A DNA stretch of 64,000 bases from assembly GCF_016907925.1 (NCBI RefSeq), contig NZ_JAFBCZ010000006.1:124001-188000 (forward strand), read 5' to 3'. Of the stretch, positions 1 to 64,000 are shown piece by piece. Position 1 is the stretch's first letter, and every line of letters starts with the position of its first letter. The position numbers and the translations under genes were made by a program. Under the pieces are notes generated by a model. That model saw nothing but the letters and a program-made list of their open reading frames with translations. It was not told where the DNA came from and searched no databases. The DNA comes from Herpetosiphon giganteus (GTDB lineage Bacteria; Chloroflexota; Chloroflexia; Chloroflexales; Herpetosiphonaceae).

Positions 1-297
1 CTGGGGATGTTTATCTCGACCTTTGCCCGCCACGAGGGCCAAGTGTTTCCGTTTATTCCGTTGATCATCTTACCGTCGGTATTTCTTTCGGGCTTGTTGA
101 TCAATCCTGAGCAACTGCCAACCTGGGCCAATTGGCTTGGCCATGCGTTTCCCTTGTTCTATGCCAACGATGCAATTCAAGAGATTATTGGCAAAACGCC
201 AAGTTCCAGCGTTATTTGGACCAATATTGTGATTTTGCTTGGCTATGGTTTGTTTTTGTTAACCTTGGCTTCGCGCACCTTGAAAGATGTTGAGTGA
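1..297 (+). CDS. ABC-2 type transporter permease, C-terminal part
   Basis: This is the last 98 residues of a protein that begins upstream of the window. The frame is open from base 1 and ends at a TGA at 295-297. It shows two hydrophobic stretches separated by a short loop, with a motif LPTWANWLGHAFPL that is typical of the final part of ABC-2 permeases of drug or lipid exporters (LP.W...I....P..Y). The family forms the membrane channel of an ABC exporter together with an ATPase, which would lie upstream. The substrate cannot be judged. A word-repeat island starts within five bases of the stop codon. Confidence 0.75.
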   Translation: MGMFISTFARHEGQVFPFIPLIILPSVFLSGLLINPEQLPTWANWLGHAFPLFYANDAIQEIIGKTPSSSVIWTNIVILLGYGLFLLTLASRTLKDVE

Positions 298-469
298 CCA
301 AGAACAGAGAGCATAGAGCATAGAACATAAAGATTTGGCTATAGGCTAGAGGCTTTGGGCTATCGGAGATCGGGTAGAAACTTAAGATCCAAAGCCAATA
401 GCCTATAGCCTCTAAACAACCTGCATAGATTAAACTGACCCCTGACCCCCAGCCCCTGACCCCTCGTCT
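298..469. repeat. Intergenic word-repeat island between convergent genes
   Basis: No gene is seen here. From 303 there are reiterated words of the type AGCATAGAACATA. Next, 338-364 and 390-415 form an imperfect inverted pair of GGCTATAGGCT-type words. From 436 to 469 there is a pyrimidine-rich CTGACCCCTGACCCC-type word, which reads purine-rich on the coding strand of the gene ending at 470. The block 340-415 resembles 21391-21475 at length, including the stretch linking the two inverted words, so it is a dispersed longer repeat and not only simple sequence. Confidence 0.8.
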
Positions 470-1585
470 CTACTCGTAACTCACATTCTCCAAGCTGGGC
501 ATGGCGGCGATCCAGATTGGGCCAGCAGGGAAGACGATTTCGGCCTCAGCGCTATCATAAAAGCGCAATGGCGCTGATTCGCTAGTTTTGCGCCACGTTG
601 CTGCTTGCATCGAACCATTGGCAAAGACCAAGGCGCGACCTTCGCCAACCACTTGCTGGTCGATGCGGCCTTTGTCGTCGCCGAGAATTGGTGCTTCGAA
701 AACTTCCATCGTCACGATACTTTTGAAGGTCAATTGTTGCTCGCTTACCGCGTCGATATGCGGTCTGCCGCGGCGCAAACGAGCATATTCGTTGGTGTCT
801 GCGTTGTAGCGCCAGCCAGCAGGATCATCGGGGTAGATGAAGAAATAATCGATTGTGCTAATTGGCTCAGCAACTGGAGCTTCTGGGGCAAATAAATAGC
901 CAACTTCGCTCACATCTGCTTGGGCGCTGGAGCTAGCGCGCTCGGCAACATACTTGCCAATTTCTGCGGCGCTGGTATACAAATTATGTGGGGCCTCGCG
1001 TTGCAACGAACGACGTGAATAATCGAAAATCTGGCGGCCTTCCAAGCTCACCAAATCAATATCAATTACTAAATCGTTGTCGTCGGCGGCTAAGCGCTCG
1101 AGGCCTTCGGGGCTACCGCCAGCATGGGTATAGACCGCGCGAAAGCCCATGGCCCATTGCACAAAGTAGAGCCGTGCCGAGCGCACCGGCCCCAAATCGC
1201 CTGCAACCTCAACCAAATCAGGGGTGAAAACCGCCATATAGCGCGTTACGCCATACTCGGCCAAGGCCTCAAACACAATCGCCGCTTGATCTAAGCCAGT
1301 TTGCGGATAGGCCGCAGGAAAGTTATCGATCATCGTGATGTAGGGGCGTTGCGTGAGCGTGCCACGCGCCATGGCTGGTCGCCCAGTCCGTGGGTCGCTG
1401 CTGATTGGCGTGGCGGTTGGCGCAAGTGTTGGGCTTGGCGGCGTGGTTGCGGTTGGCGCAAGTGTTGGGCTTGGCGGCGTGGTCGCGGTTGGGCTAGGTT
1501 GGGCTGGCACCGTCGCAGTTGGTGCTCCGGTTGTGCTGCACGCTGCTAAAATTAACAGCAAACTGATAAAAAACCATCGACGCAT
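470..1585 (-). CDS. DUF3048 (YerB-like) lipoprotein
   Basis: Predicted surface lipoprotein of 371 residues. A signal peptide ends in a lipobox LAAC with Cys16. A Pro/Thr/Ala-rich linker follows (about 17-60) that holds a tandem 12-residue repeat encoded by a nearly exact 36-bp duplication (about 1423-1495). The rest matches the DUF3048 pattern: an AYPQTGLDQAAIVFEAL-type segment near 95-110 and GPVRSARLYFV near 130-140. The family is common in Firmicutes and Chloroflexi and has no settled function. The gene lies 25 bp after the membrane protein gene ending at 1611 and is probably the last gene of the polysaccharide operon. The start is the ATG at 1585, with only a G-rich run upstream as a weak ribosome binding site. 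Confidence 0.85.
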   Translation of the reverse strand: MRRWFFISLLLILAACSTTGAPTATVPAQPSPTATTPPSPTLAPTATTPPSPTLAPTATPISSDPRTGRPAMARGTLTQRPYITMIDNFPAAYPQTGLDQAAIVFEALAEYGVTRYMAVFTPDLVEVAGDLGPVRSARLYFVQWAMGFRAVYTHAGGSPEGLERLAADDNDLVIDIDLVSLEGRQIFDYSRRSLQREAPHNLYTSAAEIGKYVAERASSSAQADVSEVGYLFAPEAPVAEPISTIDYFFIYPDDPAGWRYNADTNEYARLRRGRPHIDAVSEQQLTFKSIVTMEVFEAPILGDDKGRIDQQVVGEGRALVFANGSMQAATWRKTSESAPLRFYDSAEAEIVFPAGPIWIAAMPSLENVSYE

Positions 1586-1610
1586 GCAAAACCCCCCATG
1601 AAAAAGCTAA

Positions 1611-2975
1611 TTAGCGTGTATAAACAGCATGAGTTTGACCATTATGCAGCAACTTCCAATTATCTTTTTGCAAATTGGCTGCTAACGGCGAGCTTTTTGC
1701 AATATACACACAATTAATCTGATATTTGGTAAATAACGCTTGATAAATACCTTGCTCCTCGGCTAAACTCACTTCGAGAAAAAGCTCTTCACTATAGGGA
1801 TCTGAGCGATTATCAATAATAACTGGTTTTTGTGGCACAAACCAAATTAACTCGCCACCATCGTCATATGTATTGTATAAATTGCCTTGACAGGTATTTA
1901 ATGCATTAATCTCAGCTTGGGTAATCGTAGGAGTTTGGTTTTGCAACAGAATAACAATGATTGCAACAATGCTCATTCCAACAAATAAAAATTGATAGAA
2001 TTTGCCATTATGCTTATTTATTGAAGTTGATGGTTTATTTGGCAACGAATTTATAACTAAGGGTAGCGAAATAATGACGAAAAAAGCAGTATTGCGCATT
2101 GATTTGAATGCTAAAATAGCGAAGATGATGCTTGCAGCAATAATCGTAAGCTGTTTGTGGTTGTTAAATAATTGTTTGTTTTTCCATACCGTAAAGCCGA
2201 AAATACCAAGCCAGACTAAAAGCAGATAATCTTGAGGCTTGGAAAAATCAAATGGCTGCCATTCAGAAATATATTTGTGCGCTGTGTTGCCCAATGAGCC
2301 TGCAATATACAACCATAATTTATAGCCTAATGGATTGACTAGCGTGATTAAACCACAAATAAGGTTGATAATAATAAACCGAGTTAATAAATGGCGATAT
2401 TTAACCAAGCTTACCAGCAATGCTGCAACCAGAATAATGCCGCCGCTCGCAACTCCAGCATGCAAATTAGCCCAAACTAAAAATAATATAGGATAATAGA
2501 TCATATTTTTGGGATGATCTAAGAGATACATTGTGATGACAATCCCTAAAATACTTAATATTTGAGGCCGAATGCTCCAGCTGCCCATACTGATGATGAT
2601 TGCAAGCATAAAGATACAAGCATGCCAAATGGTTGTATAGTTGGTGGTTTTGGCGAGAATATACCATGTGGCAATTGTAATTAAGCCACTACCAACGATT
2701 AATAATGGTGCCTTTCCAAGATAAAATAATAAATAGAATAATGTCGCGCTTAACCATTCATGATTTGGCCAATCAGCGCCAAAAATACTATGACTATAAA
2801 TATCGGTAGTCGGAATGAGCTGATTATGAATCACATCTTGGCCGATGCGTAATAGCCACCAGGTATCACTTTGAATTGGAATAAGCAATGAAATCGTGAT
2901 CAGTAATAATCCGGTTAAGCATAAAAGAAAATATTCGATCGTCCAAGTTTGCGGATTACGCCATGATTTTTGCAT
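1611..2975 (-). CDS. Polytopic membrane protein, GT-C glycosyltransferase-like
   Basis: 454 residues with about ten hydrophobic segments. Near the N-terminus are SDTWWLLRIGQDVI and a DIYSHS...WPNHEWL segment. This pattern recurs in bacterial membrane proteins with a polyprenyl-phosphate-sugar glycosyltransferase (GT-C) fold. The C-terminal soluble part has the VIIDNRSDPYSEEL and SPLAANL motifs of the same proteins. Likely role: adding a sugar from a lipid carrier outside the membrane, which fits its position after the ABC polysaccharide export genes. The substrate is unknown. The gene is visibly richer in A and T than its neighbours, which suggests later arrival. An AAGGAG site lies 9 bases before the ATG at 2975. 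Identification is from motif memory only. Confidence 0.6.
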   Translation of the reverse strand: MQKSWRNPQTWTIEYFLLCLTGLLLITISLLIPIQSDTWWLLRIGQDVIHNQLIPTTDIYSHSIFGADWPNHEWLSATLFYLLFYLGKAPLLIVGSGLITIATWYILAKTTNYTTIWHACIFMLAIIISMGSWSIRPQILSILGIVITMYLLDHPKNMIYYPILFLVWANLHAGVASGGIILVAALLVSLVKYRHLLTRFIIINLICGLITLVNPLGYKLWLYIAGSLGNTAHKYISEWQPFDFSKPQDYLLLVWLGIFGFTVWKNKQLFNNHKQLTIIAASIIFAILAFKSMRNTAFFVIISLPLVINSLPNKPSTSINKHNGKFYQFLFVGMSIVAIIVILLQNQTPTITQAEINALNTCQGNLYNTYDDGGELIWFVPQKPVIIDNRSDPYSEELFLEVSLAEEQGIYQALFTKYQINCVYIAKSSPLAANLQKDNWKLLHNGQTHAVYTR

Positions 2976-3005
2976 TGATCGAGGCTCCTTCGCTGATTGT
3001 TGGGA

Positions 3006-4292
3006 TTATTGCTTATGCCAATACCATTGTGAAGGAATGTAAATTGCGCCAAATTGCTCGCCAATTGAGGCTGCATAAACCCGCAAATCGTGCTTGCGAT
3101 CGTGATGATCATACGGATGGGTCAGGGTATGATCGTACAAGGCAACCGAAAGCTCGTAATTGCCTTCGAGCAGTGGCAAATTCTCGATGTGATAATCTAC
3201 ATAGCCTTGTTCGGCAATTTCGGGAATTTCGAGGCCAGCAAAGCGCGAATTTGGCCCATTGATATGAAAGCCAGTGCGATGGTGAATTGCAACCCCAAAA
3301 ACAGGTTTTTCAATTGGCTCGTGGGCTTGGTAGTGCATGCGAATGGTCAAGGCTTGGCCGGTAGTCGCGGTCTGAATCTCTTCGCCATCGGCGTTGAGCA
3401 ATTCAACTTTGTAGATTTCGGCCTCGCGGCTGCCCCAACGCCGAGGATCGAATTCAACAGCTGGCTCGGGCGCTACTTCTTCGCTTTCTGTTTCGCTGCT
3501 GACAACTTCTGGCTCGGGAGCTTCAGCGGCTTTTTCGGCCTCAATCCGCTCTGCATCGCGTTGGTTGGTTTCGGCCAAATAGTCATCAATCGTTTCGGTT
3601 GGCGTGCTATCAACCATCAAATTGCCATGATGAAACCACAAGGCGCGATCACACAAATCGCGCACTTGGCCCATGGCGTGTGAAACGAACAGAATCGTCT
3701 TGCCACGGCGCTTGAGTTGATAAATGCGGTCGAGACATTTGCGCTGGAACAATTCATCGCCGACCGCCAGCACTTCGTCGGTAATCAAAATATCGGGATC
3801 GACGTTGATTGCCACGGCAAAGCCCAAGCGCATATACATGCCCGATGAATAGTGCTTGACGGGCATATCGATAAATTCTTCTAGCTCGGAGAAGCGGATG
3901 ATTGCTGGGACTTTTTCGGCCATTTCGGCGCGACTGAACCCAAGCAGCGAACCATTCAAAAAGATATTTTCGCGGCCTGTGAGGTCGGGGTGAAAGCCCG
4001 AACCAAGCTCCAGCAAGGCCGAAACCCGCCCGTCGACCACCACTTTGCCACTGTTGGGTTGCAAAATGCGTGTAATCAGCTTGAGCGTTGTCGATTTGCC
4101 GGAACCGTTGTGACCAATCAGGCCAACCGTTTCGCCGCGATTGATTTTAAAACTGACATCGCGCAAGGCCCAAAAATCTTCATCGGGCACTGCTTGGGGC
4201 TTGAACAAGCCTGCGATGCGTTCCTGAATGCTATTGCGCCGATCGCGCTTGATCGTAAAATGCTTCGAAACATTCTCAAAAATAATCATCAT
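3006..4292 (-). CDS. ABC transporter ATPase for polysaccharide export, Wzt-like
   Basis: 428 residues. The ATPase domain has Walker A GHNGSGKST (60-68), signature HYSSGMYMRLGFA, Walker B ILITDEV with LAVGDE, and the switch His in SHAMG. This is the TagH/Wzt subfamily that exports lipid-linked glycans. An acidic linker (about 265-300) leads to a C-terminal beta-sandwich (about 300-428) of the Wzt C-terminal type, which in O-antigen systems reads the finished chain end. The ATG at 4292 was chosen because it follows the permease stop by 8 bp. A longer frame upstream runs over the permease gene and lacks homology. It works with the permease at 4301-6013. Confidence 0.9.
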   Translation of the reverse strand: MMIIFENVSKHFTIKRDRRNSIQERIAGLFKPQAVPDEDFWALRDVSFKINRGETVGLIGHNGSGKSTTLKLITRILQPNSGKVVVDGRVSALLELGSGFHPDLTGRENIFLNGSLLGFSRAEMAEKVPAIIRFSELEEFIDMPVKHYSSGMYMRLGFAVAINVDPDILITDEVLAVGDELFQRKCLDRIYQLKRRGKTILFVSHAMGQVRDLCDRALWFHHGNLMVDSTPTETIDDYLAETNQRDAERIEAEKAAEAPEPEVVSSETESEEVAPEPAVEFDPRRWGSREAEIYKVELLNADGEEIQTATTGQALTIRMHYQAHEPIEKPVFGVAIHHRTGFHINGPNSRFAGLEIPEIAEQGYVDYHIENLPLLEGNYELSVALYDHTLTHPYDHHDRKHDLRVYAASIGEQFGAIYIPSQWYWHKQ

Positions 4293-4300
4293 TGCCTCGC

Positions 4301-6013
4301 TTAGAGTTCTTCGCCAAATCGGGCGCTGTAATGGTTGAAAACGTAGGCTCCGAAACACAGCACAATCAAGGCGGTGAGGCCAGTTCGCGCCACGCCGTCG
4401 AGGCTTGGCAAGCCAGGCGTTGGATAATCGGGAACATTCGTGACCCCACCATAGGCAATATCGCGATAGAAATCGACAATTGAGGCCATGGGATTGAGCC
4501 AACGCACCAGTTTGGCATAATTGGCGCTAGCAATATTATCTAAGGGATAGAAAACTGGCGTGATAAAAAACCACAGTTGCAGCACAATCCCCATAATATG
4601 CGAAACATCACGATAAAACACGGTGATCGACGATAAAAACAGAATCATGCCCAAAATAAACATGCTTTCGATGATGATAATCACTGGCATCAATAAAAGT
4701 GTTGCTTTGATTGGCGCGCCAGTAATAAACATAATCAAAAACATAATTGGCAACGCCAGCATGAAATTCACCAAATTGGAAATTAATGTGGTGATTGGTA
4801 AAATTTCACGGGGAAAATAAACTTTCTTGATTAAGTTGGCGTTGCTGATTACGCTCATCATACCTTCAGCCATGCCGCCAATAAAATAATTCCACGGTAA
4901 TAACGCCACCATCAAGAAAATATGAAAATGGCGAATATTGGAATTGAGCAGCAGGCCAAAAATTAAATAGAAGATCGAAATCATCAACAATGGGTTGAGC
5001 AACGACCAAACGTAGCCCAAGGCCGAATTTTTGTAGCGTGAACGTAAATCGCGCAAGACCAAGTTGCGAATGAGCTCGCGATAGGCCCACAGCTCACGCA
5101 CTTTATCGACAATCCCGATTGCGCGATCGGCCAGCACCAACAAAATGCCGCCAACGATTCCGACTGCCAAGGCCAAACCAAATTTGAGCGCAAAATTTTG
5201 CGAACGGGCTTGAGTTGGCAACAACGCCGCTTGTTTGACATAGGCTGCGCTGGCTTGGCTATCATCGGATTGGTAGCGCGGGTCGGAGTAGAGCACATCG
5301 GTCAAGATTGTACCAATTAAGCCGCGCGCGGTTTTGAGGTCGCGGGTGCGTTCGGCTGCTAAATCTGGTTGGCGTAATTCTACGGCAATCTGATCGAAGC
5401 GCACCTCAAATGCCCGCACCAAATCATTGAGATCTTCGGCGTTGATGGCTGGTAGTTCAGTGCTGGCGTGCAGCGAAAAATCAAAGGCTTGCACACCGAT
5501 TAATTCGCGCAAACGGCGACCAAGCTCATTGTTGGCTGGCTGATTTTTGAGCAATAAACCAAGCTCATATTCCATCAAGCGGCGCAAACTATCGCGGCCA
5601 CCAGCCGCCCGCACCTGCTGAATCAGCTTTTGGGCGGTGTAATCGGCGGCGGCTTGGGCATCTTCTGGCGAGGTGGCTTGGGCAGTCAGAATTAAACTGC
5701 CATCAGCAGCGGGCGCGGCACAGGCTGAGCCAAAGGTATTGCTGCCAAATTTAGGCAAAATGCTTTTGACCACATTGCGGCTAGCATCGCACAACTGATT
5801 TTGCAAGGCTTGCTCGGCCATAAAACTGCGATAGCGTTGCGGATTAAGTTGAATTGTGGCGCTTGCATCGTATTGAACTGTTTGGAAAAACAGAGTTGGC
5901 GCTGAAATCAGCACAGTCATGCCAATTGTCAGCAACAACAAAAACCAATGAAAGCCGCCTAACCGACGACGTTTGCCATTTACGGTACGTGCGGCGTTGA
6001 TGGTTTGAGCCAT
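4301..6013 (-). CDS. Fusion of Wzz-like chain-length domain and Wzm-like ABC permease
   Basis: 570 residues. The first half has the Wzz/polysaccharide co-polymerase layout: TM at about 21-41, a periplasmic helical region (42-275, with Cys75 and Cys98), and a second TM at about 276-295 rich in G and L. The second half (310-570) is a six-TM ABC-2 permease with LVLRDLRSRYKNS and ALGYVWSLLNPLL, typical of Wzm/TagG exporters. Wzz proteins set chain length in Wzy-dependent assembly, so finding one joined to an ABC exporter subunit is unusual. The gene overlaps the deacetylase gene upstream by 34 bp and has a GAGGAG site before the ATG. The permease call is firm; the Wzz assignment is by topology and context. 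Confidence 0.82.
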   Translation of the reverse strand: MAQTINAARTVNGKRRRLGGFHWFLLLLTIGMTVLISAPTLFFQTVQYDASATIQLNPQRYRSFMAEQALQNQLCDASRNVVKSILPKFGSNTFGSACAAPAADGSLILTAQATSPEDAQAAADYTAQKLIQQVRAAGGRDSLRRLMEYELGLLLKNQPANNELGRRLRELIGVQAFDFSLHASTELPAINAEDLNDLVRAFEVRFDQIAVELRQPDLAAERTRDLKTARGLIGTILTDVLYSDPRYQSDDSQASAAYVKQAALLPTQARSQNFALKFGLALAVGIVGGILLVLADRAIGIVDKVRELWAYRELIRNLVLRDLRSRYKNSALGYVWSLLNPLLMISIFYLIFGLLLNSNIRHFHIFLMVALLPWNYFIGGMAEGMMSVISNANLIKKVYFPREILPITTLISNLVNFMLALPIMFLIMFITGAPIKATLLLMPVIIIIESMFILGMILFLSSITVFYRDVSHIMGIVLQLWFFITPVFYPLDNIASANYAKLVRWLNPMASIVDFYRDIAYGGVTNVPDYPTPGLPSLDGVARTGLTALIVLCFGAYVFNHYSARFGEEL

Positions 6014-7770
6014 ATCGTAATCTCCTCGGCGGAGTTTGCTGGTAAATCAAGAATCAACCGATGGTGGGCCTGATCAAAGCTGCCTTTATCGCTGCCAGTG
6101 CTTTCGGCAGGCAGCCGCAAGCTGAGCTGTGCCAAATCGAAACGACTTTGGTTGGCTAGGCGAATCTGGAGTTGTTCAGGAGTTTGTTCGATGGTGAGTT
6201 GAATGGATTTGAGCGCGCGCCAGCGGTCGGCAATCTCCGGCACGGTGGCTATCCACGCTTGAGCAGCAACCGCCTGTTGAATAGCGGTTTGCCAAACGGC
6301 GATTTGCGCAGGGTTATAAATTTCGTAATTATGAGCATACATATCGATTACGCCGCCGCTGGCCATGGCCTGCTGCAAATAGGTGGTTGCAGTGAGTGCG
6401 GTTTGTGGCGTGAGATAGACATCGGGCAAAGCAACCAAATCGTGGCCTGGCAATTGGCGCGGTTGCCACCAACGCCGATCAATCAACAAGTGGCGATCGT
6501 TTAAGCCGCGTTGGATGTTGGTTGCATCGAGCACCCGCGTCCGCACGACGGTGCGAATGCCTGCGCTACGCAAGGTTTGCCAATGGGCTTCAGTTACGCC
6601 GTCGCTGCCGCCATAGGGAAACGCGAGGCTGCTAGCGGGGGCAAGCCCTTGGCTGATTGCCAAATCGTGCCACTCGCTGCTGTCGCTGGCTAACTCGTTG
6701 GCCTGAGCAAAACCAACGTACATATGGCTAAATGTATGGCTTTCGATCGTTTGTTGGGCGGCCTGTAATGGCGCAAGCAAATCGCCAAAATACCAAGCAG
6801 GATCGCTCTCGACCGTGCCGTAGGGATCGTGGCTGAACCATGGCGTTTGTGACCAATCGATGGTTTGCCAACGGCGTGGCGTGCTGGCAGCCCAAGCAAA
6901 AGTTGGGTCGCCCATCCAAGTGCGGCGCTCTTGGTTGCCGAATAAAAAATTGTAGCCATTGCCAAACCATGTGCCGCGAATCCGATGTGGCGCAAATAAA
7001 TCGAGCAAATTGTGCGTGCCTTGACGTGCTTGCAAGCCCAAACTGGTGGCGCTGCTAATGGCATCAGTTGGCAAACTGAGCGAGTGAATCGCCCCGCCCA
7101 TAGCTGTTTCCCAATCGACGCTAAAACTCACGGCGGCAACCGCACCTTGTGGATAGGGTTCGATATAGATGCCTGCTGCGGCCATGCTCAAATTATCAAG
7201 ATAAATTGTGTCATCGGAAAGCGCGTGGATTGAAATTGCAACCCAAGCAGCTTGGCTGGGGCTTGGCTCGGTTTCAACCAGTAGTGGAGTCCAGGTTGGA
7301 TCGCCTTTGCTATCGAAGCCCAGCAAGACTGGGGTTTGTTTATCAAGCCGAATATCATCGCCAACTGTATCGATCCAATGCACCCAAACCTGAATTTGCG
7401 CGCCAACACTGCTGCGTTGGGTGCCAGGGTCGATTAATGCTTGGAAGCCAAGCCGATAGCGCTGGCCTGTTTGCGCCGTGAGGCGTGGCGAGCGGGCAAA
7501 ACTATTGACCCCGTAGAGTTGCAAACTATAGCTATCGTCGAGCACATACCCATTGGTGGTATCGGCGCGTTTGAGGCCATTGCCTGACCAGCCATCGGGA
7601 ATGCCGTTATCAGCAGCGCTGCGCCAATCGGCGTTGGCCAGAATATTGCCGCCAGTCCATGTGCGTGGCGAGCGATCGGGGCGCAACCATTGAGCGATCA
7701 GTAGGCCGCCAAGGCCAAACAAAGCCATGGTCAACATAATAAATATCGAGGATTGACGAAACCGCTGCAT
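5980..7770 (-). CDS. Membrane-anchored polysaccharide deacetylase (NodB/CE4-type) with N-terminal beta domain
   Basis: 596 residues. An N-terminal TM (about 8-27) leads to a beta-rich region (about 40-200) that resembles a carbohydrate-binding module. A CE4/NodB domain begins near 212. SVDWE (217-221) holds the metal-site Asp, ESHTFSH near 350 gives the His pair, and LAFPYGGSDG is the later motif. The C-terminal 90 residues form another beta-type domain. The enzyme would remove N-acetyl groups from an extracellular glycan, probably the one exported by the following ABC genes. It is the first gene of the operon: the ATG at 7770 lies about 40 bases after a promoter. Its 3' end overlaps the permease gene, so the two are likely coupled in translation. 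Confidence 0.85.
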   Translation of the reverse strand: MQRFRQSSIFIMLTMALFGLGGLLIAQWLRPDRSPRTWTGGNILANADWRSAADNGIPDGWSGNGLKRADTTNGYVLDDSYSLQLYGVNSFARSPRLTAQTGQRYRLGFQALIDPGTQRSSVGAQIQVWVHWIDTVGDDIRLDKQTPVLLGFDSKGDPTWTPLLVETEPSPSQAAWVAISIHALSDDTIYLDNLSMAAAGIYIEPYPQGAVAAVSFSVDWETAMGGAIHSLSLPTDAISSATSLGLQARQGTHNLLDLFAPHRIRGTWFGNGYNFLFGNQERRTWMGDPTFAWAASTPRRWQTIDWSQTPWFSHDPYGTVESDPAWYFGDLLAPLQAAQQTIESHTFSHMYVGFAQANELASDSSEWHDLAISQGLAPASSLAFPYGGSDGVTEAHWQTLRSAGIRTVVRTRVLDATNIQRGLNDRHLLIDRRWWQPRQLPGHDLVALPDVYLTPQTALTATTYLQQAMASGGVIDMYAHNYEIYNPAQIAVWQTAIQQAVAAQAWIATVPEIADRWRALKSIQLTIEQTPEQLQIRLANQSRFDLAQLSLRLPAESTGSDKGSFDQAHHRLILDLPANSAEEITIWLKPSTPHVP

Positions 7771-7811
7771 GCAAAGCCCTTCGAGTTAGTGCGTGCTAAA
7801 CGCAATAGCGC

Positions 7812-7840
7812 ATTTTAACACAGGGCTGGCGGCTTGACAA
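7812..7840 (-). promoter_or_regulatory. Sigma70-type promoter of the polysaccharide operon
   Basis: On the minus strand TTGTCA (7840-7835) and TAAAAT (7817-7812) are separated by 17 bases. The expected transcript start is near 7805, about 35 bases before the deacetylase ATG. It was found by eye and lies in the 89-bp gap after the phosphopantetheinyl transferase gene. Confidence 0.6.
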
Positions 7841-7859
7841 AAAAATAGCCTTCAGCGAT

Positions 7860-8558
7860 TTAGCTAGCTAGGCCCAGCCACCCGCGTTGCTGCACTACGA
7901 TTGGGCTGCTAGAACGAGGGCAAGCCAGCGCGGCGGCGTAGCCAGCAGGCGCTGCGAGCGGCTGAACATGCCATTGATCGACAGTATTTTCGCGGTTCCA
8001 TTCGAGGGCTTGCTCAACGTGCGGCTCGATCGAAACCGCGAAACTGGAGAGTGGCAGCGATAACCCCATGCCATGGGCTTTGAGATAGGCTTCTTTGCGC
8101 GTCCAGCAGCGAAAAAATGCCGCAGTCTGATTCTCGGCATTCAGCACTGCTTGGCGCTCGCTGGGCGCAAAATAATGTTGCACAATGCTCGCCAAGTCGT
8201 CGAGTTGGCGTTCTTGCTCAATATCCACGCCGATGGTGTTGAATTGACTTAGCCCAAGCAAGCCGTAGTTGCCAGCATGTGAGAGGTTAAAGCTCAGTTC
8301 AACATCCGCCAGCAAGGGCTTGCCATAGCTATTTTGGCTGAATGAAAGCTTCGCTGGATCACGATCAAGATATTCGGCCAAAATTAGGCGCATTGCGCCA
8401 CGGCAAATCGTGTAGCGCAGCTGATCGCGCTCGAAGTGAAAGCGTAGTGCTCGCGCTTGCTCCTCAGGGTTGAGCACAGCCCAAAAGCGGCTCCGTTGAG
8501 GTCGCAGCCGCGTTAGGTCGATCAGCCAAATGTCGATGGTGTTAGCATTTAAGCGCAT
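7860..8558 (-). CDS. 4'-phosphopantetheinyl transferase, Sfp type
   Basis: 232 residues. It attaches the phosphopantetheine arm of CoA to the serine of carrier domains, which the two NRPS proteins upstream need. Magnesium/CoA motifs are visible: GVDIEQ near 115 and FFRCWTRKEAYLKAHGMGL near 155-175 (the WxxKEA box). SFNLSHAG provides the conserved SHS-like segment. The length fits the two-lobed Sfp class. The start is taken as the ATG at 8558. An in-frame ATG 30 bases upstream would translate a word repeat (AGCATAGAACAT type), so it is rejected. No clear Shine-Dalgarno sequence precedes 8558, because the repeat island abuts it. The gene follows the NRPS genes on the same strand. Confidence 0.9.
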   Translation of the reverse strand: MRLNANTIDIWLIDLTRLRPQRSRFWAVLNPEEQARALRFHFERDQLRYTICRGAMRLILAEYLDRDPAKLSFSQNSYGKPLLADVELSFNLSHAGNYGLLGLSQFNTIGVDIEQERQLDDLASIVQHYFAPSERQAVLNAENQTAAFFRCWTRKEAYLKAHGMGLSLPLSSFAVSIEPHVEQALEWNRENTVDQWHVQPLAAPAGYAAALACPRSSSPIVVQQRGWLGLAS

Positions 8559-8701
8559 AGATAGTATAGAACATAGAGCATAGAACATAGAGCATTTGAT
8601 CCACGAAGGACACGAAGAGCACGAAGATTGTTTAATTCTTAACTTCTTAGCGTAACTTCGCGTTCTTCGCGGTTATAACTGAGCCTTTTTGACTTTTGAC
8701 T
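8559..8701. repeat. Intergenic word-repeat island
   Basis: The island has three word families: ATAGAACATAGAGC at 8567-8595, CACGAAGAGCACGAAG and its reverse (TTCGCGTTCTTCGCGG) at 8600-8675, and TTTTTGACTTTTGAC at 8685-8700. The NRPS stop codon TGA (8704-8702) is read inside the word AAAGGATGAAG. The cysS gene ends with the same AAAGGATGA. Confidence 0.8.
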
Positions 8702-11700
8702 TCATCCTTTGCTTGTCGTGGCGATTATACCATCGGCTTGGGCTTGAATCGTATCGCGGTCGCTGGCAATTTCAGCATCGGGAATCGCATCGGGCAGCGC
8801 ATCTTCCATATAGCGCAATGGTCGATAGTTGAAGCCAATTACGGCCCAAATTGCCGCAGCCAAGCCAACTACCACCATCAACAAGCCAATCCCACGGTCG
8901 GGGCCAACCCCGAAGAGCCAACCCAAACTGTTGCTGAGTGCACCATTTGGCTCAAGCAACGGGCCAAACAGCGTATCGGCCAACGGGCCAGCCAGCCAAT
9001 AGCCAAGCGGAATGCTGAGCATGGCCAGCATTTGGTTGGTTGCTTGCACCCGCCCTTGCAACTCCAAGCCAACCTTGGTCTGGATGAGCACTTGCCAGTG
9101 GGCATTGACCAACGAAATGGTGAACCACATGCCAAACATCGCCAACGCCACCAGCCATGTTGAGGGCCGCAAGCCTGCCAAGGCAATGAAAAAGCCTTCA
9201 AGAATCACGAAGCCAACCATGCCCTCGGCGCGGCGTTGCAAACCACCCCACAAACTCATAAACAAGCCACCGAGAAAGCCGCCCAAAGCACAGGCTGCGC
9301 TGACAATGCCTAATTCGGCAGGCCCGCCAAACGAGAGCACTAACGGACTCATACTGATGCTGGCGATGCCAAACCAGATGTTGCCCAAGGCAAAAAACAG
9401 CACCATCGCCACGAGGCTTGGTCGCTTGATGATATATTCCCAGCCGCGCACAATTTCGCGCAACAATGGCTCCTCGCGCTTGTGATAGAGCGTGTTGGGG
9501 AAGCGAACCAAGAACAGCACACCAATTCCCAAGCTAAACGAGATGAAATCGAGCAAAAAGACTCCGCCCAAGCCAAAAAATGCCACCATTCCACCAGCAA
9601 TAAATGGCGCAATCAAGCCGCCCGTCGCCGAGCCAAGCTGAATCACGCCGTTGGCATGGCCAAGATATTGTTTGGGTACAAGCTGGGTCATGGCTGCTGC
9701 ATAGGCTGGGCGCTGGAAGGTTCCAGCAATCGAGCTAACTGCTGCCGTGAGGTAAATATGCCAAACCTCAAGTTTGTTGGCCCACAGTAACATGGCAACA
9801 ACAATTGTCGAAAGCCCAGCAATTGTATCGGCAATAATCATAATCCAGCGCCGATCCCAGCGGTCGGCAATTGCTCCTGCCAAGGGCGAAACCACCAAAC
9901 TTGGCAGCATCGAGGCGATTGCGGTAAAGGCAAAATCGCTGACCGTGCCAGTGCGCTGATAAATCCAAATGCCCAAGGCAAAGCTCGATAAACTTGAGCC
10001 AAGCATCGAAACCAACTGGCCCAAAGCGACCATAAAGAAAATTCGTAGGCTGGGCATGCTGGCTTTGCTGGGTTTGGTTTTGATTGCTGTGGCTTGGATT
10101 GGCACTGGTTGTTGCCATTGCTCAGTTTGTTGCTCGATAATTTGGCCCAATTCGCTGGCTTGATGTTTGAGAAAATAATGGCCAGCATGGGGAATCACAT
10201 GCAGCGTCACGTCGTTGCTGAAGAATTCCCATTCACGATAGCGCTCTTGGTAATATTCGGTCGCTCGATCCATCTCGCCGATAATACAGGCGATCGGAGC
10301 TTTGAGCTGCTGCGGCTGTTTTTGGGCAAAAGCTTGGGTAAAATAGCGCTCAACTTCACGCGCATCATGGCGCAAACTGCGCATCACAAAGCTCTGTTCC
10401 GCCGGATCGACAATTTCGGTGAAGCCACCCAAGGCGCGCAGAAAATCGCGATACGTTCGATCCGACATCCAGCGGTCGGCGGGCATAAGTTTGTTGAGCA
10501 ATTCAAAAAAACGGCCAGGCACACGCGCCGCCGGAAAATTACCGCCCAACACAATACCCTGCACGTCGCGGCCTGCTTGCTCCAACAAACGGCCAATTTC
10601 GACGGTCATGGCGCTGCCAACACAATGGCCATAGAGCACAATTGGGCCTTGGGTTGTGCTCTGAATTTCGTTGGCAAGCTGGCTAGCAACGACTTCTAAG
10701 CTTTGCAATGGCTCGTCGGGGCGGCTAAAATCGTGGCCAGGTAGCTCGGCGGCCAATAAACGATAGCCCTTGGGCATGGCTTGGGCCAATGGTTGATAGG
10801 TGATAGCGCTGCCGCCACCATAGGGTATCGCCACAATTGTAGTGTGCTGCTTGGCCTGCGCTTTGGTCAATTCATAGAGCATGCCGCTCGCAGCGCTGCT
10901 TGCGCCCGCAAGCTGGGCAGCTAATTCGCGTACCGTTGGATATTTGAACAGGGTCATGACGCTGACATGGCTGCCAATTTTGCGCACAACCCGAATTGCT
11001 TTAAATGATTCGCCGCCTAAATCGAAGAAATTATCGTTGATGCCAACTTGATCAAGCGCCAAAACGTCGGCCCAAATTCCAGCCAATTCATGTTCGAGCG
11101 GGCTTTGCGGCGCAACATAGCTATCGAGATTGCGCTCGCTGCTGGGGGTTGGCAAGGCACGGCGTTCGATTTTGCCATTTGGGTTGAGCGGCAGCGCATC
11201 CAATTCGACAAAGGCGGTTGGCACCATATAATCGGGCAAACTGTTGCGCAGCGCCTCACGAATGCTGCCAATATTCAAGCTCTGGCCTGCTTCGGGCACG
11301 ATGTAGGCAACCAACCGTTTATCACCTGGCGTGTCTTCGCGCAGAATCACAACGCTATTGGCGACATGGGTTTGGGTTTGCAAGGCAGTTTCAATCTCGC
11401 TTAATTCAACTCGATAGCCGCGAATTTTGACTTGCAGATCGATTCGACCCAAAAATTCAATCGCGCCATCAGGCTGGTAGCGCACCAAATCGCCGCTACG
11501 ATAGAGCCGTGCGCCTGTTTCAGCACTAAATGGATTGGGCACAAATCGCTCGGCAGTGAGATCGGGTCGCCCGATATAGCCACGACCCACGCCTCCACCG
11601 CCAACGTAGAGTTCGCCTGGCACGCCTTGCGGCGTTGGCTGCATGTGGCGATCGAGCACATAAATTTGCACATTGCCCAAGGGCCGCCCAAGTGGCACGC

Positions 11701-14149
11701 TGCTGCTTGGGTAGCGCGGCTGTCTCGGAATCGGGTAGGTCAGCATCGAAACCGTGGTTTCGGTTGGCCCATAGTGGTTTTGCAGCTGCACGCTGGGCTG
11801 AAGTTGGCGAATATCGCCAAGTTGCTCCCACAAACTGGCCTCGCCCGCCAAAATCAGGCGCTGCTTGGGAATCACATCAGCCAAATTGCTCAGACCGCGC
11901 ATGGCCTCAAAATGGCTTGGCACCAGTTTCATCACATCGATCCGATGCTGGCGGAAGTAGGCGGCAAAGGCCTCGGGATCGGTGGCGCGTTCGTAGGCCA
12001 CGATATGCAATTCGCCGCCGCTACACAAGGCTCCATAGACGTTGGTTGTGCCAAGGTCGGCGGCGAAGGTCGAAACTAAGGCATAGCTCCAGCCATCTTC
12101 GGCTTCAATTCGTTGCAATAAGCCTTGAATATAATTGACATAATTGCGGTGTTCGATTGCTACGCCTTTGGGGCGACCAGTCGAGCCAGAGGTAAACAGC
12201 ACATACATCAAACTGCGTGGATCGATCGCCAAATTCAGGTTGTGGGTTGGCGCTTGGGCAATTGTCGGCCAAGCCTCGTCAATGCAGATCACCTCAAGAT
12301 CGAGCGTTGGCAATTCGGCAGCTAGCTCGGCGTGGGTAATCAGCATTCCAACCGCGCCATCTGCAAGCATCGCGCTGATACGATCTTGGGGGTAAATCGG
12401 GTCGATTGGCACATAGGCCGCGCCCGCCTTGAGAATCCCCAACGCGCCCACCAACAAATCCAGCGAGCGATCGATAAACAACCCAACCCGCATATCGCAG
12501 CCGATGCCACGCTGGCGCAAGCTGTGAGCTAGTTGGTTGGCGCGTTGATTGAGTTCGGCGTAGCTCAGGGTTTGGCCTTCAAAATGCAAGGCTGTGCGCT
12601 CTGGCACGCGTGCCGCTTGGGCTTCAAACAAGCTCACAATTGAATCAACCGCAGGATAATTGGCGCTGGTGCTGTTCCAGGTTTGCAGCAATTGTTGGCG
12701 TTCGCTGCTGCTCAGCAAGGGCAAATGCTCGATGCTGGCATCGGGATTGGTCACCGCATATTCCAACAAGCTATGGAAATGGCTGGCCATGCGTTCGATC
12801 GTGCTGCGCTCAAATAGATCAGTGTTGTATTCGAAGGTGGCACGATTGGCGGCTAAATTCAGATTAATATCAAATTTAGCGCTGCCAGTTTCAATTGCCC
12901 CGCCAAATTGCAAGCCAAATTCACCTGAATCGACCGTTTGAATGCTGGTGGTTTGGTGCACAAACAAGGCTTGAAACAGCGGGTTATGGCTCAAACTGCG
13001 TTCGACTTTGAGCACATCAATTAAATGTTCGAGCGGCATATCTTGGTGCTCGAAGGCCGCCAACGAGGTTTGGCTCACTTGGGCAATCAGGCTGCGAAAG
13101 CTCGGCGAACCAGCCAAATTGACCCGAATTGGCAAGGTATTGACGAAAAAGCCGATCAAATTTTCGATTTCGCGACGGGTGCGGTTGGCAATCGGCGTAC
13201 CAATAATCAGATCGTTTTGGCCGGAATAGCGATAAAGCAAAACTTGAAAGGCCGCCATAAACAGCATAAACGGCGTGGCCCGTTCTTGGCGGCTCAAGCG
13301 CTCGACGGCCTCAACCAAACTCCATGGCAAATGATATTCGAGCGTCGCGCCGAGATCGCGTTTGACCGCTGGCCGTGGATGGTCGGCTGGCAAATTGAGC
13401 AATGGCAAGCTGCCGCTCAATTGAGTTTGCCAAAAATTCAAATGTTGATTGTAAACTTCTTCGAGCACATAGCGTTTGTGCCAAACCGCAAAATCGGCAT
13501 ATTGAATTGGCAGCGCTGGTAGTTCAAGTTGCTCGCCACGTAGCCCCGCTTCATACAGCTGGCCCAGCTCGCGCAGCAAGACCCCAATCGACCAACCATC
13601 GCAGGCAATATGATGAATCGTCAATACCAATTCAGCGTAATCATCAGCCGTTTGCAATAACAAACCACGCAACATTAAATCTTTAGTTAGATCAAACGGC
13701 TGTTGACTGTGGCGCTCGATCTGCTGCTGGCGTTGGCTGGCTTGCTGCTCGCTGCTCAAATTTCGTAAATCAACAAGCTCCAAATCGAGGCTATGGAATG
13801 GCTGAATAACTTGCACTGGCTCATCATTATGCACTTCGATCGTGCTGCGCAGCACTTCATGGCGCTGAATAATTTTATCAAGACATGTCTGCAATACAGA
13901 AACATTAATTTCGCCCACAATGCTGAATGTAGCAGGAATATGATAAGCGGCACTTGCTGGCTGCCACTGACTTAAAAACCACAGGCGTTGTTGGGCAAAC
14001 GAAAGTTCAAAGGCTGGGCGTTCGCCGACGCGGGCCAGTGCGGGAATGCTGGGCGCTGGCTTGGCTGCTTGGCGTTGGCGCAGACGTTGGGCCAACAAGG
14101 CGCGGCGTTCTGGCGAAAGATCTTCGAGTTGGCGGGCGACTTCGGTCAT
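8702..14149 (-). CDS. NRPS module C-A-T-TE fused to an MFS exporter
   Basis: 1815 residues. Order: condensation domain (about 45-465, HHIACDG at 179-185); adenylation domain (about 480-1000, FTSGSTGRPKG, YGPTE, GRIDLQVKIRGYRVE); carrier domain with LGGES (Ser1048); thioesterase (about 1110-1335) whose nucleophile motif is GHCVG with Cys1176 instead of Ser, with an Asp in GEMDR and a His in HAGHYF; then, from about 1365, a twelve-helix MFS transporter with AGAIADRWDRR after helix 2. By hand alignment the pocket residues read about D-L-T-K-I-A-H-V, closest to Asp/Asn-type codes, a weak inference. It would add the second residue, release the product and possibly export it. It overlaps the glycosyltransferase gene by ATGA. 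Confidence 0.93.
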   Translation of the reverse strand: MTEVARQLEDLSPERRALLAQRLRQRQAAKPAPSIPALARVGERPAFELSFAQQRLWFLSQWQPASAAYHIPATFSIVGEINVSVLQTCLDKIIQRHEVLRSTIEVHNDEPVQVIQPFHSLDLELVDLRNLSSEQQASQRQQQIERHSQQPFDLTKDLMLRGLLLQTADDYAELVLTIHHIACDGWSIGVLLRELGQLYEAGLRGEQLELPALPIQYADFAVWHKRYVLEEVYNQHLNFWQTQLSGSLPLLNLPADHPRPAVKRDLGATLEYHLPWSLVEAVERLSRQERATPFMLFMAAFQVLLYRYSGQNDLIIGTPIANRTRREIENLIGFFVNTLPIRVNLAGSPSFRSLIAQVSQTSLAAFEHQDMPLEHLIDVLKVERSLSHNPLFQALFVHQTTSIQTVDSGEFGLQFGGAIETGSAKFDINLNLAANRATFEYNTDLFERSTIERMASHFHSLLEYAVTNPDASIEHLPLLSSSERQQLLQTWNSTSANYPAVDSIVSLFEAQAARVPERTALHFEGQTLSYAELNQRANQLAHSLRQRGIGCDMRVGLFIDRSLDLLVGALGILKAGAAYVPIDPIYPQDRISAMLADGAVGMLITHAELAAELPTLDLEVICIDEAWPTIAQAPTHNLNLAIDPRSLMYVLFTSGSTGRPKGVAIEHRNYVNYIQGLLQRIEAEDGWSYALVSTFAADLGTTNVYGALCSGGELHIVAYERATDPEAFAAYFRQHRIDVMKLVPSHFEAMRGLSNLADVIPKQRLILAGEASLWEQLGDIRQLQPSVQLQNHYGPTETTVSMLTYPIPRQPRYPSSSVPLGRPLGNVQIYVLDRHMQPTPQGVPGELYVGGGGVGRGYIGRPDLTAERFVPNPFSAETGARLYRSGDLVRYQPDGAIEFLGRIDLQVKIRGYRVELSEIETALQTQTHVANSVVILREDTPGDKRLVAYIVPEAGQSLNIGSIREALRNSLPDYMVPTAFVELDALPLNPNGKIERRALPTPSSERNLDSYVAPQSPLEHELAGIWADVLALDQVGINDNFFDLGGESFKAIRVVRKIGSHVSVMTLFKYPTVRELAAQLAGASSAASGMLYELTKAQAKQHTTIVAIPYGGGSAITYQPLAQAMPKGYRLLAAELPGHDFSRPDEPLQSLEVVASQLANEIQSTTQGPIVLYGHCVGSAMTVEIGRLLEQAGRDVQGIVLGGNFPAARVPGRFFELLNKLMPADRWMSDRTYRDFLRALGGFTEIVDPAEQSFVMRSLRHDAREVERYFTQAFAQKQPQQLKAPIACIIGEMDRATEYYQERYREWEFFSNDVTLHVIPHAGHYFLKHQASELGQIIEQQTEQWQQPVPIQATAIKTKPSKASMPSLRIFFMVALGQLVSMLGSSLSSFALGIWIYQRTGTVSDFAFTAIASMLPSLVVSPLAGAIADRWDRRWIMIIADTIAGLSTIVVAMLLWANKLEVWHIYLTAAVSSIAGTFQRPAYAAAMTQLVPKQYLGHANGVIQLGSATGGLIAPFIAGGMVAFFGLGGVFLLDFISFSLGIGVLFLVRFPNTLYHKREEPLLREIVRGWEYIIKRPSLVAMVLFFALGNIWFGIASISMSPLVLSFGGPAELGIVSAACALGGFLGGLFMSLWGGLQRRAEGMVGFVILEGFFIALAGLRPSTWLVALAMFGMWFTISLVNAHWQVLIQTKVGLELQGRVQATNQMLAMLSIPLGYWLAGPLADTLFGPLLEPNGALSNSLGWLFGVGPDRGIGLLMVVVGLAAAIWAVIGFNYRPLRYMEDALPDAIPDAEIASDRDTIQAQADGIIATTSKG

Positions 14150-15459
14150 ACTTGCTCACCTCGGCGTTGTTTCAGGCGTTGGGCGAGGAGCGCTCGTTGT
14201 TCAGCAGGCATGGCTGCCAACTGCGCTGCCCGTTGCACGTTGCGGTCGGGAGTTAAGCTCGGCACAAGGCTAGTTTGGCGTGGTTGCAAATTGAGAAAAT
14301 ACTGTTCAAACTTTTCGATGCCAATGTTGTTGAGAAAATTGAGCGCTGCTGCTTGCGAGCGCTGAGCCAAATCGTTGTAATGCTCGCGATCATTCAACAA
14401 ACGGCGCAAAGTTGCTTCCCAAGGCGTAACATCTTGCGGCGGCACAACTGGAATTGCGGTATACACTTTGGCTGAAATGCTGCTATATTCGCGAATTTGG
14501 TTGACTGGCAGCAAATATTCCACGCCTAACTTGGCTTCGGGCAAGCCGCCAACATCGCTGGCCAACACCGGAATGCCGCGTAACATCGCATCGACCACGA
14601 CTTGGCCAAACGATTCGCCCCACAGCGATGGCACCAACAACACTTTGACATGCTTGAGCACCTCGTTCATATCGGGCGAGGGCTGAATAAATTGCACATT
14701 CGGCAGCGCTTCGAGAATCGCGCGATCTTTGCCGGTAGTTGACCAGGTTGGTACGGCAGCAAATTGCATATCGGGCATGCGCTGGGCTAATTCAATAAAA
14801 ATTGGGCTACCCTTGAGCATCGATGGATTGATCATCGTGACCGCGCCTTGATCGAAGTTGGCCAAAAATGGAAACGGCCCTGCGCCATATGAGGGAAAGC
14901 GCAGCACGGTCGAATCGAGGTTGCCCCATTCCTTGGCGTAGCGTTGCAAATATTCGCTCACGCAGATTAAATCGGCCATTTGTTGCAAGGTGCGGGTTTT
15001 GGTTGGGTCGTCAACGAAGCATTCGGGGCCGAATGGCAAGGTTGCTTGGCTATGCGAGAGAAACACTGCGCGGCCTGGATTGGCTTCGTGGGCGACTTCG
15101 ACCCATAAGAACGAGCGATCCTCGGTGACAATCGTCCAATCGATGTTAAATTCGTTGCTGACGCGGTGAATTAGCTTGGTGAAGAAGCTCAGCGAGCCGC
15201 CCGAAGCATAAACATCAACCCCATTCATGTGATAATGCACCATGTCGGGATCGCTGGCATCGACCACCTGAATTTGGCGTTGTTCAAGCTGCTTCAATAA
15301 TTTTTCTTTGCCGTTTTTTTCGCGATTTTCTTCTAGTGGATAGAGTACGATGCAAGTGTGGCCGCGCTCCACGAGGCCTTCCATCAAAAAGCGGTTGGCT
15401 TTGTGCGCCCCGCCGGAGACGAACAAATAATCAAGCGGCTGAATCAGCAAAAAATTCAT
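14146..15459 (-). CDS. Glycosyltransferase family 4-like, in the NRPS operon
   Basis: 437 residues. The N-terminus has a Rossmann-type start (LFVSGGAHKANRFLMEGL). The C-terminal half has the GT-B donor-site pattern VPSLWGESFGQVVVDAM and ASDVGGLPEA, typical of retaining GT4 enzymes that use nucleotide sugars. The gene is joined to both NRPS genes by four-base ATGA overlaps, so it is very likely a tailoring enzyme that glycosylates the peptide, though cell-wall glycan work is not excluded. Odd feature: the last 25 residues contain MPAEQRALLAQRLKQRR. This closely matches the first 30 residues of the next protein (LSPERRALLAQRLRQRQ), a helix that usually precedes NRPS condensation domains. Confidence 0.85.
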   Translation of the reverse strand: MNFLLIQPLDYLFVSGGAHKANRFLMEGLVERGHTCIVLYPLEENREKNGKEKLLKQLEQRQIQVVDASDPDMVHYHMNGVDVYASGGSLSFFTKLIHRVSNEFNIDWTIVTEDRSFLWVEVAHEANPGRAVFLSHSQATLPFGPECFVDDPTKTRTLQQMADLICVSEYLQRYAKEWGNLDSTVLRFPSYGAGPFPFLANFDQGAVTMINPSMLKGSPIFIELAQRMPDMQFAAVPTWSTTGKDRAILEALPNVQFIQPSPDMNEVLKHVKVLLVPSLWGESFGQVVVDAMLRGIPVLASDVGGLPEAKLGVEYLLPVNQIREYSSISAKVYTAIPVVPPQDVTPWEATLRRLLNDREHYNDLAQRSQAAALNFLNNIGIEKFEQYFLNLQPRQTSLVPSLTPDRNVQRAAQLAAMPAEQRALLAQRLKQRRGEQV

Positions 15460-17345
15460 GCGGTAATCGCTCCTTCATCGGCCAACAGAGCTTGAATTTC
15501 CTCATCCGAGAGGCCATCGAGTTCATCGAGCAAGGCTGCCAGTTCTGCATCGTCGGCGTTGGCAATTTGATATTGCTCGATTAGTTGTGCCGTAGCGGCG
15601 ATGGTTGGCTCGACTCCGAGCAAAACCGAAAGTGGAATTTCGACCGCAAACGTGCTGCGAATTGCCGAAACAATTTGGGTTGCCAGCAGCGAGTGACCGC
15701 CAGCATCAAAGAAATCATCAAGCACGCCAATGTTGGGCGTATCCAAAATATTCTCCCAAATTGTGGCAATTTGCTGTTCGAGCGGCGTGCGTGGAGCAAC
15801 GTAGTTTTCGCTAACGGTCAGCAAGGCAAAATCTGGCTCGGGCAGGGCTGCAACATCGAGCTTGCCGTTGGGTGTGCGCGGCAATTCCTTTACGACGGTG
15901 TACGAGAGCGGTACCATATATTTGGGCAGCATGCTCTCCAAGTAGCGATACATATCGCGATAGTAGGGCATAACTTCGCCGTGCAACACCAAATAGGCGA
16001 CCAAGCGCTCAGTCTGGTTGTGGTCGTGATGCAAGGTGACAACGGCGTGGCGCACGTTGGGATATTCCAACAACAACATTTCAATTTCCGCAGGATCGAT
16101 GCGATAGCCACGATGCTTAATTTGATGATCGATCCGTCCGCGAAACTCAAGGCTGCCATCGCTCAAGCGCCGCACCAAATCGCCAGTGCGATAAACGCGA
16201 CTGCCAGCTTGCGCGCTCCATGGATTGGGCAAAAAGCGTTCGGCAGTTTGATCGCCAAGGCCGAGATAGCCGTGCGCAAGACCAACGCTGCTGACCAAGA
16301 GTTCACCAACGGCCTCGCCTTCGAGCAAATTCAAATCCTGATCGACAATATAGATTTGGCTATTGCTGATAGCATTGCCGATGCTGACCGCCATGCCATA
16401 GCGCAAAGGCTGGCTCATGGTGGCGCAAACCGTCACTTCGGTTGGGCCATAGGCATTGATAAAGCGTCGATTTGTGCCCCAGCGCGCCACAATTTCCGCT
16501 GTGCAAGCCTCGCCTGCCGATACGATCGTTTGCAAATTGGGCAAATCGCGTGGATCGAGCAAGGCCAAAACCGAAGGCGGCAGCGTTACGACCGTAATCT
16601 GATGATCGCGCAGCGTCGTCAATAAATCGGGGCCTGGTAAAAGATCGTTCGTTGGGGCTACAAACAAAGTCGCGGCCTGAAAAAAAGCCGTGATCATTTC
16701 AGAAATCGAGGCATCGAAGCTGGGCGAGGCAAATTGCAACACCCGTGATTGGCTAGTGATGCCAAAGCGTTCACTTTGGGCAACCGCCAAATTGGCCAAG
16801 CCCCGATGCGGCACGAGCACACCTTTGGGCTTGCCAGTTGAGCCAGAGGTATAAATGATGTAGGCCAAATCGTCGACGCTAAGCTGATGCACAGGAGCGC
16901 TCGTTGGTTGTTGTTCTAGCTCAGCAGTTAATTGATCAAAGATGTGCAATTGGCGATCAGGCAATTGGCTAGCGGTAAGCTGGCTGGCCAAAACCACGTT
17001 TGCGCCGCTATTAGCCAACATATATTTGAGTCGTTCTTGGGGATAGCTTGGGTCGAGCGGCAAGTAGGCTGCGCCCGCCTTCCAAATCGCAATTGCAGCA
17101 ATGATGGCCTCGGTTGAACGCTCAAAACAAGCGCCAACCACTGCGCCACGGCGGATACCTTGGCTGTGTAAATAATGCGCAAGCTGGTTGCTGCGTTGCT
17201 CAAGCTCGGCGTAACACAGCTTAAAATTGCTGGTCGCAATGGCAATAGCCTGTGGCGAATGCTGGGCGTGCGTGCTGAGAACATCGGGCACAAAAAGCTG
17301 GCCCATGCGGTCGGCGGTGATCGGCGCTAATGTCGCTATTGACAT
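15456..17345 (-). CDS. NRPS loading module A-T
   Basis: 629 residues. Adenylation domain (about 20-500): IIYTSGSTGKPKG, NAYGPTE, YRTGDLVRR and GRIDHQIKHRGYRI. A carrier domain follows with DAGGHSLL, Ser552. The acidic tail (about 595-629, LDGLSDEEIQALL) is a common end of A-T proteins and may help docking. By hand alignment the pocket reads about D-A-S-T-V-A-A-V-C, close to the GrsA Phe code DAWTIAAIC, so an aromatic residue such as Phe or Tyr is the best guess. There is no condensation domain, so this protein should start the chain. The ATG at 17345 has an AAGGAG site 7 bases upstream; the ATG 42 bases earlier has none and adds unconserved sequence. Confidence 0.92.
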   Translation of the reverse strand: MSIATLAPITADRMGQLFVPDVLSTHAQHSPQAIAIATSNFKLCYAELEQRSNQLAHYLHSQGIRRGAVVGACFERSTEAIIAAIAIWKAGAAYLPLDPSYPQERLKYMLANSGANVVLASQLTASQLPDRQLHIFDQLTAELEQQPTSAPVHQLSVDDLAYIIYTSGSTGKPKGVLVPHRGLANLAVAQSERFGITSQSRVLQFASPSFDASISEMITAFFQAATLFVAPTNDLLPGPDLLTTLRDHQITVVTLPPSVLALLDPRDLPNLQTIVSAGEACTAEIVARWGTNRRFINAYGPTEVTVCATMSQPLRYGMAVSIGNAISNSQIYIVDQDLNLLEGEAVGELLVSSVGLAHGYLGLGDQTAERFLPNPWSAQAGSRVYRTGDLVRRLSDGSLEFRGRIDHQIKHRGYRIDPAEIEMLLLEYPNVRHAVVTLHHDHNQTERLVAYLVLHGEVMPYYRDMYRYLESMLPKYMVPLSYTVVKELPRTPNGKLDVAALPEPDFALLTVSENYVAPRTPLEQQIATIWENILDTPNIGVLDDFFDAGGHSLLATQIVSAIRSTFAVEIPLSVLLGVEPTIAATAQLIEQYQIANADDAELAALLDELDGLSDEEIQALLADEGAITA

Positions 17346-17501
17346 AACACGGCTCCTTCGCATCGTTTCAGATTGTAGTTTTAGCATTGTTGCGATGCCT
17401 ATGGGCGCAGCGATAGCCTCAGCGCAACCGCCAAAGGCCCCAGGCAGGGCATGGGAAATCTGGTTGGGGATTGATTAAATGACACGACTCTTCAAGGCCA
17501 T

Positions 17502-17531
17502 ACTATACGCCAAAGCCTTGGCCTTTGTCAA
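17502..17531 (-). promoter_or_regulatory. Strong sigma70-type promoter of the NRPS operon
   Basis: The minus strand reads TTGACA (17531-17526), 18 bases, TATAGT (17507-17502). The expected start near 17495 gives a leader of about 150 bases before the ATG at 17345. In the leader, GTTGCG and CGCAAC words could pair around 17381-17415, but no convincing attenuator or T-run is seen. Confidence 0.65.
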
Positions 17532-17588
17532 TTTGTTGGATGAACAAACAATTGAACAGATATGAAATGTTCTACGATTATCTGTAGC

Positions 17589-20477
17589 TTAATCGGCTAA
17601 ACAAGCAGCCAAAAAAACAACCGGATGCTGAGCAATTACGCCTGTGCCAGCTTCAATCTGATGCCGACACGACATGCCTGCTGCCAAAACTGGCTGTTGA
17701 CTTGTGCGAACTGCTGGAAACAGGCGTTGCTCGCCACAAGCCATGGAAATCTCGTAATGCTCGTGCTCATAGCCAAACGAGCCAGCCATACCACAACAGC
17801 CGCTTTCAATTTCTTGCACCGCGAGGTTGGGCACAAGTCGCAACATCGCCAGCAATGGGCTAGTGCTGATCAAGGCTTTTTGATAGCAATGGCCATGCAC
17901 CAGCACCTGATCTGCGGGCAATTGCTGATTCCAACGCCATGTAACGCCTTCAGCAGCCAATTTGACCAGAAATTCTTCAATAAAGTAGCTTTGAGCAGCC
18001 ACAACCTTCGCCGCATTGGTTGGCACTAAAGCTGGGTATTCGTCGCGAAAGCTGGCGATACAGCTTGGCTCCAAGCCAATAATTGGCACACCCAACTCAG
18101 CAAATGGCGCAAGCAGTTTGATGTTGTGTTCAGCATTGGCGCGGGCTTCTGCCAACATGCCCTTTGAGATTAGTGGCCTGCCACAACAGCGCCGTTCGTT
18201 GATCACATACACTTTGTAGCCCGCAGCGCTGAGCAATTTCACCGCCGCTTGGCCAATCTGTGGCTCGTTGTACAGCGTAAACGTATCATCCCAAAGAATT
18301 AATGGGCCACGCGGCGCAGTTTGCTGCTGTTTGTGCTGCTTGAACCAAGCCCGAAACGAGCGCCGCGCTAATGCTGGCAATTGGCGACGTTGATCGATGC
18401 CCAAGCTGCGGTCGAGCAGCCAGCGCGTGATTGGCTGGGCTAGCAACCAATTATTTAAACGCGGAACCAGCATGCCAAGCTGATTGATTTTGGCGATCTG
18501 GCCAAACAAACGGCTGCGCATTGGCACGCCATGAGTTGCCTGATACTGCGCCAGCCATTCCGATTTGAGCCGCGCCATATCCACAATCGACGGGCATTCA
18601 CGTTTGCAGGCCTTGCATTCAAGGCATAAATCCATGGCTTCGTGTAATTCAGGGCTGCTCAAACCCTCGGCTCCAAGCTGGCCCGTCATGGCTGCGCGCA
18701 GGGCATTGGCTCGGCCTCGCGTTGAATGAGCCTCATCGCGAGTTGCCATATACGATGGGCACATCACGCCAGCATCAGCTTTGCGGCAAACACCTTGGCC
18801 ATTGCACATCTCGACCAAGCCCGCAAAACCGCCGTCGGGCGTGAAATCGAAGAAGGTCACGCTGGGCGCATGCGGCGTTTGGTAACTTGGGTTGATGCGC
18901 AGAATTTCTGGCTGCCACGGCTGAGGTGCGGCCAAAATCTTACCTGGGTTGAAGATTGAATTTGGGTCGAATAGCTGCTTAATTTCGCCAAAGGCTTGGT
19001 GTAATTCTGCGCCATATAATTGTTGATTAAAGGCTGAGCGCGCCAGACCCTCGCCATGTTCGCCTGTGGTTGTGCCGCCAAGGCTAATTGCCAAGCTGGC
19101 GACTGCCTGCGAAATATGCGCCATTTGGGCCAAACCAGTTTCAGTTTTCAAATTAATCAATGGATTGATGTGCAAGCAACCAACCGAAGCATGCGCATAA
19201 AAACTGGCTTCGGTGCCAACCTCGCGACAAATCGCCTCAACTCCGCGAGCATAGTCGGCCAAACGATCAACTGGCACGGTCGCATCATCGACAAACGCCA
19301 GTGGTTTGGCATCGCCACGTTGGCTCATCAACAAGCCTAAGCCTGCTTTGCGCACGGCCCAAACATTGGCAATTGCGGCGGGCATTGTTTCGCGCACGAC
19401 GCGGCCAGTTTCGCCAAGCGTGCGCAAATGGGCTTCTAAGGCGGCATCGTTGGCGGCTAATTTGTTGGCATCTGCTCCCGCCCATTCAACAATTAACACC
19501 ACGCGCGGCTCGCCGACTACAAAACTGAGGCGCGAGCCATACTCAGGGTTTTGGCGGGTCAAATTAATAAAATAACGATCAAATAATTCGACGGCGCTTG
19601 GCTGAAAACGCAAAATTTCGGGAACAAGCGCCAACGCTTGCTGCAAATCATCAAAATGCCAGAGTGCTAGCCGCGTAACTTTTGGCCGTTCGACGAGGCT
19701 AAGTTGCGCGCCAACGGTCAATCCCAGTGTGCCTTCGCTGCCAACCAAAATTGGTACAGCGCTAAACGGTTGCTGCTGCTGCTGGCGCTGGAGCATGCGT
19801 TGCAGATTGTAGCCTGCCACATTGCGCCAAACTTGGGGATAATCACGCTCGATGGCGTGAGCATAACGCGTAACAATCTGGCCAAGTTGCTGTTGAATCT
19901 GCTGCTGGCGCGGGTTATTGGCTGGTTGGGTTGACCAATTTGCAACTGAGCTATCATCCAAAATGCTTTCGATGGCGATCGTATGATCAACGGTCATGCC
20001 ATAGACAATTGAGTGCGAGCCAGTCGAATTATTGCCGAGCATGCCGCCAATCGTGGCCGAAGCGCTCGACGAAGGGTCAGGGCCGAACATCAGGCCATAC
20101 GGCTTGAGAAAATTATTCAAACGATCAAGCGTGCAGCCAGCCTCAACCCAAATCTGGCGCTGCTCTGGATCAAACTCGCCAATGTGGCCAAACGAATGCG
20201 AAAGATCAACAATAATGCCCGCGCCAATCGCTTGGCCAGAGAGACTTGTGCCACCGCCACGCGGCACAATTGGCACGCAAAAGCGTTGGGCAATCTCGAC
20301 GATGGCTTGCAAATCGGCGCGATCGCGCGGAATAGCCACCGCTTTGGGCATGACGGCGTAGGATGAGGCATCGGTGCTATAGAGCGCACGTGTCAAGCGG
20401 TCGGCGTGAACCTTGCCACGAACCGACCGCTGCAGTGCAGCCAAAACCTCAATTTGAAGTTCTGCTGCTGGATTCAT
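17589..20477 (-). CDS. FAD-linked oxidase / Fe-S protein fusion (D-lactate or glycolate dehydrogenase-like)
   Basis: 962 residues, a GlcD-GlcF type fusion. The N-terminal half has an FAD-binding PCMH fold (PRGGGTSLSGQAIG near 75-90, GGMLGNNSTGSHS near 145) and the matching C-terminal oxidase domain ending in GEHGEGLAR and FDPNSIFNPGK. Then come two 4Fe-4S motifs: a CNGQGVCRK...CPSY type near 565-580 and CLECKACKRECP near 620. Two CCG-domain motifs end the protein (RRCCGRP and SGCCGMAG). The family oxidises 2-hydroxy acids and passes electrons to quinone. The substrate is not fixed. The start is the ATG at 20477, three bases after the stop of the upstream hydrolase gene, so the two form one transcript. 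Confidence 0.88.
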   Translation of the reverse strand: MNPAAELQIEVLAALQRSVRGKVHADRLTRALYSTDASSYAVMPKAVAIPRDRADLQAIVEIAQRFCVPIVPRGGGTSLSGQAIGAGIIVDLSHSFGHIGEFDPEQRQIWVEAGCTLDRLNNFLKPYGLMFGPDPSSSASATIGGMLGNNSTGSHSIVYGMTVDHTIAIESILDDSSVANWSTQPANNPRQQQIQQQLGQIVTRYAHAIERDYPQVWRNVAGYNLQRMLQRQQQQQPFSAVPILVGSEGTLGLTVGAQLSLVERPKVTRLALWHFDDLQQALALVPEILRFQPSAVELFDRYFINLTRQNPEYGSRLSFVVGEPRVVLIVEWAGADANKLAANDAALEAHLRTLGETGRVVRETMPAAIANVWAVRKAGLGLLMSQRGDAKPLAFVDDATVPVDRLADYARGVEAICREVGTEASFYAHASVGCLHINPLINLKTETGLAQMAHISQAVASLAISLGGTTTGEHGEGLARSAFNQQLYGAELHQAFGEIKQLFDPNSIFNPGKILAAPQPWQPEILRINPSYQTPHAPSVTFFDFTPDGGFAGLVEMCNGQGVCRKADAGVMCPSYMATRDEAHSTRGRANALRAAMTGQLGAEGLSSPELHEAMDLCLECKACKRECPSIVDMARLKSEWLAQYQATHGVPMRSRLFGQIAKINQLGMLVPRLNNWLLAQPITRWLLDRSLGIDQRRQLPALARRSFRAWFKQHKQQQTAPRGPLILWDDTFTLYNEPQIGQAAVKLLSAAGYKVYVINERRCCGRPLISKGMLAEARANAEHNIKLLAPFAELGVPIIGLEPSCIASFRDEYPALVPTNAAKVVAAQSYFIEEFLVKLAAEGVTWRWNQQLPADQVLVHGHCYQKALISTSPLLAMLRLVPNLAVQEIESGCCGMAGSFGYEHEHYEISMACGEQRLFPAVRTSQQPVLAAGMSCRHQIEAGTGVIAQHPVVFLAACLAD

Positions 20478-20480
20478 CAA

Positions 20481-21122
20481 TTAATACCCGCGACTTGCAT
20501 TGACCATGGCGCTGCGTCCACTCAAAATTTCGAGAAATTGTGCGTGATCCATAGGATGCGAGAACATTGGATAATCTTTGCTAATTGCGCCTTCTTGCTC
20601 TTCGGCGCTGGTGGCGGCGACACAATCGGTCAGGGTAATCACGTTATAGCCGCGTTCGTAGCCTGAGCGCATCGTCGATTCGACGCAACAGTTGGTCAAA
20701 AAGCCCGCCAAAACCAAATTGCTCAAGCCACGGCTGCGCAGAATAAAATCAAGGTTGGTGCTGGCGAAGGTATCAAGGCCACGCTTGCCCTCGACCACAA
20801 TATCGGCGCTTTCCGGCGTGAGCACATCAATCAATTCCGCGCCCCAACTGCCCTTACGAAATGCGTTGTTATCGACCACGCCCTTGAGAATGCCATAGGG
20901 TTGGTTGGTAATTTCGCGGTAGCCTTCGGCGAATGAAATTGGCGCATGAATAATCGTCACGCCTGCTTCACGAGCTTGCTTGACCGTTTCGAGCGTGTTG
21001 GCCAGCATGTTGGTAGCTTGCATGCTTTCGGCAACTGCGCCGTGAAGTGCTCCGCCTTCCGAGGTGAAATCGTTTTGAAATTCGATGAGAACCAACGCGG
21101 TTGTTGCTGGATCGATCTGCAT
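20481..21122 (-). CDS. Isochorismatase-family cysteine hydrolase
   Basis: 213 residues. The triad of the family is visible: Asp in IEFQNDF (near residue 17), Lys in VEGKRGLDTF (near 110) and Cys in TNCCVEST (near 145). A cis-peptide-type segment precedes the Cys. Members hydrolyse isochorismate, nicotinamide, N-carbamoyl compounds or ureido groups. Nothing here picks one. The start at 21122 has an AAGGGAGA site; a longer reading upstream lacks conservation and a ribosome site. It is first in a two-gene operon with the FAD/Fe-S oxidase, which hints at a shared catabolic route. Confidence 0.85.
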   Translation of the reverse strand: MQIDPATTALVLIEFQNDFTSEGGALHGAVAESMQATNMLANTLETVKQAREAGVTIIHAPISFAEGYREITNQPYGILKGVVDNNAFRKGSWGAELIDVLTPESADIVVEGKRGLDTFASTNLDFILRSRGLSNLVLAGFLTNCCVESTMRSGYERGYNVITLTDCVAATSAEEQEGAISKDYPMFSHPMDHAQFLEILSGRSAMVNASRGY

Positions 21123-21196
21123 ACTATCTCCCTTGTGGCTGAATATGGAGAACGCTGATCGGGCGGCATTGATGTGAGCTACGTTGCCCAAGGCCT

Positions 21197-21225
21197 ATTA
21201 TCACAAACAAATCAGCCCAAATCAA
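21197..21225 (-). promoter_or_regulatory. Promoter of the hydrolase/oxidase operon
   Basis: Minus strand TTGATT (21225-21220), 17 bases, GATAAT (21202-21197). The expected start near 21190 is about 68 bases before the ATG at 21122. Confidence 0.5.
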
Positions 21226-21660
21226 GTATGAAGTATGAGGGATGAGGGATGCAAGTCAAAAGTCAAAGGGCAGAAGCCCGAGCAACGAGCATAGAACATA
21301 GAACATAGAACATAGAACATAAAGGCAAAGGGCAAAGGGCAGAGGGCAAAATGGGGATAGGATTTTTAACGCAGAAGCGCAGAGGGATGAGGCTATAGGC
21401 TGGTGGCTTTGGGCTAGCGGAGATTTTGGTAAAAACTTGAGACCTATAGCCAAAAGTCAATAGCCAATAGCCATCTCCCCTTCGTGCTCTTCGTGCTCTT
21501 CGTGGATCACAACTTTGACTCCGTGCCTCCCCAAAAATCCCGCGAGCCAAAAGCCGATAGCCAAAAGCCTATCGTCCTTCGTACTCTTCGTGTCCTTCGC
21601 GAATCAAAACCGATCCCCAGCCCCCAACAACCGACCCCCACCTATGCTCTCTGTTCTGCT
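21223..21660. repeat. Large composite word-repeat island between divergent genes
   Basis: About 440 bases without a gene. In order: ATGAGGG words (21223-21250), AAGTCAAA words, a run of four CATAGAA repeats (21289-21320), GGCAAAGGGCA words (21322-21350), an AACGCAGAAGCGCAGAG word (21369-21385), GGCTATAGGCT words in both orientations (21391-21475 and 21547-21570), and CTTCGTGCTCTTCGTG words (21481-21510 and 21576-21600). Then follow CCCCAACAACCGACCCC and TATGCTCTCTGTTCTG. All of these families recur in other islands of the window, some inverted. Confidence 0.85.
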
Positions 21661-21665
21661 CTTGG

Positions 21666-21694
21666 TTGATCAGCGACCATAATTACGGTAGAAT
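21666..21694 (+). promoter_or_regulatory. Promoter of the FmdB-like gene
   Basis: TTGATC (21666-21671), 17 bases, TAGAAT (21689-21694). The expected start near 21701 gives a leader of about 57 bases before the GTG at 21758. Confidence 0.55.
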
Positions 21695-21757
21695 GAGGCA
21701 ATGTGCCTTTTGGGGCTTTGTTGCGTTAAACTTTCATCCTGTCGGAGGTATGGTAGC

Positions 21758-22087
21758 GTGCCAACCTATGTGTATGCGTGCCAAGCATGTGGCGCACAAT
21801 TCGAGCAATTTCAACGCTTCTCTGACGAGCCGCTGACAATCTGTCCGCGCTGTCAAGGCACGATCAAACGTGTATTTCAGCCGGTTGGGGTGGTATTCAA
21901 GGGTAGTGGATGGTATATTAATGATAGTCGTTCAGGCAATAACAGCAGCACCAGCAGCAAATCAAGCACTCCTGCAGCAACAAGCAGCGATGCCAGTAGT
22001 GCTGCGCCTGCCGCTGCAACCAGCGAAAGCAAGCCTGAAGCTCCCAAAGCTGAAGCGAGCAAATCAGACTCAACGGCTGCGGCCTAA
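21758..22087 (+). CDS. FmdB-family zinc ribbon protein
   Basis: 109 residues. It starts with [11 protein letters not shown], and the two CxxC pairs (CQAC and CPRC) form the zinc ribbon typical of the FmdB regulatory family. [14 protein letters not shown] segment follows, also typical of the family. The last 60 residues are a low-complexity Ser/Ala/Thr/Lys tail, probably disordered. The function of the family is poorly known; a regulatory or nucleic-acid-binding role is often assumed. The start is GTG at 21758 with GGAGG nine bases upstream; an ATG at 21750 is in another frame. Confidence 0.85.
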
Positions 22088-22102
22088 AGCGACATTCAAG
22101 AA

Positions 22103-22146
22103 CCCAAGGTACTTGGCTTAAGGCTAATGGCCTTGGGCTTTCTTTT
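22103..22146 (+). terminator. Likely intrinsic terminator after the FmdB-like gene
   Basis: CCCAAGG (22103-22109) and CCTTGGG (22131-22137) can pair, followed by CTTTCTTTTTG. The loop is long (about 20 bases) and has some inner pairing. It lies between the FmdB-like gene and cysE. Confidence 0.5.
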
Positions 22147-22170
22147 TGTCTGCGAAAGGATTGGATCGAT

Positions 22171-22932
22171 ATGAGGCATTGGTGGCGTTCGGTTCGCGAA
22201 GATATTCAGACAATTTTGCATAACGACCCGGCAGCGCGCTCGATCTTTGAGGTGCTGCTCTACCCTGGCTTTCAGGCTGTCCAAATCCATCGCCTAACCC
22301 ACTGGCTTTGGAACCAGAAGTTGCCCTTCATTCCGCGTTTGCTTTCGCAACTCACGCGTTTTTTTACCGGCATTGAGATTCACCCAGGCGCGACGATTGG
22401 CCAGCGCTTGTTTATCGACCATGGCATGGGCATTGTGGTTGGCGAAACCGCAATTATCGGCGATGATGTTGTGATGTATCAAGGCGTGACGCTCGGCGGA
22501 ACTGGCAAGGAAATTGGCAAACGACACCCAACCATTGGCAACAATGTGGTGATTGGGGTGGGGGCCAAAGTGCTTGGGGCAATTACCATTGGCGAAGGCG
22601 CACGCATCGGCGGCGGCGCGGTTGTGGTCAAACCAGTGCCTGCCTACTCAACCGCAATTGGCGTGCCTGCGCGGGTGGTGGCAACCCGCGATCCCCAAAC
22701 GGGCCAAACCAATCGGGTTGAAATGTTGCCCGACCCCGAGGGCGCAATGTTGCGCTCGCTCCACGAATCAGTCCAAACGCTTAATCAACGGGTGATCGAG
22801 CTTGAAAGCGCCATGGGCAGCCAAGCCTACCATATAGCCGCGCTCAGCGCCCAACGTACCCCTGGTGATGATCCCTTCGATTGCCTTGAAGATTTGCAAA
22901 GTTACGAGATGCACTACGCTGACGGTATTTAG
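22171..22932 (+). CDS. cysE: Serine O-acetyltransferase
   Basis: 253 residues. CysE makes O-acetylserine from serine and acetyl-CoA, the committed step of cysteine synthesis. An N-terminal helical part ([19 protein letters not shown]) leads to a left-handed beta-helix with hexapeptide repeats (about 65-175), including [17 protein letters not shown], and the catalytic-site segment GVTLGGTGK. The C-terminal tail (about 190-253) is longer than usual and has a helical look. The start ATG at 22171 has a GAAAGGA site. Only 31 bp separate it from cysS, so cysteine synthesis and cysteine charging share a transcript, as in Bacillus. Confidence 0.93.
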
Positions 22933-22963
22933 CTCTTTATTATTGTGTTGAGGAGCCAGAATT

Positions 22964-24364
22964 ATGGCATTAGCAATTTACAACACCCTTAGCCGCCAGA
23001 CCGAGCCGTTTACACCGTTGGTTGCTGACCATGTGTCGATGTATGTCTGTGGGCCGACGGTGTATTCTGATGCCCATATTGGCCATGCCATGTCAGCTGT
23101 TGTGTTCGATGTGGTGCGGCGCTATTTGGAGTGGTCGGGCTATACGGTGCGCCATGTGATGAATTTTACCGATGTTGACGATAAAATTATTCGCCGCGCC
23201 AACGAGCAGGGCCGCGATCCGATGGAATTGGCCGAAAGCTATACCTTGGCCTTTCTTGATCAATTGGGCCAGTTGAATGTGCTGCCAGCCACCGCCTACC
23301 CTCGGGTTTCAACCACAATTCCGCAAATTATTCAATTTATCGAAGGCCTGATCGCCAAAGATGCAGCGTATCACGCTAGCAATGGCGATGTTTATTTTCG
23401 CGTGCGTGGCGATGAAGATTATGGCAAGCTTTCGCGGCGCGCCGTCGACGATATGCGTTCTGGTGCACGGATCGCTCCCGACGAAGCCAAAGCTGATCCT
23501 TTAGATTTTGCTTTGTGGAAAGCGGCCAAACCCGGCGAGCCAGCGTGGGAAAGCCCGTGGGGCCAAGGCCGACCTGGTTGGCATATCGAATGCTCGGCTA
23601 TGAGTTTGCACGAATTAGCTGAGCAAATTGATATTCATGGCGGCGGCAACGACCTGATCTTCCCGCACCACGAAAATGAAATTGCCCAAACCGAATCGTT
23701 GACCGGCAAGAATTTTGCCCAAATCTGGATGCATAACGGCATGCTGCAATTGGCTGGCGAAAAAATGAGCAAATCGCTGGGTAATTTGATCACGATTGAT
23801 CAATTTTTAAGCGAACATTCCGCCGATATTATGCGCTTGATGGTGCTTTCTGGCTCGTATCGCGCACCATTGGTTTATAATGATGAGGTTTTGGCCGATA
23901 CCGAACGCAAGCTCGAACGCATCATGTCGGCTTTCAAGCCAGCGCATGGCACGACGACCAGCGGCGCGGTGGTTGATACGCTCACCACCATTGTGGCCAA
24001 AGCGCCAGCCGATTTCCGCAGCGCGATGGATAGCGATTTTAACAGCGCGGCGGCCTTGGCGGTGTTGTTTGATTTGGTGCGTTCGATCAACGCTGCTCGT
24101 GATGCTGGCGTTGGTGGCGAGCCATTCGATGCTGCGCAAGCTCGTTTGCGCGAATTGGCAGCGGTGCTCGGCCTTCGTTTGGAAGCAACCAGCGCCAGCA
24201 AAACCGATGCCGCCCCATTCATCGAATTGTTGATTGAGTTACGCGCCGAATTGCGCAAAGCCAAGCAATGGGCGCTCTCCGATTTGGTGCGCAACCGCCT
24301 GAGCGAGCTTGATGTGCAACTCGAAGACGGCCCAAGCGGCACAACATGGACGACGAAAGGATGA
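22964..24364 (+). CDS. cysS: Cysteinyl-tRNA synthetase
   Basis: 466 residues, the usual size. Class I signature HIGHAMS (near 38-44) and KMSKS in [10 protein letters not shown] (near 268-272) are present. The zinc ligands are met by Cys29 in MYVCGPTVY, Cys in HIECSAMS, and His/Glu in FPHHENE. It charges tRNA-Cys. GAGGAG lies nine bases before the ATG. The stop codon TGA is read inside the first unit of an 11-copy ATGAGGG array, so the 3' boundary of the gene is set by the repeat. The final residues (TTKG) are not conserved in the family and may come from the repeat insertion. Confidence 0.95.
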
Positions 24365-24437
24365 GGGATGAGGGATGAGGGATGAGGGATGAGGGATGAG
24401 GGATGAGGGATGAGGGATGAGGGATGAGGGATGAGGG
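24361..24437. repeat. Eleven exact tandem copies of the heptamer ATGAGGG
   Basis: 77 bases made of 11 exact 7-bp units, starting two bases before the cysS stop is completed. The array is followed by a unique AT-rich stretch (24438-24490). At 24491-24530 there is a reverse-orientation partner (CATCCTTCATCCCTCAT type), just before prmA. No spacers are present, so it is not a CRISPR array. Confidence 0.95.
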
Positions 24438-24544
24438 ATTTTTGCGACTTTGAATTATTTTGGATTACTAAAAAGGCCTGAATACGTGAGGAATGAAATT
24501 CATCCTTCATCCCTCATAATTCATCCTTCTAAACAGGGGTTTTT

Positions 24545-25510
24545 ATGCAGTGGCTCGAACTGAGCGTGACCGTCGATACCGAAGCGGTCGAAAGCGTGTC
24601 GGAATTATTTGCCCAATATGGCTATAACGGTGGCGTGGCAGTCGAAGAGGCCATCATCCCATCGCTCGACTCGCCAGAATATCAAATTGATACCAACAAA
24701 CCAGTGATTGTGCGCACCTACTTGCTGGCCAACGAGCAAGCAGCCGATGCTCAAACCCACATCGAACGCGGTTTGTGGGTGCTTGGCATGATGCGTCCGG
24801 TTGGCGATTTGCAGGTTAAAACCATCGCCGAAGAAGATTGGGCCAACGCTTGGAAAGAGCACTATCGCACTCGCCGCATCGGCCAGCGCTTTGTAATTGT
24901 GCCTTCGTGGCTGCAACACGAAGCTACTGAAAACGATGTGGTGCTGAATCTCGACCCAGGCATGGCTTTTGGCACTGGCTTGCATCCCACCACCCAACTC
25001 TGCCTCGAATTGATGGAATTGATCGAGTTTAACAACACGACGGTGCTTGATCTTGGCTGTGGCTCGGGGATTTTGGCGGTTGGCGCGGCCAAACTTGGTT
25101 CGCAACGGGTGTTGGCCTTGGATACCGACCCAATCGCGGTTGAAGCGACCGCCGAAAATGCTCGCATCAATCATTCCGAAACCTTGGTAACCGCCTTGGA
25201 AGGTAGTTTGGGCGATGCGCCCTTAGAACACTGGCTTGGCTGGGAAGGCGCGCAACTTGGCACGCCGCAAAGCTATCGCCATCACAACGAGTTTGATGTG
25301 ATTTTGGCCAATATTTTGGCCAAAGTGCATGTTGTGTTGGGTAATGATTATCTTGCGGCGCTCAAACCAGGCGGCGTGCTGATCACCTCAGGCATTATCA
25401 ACGAGCGCGAAGCCGATGTGGTAGCAGCCTTCGAAGCCGTTGGCTTAGAGCAAGTTGAACGCCGCACCCAAGGCGATTGGGTGGCCTTTACCCATCGCAA
25501 GCCAGCCTAA
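24545..25510 (+). CDS. prmA: Ribosomal protein L11 methyltransferase
   Basis: 321 residues. The N-terminal part (1-110) is the PrmA substrate-recognition domain, beginning MQWLELSVTV. The class I methyltransferase domain has AdoMet motif I as VLDLGCGSGILAVGAAKLG (near 163-181), motif II with LALDTD, and the NILA motif of the family in DVILANILAKV. It trimethylates ribosomal protein L11. The stop TAA overlaps the start ATG of the next gene by one base, so the two genes are coupled. Confidence 0.93.
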   Translation: MQWLELSVTVDTEAVESVSELFAQYGYNGGVAVEEAIIPSLDSPEYQIDTNKPVIVRTYLLANEQAADAQTHIERGLWVLGMMRPVGDLQVKTIAEEDWANAWKEHYRTRRIGQRFVIVPSWLQHEATENDVVLNLDPGMAFGTGLHPTTQLCLELMELIEFNNTTVLDLGCGSGILAVGAAKLGSQRVLALDTDPIAVEATAENARINHSETLVTALEGSLGDAPLEHWLGWEGAQLGTPQSYRHHNEFDVILANILAKVHVVLGNDYLAALKPGGVLITSGIINEREADVVAAFEAVGLEQVERRTQGDWVAFTHRKPA

Positions 25511-26253
25511 TGAAAAATACCTATCGCTTTTTTGTGCCAGCTGAGGCCATTCAAGGCGAAGCGTTGCATGTGAGCGAGCGTGAGCTGCTGCACCAATGGA
25601 ACAATGTGCTGCGTTTGCGCGTTGGTCAGCATATTGCGCTGCTCGATGGCCTTGGCACGGGCTATATTGCCGAGTTGGTCAGCTTGAATAAGCGCGAAGC
25701 TCAAGGCCGCATTTTGCAACGCTATGCAGCCAATGGCGAGCCAAGCATCAACGTCACGCTCTATCTGGCCCTAACTCGTGGCGAACGCTTCGAAATCGCC
25801 TTGCAAAAATGCACCGAATTGGGCGCAACTGCGTTTGTCCCCTTGCTCTGCGAGCGCTCGCAAGCTGATGTTACGCCAACCAAACGCGAACGCTGGCAGC
25901 GGATTATTCGCGAAGCCGCCGAGCAAGCTGGCCGTGGGCGCTTGCCAATCTTGCACGCAGCCCAAACCGTGGCCCAAGCCTTGGCTCAAGCTCGTGGGCA
26001 TTTGTTATTGGCCGAAACTGGCCAAACGATGGCCTTCAAGGCTGCCTTAGCTTTGGAGCCACGCGCCGAGCTAGCGCTTTGGAGCGGCCCCGAGGGCGGT
26101 TGGACTGAAGCGGAGCTTGAAGCCGCCAACCAAGCGGGCTTGATCAGTGTTAGTTTGGGCACGCGAATTTTACGCGCCGAAACTGCACCAATTGCCGCGT
26201 TGGCAGCGATCATGTTTCAATTCGATCAGTGGTTTAGCCCAAATTCGTGCTAG
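25510..26253 (+). CDS. rsmE: 16S rRNA m3U1498 methyltransferase
   Basis: 247 residues. The N-terminal PUA-like region (HVSERELLHQWNNVLRLRVGQ) leads to a SPOUT-type methyltransferase with the family motifs QKCTELGATAFVPLLCERS, EAAEQAGRGRLP, and the knotted AdoMet site GPEGGWTEAE and LGTRILRAETAPIAAL. It methylates U1498 of 16S rRNA. The start at 25510 overlaps the prmA stop codon (TAATG). A prmA-rsmE pair is common in bacteria. Confidence 0.93.
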   Translation: MKNTYRFFVPAEAIQGEALHVSERELLHQWNNVLRLRVGQHIALLDGLGTGYIAELVSLNKREAQGRILQRYAANGEPSINVTLYLALTRGERFEIALQKCTELGATAFVPLLCERSQADVTPTKRERWQRIIREAAEQAGRGRLPILHAAQTVAQALAQARGHLLLAETGQTMAFKAALALEPRAELALWSGPEGGWTEAELEAANQAGLISVSLGTRILRAETAPIAALAAIMFQFDQWFSPNSC

Positions 26254-26399
26254 CATGAACCATAGCCTGAGAGGTAATGCCGCGTAAACTTACCCATTTC
26301 GATTGCTAATGCCAACCTAACCTACAAGCAGTTGCTTAAGTTGTACACTGCATACAGGCTGGCTTAGCCTAGGTTAAATTGCTTGAAACGAGGTTTTCT

Positions 26400-27818
26400 A
26401 TGAGCGAGTTCCAGCCCAGATCGGGCGGTTCCGCAACCCAAGCAGCAAAGCTTTGGGTTGTATTGGGTGGGATTGTTGGTGTCTTGCTGATTGTTGGCAT
26501 CGCCCTTGGCGCTGGTTTTTATTGGGGTAGCTCATCGAAAGAACAGGCGCTGATTACTGCCAATCAAGCAGGAACAAGCGATACGTCGAATGCGTTGCAA
26601 GCAACGCAAATGGCTGCTCCCCCAGCCAATGCAGACGAAAATTTTCAGACCTTTTGGGAAGTTTGGAATCTGGTTAATAAAGAGTTCTATCATACTGAGC
26701 CAATCGACGAGAAAAAAATGATGTATGGCGCAATTCGCGGCATGCTGCAATCGCTCGGCGATGATTTTACCGGTTTTCAAGAGCCAGAAGCCGCTGAACG
26801 CTCACGCGAAGATATGCGCGGCAACTTCGAGGGCATTGGAGCCTACGTCGAATATAAAGACGGCCAGATTATGATTGTTTCGCCAATCGAAGGCTCGCCT
26901 GCTGAAAAAGCCAATGTGCGCGCTGGCGATATTGTCGTGGCAGTCGATGGCAAACAAATTAGCGAAGTTATCGCCAACCTCGAACGCGATCAAGCTTTGG
27001 CTGAGGCGATTAAGCTGATTCGCGGCCCCAAAGGCTCGCAAGTCGTAATCACGGTTTATCGCACCAGCGATGAAAAACAGCTCGATATTTCGATTGTGCG
27101 CGATACGATTCCGTTAATTAGCGTGCGCTCAACCATGATTGGCGATATTGGCTATATTCAATTGAGCGAGTTTAAGCAAACATCCTACGACGAAATGGAT
27201 CAAGCAATTGCCAAACTCAAAACCAATAATCCCAAAGCGATTATTTTTGATTTGCGCAATAATCCTGGCGGCTATGTCAATCAGGCCCAAAACATTCTTG
27301 GTCGCTTTACCAAAGATGGCGTGACCCACTATCAAGAAAATAGTGATGGAACTCAAAAAGAATATCGCACCTTGCAACAGGGCGATGCACAAGAATTATT
27401 CGATCTGCCAGTGGTTGTATTGGTCAATGGCGGCTCGGCGAGCGCCTCGGAAATCGTGTCTGGTGCAATGCAAGATACTAAGCGCGCAACTTTGATTGGC
27501 GAAAAAACCTTTGGTAAAGGTTCAGTCCAAAGCGTGCATACGCTCAGTGATAAATCGGAAGCGCGGATTACAATCGCCCATTGGTTAACTCCTAACAAGC
27601 GTGCAATCCACACGCTGGGAGTTACGCCCGATTATGTCGTGCCATTCTCCGATGATGCAAGCCAATATCCAGTTGAATGTATTTTGAATCGCACGCCAGC
27701 AGATGGTGCAACTGCCTGTGCTGATTCGCAATTATTCTGGGCGCTGAAGTTCTTGGACGAACAACAAACCCCACCACCACCACCAACCCCAACCATTACG
27801 CCAACGCCTGGTAAATAG
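26400..27818 (+). CDS. C-terminal processing protease, S41 family
   Basis: 472 residues. TM anchor at about 17-40, then the S41 N-terminal helical part. A PDZ domain follows (GIGAYVEYKDGQIMIVSPIEG, RAGDIVVAVDG; about 140-235). The peptidase core has the catalytic Ser in GSASASEI (about Ser348) and Lys in KTFGKGSVQ (Lys373). The 25-residue gap matches Prc/CtpA. It would cleave C-termini of envelope proteins outside the membrane. The tail is Pro/Thr-rich. The start is the ATG at 26400 with a CGAGG site; a TTG 21 bases upstream is less likely. The 146-bp gap before it holds no convincing promoter. Confidence 0.92.
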   Translation: MSEFQPRSGGSATQAAKLWVVLGGIVGVLLIVGIALGAGFYWGSSSKEQALITANQAGTSDTSNALQATQMAAPPANADENFQTFWEVWNLVNKEFYHTEPIDEKKMMYGAIRGMLQSLGDDFTGFQEPEAAERSREDMRGNFEGIGAYVEYKDGQIMIVSPIEGSPAEKANVRAGDIVVAVDGKQISEVIANLERDQALAEAIKLIRGPKGSQVVITVYRTSDEKQLDISIVRDTIPLISVRSTMIGDIGYIQLSEFKQTSYDEMDQAIAKLKTNNPKAIIFDLRNNPGGYVNQAQNILGRFTKDGVTHYQENSDGTQKEYRTLQQGDAQELFDLPVVVLVNGGSASASEIVSGAMQDTKRATLIGEKTFGKGSVQSVHTLSDKSEARITIAHWLTPNKRAIHTLGVTPDYVVPFSDDASQYPVECILNRTPADGATACADSQLFWALKFLDEQQTPPPPPTPTITPTPGK

Positions 27819-27826
27819 GCGACAAA

Positions 27827-27864
27827 AACGCCCGCTCAAGCTCTGAGCGGGCGTTGGTTTTTTT
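27827..27864. terminator. Bidirectional intrinsic terminator
   Basis: AACGCCCGCTCA (27827-27838) pairs exactly with TGAGCGGGCGTT (27844-27855) around a 5-base loop. A T-rich run to 27864 follows on the plus strand and an A-run lies on the other side. It separates the protease gene from the convergent amine oxidase gene. Confidence 0.92.
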
Positions 27865-29041
27865 AGCGTTGTTGGCTGGCGTATAAGTCGCGGGGAACCA
27901 TCTGGAAGCTGCTCCAGTGGGCCGACATTAATGGGTCATCCTCGTCGCGGGGCAGGTGATGGAAGGTCATTCCATACCAAACGATTGGGTCGACCAAGGT
28001 TTGGTTATTGACAAAACCACTAACATCATCAGCGCAGGTGTTGCCATCGTTGCGCGAAGCCCAGCGTTCGCAGGGGTTGTTTTCGGTCACATAGACATCG
28101 TTCTTGGTCCATGGCTCAAACGAAGGGCCACGGAACACATGATCGGAGTTGCCAACGATGTCGTATGAGATTTCGTGACCATCGCTATTCAAGACCGTGC
28201 TGTTTTTGACGCGCCATGAGCGGAAATTTTCAGGGTTGACTTGAGCGGCGGTTTCAGTGGTATAGGGTCGTACTTGTAAGCCACGTTGGGCAGTGCCACT
28301 TGAATCGAATTCGATTTGCTCAACGACGTTATTGCTGTTGCCGCCAAGTGCAAAGTCGATCCGCCAGTAGTAATTGTGAACGTGCGATGTGCCATATTGG
28401 CAGCTACTCGCATCGATCTTCCAGCCATATTTGGCCACATTGGTACATTTTTGCAATTTACCAGTTGCGCCGATGCCTGGCTCAATCGTGGCATCATCGT
28501 GGAAAATCCATTGGCTAACATAGTTATAGGCACCAATGTGCGAAACTGAGCGCACCACCAAGGCTGAGCCTTGCTTGACTTGGGCATAATATTTGTAGGC
28601 ATAGCCAGTTGGCACGACCGTAGCACACAGCACATTGCGCCCATTATTTTGCAGCAAAGTTCCATCGGGGCAATCGGCTGCCGTCATGTTATTGAGGTGG
28701 CCGCCACCCAAGCCATAATCTGAGAGGTCGTGGAAGCGGGCGGTGTTATCGTCGTATGGGACGTGAATTTGGGCCAAATTAATTTGGTTGATAATCGAGA
28801 TTGCGCTGCCACCTGGTGGGGTGTAGCGGATGCCGCGCAGCACAATGCCTTCGCTGCTGCGTTCTTCCCAACATAAGGCCCAGCTGGCCCCGTTTTCCAA
28901 GGTTTTGTTAATCGTAAAACTACCACCAGAACAACGGTCGCGGGTTTGGGCATTGGCTGCTTGCTGCGAGTTTGTGCTAAGCAGACTGGCCCCAATTAAT
29001 AGCATGCCAAGCAGCATGCCCCAACGTGCTGAAAGCTTCAT
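27863..29041 (-). CDS. Secreted copper amine oxidase, catalytic domain only
   Basis: 392 residues with a signal peptide (1-31). The body matches the catalytic beta-sandwich of copper amine oxidases: a VPYDD...FHDLSDYGLGGG segment (about 95-112) where the catalytic-base Asp lies; GAYNY with Tyr172 at the place of the topaquinone precursor; the copper pair His220/His222 in HVHNYYWRIDF; and His362 in TFHHLPRDEDDPLM near the end. Normal enzymes are 630 residues or more and carry N2/N3 domains before this part; here they appear to be in the gene just upstream. The usual N-Y-D/E-Y around topaquinone is A-Y-N-Y, so activity is uncertain. AGGAG precedes the ATG. Confidence 0.78.
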   Translation of the reverse strand: MKLSARWGMLLGMLLIGASLLSTNSQQAANAQTRDRCSGGSFTINKTLENGASWALCWEERSSEGIVLRGIRYTPPGGSAISIINQINLAQIHVPYDDNTARFHDLSDYGLGGGHLNNMTAADCPDGTLLQNNGRNVLCATVVPTGYAYKYYAQVKQGSALVVRSVSHIGAYNYVSQWIFHDDATIEPGIGATGKLQKCTNVAKYGWKIDASSCQYGTSHVHNYYWRIDFALGGNSNNVVEQIEFDSSGTAQRGLQVRPYTTETAAQVNPENFRSWRVKNSTVLNSDGHEISYDIVGNSDHVFRGPSFEPWTKNDVYVTENNPCERWASRNDGNTCADDVSGFVNNQTLVDPIVWYGMTFHHLPRDEDDPLMSAHWSSFQMVPRDLYASQQR

Positions 29042-29051
29042 CGCCAGGCTC

Positions 29052-29816
29052 CTAACGCTTCAAACTAACCACAAGGCCATTCGAAAGATCAACAATCGGG
29101 GTGCTCTCAACTGCCCATTCATTATCGGCGCTGAGCAGCAATTGCACGCAGCGATTTTGTTGGCAACTGCGCAAAACTGCGGCGTTATCAACTTGTGGCT
29201 CGGCAATATAGACGAAGCCTGCCGTCTGGAATTGGCTAGCCTGGGTCAGGCTTTTGCCTGTCAAGGCTTGATACTCGCCGCGCAACTGTGGCCCAAAGGT
29301 GGGGTGATCCAAGACCAATTGCAGGGCGCGCAAGGTTTCGCGATCGGTTGGGTGGGGTTGGCTGCCTCGTGCTTGATCAAGCAGATCGACCTTGCCAGTG
29401 CTGAGGTTGACCAACACGGCCACCAAGCTGTTTTTGGCATAATCGAAAATCAGCACATCGGCGCGGCGTTGCCATGTGCCCTTGTTGTAGACAGCTTGAA
29501 TTTCTTCGTGGCGTTCGGTTTTGACGAATTCCAACTGGGCATCAGCAGGTACGGCCTTGTTTTCGACCACTTTGCCGCGTTTGGATTGCCATTCGTTGAG
29601 CGCAATCTTCTGGGCTTGCTCAATTTCGGCCAAGGATAAAGGATCATAGCCTGAGCGATTGTTCTGGGCGGCGATTTCGACCTTGCCAGTAACCGTGTTC
29701 GGGGCGGCGGTGGCCTGCGGATCACGCCGCAGATAGACGATCAGCAGGGCGACCAACGCGCCGCATGTGAGCCATGCAACGTTTTTGAGCACTGCCCGTG
29801 AGCGAGATACGACCAT
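29052..29816 (-). CDS. Membrane-anchored N2/N3-like domains of a copper amine oxidase
   Basis: 254 residues. TM at about 9-26 with the rest outside the cell. The segment DPLSLAEIEQAQKIAL (near 58-73) resembles the HPLDPLS.EEI.A start of the N2 domain. The stretch ADVLIFDYAKNSLVAVLV with NLSTGKVD matches the beta-strands of N2. HPTDRETLRALQLVLDHP resembles the N2/N3 linker, and the last 20 residues resemble the end of N3. The gene ends 10 bp before the catalytic-domain gene, so both are in one operon and likely form one enzyme from two chains. AAGGAGAG lies before the ATG at 29816. The assignment is by pattern and context and could be wrong. Confidence 0.6.
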   Translation of the reverse strand: MVVSRSRAVLKNVAWLTCGALVALLIVYLRRDPQATAAPNTVTGKVEIAAQNNRSGYDPLSLAEIEQAQKIALNEWQSKRGKVVENKAVPADAQLEFVKTERHEEIQAVYNKGTWQRRADVLIFDYAKNSLVAVLVNLSTGKVDLLDQARGSQPHPTDRETLRALQLVLDHPTFGPQLRGEYQALTGKSLTQASQFQTAGFVYIAEPQVDNAAVLRSCQQNRCVQLLLSADNEWAVESTPIVDLSNGLVVSLKR

Positions 29817-29932
29817 CGGACTCTCCTTACAGCAGAAATGGTTCAATAATCAAGCAGCCGCATTGCGATGGGCGTTGGGCCAGAAACCAACATAACCCAG
29901 AACTTGCGTCACTGCCTGAATCATAGCCTAAA

Positions 29933-29958
29933 GGGTATGAACACTGCTGTTCATACCC
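29933..29958. terminator. Perfect 10-bp hairpin, possible terminator
   Basis: GGGTATGAAC (29933-29942) and GTTCATACCC (29949-29958) pair exactly around a 6-base loop. On the minus strand it follows the aminopeptidase stop by 35 bases and is followed by TTTA only, so it could be a terminator or a binding site for the promoter of the amine oxidase genes. Confidence 0.5.
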
Positions 29959-29993
29959 TCGAACATGCTTAAGTTGGAAGAATAAGGGAAGGT

Positions 29994-31097
29994 TTAGACG
30001 ACGAATGTGCCGTTTTTCTCGAACAATTGGCCATCGACATAGACTTCGCTATTTTGGCGCAAATCGCAAACCATATCCCAGTGGATTGCCGATTGGTTTA
30101 AGCCGCCAGTTTCAGGGTAGGAAGCGCCGAGTGCCATGTGGATTGTACCACCCATTTTCTCATCGAATAAAATGTTGCGGGTGTAGTTTTTGATGTTGGG
30201 GTTGGTGCCAAAGGCAAATTCGCCCAAAACCCGTGCCCCAGCATCAACATTCAACATTTGCTCAAGGAAATCTTGGCCGCTCTTGGCTGTTGCCTTAACA
30301 ACTTTGCCAGCTTCAAAGGTCAATTGTACATCTTCGACTTCGCGTCCATTATAGATCGCTGGGAAGGAGAAGCGTACAATCCCGTTGACATTATTTTCTT
30401 CTGGGCCGGTAAAAAACTCGCCATCAGGGAAGTTGGCATCGCCAGCACAATTGACAAAACTGCGTCCGGCAATTCCCAAGCGAATATCGGTGCCTTCGCC
30501 CACAATATGCACTTCGCGTTTATTGTGCAAGAAATTAATCAAATGCGCTTGTTTGTCGTGCAGTTCTTGCCACTTGGCGATGGGGTCGGCTTCGTTCAAG
30601 AAGCACACGCCATAGACAAAATCTTCAAAATCGGGCAAGCTCATGTTAGCATCTTGGGCCAAGCCCTCGGTTGGAAAGAGCGTGACACACCAGCGAAAAT
30701 CGCCAGCATGGGTGCGCGACATCAATTTGCCCATCAATTCGCTGCGTGATTTTTGATACACCGATTGGCGCTCAGGATCAACCTGCGAGAGTTCGCGGGT
30801 GTTGGTTTGGGAATCAATCCGAATTCGCACATCGGCAGTTTCAATCCCCAAGCGATCGTAGGGCGAGATCCATTGTAACTGCTGATCGTTGCCATGATTG
30901 AGCAAAATTCGCGAGATGCCAGGCATAACCGTGTGGACAACTGGATTGCCACCGACCAGCAAAATTTCGCGATACATTTCTTTGATCAAGGGTGCGGCAG
31001 CTGGTTCGCTTTGCAAAACCACCATTTCGCCTTCTTTGATCTTCATCGAATAATTGACCAAGGTATGGGCCATTTTGACCACCCGTGGATCGGCCAT
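29994..31097 (-). CDS. Aminopeptidase, M29 family
   Basis: 367 residues. It matches the M29 metallo-aminopeptidases (AmpS/AmpT type). ADVRIRID lies in the N-terminal half. The C-terminal metal-binding part has GEGTDI, a FPDGEFFTGPEE segment supplying Glu ligands, LGEFAFGTN with a Glu, and the final MALGASYPETGG...SAIHWDMVCDLR, where His and Asp bind the metal. It is a cytoplasmic peptidase for peptide turnover. AAGGAG precedes the ATG. It lies 60 bp after the pepF gene on the same strand, so the two peptidases may be co-transcribed. Confidence 0.9.
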   Translation of the reverse strand: MADPRVVKMAHTLVNYSMKIKEGEMVVLQSEPAAAPLIKEMYREILLVGGNPVVHTVMPGISRILLNHGNDQQLQWISPYDRLGIETADVRIRIDSQTNTRELSQVDPERQSVYQKSRSELMGKLMSRTHAGDFRWCVTLFPTEGLAQDANMSLPDFEDFVYGVCFLNEADPIAKWQELHDKQAHLINFLHNKREVHIVGEGTDIRLGIAGRSFVNCAGDANFPDGEFFTGPEENNVNGIVRFSFPAIYNGREVEDVQLTFEAGKVVKATAKSGQDFLEQMLNVDAGARVLGEFAFGTNPNIKNYTRNILFDEKMGGTIHMALGASYPETGGLNQSAIHWDMVCDLRQNSEVYVDGQLFEKNGTFVV

Positions 31098-31157
31098 GTC
31101 AACTCCTTACACAACACAACTCGCCCTTCACACCGAAGAGCGAGCATTGAACTATGA

Positions 31158-32969
31158 TTAAGCAGTTAATTCATCGAGTTTGGTCACCAAATCGCCGAAG
31201 CGGTTCATGGCGCGATGAATTGGGTCTGGCGTGGTCATATCGACCCCAGCGCCCTTGAGTAGGTCAATTGATGATTTGGAATTGCCACCGCGCAAGAAGT
31301 TGACATAGTTTTCAGCTGCACCAGGGCCTTCGGTCAAAATCTTGTCGGCCAAGGCCAGCGCTGCTGAAATGCCAGTCGAATATTGGTACACATAGAATGA
31401 GCGATAGAAGTGAGGAATCCGTGCCCATTCAATATCCAATTCTTCATCGAAGACCAATTCAGGGCCATAGTATTGCTCGATCAAGCGGCGATACAAGGCG
31501 CTGAGGTTATCGGCGGTCAGGGCTTCGCCTTGTTCGGCCATGCGATGGGTTTCGCGCTCGAATTCGGCAAACAAGGTTTGGCGCAACAATGTGCCGCGAA
31601 TATCATCGATTTGCTGGGTGACCAATTGCAAGCGCAAGGCTGGGTCGTCGCTGGTTTTGAGCATATATTCGGCCAGTAAGGCTTCGTTTAAGGTCGAAGC
31701 AACTTCAGCCACAAATAAGGTGTAGCTGCCATAGGTATAGGGCTGATTTTTGCGGGTCAGCAACGAGTGCATCGAGTGGCCAAGCTCGTGAGCTAGGGTA
31801 AACAGGCTATTCAAGTTATTTTTGTAATTCATCAAAATGAATGGTTGCGAGGTGTAGCAACCCCATGAATAGGCTCCTGAGCGTTTATTTTTATTTTCGT
31901 AGCGGTCAACCCAGCGCGATTCAAGCCCATGGCCGAGGCTTGAGCTATACTCAGCGCCCAGTGGCTCCAAGGCGCTCAAAATTAACGAGGCCCCTTGCTC
32001 GAAATCAATTTTAGTTGGCGCAGCGCCATTCAACGGCACAAACCAATCGTAGGCATGCAGGCTGTCGATGCCCAAAATACGCTTGCGCACCGAGCCATAG
32101 CGATGTAATTTGGGCAAGTGCTCGTGCACGGTGCTGATCAAATTATCATAAACGCTCATGGGAATTTCTTTGGGTTTTAAGCTAGCATCCAAGGCCGACT
32201 CGTAGCCGCGTGCTTTGGCATAGAAAATATTGCTGCGCACGTTGGTGGCATAATTTGCGGCCAACATATTACGAAACTGGCGATAGGTGCTGTGGATGCT
32301 CATAAAGGTGTCGCGGCGAATGCGTTGGTCGGGGTTTTCCAACAACACCGAATAGCGACCCATCGTAACTTCAACGGGCTTGCCTTGATCGTCTTCAATT
32401 GGCGGGAATTTGAGGTCGGCATCGCTGAACATGTTGAAGGTGGTTTGGGCACCACGGCTAATCTCGCCGCTTTGGGCCAATAATTCCTCAACTTCGCCAG
32501 AGCGGGTATGTTCGCGCAAGCGAATTTGCTCTTCTAAGGCGCGGCGATAGACTTCGAGGGCTGGCAAGGCACTGATGTAGCCCAAAATTTGCTCATCGGA
32601 AAGCGCCAGCAACTCAGGCTCGATCCACGATGTGGCAGCGCTGGCCTTAATCGAGAGCGCGGTGGCGCGTTCTTCGAGCGCTTGGTGATGTTGGTTGGCG
32701 GTGTCTTCGTCGGCGCGCAGGCTGGCGTAGACATAAATTTGTTCGAGCACCATGCCAAGTGCTTCTTGGGCTTGAAAGACTGCCAATAACGCCTCAGGAC
32801 CGTTGGCTAGGCTGCCTTGCAGGCTGGTCAAGGCTGGCAGCAAATCGTTGCTAATTCGTTCAACATCAGCCTCCCAAGCCGCTTGGTCTGCATAGAGACT
32901 ACTAATATCCCAAGTGTCTTCGGCGCTTACTTCCTCGCGGGTTGGTACCTGTTCTTCAACCATGGTCAT
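31158..32969 (-). CDS. pepF: Oligoendopeptidase F, M3 family
   Basis: 603 residues, the normal size. The zinc motif HELGHSMHS starts at His394, and the third ligand Glu is in FVAEVASTLNEALL about 25 residues later. The N-terminal half is the all-helical PepF domain. The C-terminal part has FYVYQYSTGISAA. It cuts oligopeptides in the cytoplasm. The start is the ATG at 32969 with GGGAGA upstream; a second ATG six bases later is equally possible. A 232-bp gap separates it from a divergent membrane protein gene and holds a short inverted repeat TATGCT/AGCATA at 33055-33072. Confidence 0.93.
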   Translation of the reverse strand: MTMVEEQVPTREEVSAEDTWDISSLYADQAAWEADVERISNDLLPALTSLQGSLANGPEALLAVFQAQEALGMVLEQIYVYASLRADEDTANQHHQALEERATALSIKASAATSWIEPELLALSDEQILGYISALPALEVYRRALEEQIRLREHTRSGEVEELLAQSGEISRGAQTTFNMFSDADLKFPPIEDDQGKPVEVTMGRYSVLLENPDQRIRRDTFMSIHSTYRQFRNMLAANYATNVRSNIFYAKARGYESALDASLKPKEIPMSVYDNLISTVHEHLPKLHRYGSVRKRILGIDSLHAYDWFVPLNGAAPTKIDFEQGASLILSALEPLGAEYSSSLGHGLESRWVDRYENKNKRSGAYSWGCYTSQPFILMNYKNNLNSLFTLAHELGHSMHSLLTRKNQPYTYGSYTLFVAEVASTLNEALLAEYMLKTSDDPALRLQLVTQQIDDIRGTLLRQTLFAEFERETHRMAEQGEALTADNLSALYRRLIEQYYGPELVFDEELDIEWARIPHFYRSFYVYQYSTGISAALALADKILTEGPGAAENYVNFLRGGNSKSSIDLLKGAGVDMTTPDPIHRAMNRFGDLVTKLDELTA

Positions 32970-33201
32970 GAGGGGGTTCTCCCGTTTAATGTCAATGCTT
33001 CAGGGCTGCACCATTGCAACACTGTTTCAGCAGGATGAATATCAATCGATACAGTATGCTGATTTTAGCATAAACTGCGCGATTTGCACTACCCGACTTT
33101 TGGCTGAACTGCGGTTAATCTGCTGCAAATCTGCTGCTCCATGCGCCGTGCATTGGCTATAGTAAAGCCAGTCGAGTGATTCAAGCAAAAGCGAGGTAGT
33201 T

Positions 33202-33714
33202 ATGCAGTATCCGAATGAGCCTGTCTTTCCCCACTATCCAAAGCCTGAGCTACCACAGGTGTTGCCAGCCCATGGCGTGAGTTGGCAACGCTGGTTTTGG
33301 CGTGGCTGGGGCTGGATCACTCTTGCGAATACAGCCATAACCATGACCCTTGGTGGGATGGAAGGATTATTGTTTTTTGGGGTGCTCGGGTTGTTGGTTG
33401 GCGTGGTTTTGGGTTTCTGGGTCAGCGTTTTTAGCACAATTGGCTTATATCAACGTGAGTTTGAGCGCCAGCCAGCCTTTTGGTTTGCGGTTCACTATAC
33501 AGCGTGGGCGGCCATTGTGGTGTTGATTTTTTATTTGCTGACCTCAGCGTGGAATATCTGGAGCTTCGATACCGATCATTTTCTGATCCTAAGTGTTGAG
33601 CTGCCAATGGCATTTTTTATGCTGGCCAGCGGTTTGGTTGGCTGGCATATGCACGGTTGGTTAAATCGTCAGCAGCTTGCAGCAGCAGAAGTGCCGCCAC
33701 CACCTAAAAGTTGA
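33202..33714 (+). CDS. Small membrane protein, paralog 1
   Basis: 170 residues with about four hydrophobic segments. Not assigned to a known family. A Pro-rich N-terminus leads to SWQRWFWRGWGWITLANT. A central motif, VVLGFWVSVFSTIGLYQRE, recurs nearly unchanged in the next gene, as do the aromatic-rich FWF segment and the final GWHMHGWL. It is 22 bp before its paralog and upstream of an ABC exporter, so it may be an accessory membrane protein of that exporter. The start has GCGAGG upstream. Confidence 0.75.
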   Translation: MQYPNEPVFPHYPKPELPQVLPAHGVSWQRWFWRGWGWITLANTAITMTLGGMEGLLFFGVLGLLVGVVLGFWVSVFSTIGLYQREFERQPAFWFAVHYTAWAAIVVLIFYLLTSAWNIWSFDTDHFLILSVELPMAFFMLASGLVGWHMHGWLNRQQLAAAEVPPPPKS

Positions 33715-33736
33715 TTGAACTAAAAGAGAGGTTACG

Positions 33737-34231
33737 ATGGATTATCAGGTTCCTAGCAGTGAATTGGTTCAAATAGTGCGCTGGCAAGCATGGTTTTGGC
33801 GCAGTTGGCGAGAGATCATTCTTGGCACGGGTCTCATCAATGGGGTTTTGGTTATGGTGACTATTTCTGGAATAGACATATCGCTCATAGATCCCTTTTT
33901 GTTTTATGTTGTGCTTGGTGGATTGATTGCGCTGGTTTTGGGTTTTTGGGTGAGCGTTTTCACCACGATCGGGTTGTACAAACGTCAAATTAAGCGTGAT
34001 AAAACATTTTGGTTTTGTCTCTACTATGCGATTGGGGCGGCAATAATGGCTTTGGGTTTTGGTTCTTTGGTGCCATTTTGGGATCTTTGGTTGCTAATAC
34101 CTCCTTGGTTTGGCCAGGAGTATTTCGGTTTCCGGCTTGGATTGCTCGAGGTGCACATGCTTAATTTTATTGTGGCCAATGCCTTAGCTGGTTGGCGAAT
34201 GCAGAGTTGGTTAAAACAAACTGGGCACTAG
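33737..34231 (+). CDS. Small membrane protein, paralog 2
   Basis: 164 residues and four hydrophobic segments. It shares LVLGFWVSVFTTIGLYKR and an ALAGWRMQSWLK-type end with the preceding gene, so the two arose by tandem duplication. The function is not recognised. AGAGAGG precedes the ATG. The following 104 bp contain TTGACA at 34256-34261 with a poor TGGTAT partner, so the ABC gene may have its own weak promoter or be read from here. Confidence 0.75.
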   Translation: MDYQVPSSELVQIVRWQAWFWRSWREIILGTGLINGVLVMVTISGIDISLIDPFLFYVVLGGLIALVLGFWVSVFTTIGLYKRQIKRDKTFWFCLYYAIGAAIMALGFGSLVPFWDLWLLIPPWFGQEYFGFRLGLLEVHMLNFIVANALAGWRMQSWLKQTGH

Positions 34232-34335
34232 CAGCACAATTGGACTATCGTAGGCTTGACAAGCAAGCGTTTTTGCGGTCTGGTATTGGTACGCCCTTTT
34301 TTCATGATGGTGGCGGTTTGGATAGGAGTTCTGCA

Positions 34336-35316
34336 ATGATTGTTGCTGAAGAGTTACGCAAGCAATTTGGAGATTTTCACGCTGTCAAGGGCGTTTCGCT
34401 TGAAGTTAAGCCTGGTGAGGTTTTAGCCTTGCTTGGCCCCAATGGCGCTGGCAAAACCACCAGCATCCGGATGTTGGCGGCAATTCTCAAGCCAACCAGC
34501 GGGCGGGCAATTGTCGGCGGCTTTAATGTTGAAACCCATGCCCGTGAAGTGCGCCACGCCGTCGGCTTGCTCACCGAATTTCCAGGCCTCTACCATCGCA
34601 TGAAATCGCTTGATTATTTATTGTTTTTTGGGCGGCTGCAAGGCATGAATGACCGCGATTGTGGCCAGCGCGCTGTTGAGTTGCTGCAACAATTTGGCCT
34701 GTGGGAAGCCCGCGAAAAACGCATCGACGGCTATTCCAAGGGCATGAAACAAAAGCTGGCCTTAATTCGAGCCATGATCCACGATCCCAATATTTTGTAT
34801 CTCGACGAGCCAACCACCGCCATGGACCCACATTCGGCGCGCACGGTGCGCGATGCGATTGCTGGCTTGCGCTCGGCTCAACGCTCAATCATTCTGTGTA
34901 CCCACAATTTGAACGAGGCCGAAGAATTGGCCGACCGCATCGCTGTTGTCCACGATGGTGGAATTGCGGTGCAGGGCACGATTGCTGAGCTGAGCCAACA
35001 ATTGATGGGCGACCCAATTTGGGAATTACGTTTGGCCCAGCCACAACCTGAGCTTGCTGCCCGCTTAGCCGATTTGCTCACGATTGAGGACGTGGGCGAT
35101 AGTTGGTTGCGCTATCGCACGACCGAGCCGCATGCGCTTAATCCAAGCCTGATTCAACGGATCAGTGGTTGGGGCTGGCCGTTGCTCTCAATCAACGAAG
35201 TTCAGCGCTCGCTAGAAGATGTGTATCTGACGATTGTTGGTCAAACCCACAACGAACGGGTTCGCAATCAGCCTGCGCAGCCAAACGCTGCTGCGGTAGC
35301 CGAGGTAGCCGTATGA
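34336..35316 (+). CDS. ABC exporter ATPase
   Basis: 326 residues. Walker A GPNGAGKTT (near 38-46), a signature reading YSKGMKQKLALIRA, Walker B ILYLDEPTT, and the switch His in CTHNLNEAEEL. The class is the DrrA/CcmA/NatA type that drives ABC-2 exporters. The C-terminal 100 residues form the usual accessory domain. The start at 34336 has TAGGAG seven bases upstream; reading further upstream gives unconserved sequence overlapping the previous gene. It overlaps the permease gene by ATGA, a tight coupling that shows they form one transporter. The substrate is unknown. Confidence 0.92.
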   Translation: MIVAEELRKQFGDFHAVKGVSLEVKPGEVLALLGPNGAGKTTSIRMLAAILKPTSGRAIVGGFNVETHAREVRHAVGLLTEFPGLYHRMKSLDYLLFFGRLQGMNDRDCGQRAVELLQQFGLWEAREKRIDGYSKGMKQKLALIRAMIHDPNILYLDEPTTAMDPHSARTVRDAIAGLRSAQRSIILCTHNLNEAEELADRIAVVHDGGIAVQGTIAELSQQLMGDPIWELRLAQPQPELAARLADLLTIEDVGDSWLRYRTTEPHALNPSLIQRISGWGWPLLSINEVQRSLEDVYLTIVGQTHNERVRNQPAQPNAAAVAEVAV

Positions 35317-37601
35317 GCAATCAGGCCCTGACCATTACGCGGCGCGATTTACGCGATACGCTAAGCGATTGGCGTACTTTGATTCCGCTGTGTATTCTTT
35401 CGGTGCTATTGCCGCTGATTTTGCGGTCGGGCGTGGCCCAGGCAGTGAGTTTTCTTGACGATGAATTTATCAGTCGCAGCTTAGTGCCACTTGGTTTGTT
35501 GATTGCTGGTTTCTTGCCGGCCTCGCTTTCCTTGATTGGCCCGCTGGAATCGTTTGTTGGCGAACGGGAACGCTCAACCTTAGAATCGCTTTTGGCGATG
35601 CCGATGAGCGATCGCGGCTTGTATTTGGCCAAGTTTTTTGCTGCCCTGCTGCCACCAGTTGGTTCGTCGGCAGTGGCAATGGTCATTTATAGCTTGGCGA
35701 TTGAACTAGGCCGGCCTGTGCGCATGGCCTCGCTGCCAAATCGCGTCTTTTTGAGCGAGTATCTGACCAGCGCTTGGATTCTGGGGATTACGGCGATTTT
35801 GCTGATTAAAGTCTTCACCATGGTTGCAGCAGCGGTCTATGTTTCTTCGCATACCACCAGCATTCGGGCTGCCAACTTACTTGCGAGTTTCATTCTGATT
35901 CCAATGGCGATTTTGGTGCAGATTGAATCCTTGATCATCATTAATGGCATGGTTTTGCCAATTATCTTGATCAATGGGTTGTTGCTGGTGGTTGGTCTGA
36001 CGATGGTTGGCTGGGGCATGTATAGTTTCAATCGCGAAGAATTGCTTTCGCGTGAGCACGAAACGATTAGCAAACGCAGTTCAACCCAACGTTTGAGCCA
36101 AGCAACGACCACCCATGGCCCAGTCATGACGATTTTGCGCCGTGAAGCAACCGATACCTTGAGTGATTGGCGGATTTTGATTCCGATTGGCTTGCTGACC
36201 TTTTTGGTGCCAATTGGTGCTTTGTTTGGCGTAATTTATGCCTACTCCAATGTTGATACCCCAGAAGGCGTGGTTAATCTAATTCCCTTTATTGTGTTGC
36301 TGGTGGGCTTTCTGCCTGCGTCGTTTTCGTTGATTGTGGCGCTGGAAGTGTTTGTTGGCGAGCGTGAACGTGGCTCGCTGGAATCGCTGTTCTCAATGCC
36401 AATTAGCGATGGTCAATTGTATCGTGGCAAGTTGTTGGCGGCGATTGTTCCGCCAATTGGGGCCAGCCTGATTGCGATGCTGTTATTTGGAGTTGGCCTG
36501 AGTATTTTTGCGCCAACTGCCTTGCTTGGCCGGATCGACCTTGCGATCTTTAGTCAAATGGTATTGCTGAGCATTGCCCAGGCCTTGGCAATGGTTTCGG
36601 CAGCAGTCGTAATTTCATCGCATACCAACACCGTGCGCTTGGCCAATTTATTAGCCAGCTTCATTTTGGTGCCAGTAGCAATTATGGTGCAGCTTGAAGC
36701 AGTGCTGATTATTGGCGAACGCTATGACGTGTTGAATGCAATTATGGCGGTGATGCTGATTTTGACGATTGTGCTCAGCCGCACCGGAATTGGCAGCTTT
36801 AAACGCGAATCGATTCTGTCGCGTGAGCATTTAGCGCTGAATTTTAGCCAAATTAATCGCGCCTTGAATGCCTTCTTTAGCGAAATTCGTCCTGCTGGCA
36901 CGAATCCCGATAAACATCTGCCAATGTTTCATGTTCAAACTGCGCAAGGCCCACAGCGCAAGTTTGGCGCATGGCTCAAACGCTTCTATCGCCAAGAATT
37001 GGTGGTGGTTTGGCGCGAAACCCGCTTAGCTTTGGCTGTAGTGCTGATTTGTTGTCTGGCGGCAATGATCTTTGGTAGCCAATTTACGCCAGAGAGCCAG
37101 CGCGAGCAATCGTTGGCGAATATCATGACCCGCTTGGATGTCAATCGCGGGGCATTGGTGACACCTCGATTCGGCGCTACTTTGAGCGCTAACATGTTTA
37201 CAATCTTTTTTACTGGCATGTTCTCAGCGATTAGCATGGGCTTTTTTGGCTTGATGGTGCCAGCGATTAACCTGATGAGCATCTCGTTTCGCGCGAGTAC
37301 GTTGGCGGCGAGCGGCGGGCTTGGGGCTAGCCTAAATTATCTGCTGGCCTATGAATTACCCCATGGCCTGATTGAAATTCCGCTGAGCATGTTTGCTGCG
37401 GCCTTGGCCTTGCGGCTGGGCGCAGCGTTGGCCTTTGTGCCGCCAACCTATAGTGCCGGACGGCATTTGCTCTGGGCTTGGGGCATGTATTTGAAAGTTT
37501 TTTGCTTGGTGATCGTGCCCGGGCTTGTGCTAGCAGGCTTAGTTGAGGTGTTGCTCACGCCAGTCGTATATCAAACGGTCTATGGCTTTTTGGCGATTTA
37601 G
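35313..37601 (+). CDS. Duplicated ABC-2 permease with SpoIIM-like C-terminal domain
   Basis: 762 residues in three parts. Residues about 1-240 and 265-510 are two copies of one ABC-2 permease unit. Both contain DTLSDWR, a GFLPAS(L/F)SLI segment, FVGERER with (S/T)LESL, and then MP(M/I)SD. The third part (about 570-762) begins WRETRLALAVVLICC and contains FTGMFSAISMGFFG and LPHGLIEIPLSMFAAALAL, the pattern of the SpoIIM (stage II sporulation M) membrane family. Permease halves usually come as two chains, so one chain may supply both sides of the channel. The start at 35313 overlaps the ATPase gene. The organism shows no sign of sporulation, so the SpoIIM part likely has a general membrane role. 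Confidence 0.85.
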   Translation: MSNQALTITRRDLRDTLSDWRTLIPLCILSVLLPLILRSGVAQAVSFLDDEFISRSLVPLGLLIAGFLPASLSLIGPLESFVGERERSTLESLLAMPMSDRGLYLAKFFAALLPPVGSSAVAMVIYSLAIELGRPVRMASLPNRVFLSEYLTSAWILGITAILLIKVFTMVAAAVYVSSHTTSIRAANLLASFILIPMAILVQIESLIIINGMVLPIILINGLLLVVGLTMVGWGMYSFNREELLSREHETISKRSSTQRLSQATTTHGPVMTILRREATDTLSDWRILIPIGLLTFLVPIGALFGVIYAYSNVDTPEGVVNLIPFIVLLVGFLPASFSLIVALEVFVGERERGSLESLFSMPISDGQLYRGKLLAAIVPPIGASLIAMLLFGVGLSIFAPTALLGRIDLAIFSQMVLLSIAQALAMVSAAVVISSHTNTVRLANLLASFILVPVAIMVQLEAVLIIGERYDVLNAIMAVMLILTIVLSRTGIGSFKRESILSREHLALNFSQINRALNAFFSEIRPAGTNPDKHLPMFHVQTAQGPQRKFGAWLKRFYRQELVVVWRETRLALAVVLICCLAAMIFGSQFTPESQREQSLANIMTRLDVNRGALVTPRFGATLSANMFTIFFTGMFSAISMGFFGLMVPAINLMSISFRASTLAASGGLGASLNYLLAYELPHGLIEIPLSMFAAALALRLGAALAFVPPTYSAGRHLLWAWGMYLKVFCLVIVPGLVLAGLVEVLLTPVVYQTVYGFLAI

Positions 37602-37605
37602 CCTG

Positions 37606-37635
37606 TTGACAAGCCATGAAGCGGCTTCGTACAAT
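37606..37635 (+). promoter_or_regulatory. Strong sigma70-type promoter of the CHAT peptidase gene
   Basis: TTGACA (37606-37611), 18 bases, TACAAT (37630-37635). The expected start near 37642 gives a leader of about 30 bases. AAGCC and GGCTT in the spacer could pair. The promoter makes the CHAT gene independent of the ABC genes. Confidence 0.7.
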
Positions 37636-37671
37636 GGAGTCAGCACTTGGTACTGCTAGGAGGGTACTTTG

Positions 37672-39756
37672 ATGGTGGCTCCTTCTGCGCTTGCGTTAAT
37701 TTTGCCTGCTGGTATGCCCTTGGCAACCGCATTGATGATCGTCAATCAACGCCAAGTCGATTGGCTGGTGATTACGCCGACCCCAAATCCCAAAGAGGGC
37801 GATGCTGCGACGCTGATTGCTGTGGCTGAACTGAAGCAAAGCAATGTTTCAGTCGTTGGGGCGTTGGCTGGCATCACGGTCACGATCATCCGCATTTTTC
37901 CGGATCGCACTGCGCATTGGCAGAGCGATCCGCTTGAATCCAAACATACCGACGACCGTCGCGGCTCAGATGAGACTGGTACGGTAGCTCCGCCTCCAAC
38001 AAGCCAACTGCGGGTGGTGAATGCAGCGCTGTATTATGCAGATGATCCGCCGGATTTGGTCGCTGCGACTTCGACTTTAGCGCTAGAAAACCGTTATCAT
38101 TTGCGCATTAATATTGGCCAGCGCCGTAGCGATTCGCGCATAGCCACTGCTGAAGCCTTGCCAACGCCCGAAACAAGCGAGGATTTGCCTTTATTTATCA
38201 GTGTGTCGAGCAAAGGTCAGTATGTGGTGTTTGATGCACCGATGCAGCATTTGAGTTTGCCGCCAACAGGCGATAGCCAAAGCATTCAATTTAGTCTGAC
38301 TGCCAACCAAGTGATCGATGATCTGCCACTGTGGATCAATATTTATTACAATTGGACTCTGCTGCAAACGCTTGAATTGCATTTCAAAATCACCCCCGTT
38401 GAGAGCGATTTGCCAGAGCCATTATTGGCACGGGTCAGCTATTCGCGCACGGCTGGCTTTGCAGATTTAGCATCAATTCGACCCAAGCAAATCAGCTGCA
38501 CATTAACTGGCGATGGCGAGTTTTATCGCATGAGCGTGGCCTGGCCAACTGAAGACACGCTTCGCAAACAACGCGGCTTGAATGTGGTGTTGCCAATTAA
38601 TGCGGCCAGTTTGAGCAACGAAATTCTTCAAGCCCGCAATACGCTCTACGACATTACGTGGCAGCCATCGTATCGCCAAGGTACACGCGGCAAGTTGGCC
38701 GAACGGCGCGAAAGTTTGTATCAATTGGCGGTTGTTGGTAATCGACTATATGCTGCGTTGTTTGCGCCAAGCGGCGCTACTGCCGAACAAGCTGCATCGT
38801 TAGCGGCCTTGCGCACATGGCTCGAAACAATCAGCGCTGAGCAACGCTTGCCCGCCTTGCAGATTATCCACGAAGGCATGCCCAGCGGCGTGCCGTGGGG
38901 CTTGCTTTATCCTGAGCCAGTTAACGACCCAAATAGTGTTGATTTGAGCAAATTTTGGGGTTGTCGCTATCGCTTGGAGATTATGACCAAGCAGCTGGCT
39001 CAAAATGCGCAGCAAGCGCCAAGTGCTCAGCAGCAATTGCAGATTGGCGGCGGAACCTATAATTTCCGCGTGCCGATCGCCGATAGTGTGGTTGATATAA
39101 CCCAACAACACCGCGCAGCCTTACAAGCGTGGAGCGATGCGCGCGGTAATGTTGGCTTGGATCTGCGTGAGGCTGGCGATAAAACCAGCCTTGGCCCGTT
39201 ATTCAGCCAAAGCGATATTGTTTATATGTATTGCCATGGTCACACCGCCAAAACCCCCGACGATACTTCGGATTGGCTGGCCAAGTTTCGCGATCAAATG
39301 GCGCGTTTGGATGAGGGTGTGCGCAGCAAATACAGCGATTTGCTCAGCCTGAGCCAAAAAGAATATCAGCCAAGCGATCCCAATATTAGCGATAGCTGGC
39401 TGAAATGGAACCAAAGCCTGTTGCCATTGCGCTTGCTGAGCCAATGGGGCCTGAAACTCGAACGCAAACCGTTGGTGATTTTGAATATGTGTGAATCGGC
39501 CCAAGTACTGCCAACCTTGAGCAGCGGCTTTATTCCCTTTTTTAGCCAACTTGGCGCACGCGGTATTTTAGGTACTGAATGCCCAATGCTCGCGCCATTT
39601 GCGGCAGCCTTTGGCCAAAAATTAATCGAACGCTTGGGCCAGGGCGAAGCGATGGGCGATATTCTGCCAGCCTTGCGACGCTACTTTATCGAAGAAGAAC
39701 GCAATCCCTTGGGCTTGGCCTATACCTATTATGGCGATGCTGATGCCAAAGTTTAA
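37672..39756 (+). CDS. CHAT-domain (caspase-like) peptidase
   Basis: 694 residues. The last 300 residues form a CHAT domain, a caspase-like cysteine peptidase fold. The catalytic His is His522 in YMYCHGH and the Cys is Cys607 in ILNMCESA. GARGILGTECPMLAPFA follows, the usual strand after the Cys. The first 350 residues are not recognised and have a mixed alpha/beta look, with an acidic linker near 85-105. CHAT peptidases are known from predicted bacterial conflict systems and from gasdermin or Csx29-type defence, where a partner activates them. ATG at 37672 with AGGAGGG seven bases upstream. A word array starts right at the stop. Confidence 0.82.
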   Translation: MVAPSALALILPAGMPLATALMIVNQRQVDWLVITPTPNPKEGDAATLIAVAELKQSNVSVVGALAGITVTIIRIFPDRTAHWQSDPLESKHTDDRRGSDETGTVAPPPTSQLRVVNAALYYADDPPDLVAATSTLALENRYHLRINIGQRRSDSRIATAEALPTPETSEDLPLFISVSSKGQYVVFDAPMQHLSLPPTGDSQSIQFSLTANQVIDDLPLWINIYYNWTLLQTLELHFKITPVESDLPEPLLARVSYSRTAGFADLASIRPKQISCTLTGDGEFYRMSVAWPTEDTLRKQRGLNVVLPINAASLSNEILQARNTLYDITWQPSYRQGTRGKLAERRESLYQLAVVGNRLYAALFAPSGATAEQAASLAALRTWLETISAEQRLPALQIIHEGMPSGVPWGLLYPEPVNDPNSVDLSKFWGCRYRLEIMTKQLAQNAQQAPSAQQQLQIGGGTYNFRVPIADSVVDITQQHRAALQAWSDARGNVGLDLREAGDKTSLGPLFSQSDIVYMYCHGHTAKTPDDTSDWLAKFRDQMARLDEGVRSKYSDLLSLSQKEYQPSDPNISDSWLKWNQSLLPLRLLSQWGLKLERKPLVILNMCESAQVLPTLSSGFIPFFSQLGARGILGTECPMLAPFAAAFGQKLIERLGQGEAMGDILPALRRYFIEEERNPLGLAYTYYGDADAKV

Positions 39757-40070
39757 TGAGGGATGAAGGATGAGGGATGAAGGATGAGGGATGAAGGATG
39801 AGGGATGAAGGATGAGGGATGAAAGCCCCAGTTTCGTGGATCAATCGTTTAACGCAGAGGCGCAGAGAGCAGAGAAGCGAAGGATAAAGGATGAAGGATG
39901 AAATCCAAATCAAAAGCCCTTCGTGTAATTCGTGCAATTCGTGGCTAAAAAATGTCCTTCGTGCTCTTCGTGTTCTTCGCGGTTCCGATCCTTTGTGTGC
40001 CTTCGTGGCCTTCGTGGATCAAAATCCAATAGCTCTTCGTGGCTAAAATATAAGGATGAGGGATGAGGGA
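39757..40070. repeat. Composite word-repeat island after the CHAT gene
   Basis: From the base after the stop codon: a GATGAGGGATGAAG-type 14-base repeat with about four units (39757-39820), an AACGCAGAGGCGCAGAG word near 39851, more GATGAAGGATGA, then TTCGTG-type words (39915-40045), and ATGAGGGATGAGGGA (40056-40070). The remaining bases to 40179 hold no gene; TATAGT at 40112 lacks a matching -35 box. Confidence 0.85.
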
Positions 40071-40179
40071 CTGGCATTGGTGCTGCGACAAATGCCCATT
40101 GTTCAGAGTGTTATAGTTGGGTTGACGACGAACCTTTATTTCCAGCCAAGCATCATTTTAATTGTGTGAAGGAGTTGCT

Positions 40180-40749
40180 GTGAGCGATTCAACCAATCAA
40201 CAAGCAGTGTTGGCCAGCCAAATTCAAACGCTGGTTGAGCTTTCGGAAGATGATTTATTTCGCAAGCTTGGGATTCAGGTTAAGCAAGCAGAGGAAGCAG
40301 ATGCAGCGCAATTAGAGGCAGCGCAGGCCAACGGCGCATTTGCTGAGCCAGCTGAGATTGAAATGGGTGTGGGCAAGGATTTGCGGGTCTTTGGCGCACG
40401 CTGGTGGGCCGAAATCGAACCAAAGCTCTACAATTTGTTGTGCTCCAGCGAAAGCAGCGAGCGTAGCCAAATCTTGGCCCAACTGCCTGAAGCCAAGGGA
40501 GGCACAGCAACGGCGGTTTCTGGTGGTGATAGTGGCAATGCTGCTGCTGACAATATCGCCACGGCCTTAGCACCATTATTAATTGGCCTCTTGCCCTTCA
40601 ATTTGCCAATTATCGCCTCGGTTGGCGCGACGATTGCTGCCAAAATGATTTTGAGTTCGGGCCTGAAAGTCACTTGCGAGATGTGGCAAGAATCGATTGA
40701 AGCGCGCGAAGCTGCTAAAGCCAAAACCGAAGCCAAACCTGCTGAATAA
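40180..40749 (+). CDS. Small membrane-associated protein downstream of the CHAT peptidase
   Basis: 189 residues, family not recognised. The N-terminal half is acidic and helical (LVELSEDDLFRKLGI, EEADAAQLEAA). It is followed by VFGARWWAEIEPKLYNLLC, a Gly/Ala/Ser linker (about 110-130), and one long hydrophobic segment (about 130-158, ALAPLLIGLLPFNLP) that may insert in a membrane. A short tail has a Cys and a Lys/Ala-rich end. The start is GTG at 40180 with AAGGAG five bases upstream. It lies 423 bp after the CHAT gene on the same strand with only a repeat island between, so it is the likely partner, an inference from position. Confidence 0.72.
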   Translation: MSDSTNQQAVLASQIQTLVELSEDDLFRKLGIQVKQAEEADAAQLEAAQANGAFAEPAEIEMGVGKDLRVFGARWWAEIEPKLYNLLCSSESSERSQILAQLPEAKGGTATAVSGGDSGNAAADNIATALAPLLIGLLPFNLPIIASVGATIAAKMILSSGLKVTCEMWQESIEAREAAKAKTEAKPAE

Positions 40750-40753
40750 GATC

Positions 40754-40891
40754 GCTTCCCTCAACCCAACCCCTCGCCCGTCCAACGGGCGAGGGGCTTT
40801 CATGCAGTGGTTTTCCGGCAATGCGGCAGTAAAAACGGCTGCTCCCCCTCGCCCGCGTTCAGTGGGAGCGGGGGCTGGGGGTGAGGGAAGC
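40754..40891. repeat. MITE-like palindromic element (with terminator hairpin)
   Basis: 138 bases bounded by exact 10-bp inverted repeats GCTTCCCTCA (40754-40763) and TGAGGGAAGC (40882-40891). The inner left hairpin CCCCTCGCCCG/CGGGCGAGGGG (40770-40780/40786-40796), followed by CTTT, should end transcription of the gene that stops at 40749. The right arm (40841-40867) is identical for 27 bases to 62640-62666 and, inverted, resembles 53820-53850. Confidence 0.75.
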
Positions 40892-41007
40892 ATCCATTTT
40901 TGCTTGCCAAGGGTTAGGTTATTTAAACAAATTAGCCAACAAAAGTTACGGAAGTTCGGCCCAAGCAGCGCTATAATATCAAGAGTATCGATTTAAGGAT
41001 TCGTGGT

Positions 41008-41505
41008 ATGACATCAATTCGTAAGTTCCTTTGGATAAGTCTTGGGACTTTTTTCTTGATATTAGGCGTAATTGGCATTTTCGTGCCGTTAATTCCAACC
41101 ACGGGGCCGTTATTGGCCTCGGCGGCGTGCTATATGCGTGGTTCGCAGCGTTGGTACAACTGGCTCATGAGCAATCGCTACTTGGGCAGCTATATTCGCA
41201 ATTTTCGCGATAAACGCGGCATGCCCTTGCGGGCTAAGATTGTCACATTGCTCTTGCTGTGGCCAACCTTAGCCCTTTCTGCCTGGCTAAAGCCGATTTG
41301 GTGGCTTTGGCTCATTCTTTTGGCGGTGGGGATTGGGGTGTCGTGGCTGATGTGGAAGCTTCCGACGTTGCAGCTTGATCCTCAGGGTAACGCCATGCCA
41401 AGCGCTGCTGAACCCGCGCCTCATAGCCATGATCTGTCGGGTAGTAGTAGCGATGCCCAGCTAAATTCGGCGGTAGATGCTCCTGTTCAACCTGGGCATC
41501 TTTGA
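41008..41505 (+). CDS. DUF454 (YbaN-like) membrane protein with C-terminal extension
   Basis: 165 residues. The first 115 match DUF454: LGTFFLILGVIGIFVPLIPTTG, then SQRWYNWLMSNRYLG and the RDKRGMPLRAKI loop, with three hydrophobic segments. The function of the family is unknown; it is an inner-membrane protein. The last 50 residues (after LMWKLPTL) are a hydrophilic Ala/Ser/Pro/His extension outside the family. They are encoded antisense to the 3' end of rarA: the genes overlap tail to tail by 194 bp. TATAAT at 40972-40977 may be its -10 box; no clear -35 is seen. Confidence 0.82.
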   Translation: MTSIRKFLWISLGTFFLILGVIGIFVPLIPTTGPLLASAACYMRGSQRWYNWLMSNRYLGSYIRNFRDKRGMPLRAKIVTLLLLWPTLALSAWLKPIWWLWLILLAVGIGVSWLMWKLPTLQLDPQGNAMPSAAEPAPHSHDLSGSSSDAQLNSAVDAPVQPGHL

Positions 41506-42691
41506 AATCGTGGGCATATTGGTAGCCCGATCCATAGCCTAGCCCCTTCATCAAGCCAGTGACCGCGTTGCGCAGATGCAGCGGCACTGGTTCGTTGCGA
41601 GTGGCCTCTACATCGTGAATGACCGCACCATAGGCTCGATAAACCGCATTGCTTTTCGGTGCTTGGGCCAAATAGACCACTGCTTGGGCCAAGGCCAACG
41701 CGCCTTCACCAGTGCCCATAAAATGCACAGCCTGCTGGGCTGCAACACAAATGCCCAACGCCAGCGGGTCTGCAAGGCCAATATCCTCGACGGCCATGCG
41801 AATCACCCGCCGCGCCACATACAGCGGGTCTTCGCCGCCTTCAAGCATACGAGCCATCCAATATAACGCGCCATCGGGGTCGCTGTCGCGCACCGATTTG
41901 TGCAAGGCCGAGATTGCGTCGTAATGCAATTCGCCGGTTTTATCGTAGCTGACGTTGCGGCGTTGATAGGCCTCAACAATCGCTTCCAAATCAATCAGCC
42001 GTTGGCCGTTTGGCTCGGTCACTTGGGTTAATGCTGCTGCTTCGAGTGCGGTCAAGGCTGCGCGGGCATCGCCGCTGGCCAAATGGATGAGCATATCGCG
42101 GGCTTCAGGGCTGAGTTGCACCCGCTGTTTGCCTAAGCCGCGTTCGTTATCGCTCAAGGCTCGTTCAATAATCGCCTCGATTGCTTGATCTTCTAACGAC
42201 TCCAGCACAATGACCCGACAGCGGGAAAGCAAGGCACGGTTAATTTCAAACGAAGGATTTTCGGTGGTTGCGCCAATTAAGGTGACAGTACCATCCTCAA
42301 CCGCTGGTAGCACTGCATCTTGCTGGGCTTTGTTCCAACGATGAATTTCATCGATAAACAACACCGTGCGCTTGCCATACATGCCGCGGCGCTCGGTGGC
42401 CTCCTTAACCACTTTGCGCAATTCAGCCACGCCTGCGCTCACTGCCGACAGTGGCTCGAAATGTGCCGAAGAAGCCCCAGCGATAATCCGCGCCAGCGTG
42501 GTTTTGCCAGTGCCAGGCGGCCCCCACAAAATCAGCGAAATCAATTGATCGCGCTCGATCAGGCGGCGCAACAAGCGGCCTTCGCCGACAATTTTGGTTT
42601 GGCCTTCGTATTCGGCGAGGGTGCGAGGCCGCATGCGTGCTGCTAGGGGCGCATCGTTGCTTTGGCTCGCTTGATAGCTAAATAAATCCAT
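41312..42691 (-). CDS. rarA: Replication-associated recombination protein A (AAA+ ATPase)
   Basis: 459 residues. Walker A GPPGTGKTT (near 56-64), Walker B LFIDEIHRWNKAQQDA, sensor 1 in GATTENPSFE, and the C-terminal MgsA/RarA region with GGEDPLYVARRVIRMAVEDIGLADP and SNAVYRAYG. It acts at stalled replication forks with SSB and RecA. The protein ends with a 25-residue Ser/Thr/Pro tail after QQRLAWR, the normal end of the family. Its last 194 bp overlap the DUF454 gene in antisense. The ATG at 42691 is only 41 bp from the divergent sorbosone-dehydrogenase-like gene. Confidence 0.93.
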   Translation of the reverse strand: MDLFSYQASQSNDAPLAARMRPRTLAEYEGQTKIVGEGRLLRRLIERDQLISLILWGPPGTGKTTLARIIAGASSAHFEPLSAVSAGVAELRKVVKEATERRGMYGKRTVLFIDEIHRWNKAQQDAVLPAVEDGTVTLIGATTENPSFEINRALLSRCRVIVLESLEDQAIEAIIERALSDNERGLGKQRVQLSPEARDMLIHLASGDARAALTALEAAALTQVTEPNGQRLIDLEAIVEAYQRRNVSYDKTGELHYDAISALHKSVRDSDPDGALYWMARMLEGGEDPLYVARRVIRMAVEDIGLADPLALGICVAAQQAVHFMGTGEGALALAQAVVYLAQAPKSNAVYRAYGAVIHDVEATRNEPVPLHLRNAVTGLMKGLGYGSGYQYAHDFKDAQVEQEHLPPNLAGHRYYYPTDHGYEARVQQRLAWRYPEDQAATSEASTSATTPQSPPPKE

Positions 42692-42732
42692 GAGTTGTGA
42701 TACCTTTCTTATGATGATGTTTTGGAGGTACC

Positions 42733-43989
42733 ATGCGCAAATCTCTGCTCCTGATTAGTTTGCTTGGTGTGTTGGTAGCCTGTGGCGAGCAACAAGTCGA
42801 TGCGCCAATCGCGCCGACGAGTGTGCCACTCACCCAACCAGCTGGCAGTTCCGCCACGCCGATTGCTGAAGCAACAGCAGTCATTGTACCAAGCCCTGAG
42901 CCAACAACAAGTGCTGGCAAACCAGCGCCCAACGCGCCAACCGAAGTGGTTGCGCCAACCAATCCAATTAGCTTGCCCGATGGCTTTGGCATTAGCGTGT
43001 TTCAAAGCAAATTGACTGGCCCACGCATGCTGACGATCGGCCCCGATGGTGCGATTTATACCGCCGAACGCGGCGAAGATCGGATTGTGCGCTTGCCCGA
43101 CCGCAATGCAGATGGCTTGGCTGATGGTGTTGAGGTGATTGCTGATGGCTTCGATTCGCCATCAAGCATGATTTTCGACCAAGCTGGCAATTTGTATGTA
43201 GCTGAAACCACCAAGGTGATCAAATTAACCCAGCCTGATGCTGAAGGCAAATTTACTCAGCGCCAAACGATCATCGATGGCTTGCCCGATGGCGGCCACA
43301 GCACCCGCACCTTGCTTTTCAACGCCGACGAAAGCAAACTCTACGTAGCAGTTGGCTCATCGTGCAATGTTTGCGACGAAGAAGATGCGCGCCGCGCCGC
43401 CGTGATGGAATACGATCCCGATGGCAGCAATGGCCGAATTTATGCTAAAGGCTTGCGTAACGCCGTCGGCATCACCTGGCGACCTGGCACCAACGAATTA
43501 TGGGCTACCAACAATGGCCGCGATATGTTGGGCGACGATCAGCCACCAGAAACGGTGAATGTTGCCACCAGCGATGGCTTGGATTTTGGCTGGCCGCGCT
43601 GTCATTCAGGCCGCATCGCCGACCCTGAGTTTGGCAAAGATGCCAATGCTTGCCAAGGCGTTACGCCGCCAGCAGTTGAGATGCAGGCTCACAGCGCCCC
43701 GCTTGGCCTTGCGTTTGGCAATGGCAGCAACTTCCCCGAACACTACCAAAGCGGCCTGTTTGTCGCCTTCCATGGCTCATGGAACCGATCAACCCCAACT
43801 GGCTATAAAGTGGTGTTTGTGCCAATTACCGACGGCAAAGCTGGCAACGCCCAAGATTTTGCGACTGGCTGGTTGACCGATGCAGGCGCGGTTTGGGGTC
43901 GGCCAGTTGACGTAATTATTGGCCGCGACGGCAGTTTGTATATTTCAGATGATGCTGGCGGGGCGATTTACCGCGTCTTTGCCAAGTAG
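42733..43989 (+). CDS. Sorbosone/glucose dehydrogenase-like lipoprotein (PQQ-type beta-propeller)
   Basis: 418 residues. A signal peptide ends at the lipobox LVAC (Cys17), then a Pro/Ala/Thr-rich linker (18-80). The rest is a beta-propeller of the soluble glucose/sorbosone dehydrogenase type: FGISVFQSKLTGPRML, GDGAIYTAERG-like blade repeats, VGSSCNVCDEED with a Cys pair, KGLRNAVGITWRPGTNELWATNNGRD, and FHGSWNRSTPTGYKVVF near the end. Such enzymes oxidise sugars with PQQ, outside the cell. The substrate and PQQ use are inferred. GGAGG precedes the ATG. A strong terminator follows. Confidence 0.86.
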   Translation: MRKSLLLISLLGVLVACGEQQVDAPIAPTSVPLTQPAGSSATPIAEATAVIVPSPEPTTSAGKPAPNAPTEVVAPTNPISLPDGFGISVFQSKLTGPRMLTIGPDGAIYTAERGEDRIVRLPDRNADGLADGVEVIADGFDSPSSMIFDQAGNLYVAETTKVIKLTQPDAEGKFTQRQTIIDGLPDGGHSTRTLLFNADESKLYVAVGSSCNVCDEEDARRAAVMEYDPDGSNGRIYAKGLRNAVGITWRPGTNELWATNNGRDMLGDDQPPETVNVATSDGLDFGWPRCHSGRIADPEFGKDANACQGVTPPAVEMQAHSAPLGLAFGNGSNFPEHYQSGLFVAFHGSWNRSTPTGYKVVFVPITDGKAGNAQDFATGWLTDAGAVWGRPVDVIIGRDGSLYISDDAGGAIYRVFAK

Positions 43990-44010
43990 TCGCGTCTTGA
44001 TTTGCTTACC

Positions 44011-44039
44011 AAGGGTTGTTGCATAACAACCCTTTTTTG
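44011..44039 (+). terminator. Intrinsic terminator
   Basis: AAGGGTTGTT (44011-44020) and AACAACCCTT (44025-44034) pair exactly around GCAT, followed by TTTTT. It ends the sorbosone-dehydrogenase-like gene. The rest of the gap to 44303 (about 265 bases) holds no gene or repeat island that I can see. Confidence 0.93.
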
Positions 44040-44303
44040 TTTAAACCACAGCTACACTAGCAACAGGCCAAGCTCGGCGCTACGAGCATTTAACTGTAAA
44101 AAATTATTGCTGTGCTTAATCCCCTTTATGGTGGATGAATGCGGTTCAACTATTCACAACCGTGGGGGATAAAGGCTAGTGCAAGACAAGACTATGGGCA
44201 TTTTGCACAAATTGCGAACTTGACGTAGCATAGATACAAGAGATCGATTGTGCAAGATTGCTTTACACTCTGTCGTTCGCTGTTGGTTTGAGGAGGTCGC
44301 TGC

Positions 44304-44888
44304 ATGCGTTTCGCGCTTCGCCCGTGGGTTCGCCTTTTGGTTATCAATCTGTTTATTTTGGGCAGCCTGGTTGCTTGTGGCCAAACCACGGCTGATCCTG
44401 CTAACGCCTACACGGTGGTTAATCCTGCAACCATTAATGCTGGCGATCCAATTCCCGCCCCCAGTTCTGAGGTTGTTTTGAGCCTCAGCGGCCTGATTGG
44501 CCAAACCAATAATGGCCAGCAGCTTGATTTCAGCATGGAAACGCTCGAACAGCTTGGCGTGGTGGAATACACGCTTGCTGATCCATTCTTGGGTCGAACC
44601 GTGACCTACCAAGGGGTGTTGATTAGCAGCATTTTTGCTGCGGCCAAGGTTGAAGATACGGCCAAAACGGTCAAAGCCATCGCCTTGAACGACTACAGCG
44701 TTGATATTCCGATCGATGAATTGCGTACTATGCCGGTAATTTTGGCAACCCGCTTGGATGGCGAGCGCATGGCAGTTTCGGATAAAGGCCCCTTGGAAAT
44801 TGTGTTTCCATACCACGCCTATAAACTTGAGCACGAAAAATATGTGGGCATGTGGATCTGGCAGTTGCGGAGTATGGAGATTAAGTAA
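44304..44888 (+). CDS. Lipoprotein with molybdopterin-oxidoreductase-like fold
   Basis: 194 residues. A signal peptide ends at LVAC (Cys25). The rest resembles the sulfite-oxidase/YedY type fold: LSLSGLIG, a YTLADPFLGRTVTYQGVLISSIF segment, then NDYSVDIPIDELR, and GPLEIVFPY. No cofactor-binding Cys is seen in the domain, so it may have become a binding or sensor protein. It is coupled to the following membrane STAS protein by TAATG overlap, which suggests that it passes an envelope signal to that protein. AGGAGG lies before the ATG. Confidence 0.72.
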   Translation: MRFALRPWVRLLVINLFILGSLVACGQTTADPANAYTVVNPATINAGDPIPAPSSEVVLSLSGLIGQTNNGQQLDFSMETLEQLGVVEYTLADPFLGRTVTYQGVLISSIFAAAKVEDTAKTVKAIALNDYSVDIPIDELRTMPVILATRLDGERMAVSDKGPLEIVFPYHAYKLEHEKYVGMWIWQLRSMEIK

Positions 44889-46027
44889 TGCAGCCTCGCC
44901 GTTGGATTCAACGATTGGTGCTCGCAGGCACAAGCTTGATCTTTTTGATCTTGCTTGTGCTCTTGGGCTTTAATTTACAAACCTTAAGTGTTGCCAACCG
45001 CTTCTTCACGCTTGATGGCGGCATTTGGAACCCAACCCAGCTTGAGCGCGAAATTTTGCGCCTGCGGGTGATTGCCAATGAAATTAGCATGGGCACGCCC
45101 AATTTAGGCAACGAGTTTGTGCTGCGGCGTAATTTAGTTGGCAGCCGCATTAACATCTTGAGTGATTTTTATCGCGTTGAGCGCGAAGATCAACGTAGTT
45201 TGCTCGAACGTAGCTCGTTTGAAGTGATTAAGCGTGATTTCTTTACGCTCGAAACGCAGACGCGACTTAATATTTCGACCAATTCGTTGCAGCAATTAAT
45301 TCCAGTTTTAAGCAATATGGAAACCAATGCGCGCACGATGGTCAACGAGCGTCGTCAAATTGTCGATCGCGCCGCACAATTTCAACGCCAATCGCTTGAA
45401 CGATTACGCATCACGCTCTTATTTATTCTTGGCGGGATTATTATTCAAGTGCCGATTTTCTTTTTACTCAGTCGGCGGCGTTTTGATACAACCCTGCAAA
45501 AAGCCTATAGCACCTTGCAAGAACGCTCGAGCGCGCTTGAGCAATCGCAGCACGAATTGGCTAGCTCACACGCGCTAGCACAGCAGCAAAATGAGGCTTT
45601 GCAACAAACCTTGGCCGATTTAGAAAAAAGTATGGCCGAACGCAGCGTTTTGGAAACCACCGTGCAGCGCATGCAGTTTCCCATTATTCCGTTGCGCAAT
45701 CGCATGGCGATTATGCCGGTCATTGGCAATTTATCCAGCGAGCGGGTCAAGATTGCCACCGATTCAGCGGCACAATATGTGGAAGTCAAACGCATCAAAG
45801 TGCTTTTGTTTGACATAACTGGGGTTTCGGCGATTGATCGTTCAGCAGCGGCGAGTATGCATCAACTGTTGCAGATGTTGCGCTTGCTTGGTTGCGAGCC
45901 AGTCTTGGTGGGCGTAACACCCGAGGTTGCCGAAGAATTAGTCCATACTGGCCTCGCCCAACATGGCTTGCAAACTTACGCCAATTTGCAACAAGCAATC
46001 GAGGCCACGGCGAAAACGCTGGAGTAA
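44888..46027 (+). CDS. Membrane-bound STAS (RsbR-like) signalling protein
   Basis: 379 residues. TM at about 10-30, an extracytoplasmic helical sensor region (31-165), TM at about 172-192, then a coiled coil (about 195-260), and a C-terminal STAS domain (about 268-375). The STAS part keeps the RsbR pattern: LLFDITGVSAIDRSAA, where Thr in DITGV is the usual phosphorylated position, and LVGVTPEVAEELV. RsbR proteins build stressosomes that control sigma-B-type responses. The membrane form, translationally coupled to a lipoprotein, looks like an envelope-stress receptor. No RsbT or RsbS gene lies nearby. Word arrays begin just after the stop. Confidence 0.82.
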   Translation: MQPRRWIQRLVLAGTSLIFLILLVLLGFNLQTLSVANRFFTLDGGIWNPTQLEREILRLRVIANEISMGTPNLGNEFVLRRNLVGSRINILSDFYRVEREDQRSLLERSSFEVIKRDFFTLETQTRLNISTNSLQQLIPVLSNMETNARTMVNERRQIVDRAAQFQRQSLERLRITLLFILGGIIIQVPIFFLLSRRRFDTTLQKAYSTLQERSSALEQSQHELASSHALAQQQNEALQQTLADLEKSMAERSVLETTVQRMQFPIIPLRNRMAIMPVIGNLSSERVKIATDSAAQYVEVKRIKVLLFDITGVSAIDRSAAASMHQLLQMLRLLGCEPVLVGVTPEVAEELVHTGLAQHGLQTYANLQQAIEATAKTLE

Positions 46028-46323
46028 AGAGTAAAATCAAAAATCAGAAGTCAAAAATCAGAAGTCAAATGAGGGGTCAGTGGGCAGGCAGCTGTAGTAA
46101 CCGCGAAGAGCGCTAAGAATGCGAACGGGGATCTAAGCGAATCAATAGCAGCAAAATTTAACGCAGCGGCGCAGAGCATTAAAATATGTGCTCTGCGCCG
46201 CTGCGTTAAACCTGAACCCTCGGCCCTGCCTTGTGTGTGTTAACTGTTAGATCCACGAAGTACATGAAGTTACCAGAAGGCTGTAGGCTTGATCCCTCAT
46301 CCCTCATCCCTCATCCTTCATCC
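46028..46323. repeat. Composite word-repeat island between convergent genes
   Basis: It begins 1-10 bases after the stop of the STAS gene with AATCAGAAGTCAAA repeats (46037-46070). A perfect palindrome follows (46157-46210, listed separately), then CCACGAAGTACATGAAG. At 46291-46323 are CATCCCT words, whose purine strand begins exactly at the stop codon TAG (46326-46324) of the minus-strand gene. No gene is seen. Confidence 0.85.
46157..46210. repeat. Perfect 22-bp inverted repeat, 10-base loop
   Basis: The arms 46157-46178 and 46189-46210 are exact reverse complements. The loop is TTAAAATATG. Each arm is a copy of the AACGCAGCGGCGCAGAG word that recurs singly near 21369, 39851 and 58041. It lies between convergent genes and could act as a bidirectional terminator. 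Confidence 0.9.
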
Positions 46324-46749
46324 CTACTTTGGGCCGCTCCAATTGCGGCTTGGGTCGATCAAGTTGGGAATGGCCTCGAAAAACATGCGCACTGAATGTT
46401 CTTCGCCAGCAGCGATGTGTTTATAGACCTTGTTAAACGGATAAACCCAAATATCGCCGCCTTGGACGGGCAGGGCAATGCCCCAATCGTTGCTCTCGCG
46501 TTCGAGGCCCCAACGCCCGCCGTAGTTGGCAATAATGCAGGCTCCTAAAAACGCACCAAGCGATTGCACCAAACTGGGTGGCACGTTCTCAGGGTCGTGA
46601 TTGGGCCGAATTTGTTCGATATAGGTATTGAGCCATTTCACCGCCAAGTGATTATACTCAAGTTCGATGCCAAGCTGGCTTTGCACCGAGCGCACAAAGT
46701 GTTGCGCCAAGTGCTCTAAGCCAGCGATAATTTGTTCGTGTTGCGACAT
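46324..46749 (-). CDS. Small DUF3806-like protein
   Basis: 141 residues, soluble. A helical N-terminal half precedes VPPSLVQSLGAFLGACIIANYGGRWGLE. Then comes ALPVQGGDIWVYPFNKVYKHIAAGEEHSV, a pattern I associate with the DUF3806-type family of uncharacterised proteins. It is 14 bp after a DUF4388 gene on the same strand, so the two are co-transcribed. The stop codon TAG is directly followed by GGATGAAGGATGAGGG repeats. Confidence 0.65.
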   Translation of the reverse strand: MSQHEQIIAGLEHLAQHFVRSVQSQLGIELEYNHLAVKWLNTYIEQIRPNHDPENVPPSLVQSLGAFLGACIIANYGGRWGLERESNDWGIALPVQGGDIWVYPFNKVYKHIAAGEEHSVRMFFEAIPNLIDPSRNWSGPK

Positions 46750-46763
46750 AACGACCTTAATGA

Positions 46764-47789
46764 TTATTTGGTGGCCTGTTCGAGCACGCGCAAGGTGACA
46801 TGGGGCACACCAAAGGGTAATGGATGATTATTGGGCATTGGTTTCAGCCGGCTATTGCCCGATTCGTGCTCCAAAATGCCAATGACTTGGCCTTGGTAAA
46901 ACGGCACATACAAGGTTGGTTTATCGGGCACAGTAATTTGCACGGCTCCGGTAGCGCTGCGCTTATGCACATCGGCAACGACCTGCTGCAGGATCGTTTT
47001 CGAAGCCGGAATTGCCACAGGCCGACTAGGATCAGCGCCAACAATCGCGCTACAAGCCTCGATCAAGCGGGCTGGCGTTTGGTAGAGATCGGGCTGCGAA
47101 TGGGCGCTGGCCAACTGTTGTAAGGCTTGGTTGGCACTAAACCATTGATCATTGCCCAAATCTTGGGCGTAGACTCCGCGCAGATTGCCCTCGCTGAACA
47201 GCACAATCCCCATCACAAAGCCCGTGCTTTGCGCGCCTGGCTGATAGTAAAGATAGCCAGAAAAGCGTTGCGAATGTAAATATTCGAGTTGCTTGCCGAG
47301 CGGCAGGCTTTGCAATTGCTTGCTGCTATTCGGGTCGTGCTCGCCTGGCGGCAGCACCAACGAACGCCGCACAGGCTGCGGAATCAAGGCCTCTTTGGGA
47401 ATTGGCGCAGCACTTAGGCCAAAAAACTCTAGTGCAAAATCGTGCTCAGGTGGCCGATTTAAAATTTCACCTTCGACCATAATCGTTAACAAACGATCAA
47501 AGTTTGCTACCATTTCTGCATTAATACTATGTGCAGGCTTAAACAAATTATCGGCGGCGTTCCACTCAAAATGGCCCGAACGCCGCGTTAATAGCCAATC
47601 AACTGCATCTTCGCCAATTTGGCCATGTGGGTCTACTTGGCCATGGCGCAACATCCCATCGACAAAAAATAAATGCACCCGATCTATGTGATCGATCCAT
47701 GTGAGTCGGCCTGATAATTGTCGCCGTTTCACGGTTTCAACCACTTGTGGTAGATCGTGAAGGTGCGGGATTGCCGCCAATGAATTCAT
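46764..47789 (-). CDS. DUF4388-type (PATAN) protein
   Basis: 341 residues. The N-terminal 95 residues match DUF4388: VVETVKRRQLSGRLTWI, a LFFVDGMLRHGQVDPHGQIGEDAVDWLL segment, and SGHFEWN. A second, less clear copy sits at about 155-250 (LEYLHSQRFSGYLYYQ, ATGIVLFSEGNLRGVYAQ-like). The C-terminal 70 residues have a VTVPDKPTLYVPFYQGQVIGILEHE-like beta part. DUF4388/PATAN domains occur in bacterial two-component and gliding or GTPase signalling networks. The start is the ATG at 47789 with GGAGG upstream. Confidence 0.7.
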   Translation of the reverse strand: MNSLAAIPHLHDLPQVVETVKRRQLSGRLTWIDHIDRVHLFFVDGMLRHGQVDPHGQIGEDAVDWLLTRRSGHFEWNAADNLFKPAHSINAEMVANFDRLLTIMVEGEILNRPPEHDFALEFFGLSAAPIPKEALIPQPVRRSLVLPPGEHDPNSSKQLQSLPLGKQLEYLHSQRFSGYLYYQPGAQSTGFVMGIVLFSEGNLRGVYAQDLGNDQWFSANQALQQLASAHSQPDLYQTPARLIEACSAIVGADPSRPVAIPASKTILQQVVADVHKRSATGAVQITVPDKPTLYVPFYQGQVIGILEHESGNSRLKPMPNNHPLPFGVPHVTLRVLEQATK

Positions 47790-47840
47790 ACCATCCTCCA
47801 CACCAAACAAGTAGCCCGTCGAATATGTGTATAGGTCTGA

Positions 47841-50800
47841 TTAATTTTCTGCATTCTGTGTTTGCCACCATCCACCGAAATACCACCCACAAAAGCCACA
47901 GAACAACACCAGCAAGGCTGCGCCATTCAGTTGCCATGAACGTGGGGTTGTTGCAAGTAATGTTAGGGCTGCTGGCAAGATGTTTGCCAACCACAACGCC
48001 ACCGCCAAAGCCAACCCATTCCAGCGCAACGTGCGCCCAAGCCAGATGCTGATCAGCACACTTAGGCCTAAAATAAGCCATTGCACTGGTTCGTGTAATG
48101 GCAAAAGGGTTAATGCCACTCCAAGACAGGTTATTGCCAAGGCGATTTGCTGCTTCCCACGTACTACCCATGTTAGCATGCTCAGGCTACCGATCAAGAG
48201 CAAACTTGTGGTGATTGCATCAAATGTTGCTTGTAATAGTATATCAAGCATTGCTGATTGTGCGTTGAGCGGTTGAACGCTGGCCCAAAAGCCTGCTTTG
48301 GCGGTTGTCATGTTAACTAAACTGCGAATCAGCAAGATCCATGGCACAAGCAAAATGCCCAATACCACGCTTTCGCGCCGCAAAACTTGCGCGCGATCAG
48401 CCACGAAATCTTGTAACCGATGTGGAATTGCCCGAATAAAGGCTTCAAGTGGTAATTGTTGCTCTTTTTTAGTTAGATTCCAAGCGGTTGCCGCCCCAGC
48501 ACCCAACAACGCTAGCTCGCCGCCATTCAGCACAGCGTTGGCGATGGTTTGGCTGATCGCCAAAATAAAGCGCGGCCCTTCGCTGACTTGGGCAAATGTC
48601 CAGCGCCCTGCACCTTGAATTAAGTAGCCAATCCCCACCACAACGCCCAACCAAACCCATGGCCAAAGTTCGGTGCGCCGCCGAAAAATGCCAATCAAGC
48701 CCAAAATCGGCAAGATCGTCGCCGGAATGGTGCGCAAGGCACTGCGCAGATTGCTCAGAATACTCTCGCCCAAGGTGGTTTGGTCGCGCTCGCGGCGATA
48801 TTCTGGCGGCGTATACATCGCTGGCGAGCTGGTAATCACTTGATCGCCAGCCACGGTTACCTCAAAACGCCGATAGGCTTGACCAATCCATGGCATTTTT
48901 GTCTGCCATACAAAGCTATAATCGCTACGATTAGGTTTTTGGCTGGTGCTGGTATTGGTCAATTCATAATCATTAAGCCTGATAAATTGGCTCGCATGGT
49001 TGGTTGCAATGGTTTGGGCTTGCGCAAGCGTGGTCGAAATCGCGCTGGCATTTTCGGGCAAGCTCAAGCGATACGAGAGCAACTGGCCAGCTGGGTCGAG
49101 ATAGACCAACCAACTATATTCAGGCCGATCCCAATTCGACCAGCGCACGCTCCAAGCGCGAGGTGTGCCTTGATTAATGGCGGCCTCAATCTCCTGATCG
49201 TCGAGTTGATCGTAGATGTAGGCCAAATCGAGGTCAACCCAATCGGCAACCGCAGTAACGCTGGGATTCAAGCCGCTTAAATCGATCTTGCTTGCTTGGG
49301 CGATCGCTTCGGTGCGTGCCACAAGATCCTCGCGCACGCCGTTGCGCGCCAAGGCTGGCGCACGATTCAGCCCAATCACGAGCAGAATAATGACCACTAC
49401 GCCCGATAAACCAGCGACCAAGAACCAATCGCGCCGCCATTTCCAGGTTAATTGGGGCACAACTGCATCGGGCACTAGGGGCGGCAAGGCGGCGCGAATC
49501 GTATTGTCGTTTTCGAGCGGAATACCGCGCAATTGACGAATGATTGAAGGCACAAGCAACCATAACACCAAGGCTGCTGCTGCAATCCCGCTGAGCAAAT
49601 AGAAGGTATTAGTTTTCCAAAATAGCGGCACATATAGCGAGGCATTGTAGGTATAGTGGGCGGCAATTGAGGCCAGCACGCCATAGCGCAAGCTCAAAAA
49701 GCCAAACAAAATGCCAATAATGCTTAATTCGACGACCCGAATATAAAATGGATGTTGTGGATAGGTGGCGTGCAAGGCGGCCCAAACCACCGCCGTGACG
49801 ATAATTGCCAGCTTGGGGCGGCCAAAATAGCGGGTCAAAACCATAATGCCGCCTAAGCGAAAGATTAATTCTTCGCCAATTGCAGGCAACAAGCCTAGCG
49901 CCATGCCATACAGCGCTGGAAACGGCGTGGCAATCGTATCGTCGTAGAGTGGCGTAACTGGCGACCAAACGCCAAAATAGCGGTTGCCCAAGGCATAAAA
50001 GGCCGAAACAAAGCCCAATTGAAAAATGCCAACCAAGCCGCCAACCCAGAGCGCCTGCACCACCGGACGGCTAACTAAGCCGCGCTTGGTCAGGGTTTCG
50101 CTCAACGAAACCGCGCCCTCGCTCTTTTCCCACACCAGCGCTTCGCCAGCCATGCCCGCCAAAATAATCGTGGTAGCAATGGTTACGAGTTGACCAATAT
50201 AGCCGCCAAGCACATTGCCCCAATAGACTGGCAAGCTTTGGTTTACGTCGTAATGGGCCAAATCGAGCGGAATGCTGTTGAGCATGACCAACACGCCGAC
50301 CACCGCCACCGCCGCAAACAAGTGCAAGGCCCAGCGCCAGCGCAAACGGCCTCGTCGGGCCTGAATAAACCAGGCTACGCCGATGAGCGCGGTCAGGGCA
50401 TAGGTCAATGTCCAGCCAGTGTGATTGAGCAGACCGCCACGCCGCAGTTGCCAATCTTTCTCCAGATACCAACTTTGCGGCAGCCAATAATACTCACTGA
50501 TTTGGCCCAAATCATTCCCTGCTATCGTCACGCTGTAACGATATTGAGCTTCAGCATCGGCCAGATCGCGGCGTTGCCAGATAAAGGTATGGTCAGTACG
50601 ATTAGGCTGTTGGGTGGTGAATTGATCGAGTAACGTTAATTGATCAAGCGGAATTTGCAACTTCTTTTGAGCTAATAGCAAGGCCTCAGCTTGGCTCAAC
50701 TTAGGCCCAGTAGCCTCGTCAGGGCGGATATGATTAATCGCCAAGATGCGGCCTGTGGTTGGCGAAATGCTAACCACCCATTGCTCAGGATCAAGCTCGC

Positions 50801-51125
50801 GCCAAAACCTCACATTCCAACTTGCCAGATTAAGATCTTTGTCAACCCGTTGATTGAGCGTTTCGCGGCCTCGCTCACGAATTAAATACGATTGAGCGTC
50901 ATTATCGGAGCCAAAGGTGATGGTTTGGGTAAAGTTGCTCGGATCGCCGCCCACGCCCAACACTGCATACACCGAACCCTGCAAAGCTGCATCACGATCG
51001 ACGTTGAAGCGAATCTCGGCCATTGGCGTTGATTCAGCAGCAAATACAATGGCTAAAAAAATTCCAAATACAGCTAAAAGAACAAATCCTGGGGGAATCA
51101 GTCGTTTGGTATCAGGCTTGTGCAC
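47841..51125 (-). CDS. Large CPBP-family intramembrane protease with duplicated extracytoplasmic modules
   Basis: 1094 residues, many TM segments. The CPBP (CAAX protease / bacteriocin-processing) core is near 400-500: EELIFR (418-423), WAALHATYP, and HYTYNASL, giving the Glu/Arg, His and His/Asn of the site. Before the core (about 60-210) and again after it (about 630-790) are two related extracytoplasmic modules. Each has LNLASWNVRFW- or RAWSVRWSN-like strands, a DP.G.I/LL segment, and QPNR(T/S)D(H/Y)(T/S)F(I/V)WQ. Usual CPBP proteins have 200-300 residues. The start is GTG at 51125 with GGAGG five bases upstream. It may process an envelope peptide or lipidated protein. Confidence 0.85.
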   Translation of the reverse strand: MHKPDTKRLIPPGFVLLAVFGIFLAIVFAAESTPMAEIRFNVDRDAALQGSVYAVLGVGGDPSNFTQTITFGSDNDAQSYLIRERGRETLNQRVDKDLNLASWNVRFWRELDPEQWVVSISPTTGRILAINHIRPDEATGPKLSQAEALLLAQKKLQIPLDQLTLLDQFTTQQPNRTDHTFIWQRRDLADAEAQYRYSVTIAGNDLGQISEYYWLPQSWYLEKDWQLRRGGLLNHTGWTLTYALTALIGVAWFIQARRGRLRWRWALHLFAAVAVVGVLVMLNSIPLDLAHYDVNQSLPVYWGNVLGGYIGQLVTIATTIILAGMAGEALVWEKSEGAVSLSETLTKRGLVSRPVVQALWVGGLVGIFQLGFVSAFYALGNRYFGVWSPVTPLYDDTIATPFPALYGMALGLLPAIGEELIFRLGGIMVLTRYFGRPKLAIIVTAVVWAALHATYPQHPFYIRVVELSIIGILFGFLSLRYGVLASIAAHYTYNASLYVPLFWKTNTFYLLSGIAAAALVLWLLVPSIIRQLRGIPLENDNTIRAALPPLVPDAVVPQLTWKWRRDWFLVAGLSGVVVIILLVIGLNRAPALARNGVREDLVARTEAIAQASKIDLSGLNPSVTAVADWVDLDLAYIYDQLDDQEIEAAINQGTPRAWSVRWSNWDRPEYSWLVYLDPAGQLLSYRLSLPENASAISTTLAQAQTIATNHASQFIRLNDYELTNTSTSQKPNRSDYSFVWQTKMPWIGQAYRRFEVTVAGDQVITSSPAMYTPPEYRRERDQTTLGESILSNLRSALRTIPATILPILGLIGIFRRRTELWPWVWLGVVVGIGYLIQGAGRWTFAQVSEGPRFILAISQTIANAVLNGGELALLGAGAATAWNLTKKEQQLPLEAFIRAIPHRLQDFVADRAQVLRRESVVLGILLVPWILLIRSLVNMTTAKAGFWASVQPLNAQSAMLDILLQATFDAITTSLLLIGSLSMLTWVVRGKQQIALAITCLGVALTLLPLHEPVQWLILGLSVLISIWLGRTLRWNGLALAVALWLANILPAALTLLATTPRSWQLNGAALLVLFCGFCGWYFGGWWQTQNAEN

Positions 51126-51164
51126 GCCAGCCCTCCATCGCTGTTAGGTTGTTATGCCTAGTAT

Positions 51165-51415
51165 AAAGCAAAGTCAAAAAGAACATAGAACATAGAGCAT
51201 AGAACATAGGGCAAGAGATGAGGGCAGGATTCAGGGATGAGGCTATAGGCTTTTGGCTATGGGAACAGCAATCAAACAATCATTCGTGGAATTCGTGGCT
51301 AAAAAATTAGCCTTCGCGTCCTTCGCGTTCTTCGCGGTTCCTTTTCCTTCGTTCGTTTCATCGATTAAACTGATCCCTGAACCCTTGCCCCTAAACCCTC
51401 GTTGCCAACTTGTCG
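51165..51415. repeat. Composite word-repeat island between divergent genes
   Basis: AAAGTCAAAAAG, then GAACATAGAACATAGAGC (51180-51205), GAGATGAGGGCAGG and GGGATGAGGC (51216-51242), GGCTATAGGCTTTTGGC, TTCGTGG-type words (51283-51345), and a CTGATCCCTGAACCC-type word (51370-51400). There is no clear gene from 51126 to 51498. Confidence 0.8.
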
Positions 51416-51498
51416 AAAAACAGAGATTAGGGTATTGTTTGCAGGCGTGGCCTTCAGATGCCGCCCACCAACCCCCACTTAAAGGAGCAGAAACACTC

Positions 51499-52149
51499 AT
51501 GTCAGCAATAATGGACAAAGTTCAAGAAATTATTACTGCGATTATTAACTTATTAAGCTACCCGGGCATTGCATTGGTGATGTTTGCCGAAAACCTCTTT
51601 CCGCCAATCCCTTCAGAATTGGTGATGCCCTTTGCTGGTTTTAATGTTGGCAAAGGCGAAATGAACCTTTTTGCCGTGATGATTGCGGGCACAATTGGCG
51701 CGGTTTTAGGTGCGCTAGCCCTGTATTATATTGGTATGTGGGCGGATGAAACAATTATTCGGCGCTTTATTCGGCGCTTTGGTAAATTCTTTTTCATTAG
51801 CGAAGCTGACATCGATAAAACCCTTGCCTTCTTTGAAAAACGCGGCGAAATTGTGGTCTTTACCGGGCGCTTGATTCCCTTGGTGCGCAGTTTGATCTCG
51901 ATTCCTGCTGGCATGAATCGCATGCCAATGGGCCGCTTTTTGCTCTGGACGACCTTTGGCTCGTTGATTTGGAATGGCATTTTGACCTATGCAGGCATCG
52001 TGCTTGGCGCACAATGGGAAAATGTGTTGGGCCTCGTCGATCGCTACGAAAAAGTTGCTTTTGCAATTATTGGCGTGTTCGGGATTTGGTTTATTGCAAG
52101 TCGCGTCGTCAAAGCTCGCCGCAATCGCGCTCAATCAAAGCAAGTCTAA
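51499..52149 (+). CDS. DedA-family membrane protein
   Basis: 216 residues. It shows the DedA/VTT pattern: FAENLFPPIPSELVMPFAG (about 28-46), GTIGAVLGALALYYIG, FTGRLIPLVRSLISIPAG (about 120-137), and a final TM followed by a Lys/Arg-rich tail. The family translocates phospholipids or undecaprenyl phosphate across the membrane. The ATG at 51499 has AAAGGAG eleven bases upstream; an ATG 12 bases later is possible. Reading further upstream translates repeat sequence and is rejected. Confidence 0.92.
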   Translation: MSAIMDKVQEIITAIINLLSYPGIALVMFAENLFPPIPSELVMPFAGFNVGKGEMNLFAVMIAGTIGAVLGALALYYIGMWADETIIRRFIRRFGKFFFISEADIDKTLAFFEKRGEIVVFTGRLIPLVRSLISIPAGMNRMPMGRFLLWTTFGSLIWNGILTYAGIVLGAQWENVLGLVDRYEKVAFAIIGVFGIWFIASRVVKARRNRAQSKQV

Positions 52150-52182
52150 GCCAAAGCCATTCCCCCGACCGATTGCAAATCG

Positions 52183-52216
52183 ATCACGGTACGTATGATT
52201 AGCTGCGTACCGTGAT
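52183..52216. terminator. 11-bp perfect hairpin after dedA
   Basis: ATCACGGTACG (52183-52193) pairs with CGTACCGTGAT (52206-52216) around a 12-base loop. There is no T-run, so it could be a terminator, an RNA-stabilising structure or a protein site. Confidence 0.5.
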
Positions 52217-52238
52217 TTGCCGTTAACAAGGAGTTTTC

Positions 52239-52637
52239 ATGGCCGTTTTTGTCGAACAAGAAGCCATTTTAGAATTATTGCAAAGCTCGCGGGCCGCTAG
52301 TTTGGCCGCGCTCCAACATTTGCCAGCAATCGATTTAGCGCAGTTGATTGTGCTTGAGCAACAAGCAACCAAGGATTGTGCTGCCCATGCTAAGCAACCA
52401 GCCCAGCTTGTGGCCGAAGCAAACAGCTATGATCAATGGCAAGGGCAACGCCAACATTTAGCTGCAACCATCGCCGCAATTCCATGGGCCAGCTATGGCC
52501 AGCGCATCCAAACGGCGGCAGGGCCAATCTATTTGGGTGAGTTGGTTAAGCGCTTGATTGCTGCTGAACATCAGCAATTGAGCCAATTGCTTCAGGCTGG
52601 CCAACACCCGCCAATTATTGCCCAATGGGCCGATTAA
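52239..52637 (+). CDS. Small helical protein, possibly DinB-like
   Basis: 132 residues, all-helical by composition and rich in Gln, Ala and Leu. The end LGELVKRLIAAEHQQLSQLL resembles the last helix of DinB-fold proteins, where a His helps bind a metal, but the other His ligands are not evident. The function is not recognised. AAGGAG precedes the ATG. Its stop overlaps that of the convergent aroQ gene by four bases. Confidence 0.7.
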   Translation: MAVFVEQEAILELLQSSRAASLAALQHLPAIDLAQLIVLEQQATKDCAAHAKQPAQLVAEANSYDQWQGQRQHLAATIAAIPWASYGQRIQTAAGPIYLGELVKRLIAAEHQQLSQLLQAGQHPPIIAQWAD

Positions 52638-53068
52638 CCCTGCTTGCGTTGAGCAAACCAATCAATTGCATATAAGTAGCCATGCCAGCCTAGCCCGCTA
52701 ATTTGGCCTTGAGCAATCGCGGCCACAACCGAATGATGGCGAAACGTTTCGCGCGCGTAGACATTCGATAAATGGACTTCGATAATTGGCACATCCATCA
52801 AGGCCAAGCCATCGCGCAAGCTCAACCCATAGTGGGTCAGTGCACCTGGATTGATAATGATGCCCTGAATGTTGCCATAATGGGCGTGGAGTGTATCGAC
52901 CAACACGCCTTCGTGGTTCGATTGCACGAAACTCAATGCGATACCTGCAGCGCTGGCACGTTCGCTCATGGCGCTATGAATATCAGCCAGCGTGGTTGAG
53001 CCATAAATTGTTGGCTCGCGTTGGCCAAGCATGTTAAGATTTGGGCCTTGTAGGACTAAAAGATGCAT
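52634..53068 (-). CDS. aroQ: 3-dehydroquinate dehydratase, type II
   Basis: 144 residues, the usual length. It performs the third step of the shikimate pathway. Visible motifs: GPNLNMLGQREPTIYG (8-23, with the catalytic Tyr), QSNHEG, IINPGALTHYGLSLRD with Asn and His of the active site, and EVHLSNVYARE(T)FRHHS. The start is ATG at 53068. The gene stands alone, convergent with the preceding small gene. Confidence 0.95.
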   Translation of the reverse strand: MHLLVLQGPNLNMLGQREPTIYGSTTLADIHSAMSERASAAGIALSFVQSNHEGVLVDTLHAHYGNIQGIIINPGALTHYGLSLRDGLALMDVPIIEVHLSNVYARETFRHHSVVAAIAQGQISGLGWHGYLYAIDWFAQRKQG

Positions 53069-53152
53069 GAATAGTGCTCCTGATTGCCAAATGCGCGGCT
53101 ATTGTGCGCCGAAGCCCAAGCCTTGTCAATCGCAGCAAGCGAGGATAGACCA

Positions 53153-53668
53153 ATGGAATTTGGATTAGACGAAAATCAGCGCGACGCAATGCTAGCGATG
53201 TGGCAACAACTGAGCGAGCAAGAGCTGCCAGAAGAGCGGCTTTCGTATGCTGGCTTGCAAGCCTTGCCGCGCTTGGTTGAGCAAGTCCTGAATAACGGCG
53301 ACCAAGCGAGCCTCACCGCTAGCCTGATCAATCCACTGTATTGGCATCAGACCGCGAGTTATGGCCATGGCTTGTTGGCCCGCGAGCGCCGAGTGCCAAT
53401 TGATCATGCGGCCTATCGTTTGAGTTGGTGGCTCTGGCTGCGGCTGTATAATCTTGCCAACGCCAAGCTTTGGTTTGATCAAGGCCAGCGCTATGCCACA
53501 TTGCTGCTGATTGACGCAGAGCATCAAGAGCCAGCCACCTGCCCGCTAAACAACCAAACAAGCGTCGAACTTGCAGCCGTGCTCGAACAACGTTTGCTCG
53601 TGCCAAGTGGCTTTCATTGCCGTCATGTTCTTGTTATAAGAGCAGAGAGCATAGAACATAGAACATAA
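53153..53668 (+). CDS. Uncharacterised protein whose 3' end runs into a word repeat
   Basis: 171 residues, soluble, not recognised. It contains SYAGLQALPRLVEQVLNNGD and a Trp-rich LSWWLWLRLYNLANAKLWF segment; the central region looks helical. The start is the ATG at 53153 with a GCGAGGA site 8 bases before; a longer reading adds 23 residues without support. The last ten codons and the stop TAA lie inside AGAGCAGAGAGCATAGAACA repeats (53638-53668), so the natural C-terminus may have been lost or replaced when the repeat arrived. Confidence 0.68.
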   Translation: MEFGLDENQRDAMLAMWQQLSEQELPEERLSYAGLQALPRLVEQVLNNGDQASLTASLINPLYWHQTASYGHGLLARERRVPIDHAAYRLSWWLWLRLYNLANAKLWFDQGQRYATLLLIDAEHQEPATCPLNNQTSVELAAVLEQRLLVPSGFHCRHVLVIRAESIEHRT

Positions 53669-54076
53669 GACAACCGAAACCACGAAGAGCCACGAAGAGC
53701 GCGGAAGTGGCTATTGGCATTTGGCTATCGGGATTTCTGAGATACCACACCATCTTCCGATAGCCCATAGCTGTACTGGTTCATTGGATTGGCAATCAAG
53801 AACATGCCCTCACCCCCAGCCCCTCTCCCACTGAACGCGGGCGAGGGGAGCATGGGTTTCGTGGTTCCCCCTCGCCTCGCGGGCGGGAGAGGGGGCTAGG
53901 GGGTGAGGGGATCAGGCCATGGTTAACGCAATGAACCAGTACAGCTCTGCTCTCTGCTCTCTGTTCTTCTTTTTGCCTTCTGCCTTCTACCTTCTGCCTT
54001 CTGCCTTCTGCCTTTTGCCTTCTGCCTTTTGATTTGGTCTTCATCCCTCATCCCTCATCCTTCAGACTTTAGTCCT
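53638..54076. repeat. Composite word-repeat island with an embedded MITE-like element
   Basis: Families in order: AGCATAGAACATAG (53646-53668), CCACGAAGAGCCACGAAG, GGCTATTGGCATTTGGC and its inverted partner (53711-53770), the MITE-like element (53769-53948), CTCTGCTCTCTGCTCTC, a run of about nine CCTTCTG-type heptamers (53971-54030), and CATCCCTCATCCC (54043-54060). The right end grades into the ileS promoter. Confidence 0.85.
53769..53948. mobile_element. MITE-like element with exact 18-bp terminal inverted repeats
   Basis: 180 bases bounded by AGCTGTACTGGTTCATTG (53769-53786) and its exact reverse complement (53931-53948). Inside is a large imperfect palindrome of CCCTCACCCCCAGCCCC-type arms (53807-53850 against 53866-53912). 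No transposase is encoded and no clear target duplication is visible. The inner arms recur at 40754-40891 and 62546-62690 without the 18-bp ends. Confidence 0.65.
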
Positions 54077-54106
54077 TTGACTTCTGACTTTTAATTATGG
54101 TACAAT
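54077..54106 (+). promoter_or_regulatory. Promoter of the ileS T-box transcript
   Basis: TTGACT (54077-54082), 18 bases, TACAAT (54101-54106). The expected start is near 54113. The -35 box lies in a CTTTGACTTCTGACTTTT word that belongs to one of the intergenic repeat families (compare 8687-8700 and 46037-46070 inverted). Confidence 0.65.
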
Positions 54107-54112
54107 CGGGCC

Positions 54113-54393
54113 ACAGGCGTTGACGGAGCCGAGTAGTTGGGCCAAATCCTGAACCAGCGAGCGTGCAACTGGTGTGAGGCACGTATCAGCAAGCCCAACC
54201 AAAATCTCTCCTGAGCCGAACGCTGAACCCATTGGCAGTAAGCGAACCGGATATCCCCCGTTATCGGGATGACGTTGTGATGGCAACGGCTTAAAGTGGG
54301 TAGCTCGTGCAAACGGCTATCAAGCAGGGTGGTACCGCGAGGTCTTTTCGATAACCTCGTCCCAGCAGTGTGGGGCGGGGCTTTGTGTTTTTT
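54113..54393 (+). promoter_or_regulatory. T-box riboswitch, transcriptional, tRNA-Ile
   Basis: Leader of about 300 bases before ileS. The T-box core is at 54327-54363: GGG (54327-54329) pairs with CCC (54361-54363), the bulge TGGTACC (54330-54336) binds the tRNA end, and GCGAGGT pairs with ACCTCGT (54354-54360). The alternative terminator pairs CCTCGTCCCA (54355-54364) with TGGGGCGGGG (54371-54380), followed by a T-rich run to 54393. The two hairpins exclude each other. In TGGT the fourth base T fits a tRNA with A at position 73, as in tRNA-Ile. A candidate specifier codon ATC sits at 54185-54187, which I did not confirm by folding. High uncharged tRNA-Ile should favour readthrough into ileS. 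Confidence 0.9.
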
Positions 54394-54412
54394 AGTCAAC
54401 GAGGAGTCAACA

Positions 54413-57400
54413 ATGGCGTTTGCAGCAGTTGATCCCAAGGTGTCGTTTCCGACGCTCGAGGATGAGATCGCCGCTTGGTGGGAGGCTCATGGCATCGTCA
54501 AAAAGACGCTAGCCCATGGCGATGCTTCACGTCCGTTTGTCTTTTTTGAAGGGCCGCCAACTGCTAACGGTCGGCCTGGGATTCACCACGTTGAGGCTCG
54601 TTCATCGAAAGATATTATGGTGCGCTTCAACCGCATGCTTGGCAAAAAGGTCATCGGCGCACGCGGTGGCTGGGATACCCACGGCCTGCCGGTTGAACTC
54701 GAAGTTGAAAAGAAACTAGGCTTCGCGGGCAAACCAGACATCGAAAAATATGGCATCACTGAATTCAACGCTGCCTGCCGCCAATCAGTCTGGGATTACA
54801 TCCAAGAATGGGAAAAGCTGACTCAGCGCATCGCCTTCTGGATCGATCTTGAAGATCCTTACATCACCTACGACAACAAGTATATCGAGTCGCTGTGGTG
54901 GATCTTTAAACAATTGCACGAGCGCGAATTGCTGTATCGTGATTATAAAGTGACGATGCACTGCCCACGCTGTGGTACGTCGCTCTCCGATCACGAAGTG
55001 GCCCAAGGCTACCAAGATAACACTGATGATCCATCGGTTTGGATTCGCTTCAAGCACACGCCAAGCAACCATGCCTTGGATGCCCAAGTGGCCGATGCAG
55101 CCTTCTTGGCTTGGACGACCACGCCATGGACGTTGCCAGCCAACGCTGGTTTGGCGGTTAATCCTGAGGCAACCTATGTGCTGGCTGAGCACGAAGGCCA
55201 ACGCTATATCTTGGCCGAAGCTTTGGTTGGCGCGGTGTTGGGCGAGGGTGCAACCACCGTTGCCAGCTTTACTGGTGCCGATTTGCAGGGCTTGCGCTAT
55301 ACGCCGCTCTTTGCTGGCGTTGGCGATAATGGCGCAACGATCGATTTGAGCAGTGCCTATCGCGTCGTTGCCGATGAATTCGTTTCGTTGGAAGACGGCA
55401 CAGGCATTGTGCACATCGCGCCAGCCTATGGCGACTTGGAAATTGGCCGCAAGTATGGCTTGCCAACCTTGTTCTCGGTCGATTTGGCGGGCAAAGTCTT
55501 GAGCAGCTTTGAAAGCCTTGGCTTTGCAGGCTTGTTCTTCAAAGAAGCTGATCCCAAAATCACCCGTTATTTGAAAGAACAAGGCAGCTTGTTCAAATCG
55601 GGCCGCGTGCTGCACACCTATCCATTCTGTTGGCGCTGTAAAACGCCGTTGCTGTTCTATGCCAAGCAATCGTGGTACATCCGCACGACGGCCTTGAAGC
55701 AACAATTGATCGATAATAACAAAAAGATCAATTGGGTGCCTGAGCATATCCAAGCTGGGCGTTTTGGCAATTGGCTCGAAAATAACATCGACTGGGCGAT
55801 CAGCCGCGAGCGCTATTGGGGCACACCGCTGCCAGTTTGGGCCTGCGATACTTGCCAACATGTTGATGTGGTTGGCTCGTTGGCGGAGCTTGGCGAACGT
55901 TGGGGCCAAGATACCGCCAATCTGGATATGCACCGCCCGTTCGTTGATGCGCCAACGTGGTCATGTCATTCCTGTGAAACTGGCACGATGCAGCGCATCC
56001 CCGATGTTGCTGATTGTTGGTTTGATTCAGGCGCAATGCCCGTCGCACAGTGGCATTATCCATTTGAAAATCAAGAACTGTTTGAGGTTGCAGGCCAAGC
56101 CGATTTCATCTCGGAAGCCATCGATCAAACCCGTGGTTGGTTCTATACCTTGCACGCGGTTTCGACCTTGCTCTTCGATCGCCCAGCCTACAAAAATGTG
56201 ATCTGTTTGGGTCACTTGTTGGATGGCAAAGGCGAGAAGATGTCCAAATCCAAGGGCAACATCGTTTCGCCATGGGAAATGGTCGAGAAGTATGGCGCTG
56301 ATGCGGTGCGCTGGTATATGTTTGCCGCAGGCCAGCCCTACAACCCACGCCGTTTCTCAGCTGATCTGGTTAGCGAATCGTTGCGTCAGTTCTTGTTGAC
56401 CTTGTGGAATACCTATAGCTTTTTCACAACCTATGCCAATGTCGATGGCTGGACACCAGAAGTTGCTCAAGGCGATTTGGCAGCGATCGATCGCTGGGCC
56501 TTGGCGCGGCTCAACGGTTTGGTGCGCGATGTGCGTAACGATCTGACCAATTACGACATGAACACGCCCGCCAAGCGGCTCGAACAATTCGTTGACGAGC
56601 TTTCGAACTGGTATGTGCGGCGCAATCGGCGGCGCTTCTGGGGCAGCGAGATGAATGGCGATAAGCAAGCTGCCTATTCAACTTTGTACACATGTTTGGT
56701 GACGATCAGTAAGCTGATGGCTCCATTCACGCCATTCGTGGCCGAATCGCTGTATCAAAATTTGGTGCGCAGCTACGACCAAAACGCCGTTGAGAGCGTG
56801 CACATGGCCTTGTTCCCAGAAGCAGATTTGAGCTTGATCGATGATGAATTGATCCGCAAAACCGACTTGTTGCTCAAAGCCGTCAGTTTGGGCCGCGCCG
56901 CGCGCAAAAACGCTGGCCTGCGCGTGCGCCAACCACTGAGCGAAGTGCTGGTGCGCTTGCCACGCGGCGAGCAACTGGCCGAATTGAGCGCCGAACTCAG
57001 CGACGAACTGAATATCAAGTCGGTGCGCTGGCTTGGCGTTGGCGATGGCTTGGTCAGTTATCGCTTCAAGCCCAACTTGCGCTCAGTTGGCAAGAAGTTT
57101 GGCAAGCTTGTGCCGGCCTTACGCGAGGTTTTGGCTGGCCTCAGCAGCGAACAAGTAGCCGATGCAGCGCATAAAGTTGAAACTGGCGCGAGCTTCGAGG
57201 TCGAGGTCGAAGGCCAAACCCTTACCTTGGCTGCCGACGATGTGCTGATGGAAGCTTCATCGCCAGAAGGCTACGCTGTGGCCGAAGGCGAAGGCTTGTT
57301 GGTGGCTTTGGTCACAACCTTGACCGACGAATTGCTGCGCGAAGGCATCGCCCGCGAAATCGTGCGCAATCTCAACGATGCCCGTAAAGCAGCCGATTTG

Positions 57401-57598
57401 GCGATCACCGATAAGATCAACGCCACTTTAGGCAGCGAAGTCGATTTGGCCGCAGTTGTGGCTGAATATGGCGATTACATCAAGGGCGAAACCTTGTGCG
57501 AAAACCTGAGCGTTGGCGATGCCAGCGCCAACCAACACACCAGCACAATGGAGTTGGAACAAGGCAAACTGAGCCTTGGCATCAGCAAAGTCGCCTAA
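54413..57598 (+). CDS. ileS: Isoleucyl-tRNA synthetase
   Basis: 1061 residues. Class I signature is the variant GIHH (56-59, in GRPGIHHV) and KMSKS is at 609-613. The editing domain has WTTTPWTLPANAG. A Cys pair in CPRCGTSLSDHEV and later CDTCQH...CHSCETG suggest zinc sites. The length and motif variant fit the longer IleS group found in Actinobacteria, Chloroflexi and eukaryotes, which often resists mupirocin. The ATG at 54413 has GAGGAG and follows the T-box terminator by 20 bases. A longer reading would translate the leader and is rejected. Confidence 0.96.
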   Translation: MAFAAVDPKVSFPTLEDEIAAWWEAHGIVKKTLAHGDASRPFVFFEGPPTANGRPGIHHVEARSSKDIMVRFNRMLGKKVIGARGGWDTHGLPVELEVEKKLGFAGKPDIEKYGITEFNAACRQSVWDYIQEWEKLTQRIAFWIDLEDPYITYDNKYIESLWWIFKQLHERELLYRDYKVTMHCPRCGTSLSDHEVAQGYQDNTDDPSVWIRFKHTPSNHALDAQVADAAFLAWTTTPWTLPANAGLAVNPEATYVLAEHEGQRYILAEALVGAVLGEGATTVASFTGADLQGLRYTPLFAGVGDNGATIDLSSAYRVVADEFVSLEDGTGIVHIAPAYGDLEIGRKYGLPTLFSVDLAGKVLSSFESLGFAGLFFKEADPKITRYLKEQGSLFKSGRVLHTYPFCWRCKTPLLFYAKQSWYIRTTALKQQLIDNNKKINWVPEHIQAGRFGNWLENNIDWAISRERYWGTPLPVWACDTCQHVDVVGSLAELGERWGQDTANLDMHRPFVDAPTWSCHSCETGTMQRIPDVADCWFDSGAMPVAQWHYPFENQELFEVAGQADFISEAIDQTRGWFYTLHAVSTLLFDRPAYKNVICLGHLLDGKGEKMSKSKGNIVSPWEMVEKYGADAVRWYMFAAGQPYNPRRFSADLVSESLRQFLLTLWNTYSFFTTYANVDGWTPEVAQGDLAAIDRWALARLNGLVRDVRNDLTNYDMNTPAKRLEQFVDELSNWYVRRNRRRFWGSEMNGDKQAAYSTLYTCLVTISKLMAPFTPFVAESLYQNLVRSYDQNAVESVHMALFPEADLSLIDDELIRKTDLLLKAVSLGRAARKNAGLRVRQPLSEVLVRLPRGEQLAELSAELSDELNIKSVRWLGVGDGLVSYRFKPNLRSVGKKFGKLVPALREVLAGLSSEQVADAAHKVETGASFEVEVEGQTLTLAADDVLMEASSPEGYAVAEGEGLLVALVTTLTDELLREGIAREIVRNLNDARKAADLAITDKINATLGSEVDLAAVVAEYGDYIKGETLCENLSVGDASANQHTSTMELEQGKLSLGISKVA

Positions 57599-57606
57599 TT
57601 GAAGCT

Positions 57607-57643
57607 CAATGCGGCGTGTGCACTCACAGCATGCGCCGCATTG
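57607..57643 (+). terminator. Stable hairpin after ileS
   Basis: CAATGCGGCG (57607-57616) pairs with CGCCGCATTG (57634-57643); the inner bases TGTGC/GCATG extend the stem with wobble pairs around a 7-base loop. No T-run follows. It lies directly between ileS and the DUF952 gene and may weaken readthrough or mark an RNA end. Confidence 0.55.
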
Positions 57644-57667
57644 AACATTAATCATTCAAGGAAAATC

Positions 57668-58003
57668 ATGCTTTTACATATTATTTCCCCCGCAGAATGG
57701 CAACAGGCTGTGGCTGCTGGCGAATATCGCCCAGCCTCGTTGGCCGACGAAGGCTTTATTCATTGTTCAACGCTTGAGCAAGTGTTAACTCCAGCCAATT
57801 CGTTTTATCGCGGCCAAGCTGGATTACAATTGTTGTGTATCGATCCTGCTTTGCTCCAAGCCAAATTGGTCTACGAAGATTGCTACGAAACGGGCATGCA
57901 ATTTCCGCATATTTACGGCCCGCTCAACCTCGATGCTGTGGTTAACATCGTCGAGTTTCCAGTCAAGCCCGATGGTACGTTTGATCAGCCGCAGTTGGAT
58001 TGA
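57668..58003 (+). CDS. DUF952 family protein
   Basis: 111 residues. The family pattern is clear: LLHIISPAEWQQAVAAGEY at the start, DEGFIHCSTLEQV with the conserved His-Cys, a YEDCYETGMQFPHIYGPLN segment with the second His, and VVNIVEFP. It is a small cytoplasmic protein related to glutathione S-transferase-like or ADP-ribosyl-type folds; function unknown. AAGGA lies before the ATG at 57668. It probably shares the ileS transcript, with a hairpin between. Confidence 0.9.
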   Translation: MLLHIISPAEWQQAVAAGEYRPASLADEGFIHCSTLEQVLTPANSFYRGQAGLQLLCIDPALLQAKLVYEDCYETGMQFPHIYGPLNLDAVVNIVEFPVKPDGTFDQPQLD

Positions 58004-58009
58004 ATCGAG

Positions 58010-58285
58010 GGGCTAGTTGTCAGAGGCTAGGGATCGGGAACTTAACGCAGAGGCGCAGAGAAGCCATGGCTGATGGCTCTTGGCTATTGGCCTTGGGCTA
58101 TCGGAACATGCTTCGTGGAATTCGTGGAATTCGTGGCTAGAAGGGATGAGGCTATAGGCTATAGACTTTGGGCTATTGGAACAATGATCCAAATAATCTG
58201 TGCAATCTGTGGCTAAAATGCCCTTCGCGTTCTTCGCGCCCTTCGTGGTTTCAAAACTTCGCGCTCTTCGTGTCCTTCGTGGATC
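58010..58285. repeat. Composite word-repeat island
   Basis: AACGCAGAGGCGCAGAG (58043), GGCTGATGGCTCTTGGCTATTGG (58069-58095, given as words), TTCGTGGAATTCGTGGC words (58104-58140), GGGATGAGGC, GGCTATAGGCTATAG, then TTCGCG/TTCGTG words (58220-58285). The following TACAAT at 58295-58300 may be the -10 box of the amylase gene, though no -35 matches. Confidence 0.8.
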
Positions 58286-58332
58286 AAATCCCGCTACAAT
58301 AGCTGAAGCACTCTGCTAGTGAAGGAATACCT

Positions 58333-59916
58333 ATGAAGAAGCTTTTGAGTGGCATGCTTTTAGCGGGAATCATTGTTGGCTGTGGTGGCCAAGCAACGCC
58401 GACCAGCGTTCCAGCGACGGCAACCAGCCAAGCCTCGCCCACAACGCAAGCCCTGAATCCAACCGCAACGACCGAAATTACGCCTAGCGTTGTTGCCAAC
58501 CAAACCACACCAACTCCATTGCCAAGCAAACCAACTGCGCCAATCTTTACTGCCGATGATGAGCGTTGGGCTGGCCGTTCAATCTATTTTATTATGACCG
58601 ATCGTTTTGCCAATGGCGACCCAAGCAACGATAACGCTGATGGTTTTGCTGCTGATCGTAACGATCCACGGCGTTGGCATGGCGGCGATTTTCGCGGCAT
58701 TATCCAACGCCTCGATTACATCAAAGGCATGGGCTTTGGCGGCATTTGGATCACGCCAGTCAGCAAGCAAAATTCAACTAATGCCTATCATGGCTACTGG
58801 CAGTACGACCCGTATCAAATTGACCCCCATTTTGGTACGCTTGAAGAATTGCGTGAGCTGGTGAGCGAAGCCCACAAACGCGATATGTTGGTCATGCTCG
58901 ACGTTGTGCCAAACCATATGGGCGATTTCTTGCCTGGCTCGAAAGCTGCCCCGCCCTTCGACGACCCGACGTGGTATCACAACAAGGGCAACATTCAAAA
59001 TTATGGCAATCAACAAGAAGTTGAAGATGGCGATTTGCTGGGGCTTGATGATTTAGATCAAGATAATCCCGCAACGCGCGCTGAATTGCTCAAATGGATT
59101 GCTTGGCTCAAAACTGAAACTGGGCTTGATGGTATGCGGGTTGATACCGCCAAGCATCTGCCCAAAGATTTTCTGCGCGAGTTTGATCAAGCGGCGAATA
59201 CCTTCTCGCTGGCCGAAGTATTTAGCAGCGATGCAGGCTATGTTGCTCCATATAGCGAATATAACGATGCAATTTTGGATTATCCATTGCACAGCGCCTT
59301 CAAAGAAAGCTTGGTTGGCGGGCGTACCCTGCTGGTGATTCAGCGCGTGCTCGAAAATGCCGACGCGAGCTATCGCAATGTGCATGTCAACGGCACATTT
59401 TTGGATAATCACGATAACGAACGCTTCTTATGCGTGGCAACTGGCGGCCCCGACGACCAAAAAACCACCCAATTACAACAAGCGTTGGCGGTACTCTACA
59501 GTTTGCGTGGCATTCCAATCGTCTATTATGGCACCGAGCAAGAGCTGAGCGGCTGCAAAGATCCCTTCAACCGCGAAGATGCCTTTGAATTGGATTCAAC
59601 CGCTGCGCCAGTCTATCAATGGATTAGCCAGCTCAACCAGCTGCGCCAAGCCCACCCAGCCTTGCAACGCGGCAGCCTTGAAAGCCGTTCTAAGGCTGAT
59701 GATGGCTGGGCCTTCCAACGCACTGCTGGCAACGATACCGTGGTGGTGTGCATTAACAACACCTGGAAACCGTTGGAAGTGGCGGTAACGGGCCTAACTG
59801 AGATTACCGATGGCGAGGTCTTGACCGATGCGCTTGGCGGCGGTGAGCTGAGCGTCAAGGGTGGTGCAATGAATTGTGCCTTGCAGCCCAAACAAGTTAT
59901 GATCTATACCCGCTAA
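58333..59916 (+). CDS. Alpha-amylase family (GH13) lipoprotein
   Basis: 527 residues. Signal peptide with lipobox IVGC (Cys17), a Thr/Pro/Ala-rich linker (18-72), and then the GH13 barrel. The four conserved regions are visible: DVVPNHMG, GMRVDTAKH (nucleophile Asp), LAEVF (acid Glu) and FLDNHDNERF (third Asp). The calcium-type loop has DRFANGDPSNDNADGF, as in cyclomaltodextrinase or Bacillus-type amylases. It would degrade starch or glycogen outside the cell. The start ATG follows GAAGGA. A clear terminator follows. Confidence 0.93.
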   Translation: MKKLLSGMLLAGIIVGCGGQATPTSVPATATSQASPTTQALNPTATTEITPSVVANQTTPTPLPSKPTAPIFTADDERWAGRSIYFIMTDRFANGDPSNDNADGFAADRNDPRRWHGGDFRGIIQRLDYIKGMGFGGIWITPVSKQNSTNAYHGYWQYDPYQIDPHFGTLEELRELVSEAHKRDMLVMLDVVPNHMGDFLPGSKAAPPFDDPTWYHNKGNIQNYGNQQEVEDGDLLGLDDLDQDNPATRAELLKWIAWLKTETGLDGMRVDTAKHLPKDFLREFDQAANTFSLAEVFSSDAGYVAPYSEYNDAILDYPLHSAFKESLVGGRTLLVIQRVLENADASYRNVHVNGTFLDNHDNERFLCVATGGPDDQKTTQLQQALAVLYSLRGIPIVYYGTEQELSGCKDPFNREDAFELDSTAAPVYQWISQLNQLRQAHPALQRGSLESRSKADDGWAFQRTAGNDTVVVCINNTWKPLEVAVTGLTEITDGEVLTDALGGGELSVKGGAMNCALQPKQVMIYTR

Positions 59917-59933
59917 ATTGAACCATTAATGCA

Positions 59934-59963
59934 AAAAAGAGCCAAGCTCGCTTGGCTCTTTTT
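59934..59963. terminator. Bidirectional intrinsic terminator
   Basis: AAAAGAGCCAAG and CTTGGCTCTTTT pair exactly around CTCG, with A- and T-runs on the two sides. It separates the amylase gene from the convergent small secreted protein gene. Confidence 0.93.
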
Positions 59964-60001
59964 GATCTAGAGAATAGTATCGAAGTTTTCGCTACTAATT
60001 T

Positions 60002-60535
60002 CTATGGCTCAAGATTGACAAAATCGAAGAAGAAGCGTGAGCCGGTCGATAATGGATTATGGGCAGCCATCGTGCGAAATTCATATTTGCCTGGGGCTGG
60101 ATTCCAGTAGAATTCAACAGCACAATTTTTTTGGATGGTTGGCGAATAGGCATCGATAATGCCCAATAATTGGCCTTCATAGAATACGCTCACTTTGCCT
60201 GCATCAGGGCGCATCACATAGCCCATTGCAAAGCGATAGGGATATGAAGCAAGCGTATACGAAACGGTATAGCCGCCGCCCATGGAGACGTGCTGCGTGC
60301 CGTTATAAGCATTGGTCAACGGATGGCCCGATTCAGAGCGCCAAACCCCAGTATATTTGACTGACGGATCGGTGTTGTCAATCATATACTCAGGGCTAAA
60401 GTTAACTGAAGGTGAATTACAATCAATATTCATATACGGAATATCGTTGGTTGCAGCTTTGCTGGCTGCTGGAGCAATTAAACTTGGTGCTATGATCGTG
60501 GCTGCCAGCAGCAACGACGTGAATATTTTACGCAT
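60002..60535 (-). CDS. Small secreted beta-sandwich protein
   Basis: 177 residues. A signal peptide (about 1-29, ending AASKAA) is followed by one beta-rich domain with IDNTDPSVKYTGVWRSES, a GGGYTVSYTL segment, and VSVFYEGQLLGIID. This order (Tyr-Thr-Gly-x-Trp, then a hydrophobic strand, then a V.(V/I)Y.(D/E)G strand) resembles galactose-binding-like carbohydrate-binding modules. No catalytic residues are seen. The start is the ATG at 60535; a TTG one codon earlier is also possible. GGAAGG precedes it. It may bind a polysaccharide outside the cell. Confidence 0.7.
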   Translation of the reverse strand: MRKIFTSLLLAATIIAPSLIAPAASKAATNDIPYMNIDCNSPSVNFSPEYMIDNTDPSVKYTGVWRSESGHPLTNAYNGTQHVSMGGGYTVSYTLASYPYRFAMGYVMRPDAGKVSVFYEGQLLGIIDAYSPTIQKNCAVEFYWNPAPGKYEFRTMAAHNPLSTGSRFFFDFVNLEP

Positions 60536-60581
60536 CAAAAAGCCTTCCTACACACTACTAAATTCTCTAGACAGGTAGGTA

Positions 60582-60609
60582 CTTTAATCGAGATTGCTAG
60601 ATTTTTCAA
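60582..60609 (-). promoter_or_regulatory. Possible promoter of the small secreted protein gene
   Basis: Minus strand TTGAAA (60609-60604), 16 bases, TTAAAG (60587-60582). Both boxes are imperfect. The surrounding 133-bp gap is AT-rich. Confidence 0.35.
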
Positions 60610-60671
60610 GCCCCAAATGATGAGAATTTGCTGATAGAGCATAAAAAATACTTAACATAATTATTTTTGGT

Positions 60672-62423
60672 TTATAACGATTCAATTTCGCCACGTAAAC
60701 GGGCAAGTGCTTGCTCAACACTGGCTAATTCGTTGCGTGCTTGTTGCAGCTGCTCATTTTGATATTTAACGAAGCGTGTGTATGGTGCAACCGTTTCGGT
60801 CACGCGCTCGATTGATTGATCGATTTCGGCATACACTTGTTTGCTCAACGAGCGTACAATTTTATCGCGCAGCTCGCTGACTTTTTTGTGAAACTCACGC
60901 TTGGCTTGGGCACGCTTGGCCGGAATCAAATAGGCACCGCCTGCGACGGCCAACACGCTGAGGCTGATGCCCGTAAAATCGAGCAACGCGCCATGCGCCA
61001 AAATGACAAACAAGGCCCCAAAACCAACTGCACCGACTCCAGTTAAGGCAGTGGTGGCAATCGTGCCTTGCAAATCCATAGCTAATTGTTTGGCTTCTGC
61101 ATCGCGATTGTAGCTTTGCACAATTTGGTTGGTGCTACGGCCAACTGAATCAATCAGCGATTGACGATTGTAGTTGAAATTTTGGCCAACATTGCCAACC
61201 ATCTCGCTATTATGGCGCGAAAGTTGGCGACGGTCGATATAGGCATTGACATCTTGCCAAAGCTTCAAATTGCGTTCAATCAGCCAATCGATAATTTGTT
61301 GGGTGATGCGATCGGTGTCTGCATCGAGGTCGCCGACCACTTGGTCGCGAAAACGTTGCTCAAGCAGATCTTTTTTAATCAAATCGCGGGCGCGGCCAAT
61401 CCGAATTTGCTCATCGAAAAAGGTGTGGCCGCGTTGCTCAAACTCATGGATGAGATTTTCGAGCTGGGCAATCCGTGGCGTGAAATCACGTTGCATATCA
61501 GCTTTATAGACCTGAATTTGGCCCTCGATATTGGTGATTGCCTTAATATCGTCGCTCAGGGTTTGCAAGCGCTCATCGGAAGCAGTGCGATAGGTGGTGG
61601 CAAGTTTTTGGCCAACGCCCAGGGGATTGAGCAATTTGAGTCGCACTCGTTCACCTTCATCAAGCGTGCGCAGCAAATATTCTTCCATGGCGTTGAAGCC
61701 ACTTTCGGCCCACAATTTGGGGTCGTCGTTTTCGCGGGCGCGCAAAGCCGAGCGGGCCGAAACTGCAAAAATCATCGGCGTGCTGCCAAGCAAGGTGGTG
61801 GCATTGCTACGCACAAATTCGAGCACCTCGCTGCGGCCTTTTTCATCGAGAATATCAATTTTATTGACAACCAAGATGATTTTCTTGCCCCATTCGCGAA
61901 TATGCTCAAGGAACGTGCGTTCGCTCTCAGTAAATGGCCGATCTGCCGAGGTGATAAACAACACCAAATCCGAGCGCGGCACAAAGCGTTTGGTTAATTC
62001 CTCGTGGCGACGAATAATCGCATTTGTGCCTGGCGTATCAACGATATTCAAATCGCCAAGCAAGGGCGCAGGATGGGTGCGCAACAACAGAAAATCTTCG
62101 AGCAATTGGGCATCTGGTTGCTCGCCAAAGCGCAAAATATTGATGCGGTCGGTGGTTGGGGTTACGCCTTCGGGCAAAACCCGATCGCCAAGCAAGGCAT
62201 TGATAAAGCTCGACTTGCCAGCGTTGAACTCGCCAGCGACCACAATTAAAAAGAGTTCAGCCAATTGCTCGGTGGCTTCACGCAGGCGCGCAGCATCAGC
62301 GGCGGTCACATCGGCCCCAAATTGCTCCAAAGCGTTATGCAAACGATCAAATAAGCTTTGTTCGGTCGCCCGAAGCTCTGCTTCACGTTCGCCAAGAATT
62401 GATTGAGCGCCAACATGGGCCAT
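60672..62423 (-). CDS. Bacterial dynamin-like GTPase
   Basis: 583 residues. GTPase motifs: G1 GEFNAGKSS (64-72), G2 Thr in TPTTDRI, G3 DTPGTNAI and G4 VVNKIDIL. A long helical stalk (about 270-430) is followed by a hydrophobic pair of helices (about 445-510, GVGAVGFGALFVILAHGALL), and a final coiled coil rich in Glu, Arg and Gln. This is the layout of mitofusin/BDLP-type proteins that remodel membranes. The gene stands alone; many bacteria carry two such genes side by side. The start ATG at 62423 has AAGGAC upstream. Confidence 0.88.
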   Translation of the reverse strand: MAHVGAQSILGEREAELRATEQSLFDRLHNALEQFGADVTAADAARLREATEQLAELFLIVVAGEFNAGKSSFINALLGDRVLPEGVTPTTDRINILRFGEQPDAQLLEDFLLLRTHPAPLLGDLNIVDTPGTNAIIRRHEELTKRFVPRSDLVLFITSADRPFTESERTFLEHIREWGKKIILVVNKIDILDEKGRSEVLEFVRSNATTLLGSTPMIFAVSARSALRARENDDPKLWAESGFNAMEEYLLRTLDEGERVRLKLLNPLGVGQKLATTYRTASDERLQTLSDDIKAITNIEGQIQVYKADMQRDFTPRIAQLENLIHEFEQRGHTFFDEQIRIGRARDLIKKDLLEQRFRDQVVGDLDADTDRITQQIIDWLIERNLKLWQDVNAYIDRRQLSRHNSEMVGNVGQNFNYNRQSLIDSVGRSTNQIVQSYNRDAEAKQLAMDLQGTIATTALTGVGAVGFGALFVILAHGALLDFTGISLSVLAVAGGAYLIPAKRAQAKREFHKKVSELRDKIVRSLSKQVYAEIDQSIERVTETVAPYTRFVKYQNEQLQQARNELASVEQALARLRGEIESL

Positions 62424-62545
62424 GGCTGTGTCCTTATCTCTATGAGCAGCGTGCTACTCAATCTGACTCTGATTGCGTGCTCGAAGTTGCACAAACGAGC
62501 AGTATCAAGGGTTAATCATAACTCGTGCCATAAAATGTTCCGCGT

Positions 62546-62690
62546 CCCCAACCCCCTCTGCCCAACCCCGCTCCCGTGGCGCGGGCGAGGGGCTTTACCA
62601 GCGTGATTCTCTCCCAATTCCTTGGTAAAAAACGATCGGCTCCCCCTCGCCCGCGTTCAGTGGGAGAGGGGGCTGGGGGTGAGGGCTTTG
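62546..62690. repeat. MITE-like palindromic element, third copy
   Basis: The right arm CTCCCCCTCGCCCGCGTTCA (from 62640) continues with GTGGGAGAGGG and GCTGGGGGTGAGGG. Its first 27 bases equal those at 40841-40867. The left part (62546-62595) is a decayed arm with GCGGGCGAGGGGCTTT, also found at 40786-40800. It lies about 8 bases from the stop codon of the FHA gene. Confidence 0.75.
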
Positions 62691-62693
62691 GCG

Positions 62694-63350
62694 TTAATCT
62701 AAACTCAATTTATAGCCAAAACCGCGCACAGTGAGCACAAAGCGTGGCGCAGAGGGATCGATCTCGATTCGTTGGCGCAAGCGATAGATCAAGGCATCGA
62801 TAGCGTTGTAATCGTAGACCTCATAATCCCACACGCCACTGGCAATTTGCTCTTTGCTGACAACTTCGCCGCGGCGGTTGTACAGCAATTCCAGCAATTG
62901 AAATTCCTTGGCGGTGAGCTGAGGATCAAGCCGTTTGCCGCGAACATAGACCTCCTTGGCAGCGCTATCAACGTGCAATTCAGCCTGATCTTGGCTCGCG
63001 ATCCGATGCATGACGACTGGGGGTGGTGTGCCCTTCATCGTTGCTTCGGGATCGCGGAAAATGATCACCGTATCGGCGACCCACACTTCGTCGTTATTGC
63101 GTAACGGCGCGAGGCCATTAACCTTTACGCCATTTAAATAGGTTCCGTTGGTGCTATCGAGATCGCGAATATAACAGCCGGCTTCATCGCGTTCTAAGCG
63201 GGCGTGACGGCGCGAGGCTAAACGATGATCGATGACAATATCGTTGGCTACATCGCGCCCAATGGTGAGAATTGTTTGTTCCCACGGCATGAGCCGAGGT
63301 GGGACATCTTGGTTTTTAATTGTCAGCGATGGCACTGGCTGATCGTTCAT
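62694..63350 (-). CDS. FHA domain - winged helix transcription regulator
   Basis: 218 residues. The FHA domain (about 20-100) has IGRDVANDIVIDHRLASRRHARL and DLDSTNGTYLNG, the phosphothreonine-binding loops. The C-terminal domain (about 120-218) is an OmpR/PhoB-type winged helix: LTAKEFQLLELLYNRRGEVVSKEQI and VRGFGYKL. The protein should bind DNA in response to a phosphopeptide, rather than to a receiver Asp. The gene is divergent from a Ser/Thr kinase gene that starts 152 bp away, the likely source of phosphothreonine. AGGAGGA lies before the ATG at 63350. Confidence 0.92.
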   Translation of the reverse strand: MNDQPVPSLTIKNQDVPPRLMPWEQTILTIGRDVANDIVIDHRLASRRHARLERDEAGCYIRDLDSTNGTYLNGVKVNGLAPLRNNDEVWVADTVIIFRDPEATMKGTPPPVVMHRIASQDQAELHVDSAAKEVYVRGKRLDPQLTAKEFQLLELLYNRRGEVVSKEQIASGVWDYEVYDYNAIDALIYRLRQRIEIDPSAPRFVLTVRGFGYKLSLD

Positions 63351-63501
63351 AAAAATTCCTCCTCAAACACACGATGCATGGAGAGGCGTGGTATGGTATG
63401 CTAGAGTCTTAGTCAGAGACAAAGCAAAAGGGCTATGATAGAATGTGACGCGATTCTAACATAGGGCTTCTGAATGCGCTAGAGGCGCAAGGAGCGGGCG
63501 T

Positions 63502-64000
63502 TTGACTTCTTGGAATGGTCGCCAATTTGGCAAGTATATTTTACACAACGAAGTTGGGCGAGGTGGCATGGCCCGCGTTTTTCGGGCAACCGATACCACC
63601 TTGCAACGCACGGTTGCGTTAAAAATTCTTGCGCCTCAGCTTGCGAGTGATCCCGAATCGAGCCAGCGTTTTGAGCGCGAGGCGATTACGGCGGGCAATC
63701 TGCATCATCCTAGTATCGTCACCATTTTCGATGTTGGCGAGGCTGAAGGCTTACCCTACATCGCCATGGAATATATTGCTGGTCGTTCGCTGCAAGCGGT
63801 GATCGATGAACAAGGTGCGCTGGGCCTTGGCTATGCCGTAGCATTGTTGATGCCAGTGGCCGAAGCGCTGGATTATGCCCATTCGCAGCAGGCAGTTCAT
63901 CGCGATGTCAAACCCCACAATATTTTGCTGAATGCCGATGGTCGGGTTTTGTTGACCGACTTTGGCATTGCTCAGGCTCCCGTTGTCAATGAAAAGCGTC
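63502..64000 (+). CDS. Ser/Thr protein kinase, PknB type, N-terminal part
   Basis: The first 166 codons are inside the window; the gene continues beyond 64000. The kinase begins almost at the N-terminus: FGKYILHNEVGRGGMARVFRA (Gly loop), VALKIL (Lys), MEYIAGRSL, then HRDVKPHNILL (catalytic Asp) and LTDFGIA (magnesium Asp). It phosphorylates Ser/Thr residues, and FHA proteins such as the divergent regulator read such marks. The start is TTG at 63502 with AAGGAG seven bases upstream; the next codons are ACT TCT TGG. No ATG fits without losing the Gly loop. Confidence 0.92.
   Translation, partial: MTSWNGRQFGKYILHNEVGRGGMARVFRATDTTLQRTVALKILAPQLASDPESSQRFEREAITAGNLHHPSIVTIFDVGEAEGLPYIAMEYIAGRSLQAVIDEQGALGLGYAVALLMPVAEALDYAHSQQAVHRDVKPHNILLNADGRVLLTDFGIAQAPVVNEKR

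Follow-up and report, generated by a model that had tools for sequence, protein, structure and literature searches.

Copper amine oxidase domains divided between two adjacent genes in Herpetosiphon giganteus and its relatives

Background

Every copper amine oxidase (CAO) with a characterised structure is a homodimer built from subunits of 70-80 kDa (PMC3382800, 2012), and the canonical single-chain enzymes (ECAO/TynA, AGAO, HPAO; PF02727-PF02728-PF01179; PRK11504) carry the N2, N3 and catalytic domains in one polypeptide. The topaquinone-site Tyr of these enzymes lies in an Asn-Tyr-Asp/Glu consensus (PMC3382800). Replacement of this Asn by Ala lowers topaquinone biogenesis to 1/180 and kcat to 1/160 in AGAO (N381A), which nonetheless still forms topaquinone and still turns over (PMC9491219), and leaves 5-10% of the topaquinone in HPAO (PMC3382800). 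Topaquinone-type CAOs are not homologous to the LOX-type lysyl oxidases (PMC3382800), which have an LTQ cofactor. Another secreted amine oxidase that binds copper, HyaS (SCO7657), comes from the filamentous genus Streptomyces and has been tied to hyphal cross-links, with a proposed role in hyphal aggregation (PMC10771440). Searches of open-access literature found no two-chain or split CAO; as subscription papers were outside our scope, this absence is weak evidence of novelty.

Results and Discussion

Gene organisation

The window, i.e. the whole stretch of DNA that was analysed, comprises 64,000 nucleotides of Herpetosiphon giganteus, a member of the Chloroflexota. A preliminary description reported a CAO apparently split into two adjacent genes 10 bp apart, and both minus-strand open reading frames lie where it placed them, with 10 bases between them:

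29052..29816, minus strand: upstream gene, N2/N3 subunit, 254 aa; ATG start, AAGGAG just 5'
27863..29041, minus strand: downstream gene, catalytic subunit (predicted to be exported), 392 aa; ATG start, GGAG just 5'
29042..29051, minus strand: intergenic gap of 10 bases containing GGAG, at the position of the ~40-residue N3-catalytic linker of single-chain enzymes
29931..29960, minus strand: hairpin with a weak U-tract between an upstream aminopeptidase-like gene and the CAO pair (fold z-score -4.2)
27827..27855, plus strand: terminator-like inverted repeat common to the CAO pair and a convergent S41-type peptidase gene

The arrangement suggests a separate transcription unit, since the pair has a strong hairpin on its 5' side and a terminator-like repeat on its 3' side. 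The catalytic gene of this pair is the only Cu_amine_oxid match in the genome. Both genes are unbroken in all Herpetosiphon genomes encountered, among them that of H. aurantiacus DSM 785, which is complete. Two more genes of this strand lie upstream of the pair (window positions 29994-32969); they encode an aminopeptidase-like protein of 367 aa and an oligoendopeptidase F-like protein of 603 aa, so named by sequence resemblance only, and are conserved as neighbours of the CAO pair in Herpetosiphonaceae.

The upstream protein

Three segments can be distinguished in the 254-aa protein:

residues 12-30 (approximately), N-terminal: hydrophobic export or anchor segment
29367..29648, minus strand: N2-like domain, residues 57-150, a helix plus beta strands with a DPL...E signature at its start
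29055..29354, minus strand: N3-like domain, residues 155-254, its final residue corresponding to the N3 end of single-chain enzymes

Searched alone, this protein had no match among PDB sequences and only weak Pfam matches, under the N2 cut-offs, and neither Pfam nor NCBIfam holds a model for a separate N2/N3 protein. Recognising it took profile and structure searches. NCBIfam PRK11504 matches it at positions 8-126 (E = 1.5e-7). A profile built from 48 split partners, to the exclusion of single-chain proteins, returned only CAOs in its top 14 matches to PDB sequences (best E = 0.005) and, across 400 Chloroflexota genomes, recovered split pairs together with N-terminal regions of single-chain CAOs and of proteins resembling CAOs. 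Profile-profile alignment with the N2-N3 region of canonical Chloroflexota CAOs spans 176 columns (E = 9e-15), passing through both domains and stopping at the N3/linker boundary. The AlphaFold (AF2) model contains two alpha/beta domains (pLDDT 84.5) and a low-confidence N-terminal helix, and its best Foldseek matches in the PDB are all CAOs (E = 1.4e-8), with moderate TM-scores of 0.50-0.56 by query length.

Lack of a structural match to N2/N3 had been set beforehand as the result that would refute the proposed likeness; the match was obtained and the claim survives, model and sequence profiles alike pointing to CAO N2/N3 and to little else. Judged from sequence and predicted structure, N2 and N3 are thus present as a separate protein. 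A Cys218-x3-Arg222-Cys223 motif in the N3-like domain occurs in 47 of 47 aligned partners. The proposed membrane anchor is supported only in part: the N-terminal hydrophobic segment exists and anchoring is likely, but an anchor cannot be separated from a cleaved signal peptide.

The catalytic chain and the break point

The downstream protein has a signal-like N-terminal segment followed by a catalytic domain:

27881..28930, minus strand: CAO catalytic domain, residues 38-387 (PF01179)

PF01179 is matched over model positions 7-401 of 407 (E = 7.2e-40) at 137.6 bits, compared with a curated cut-off of 27, and CAOs are also matched in a PDB sequence search. The AF2 model has the catalytic fold (pLDDT 85.9, pTM 0.85), with CAOs as best Foldseek matches in the PDB (E = 3e-23), and includes a long hairpin (strands 135-151 and 154-169) that we read as arm I. 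The catalytic domain of the original description is confirmed, its export being a prediction. The protein does not qualify as a LOX-type lysyl oxidase; its sequence and fold match topaquinone-type CAOs.

The two proteins cover the 648 positions of PRK11504 in order and without overlap, upstream at 8-126 and downstream at 232-623; the same model is matched by 39 of 48 split partners and all 53 split enzymes tested. The break lies in the linker that joins N3 to the catalytic domain, the latter beginning right after the downstream export segment, and in the profile-profile alignment a gene boundary takes the place of the ~40-residue single-chain linker. Profiles, models and the position of the break thus agree that these are complementary parts of one CAO, upholding the original proposal of a split, and the division and its location are established at the level of sequence and model. 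Compared with canonical CAOs, the pair has the same domains in the same order, the same fold by AF2/Foldseek, and the copper ligands, topaquinone Tyr, base Asp and gate Tyr; Cys124 and Cys139 are shared with Chloroflexota canonical enzymes. It differs in comprising two chains broken in the linker, in a catalytic domain ~40 residues shorter, in replacement of the Asn of T-x-x-N-Y-D/E, and in an extra Cys57, present in every member of the split clade, together with the N3 Cys pair.

The active site and its missing Asn

The residues assigned to catalysis are as follows:

28754..28756, minus strand: Tyr96, gate Tyr (ECAO Tyr369 / HPAO Tyr305), in 85/85 split and 25/25 canonical enzymes
28727..28729, minus strand: Asp105, putative catalytic base, in 85/85 split and 25/25 canonical enzymes
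28526..28531, minus strand: Ala171-Tyr172, topaquinone-site Tyr (85/85 split) after an Ala where canonical enzymes have Asn
28376..28384, minus strand: His220-x-His222, putative copper ligands, in 85/85 split enzymes
27956..27958, minus strand: His362, putative third copper ligand, in 85/85 split enzymes

The preliminary description had named the three His and Tyr172, all of which are present and invariant in the 85 split relatives, as are Asp105, Tyr96 and also Tyr174. The stretch around the cofactor site, His168-Ile-Gly-Ala-Tyr-Asn, does not meet the Asn-Tyr-Asp/Glu consensus: Herpetosiphon has Ala-Tyr-Asn-Tyr where canonical enzymes have Asn-Tyr-Asp/Glu-Tyr. Among the 85 split enzymes position 171 is Ala in 42, Trp in 35 and Asn in none, compared with Asn in 23 of 25 canonical enzymes, and the residue after the topaquinone-site Tyr varies freely.

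Since Asn is absent from the split clade and its replacement by Ala damages AGAO and HPAO, either the site has been rebuilt or the enzyme is slow or different. The proteins might accordingly assemble without forming a normal topaquinone enzyme, serving instead a slow or different cofactor chemistry, another substrate, copper binding or an oxygenase-like role. Loss of Asn throughout the clade, mostly to Ala or Trp, and the free variation beside it favour such a reading, as does the crippling of two canonical enzymes by the equivalent substitution (PMC3382800, PMC9491219). Set against it are the complete conservation of the other catalytic residues, including the amine-oxidation base Asp and the cofactor-positioning Tyr96; the appearance of genuinely relaxed selection, which is seen instead in the degenerate paralogues described below; and the residual biogenesis and turnover of AGAO N381A. 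We consider this reading unlikely, while still giving it some weight. A divergent but working CAO remains preferred: the pair is homologous to the CAOs (EC 1.4.3.21/22) and probably works like them, its activity being inferred. Because it meets neither the single chain of 70-80 kDa with N2, N3 and catalytic domain (there are two reading frames here) nor the Asn-Tyr-Asp/Glu consensus, we call it a split, divergent variant rather than an ordinary member.

Distribution and phylogeny

Scanning GTDB species genomes yielded 219 relatives, of which 80 loci from Chloroflexota, Gammaproteobacteria and Actinomycetota were examined; statements on occurrence outside Chloroflexota rest on these loci only. 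N2/N3 reading frames were located with a profile seeded from Herpetosiphonaceae partners. Of the 80 loci, 70 have a separate N2/N3 gene a short way upstream of the catalytic gene and in the same orientation, and none of these 70 has N2/N3 and catalytic domain in one frame, compared with 25 of 25 canonical Chloroflexota loci. The suggested search of Chloroflexota for the same pair and for fused forms gave both: a stand-alone N2/N3 gene occurs in 9 of 400 genomes and is adjoined by a catalytic gene in all 9, the 25 canonical loci being the fused forms. Chance adjacency is ruled out by these counts (70/80 loci, 9/9 Chloroflexota genomes), and the gene neighbourhood appears obligatory as far as genome sequences can establish it.

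The phylogenetic tree separates canonical from split enzymes (support 100 and 98, respectively), with the divergent L034 and L035 unresolved between the two groups. The split form is a clade across three phyla and not a peculiarity of the Herpetosiphon genome. Streptosporangiaceae and Streptomyces split pairs (L078-L122) have the same two-gene N2/N3 plus catalytic layout as Herpetosiphon and, unlike it, a Trp before the topaquinone Tyr (W-Y-T/A/E-Y). A plasmid search for the split protein found distant relatives only (23-27% identity), the best of which, a single chain of 711 aa from Sinorhizobium BG8, has the canonical GNYDY motif.

Ten of the 80 loci have no N2/N3 partner in the DNA examined. 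Such partner-less catalytic genes, found in some Gammaproteobacteria, and the confident folding of the catalytic model alone are compatible with a stand-alone amine oxidase whose neighbour is a chaperone, an inhibitor or a separate binding protein and no structural subunit. One of these loci (L064), however, is cut at the stretch edge, and most of the others are, from their locus titles, extra copies in genomes that have a full operon; moreover the partner spans N2 and N3 completely, both of which a chaperone need not keep, and in single-chain HPAO the stretch preceding the catalytic domain contributes substrate-channel residues (positions 155 and 156; PMC3382800). We consequently judge a stand-alone enzyme quite improbable and retain the N2/N3 protein as a subunit.

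Several other loci are of separate note. Five CAO-derived single chains of ~580-690 aa from Herpetosiphon relatives and Chloroflexales (L036, L037, L038, L041, L042; e.g. L038:1972-3801) match the N2/N3 profile (E 1e-14 to 1e-21) and only the first ~50 positions of the catalytic model; L037 and L038 have a lipobox, L038 lacks the copper HxH, and the group is probably a separate degenerate family. L035:2910-4502 (G369) encodes a 530-aa single chain on a long tree branch, in which ~200 aa precede a very divergent C-terminal catalytic domain (GWYRY, HVHTH). At L033:1464-2263 (G295) a frameshift divides the N2/N3 gene between two overlapping frames, probably through an error in this metagenome-assembled genome, whose Rubrobacter label is doubtful because a genome search puts it in Herpetosiphon's class.

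A third gene in Gammaproteobacteria

Gammaproteobacterial operons (L050-L086) share with Herpetosiphon a separate N2/N3 gene and an active catalytic gene of the same motif class, and differ in having three genes and, usually, a C-terminal extension on the active enzyme. The order in 27 loci, from Thiothrix, Leucothrix, Cocleimonas, Pseudomonadales and other Gammaproteobacteria, is N2/N3, a degenerate catalytic-domain gene, then the active catalytic gene. The two degenerate copies tested still match PF01179 (E = 2e-30 and 3e-35). All 27 degenerate copies lack the copper HxH, 22 lack the topaquinone Tyr and nearly all lack the base Asp, while structural residues such as Cys57, Trp355, Glu367 and Asp368 are kept in 27 of 27. 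Within the split clade these copies group together as a single clade (support 99), with internal branching resembling that of their active partners, a pattern which, as a sequence-based inference, is consistent with one old duplication and joint inheritance of the two genes. In two Cocleimonas loci (L062, L064) the degenerate gene is followed by two tandem active catalytic genes (frames of ~1450 and 517 aa), which suggests several catalytic chains per N2/N3 chain there.

As the two proteins together make up one known enzyme, they could in principle come from a single gene broken by a frameshift or an assembly error. The same break recurs in dozens of independent assemblies, a complete genome among them, both pieces come with a ribosome-binding site and an export segment of their own, and in these Gammaproteobacteria another gene lies between them; we discarded this explanation with near certainty.

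Proposed enzyme

We propose that both genes belong to a single operon and specify an exported CAO made of two chains, with the separate N2/N3 chain completing the enzyme and probably tethering it, a reading to which we assign a probability of roughly 0.77. The upstream N2/N3 chain, borne on its N-terminal hydrophobic segment, and the downstream catalytic domain would assemble outside the cytoplasm, in the arrangement that single-chain CAOs reach covalently. Two catalytic domains would dimerise via their beta-hairpin arms with one N2/N3 chain flanking each, the latter helping to form the substrate channel and probably holding the enzyme at the membrane. Copper on His220, His222 and His362 would oxidise Tyr172 to topaquinone, and with Asp105 as base and Tyr96 positioning the cofactor, primary amines would be oxidised to aldehyde, ammonia and H2O2. 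Assembly, topaquinone formation, activity and tethering are all inferred; no complex has been predicted or measured.

The substrate is a matter of guesswork, a protein or peptide amine at the cell surface being our guess, without substrate evidence. Herpetosiphon, Thiothrix, Leucothrix, Streptosporangiaceae and Streptomyces are filamentous. A surface-protein substrate is attractive because of such filamentous owners (many of them are, an association without a statistical test) and of adhesive tails in Gammaproteobacteria, where the active partner often has a C-terminal tail that contains Ig, cadherin-like or TSP3 repeats in two of three enzymes scanned. The two-chain enzyme might then oxidise surface-protein lysines, i.e. 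cross-link, rather than act on small amines, a role compatible with our main explanation and with a precedent in the proposed role of HyaS (PMC10771440). It must be tempered by the lack of any substrate evidence and of an adhesive tail on Herpetosiphon enzymes, and we regard it as a possibility that is real but in the minority. A broader conjecture is a multi-chain class of quinoenzymes, in which an exported N2/N3 chain is common to several catalytic chains, the gammaproteobacterial dimer is asymmetric (active/degenerate), the cofactor site is free of Asn, and filamentous bacteria use it on surface proteins; we doubt that it holds in full.

Conclusions

With a natural two-chain CAO, what N2/N3 and the catalytic domain each contribute could be tested by omitting one chain, with no artificial cutting. 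The gammaproteobacterial operons contribute a likely pseudoenzyme partner, and the split clade, in lacking the Asn credited with keeping topaquinone in position, poses the question of how the cofactor may form and turn over without it.
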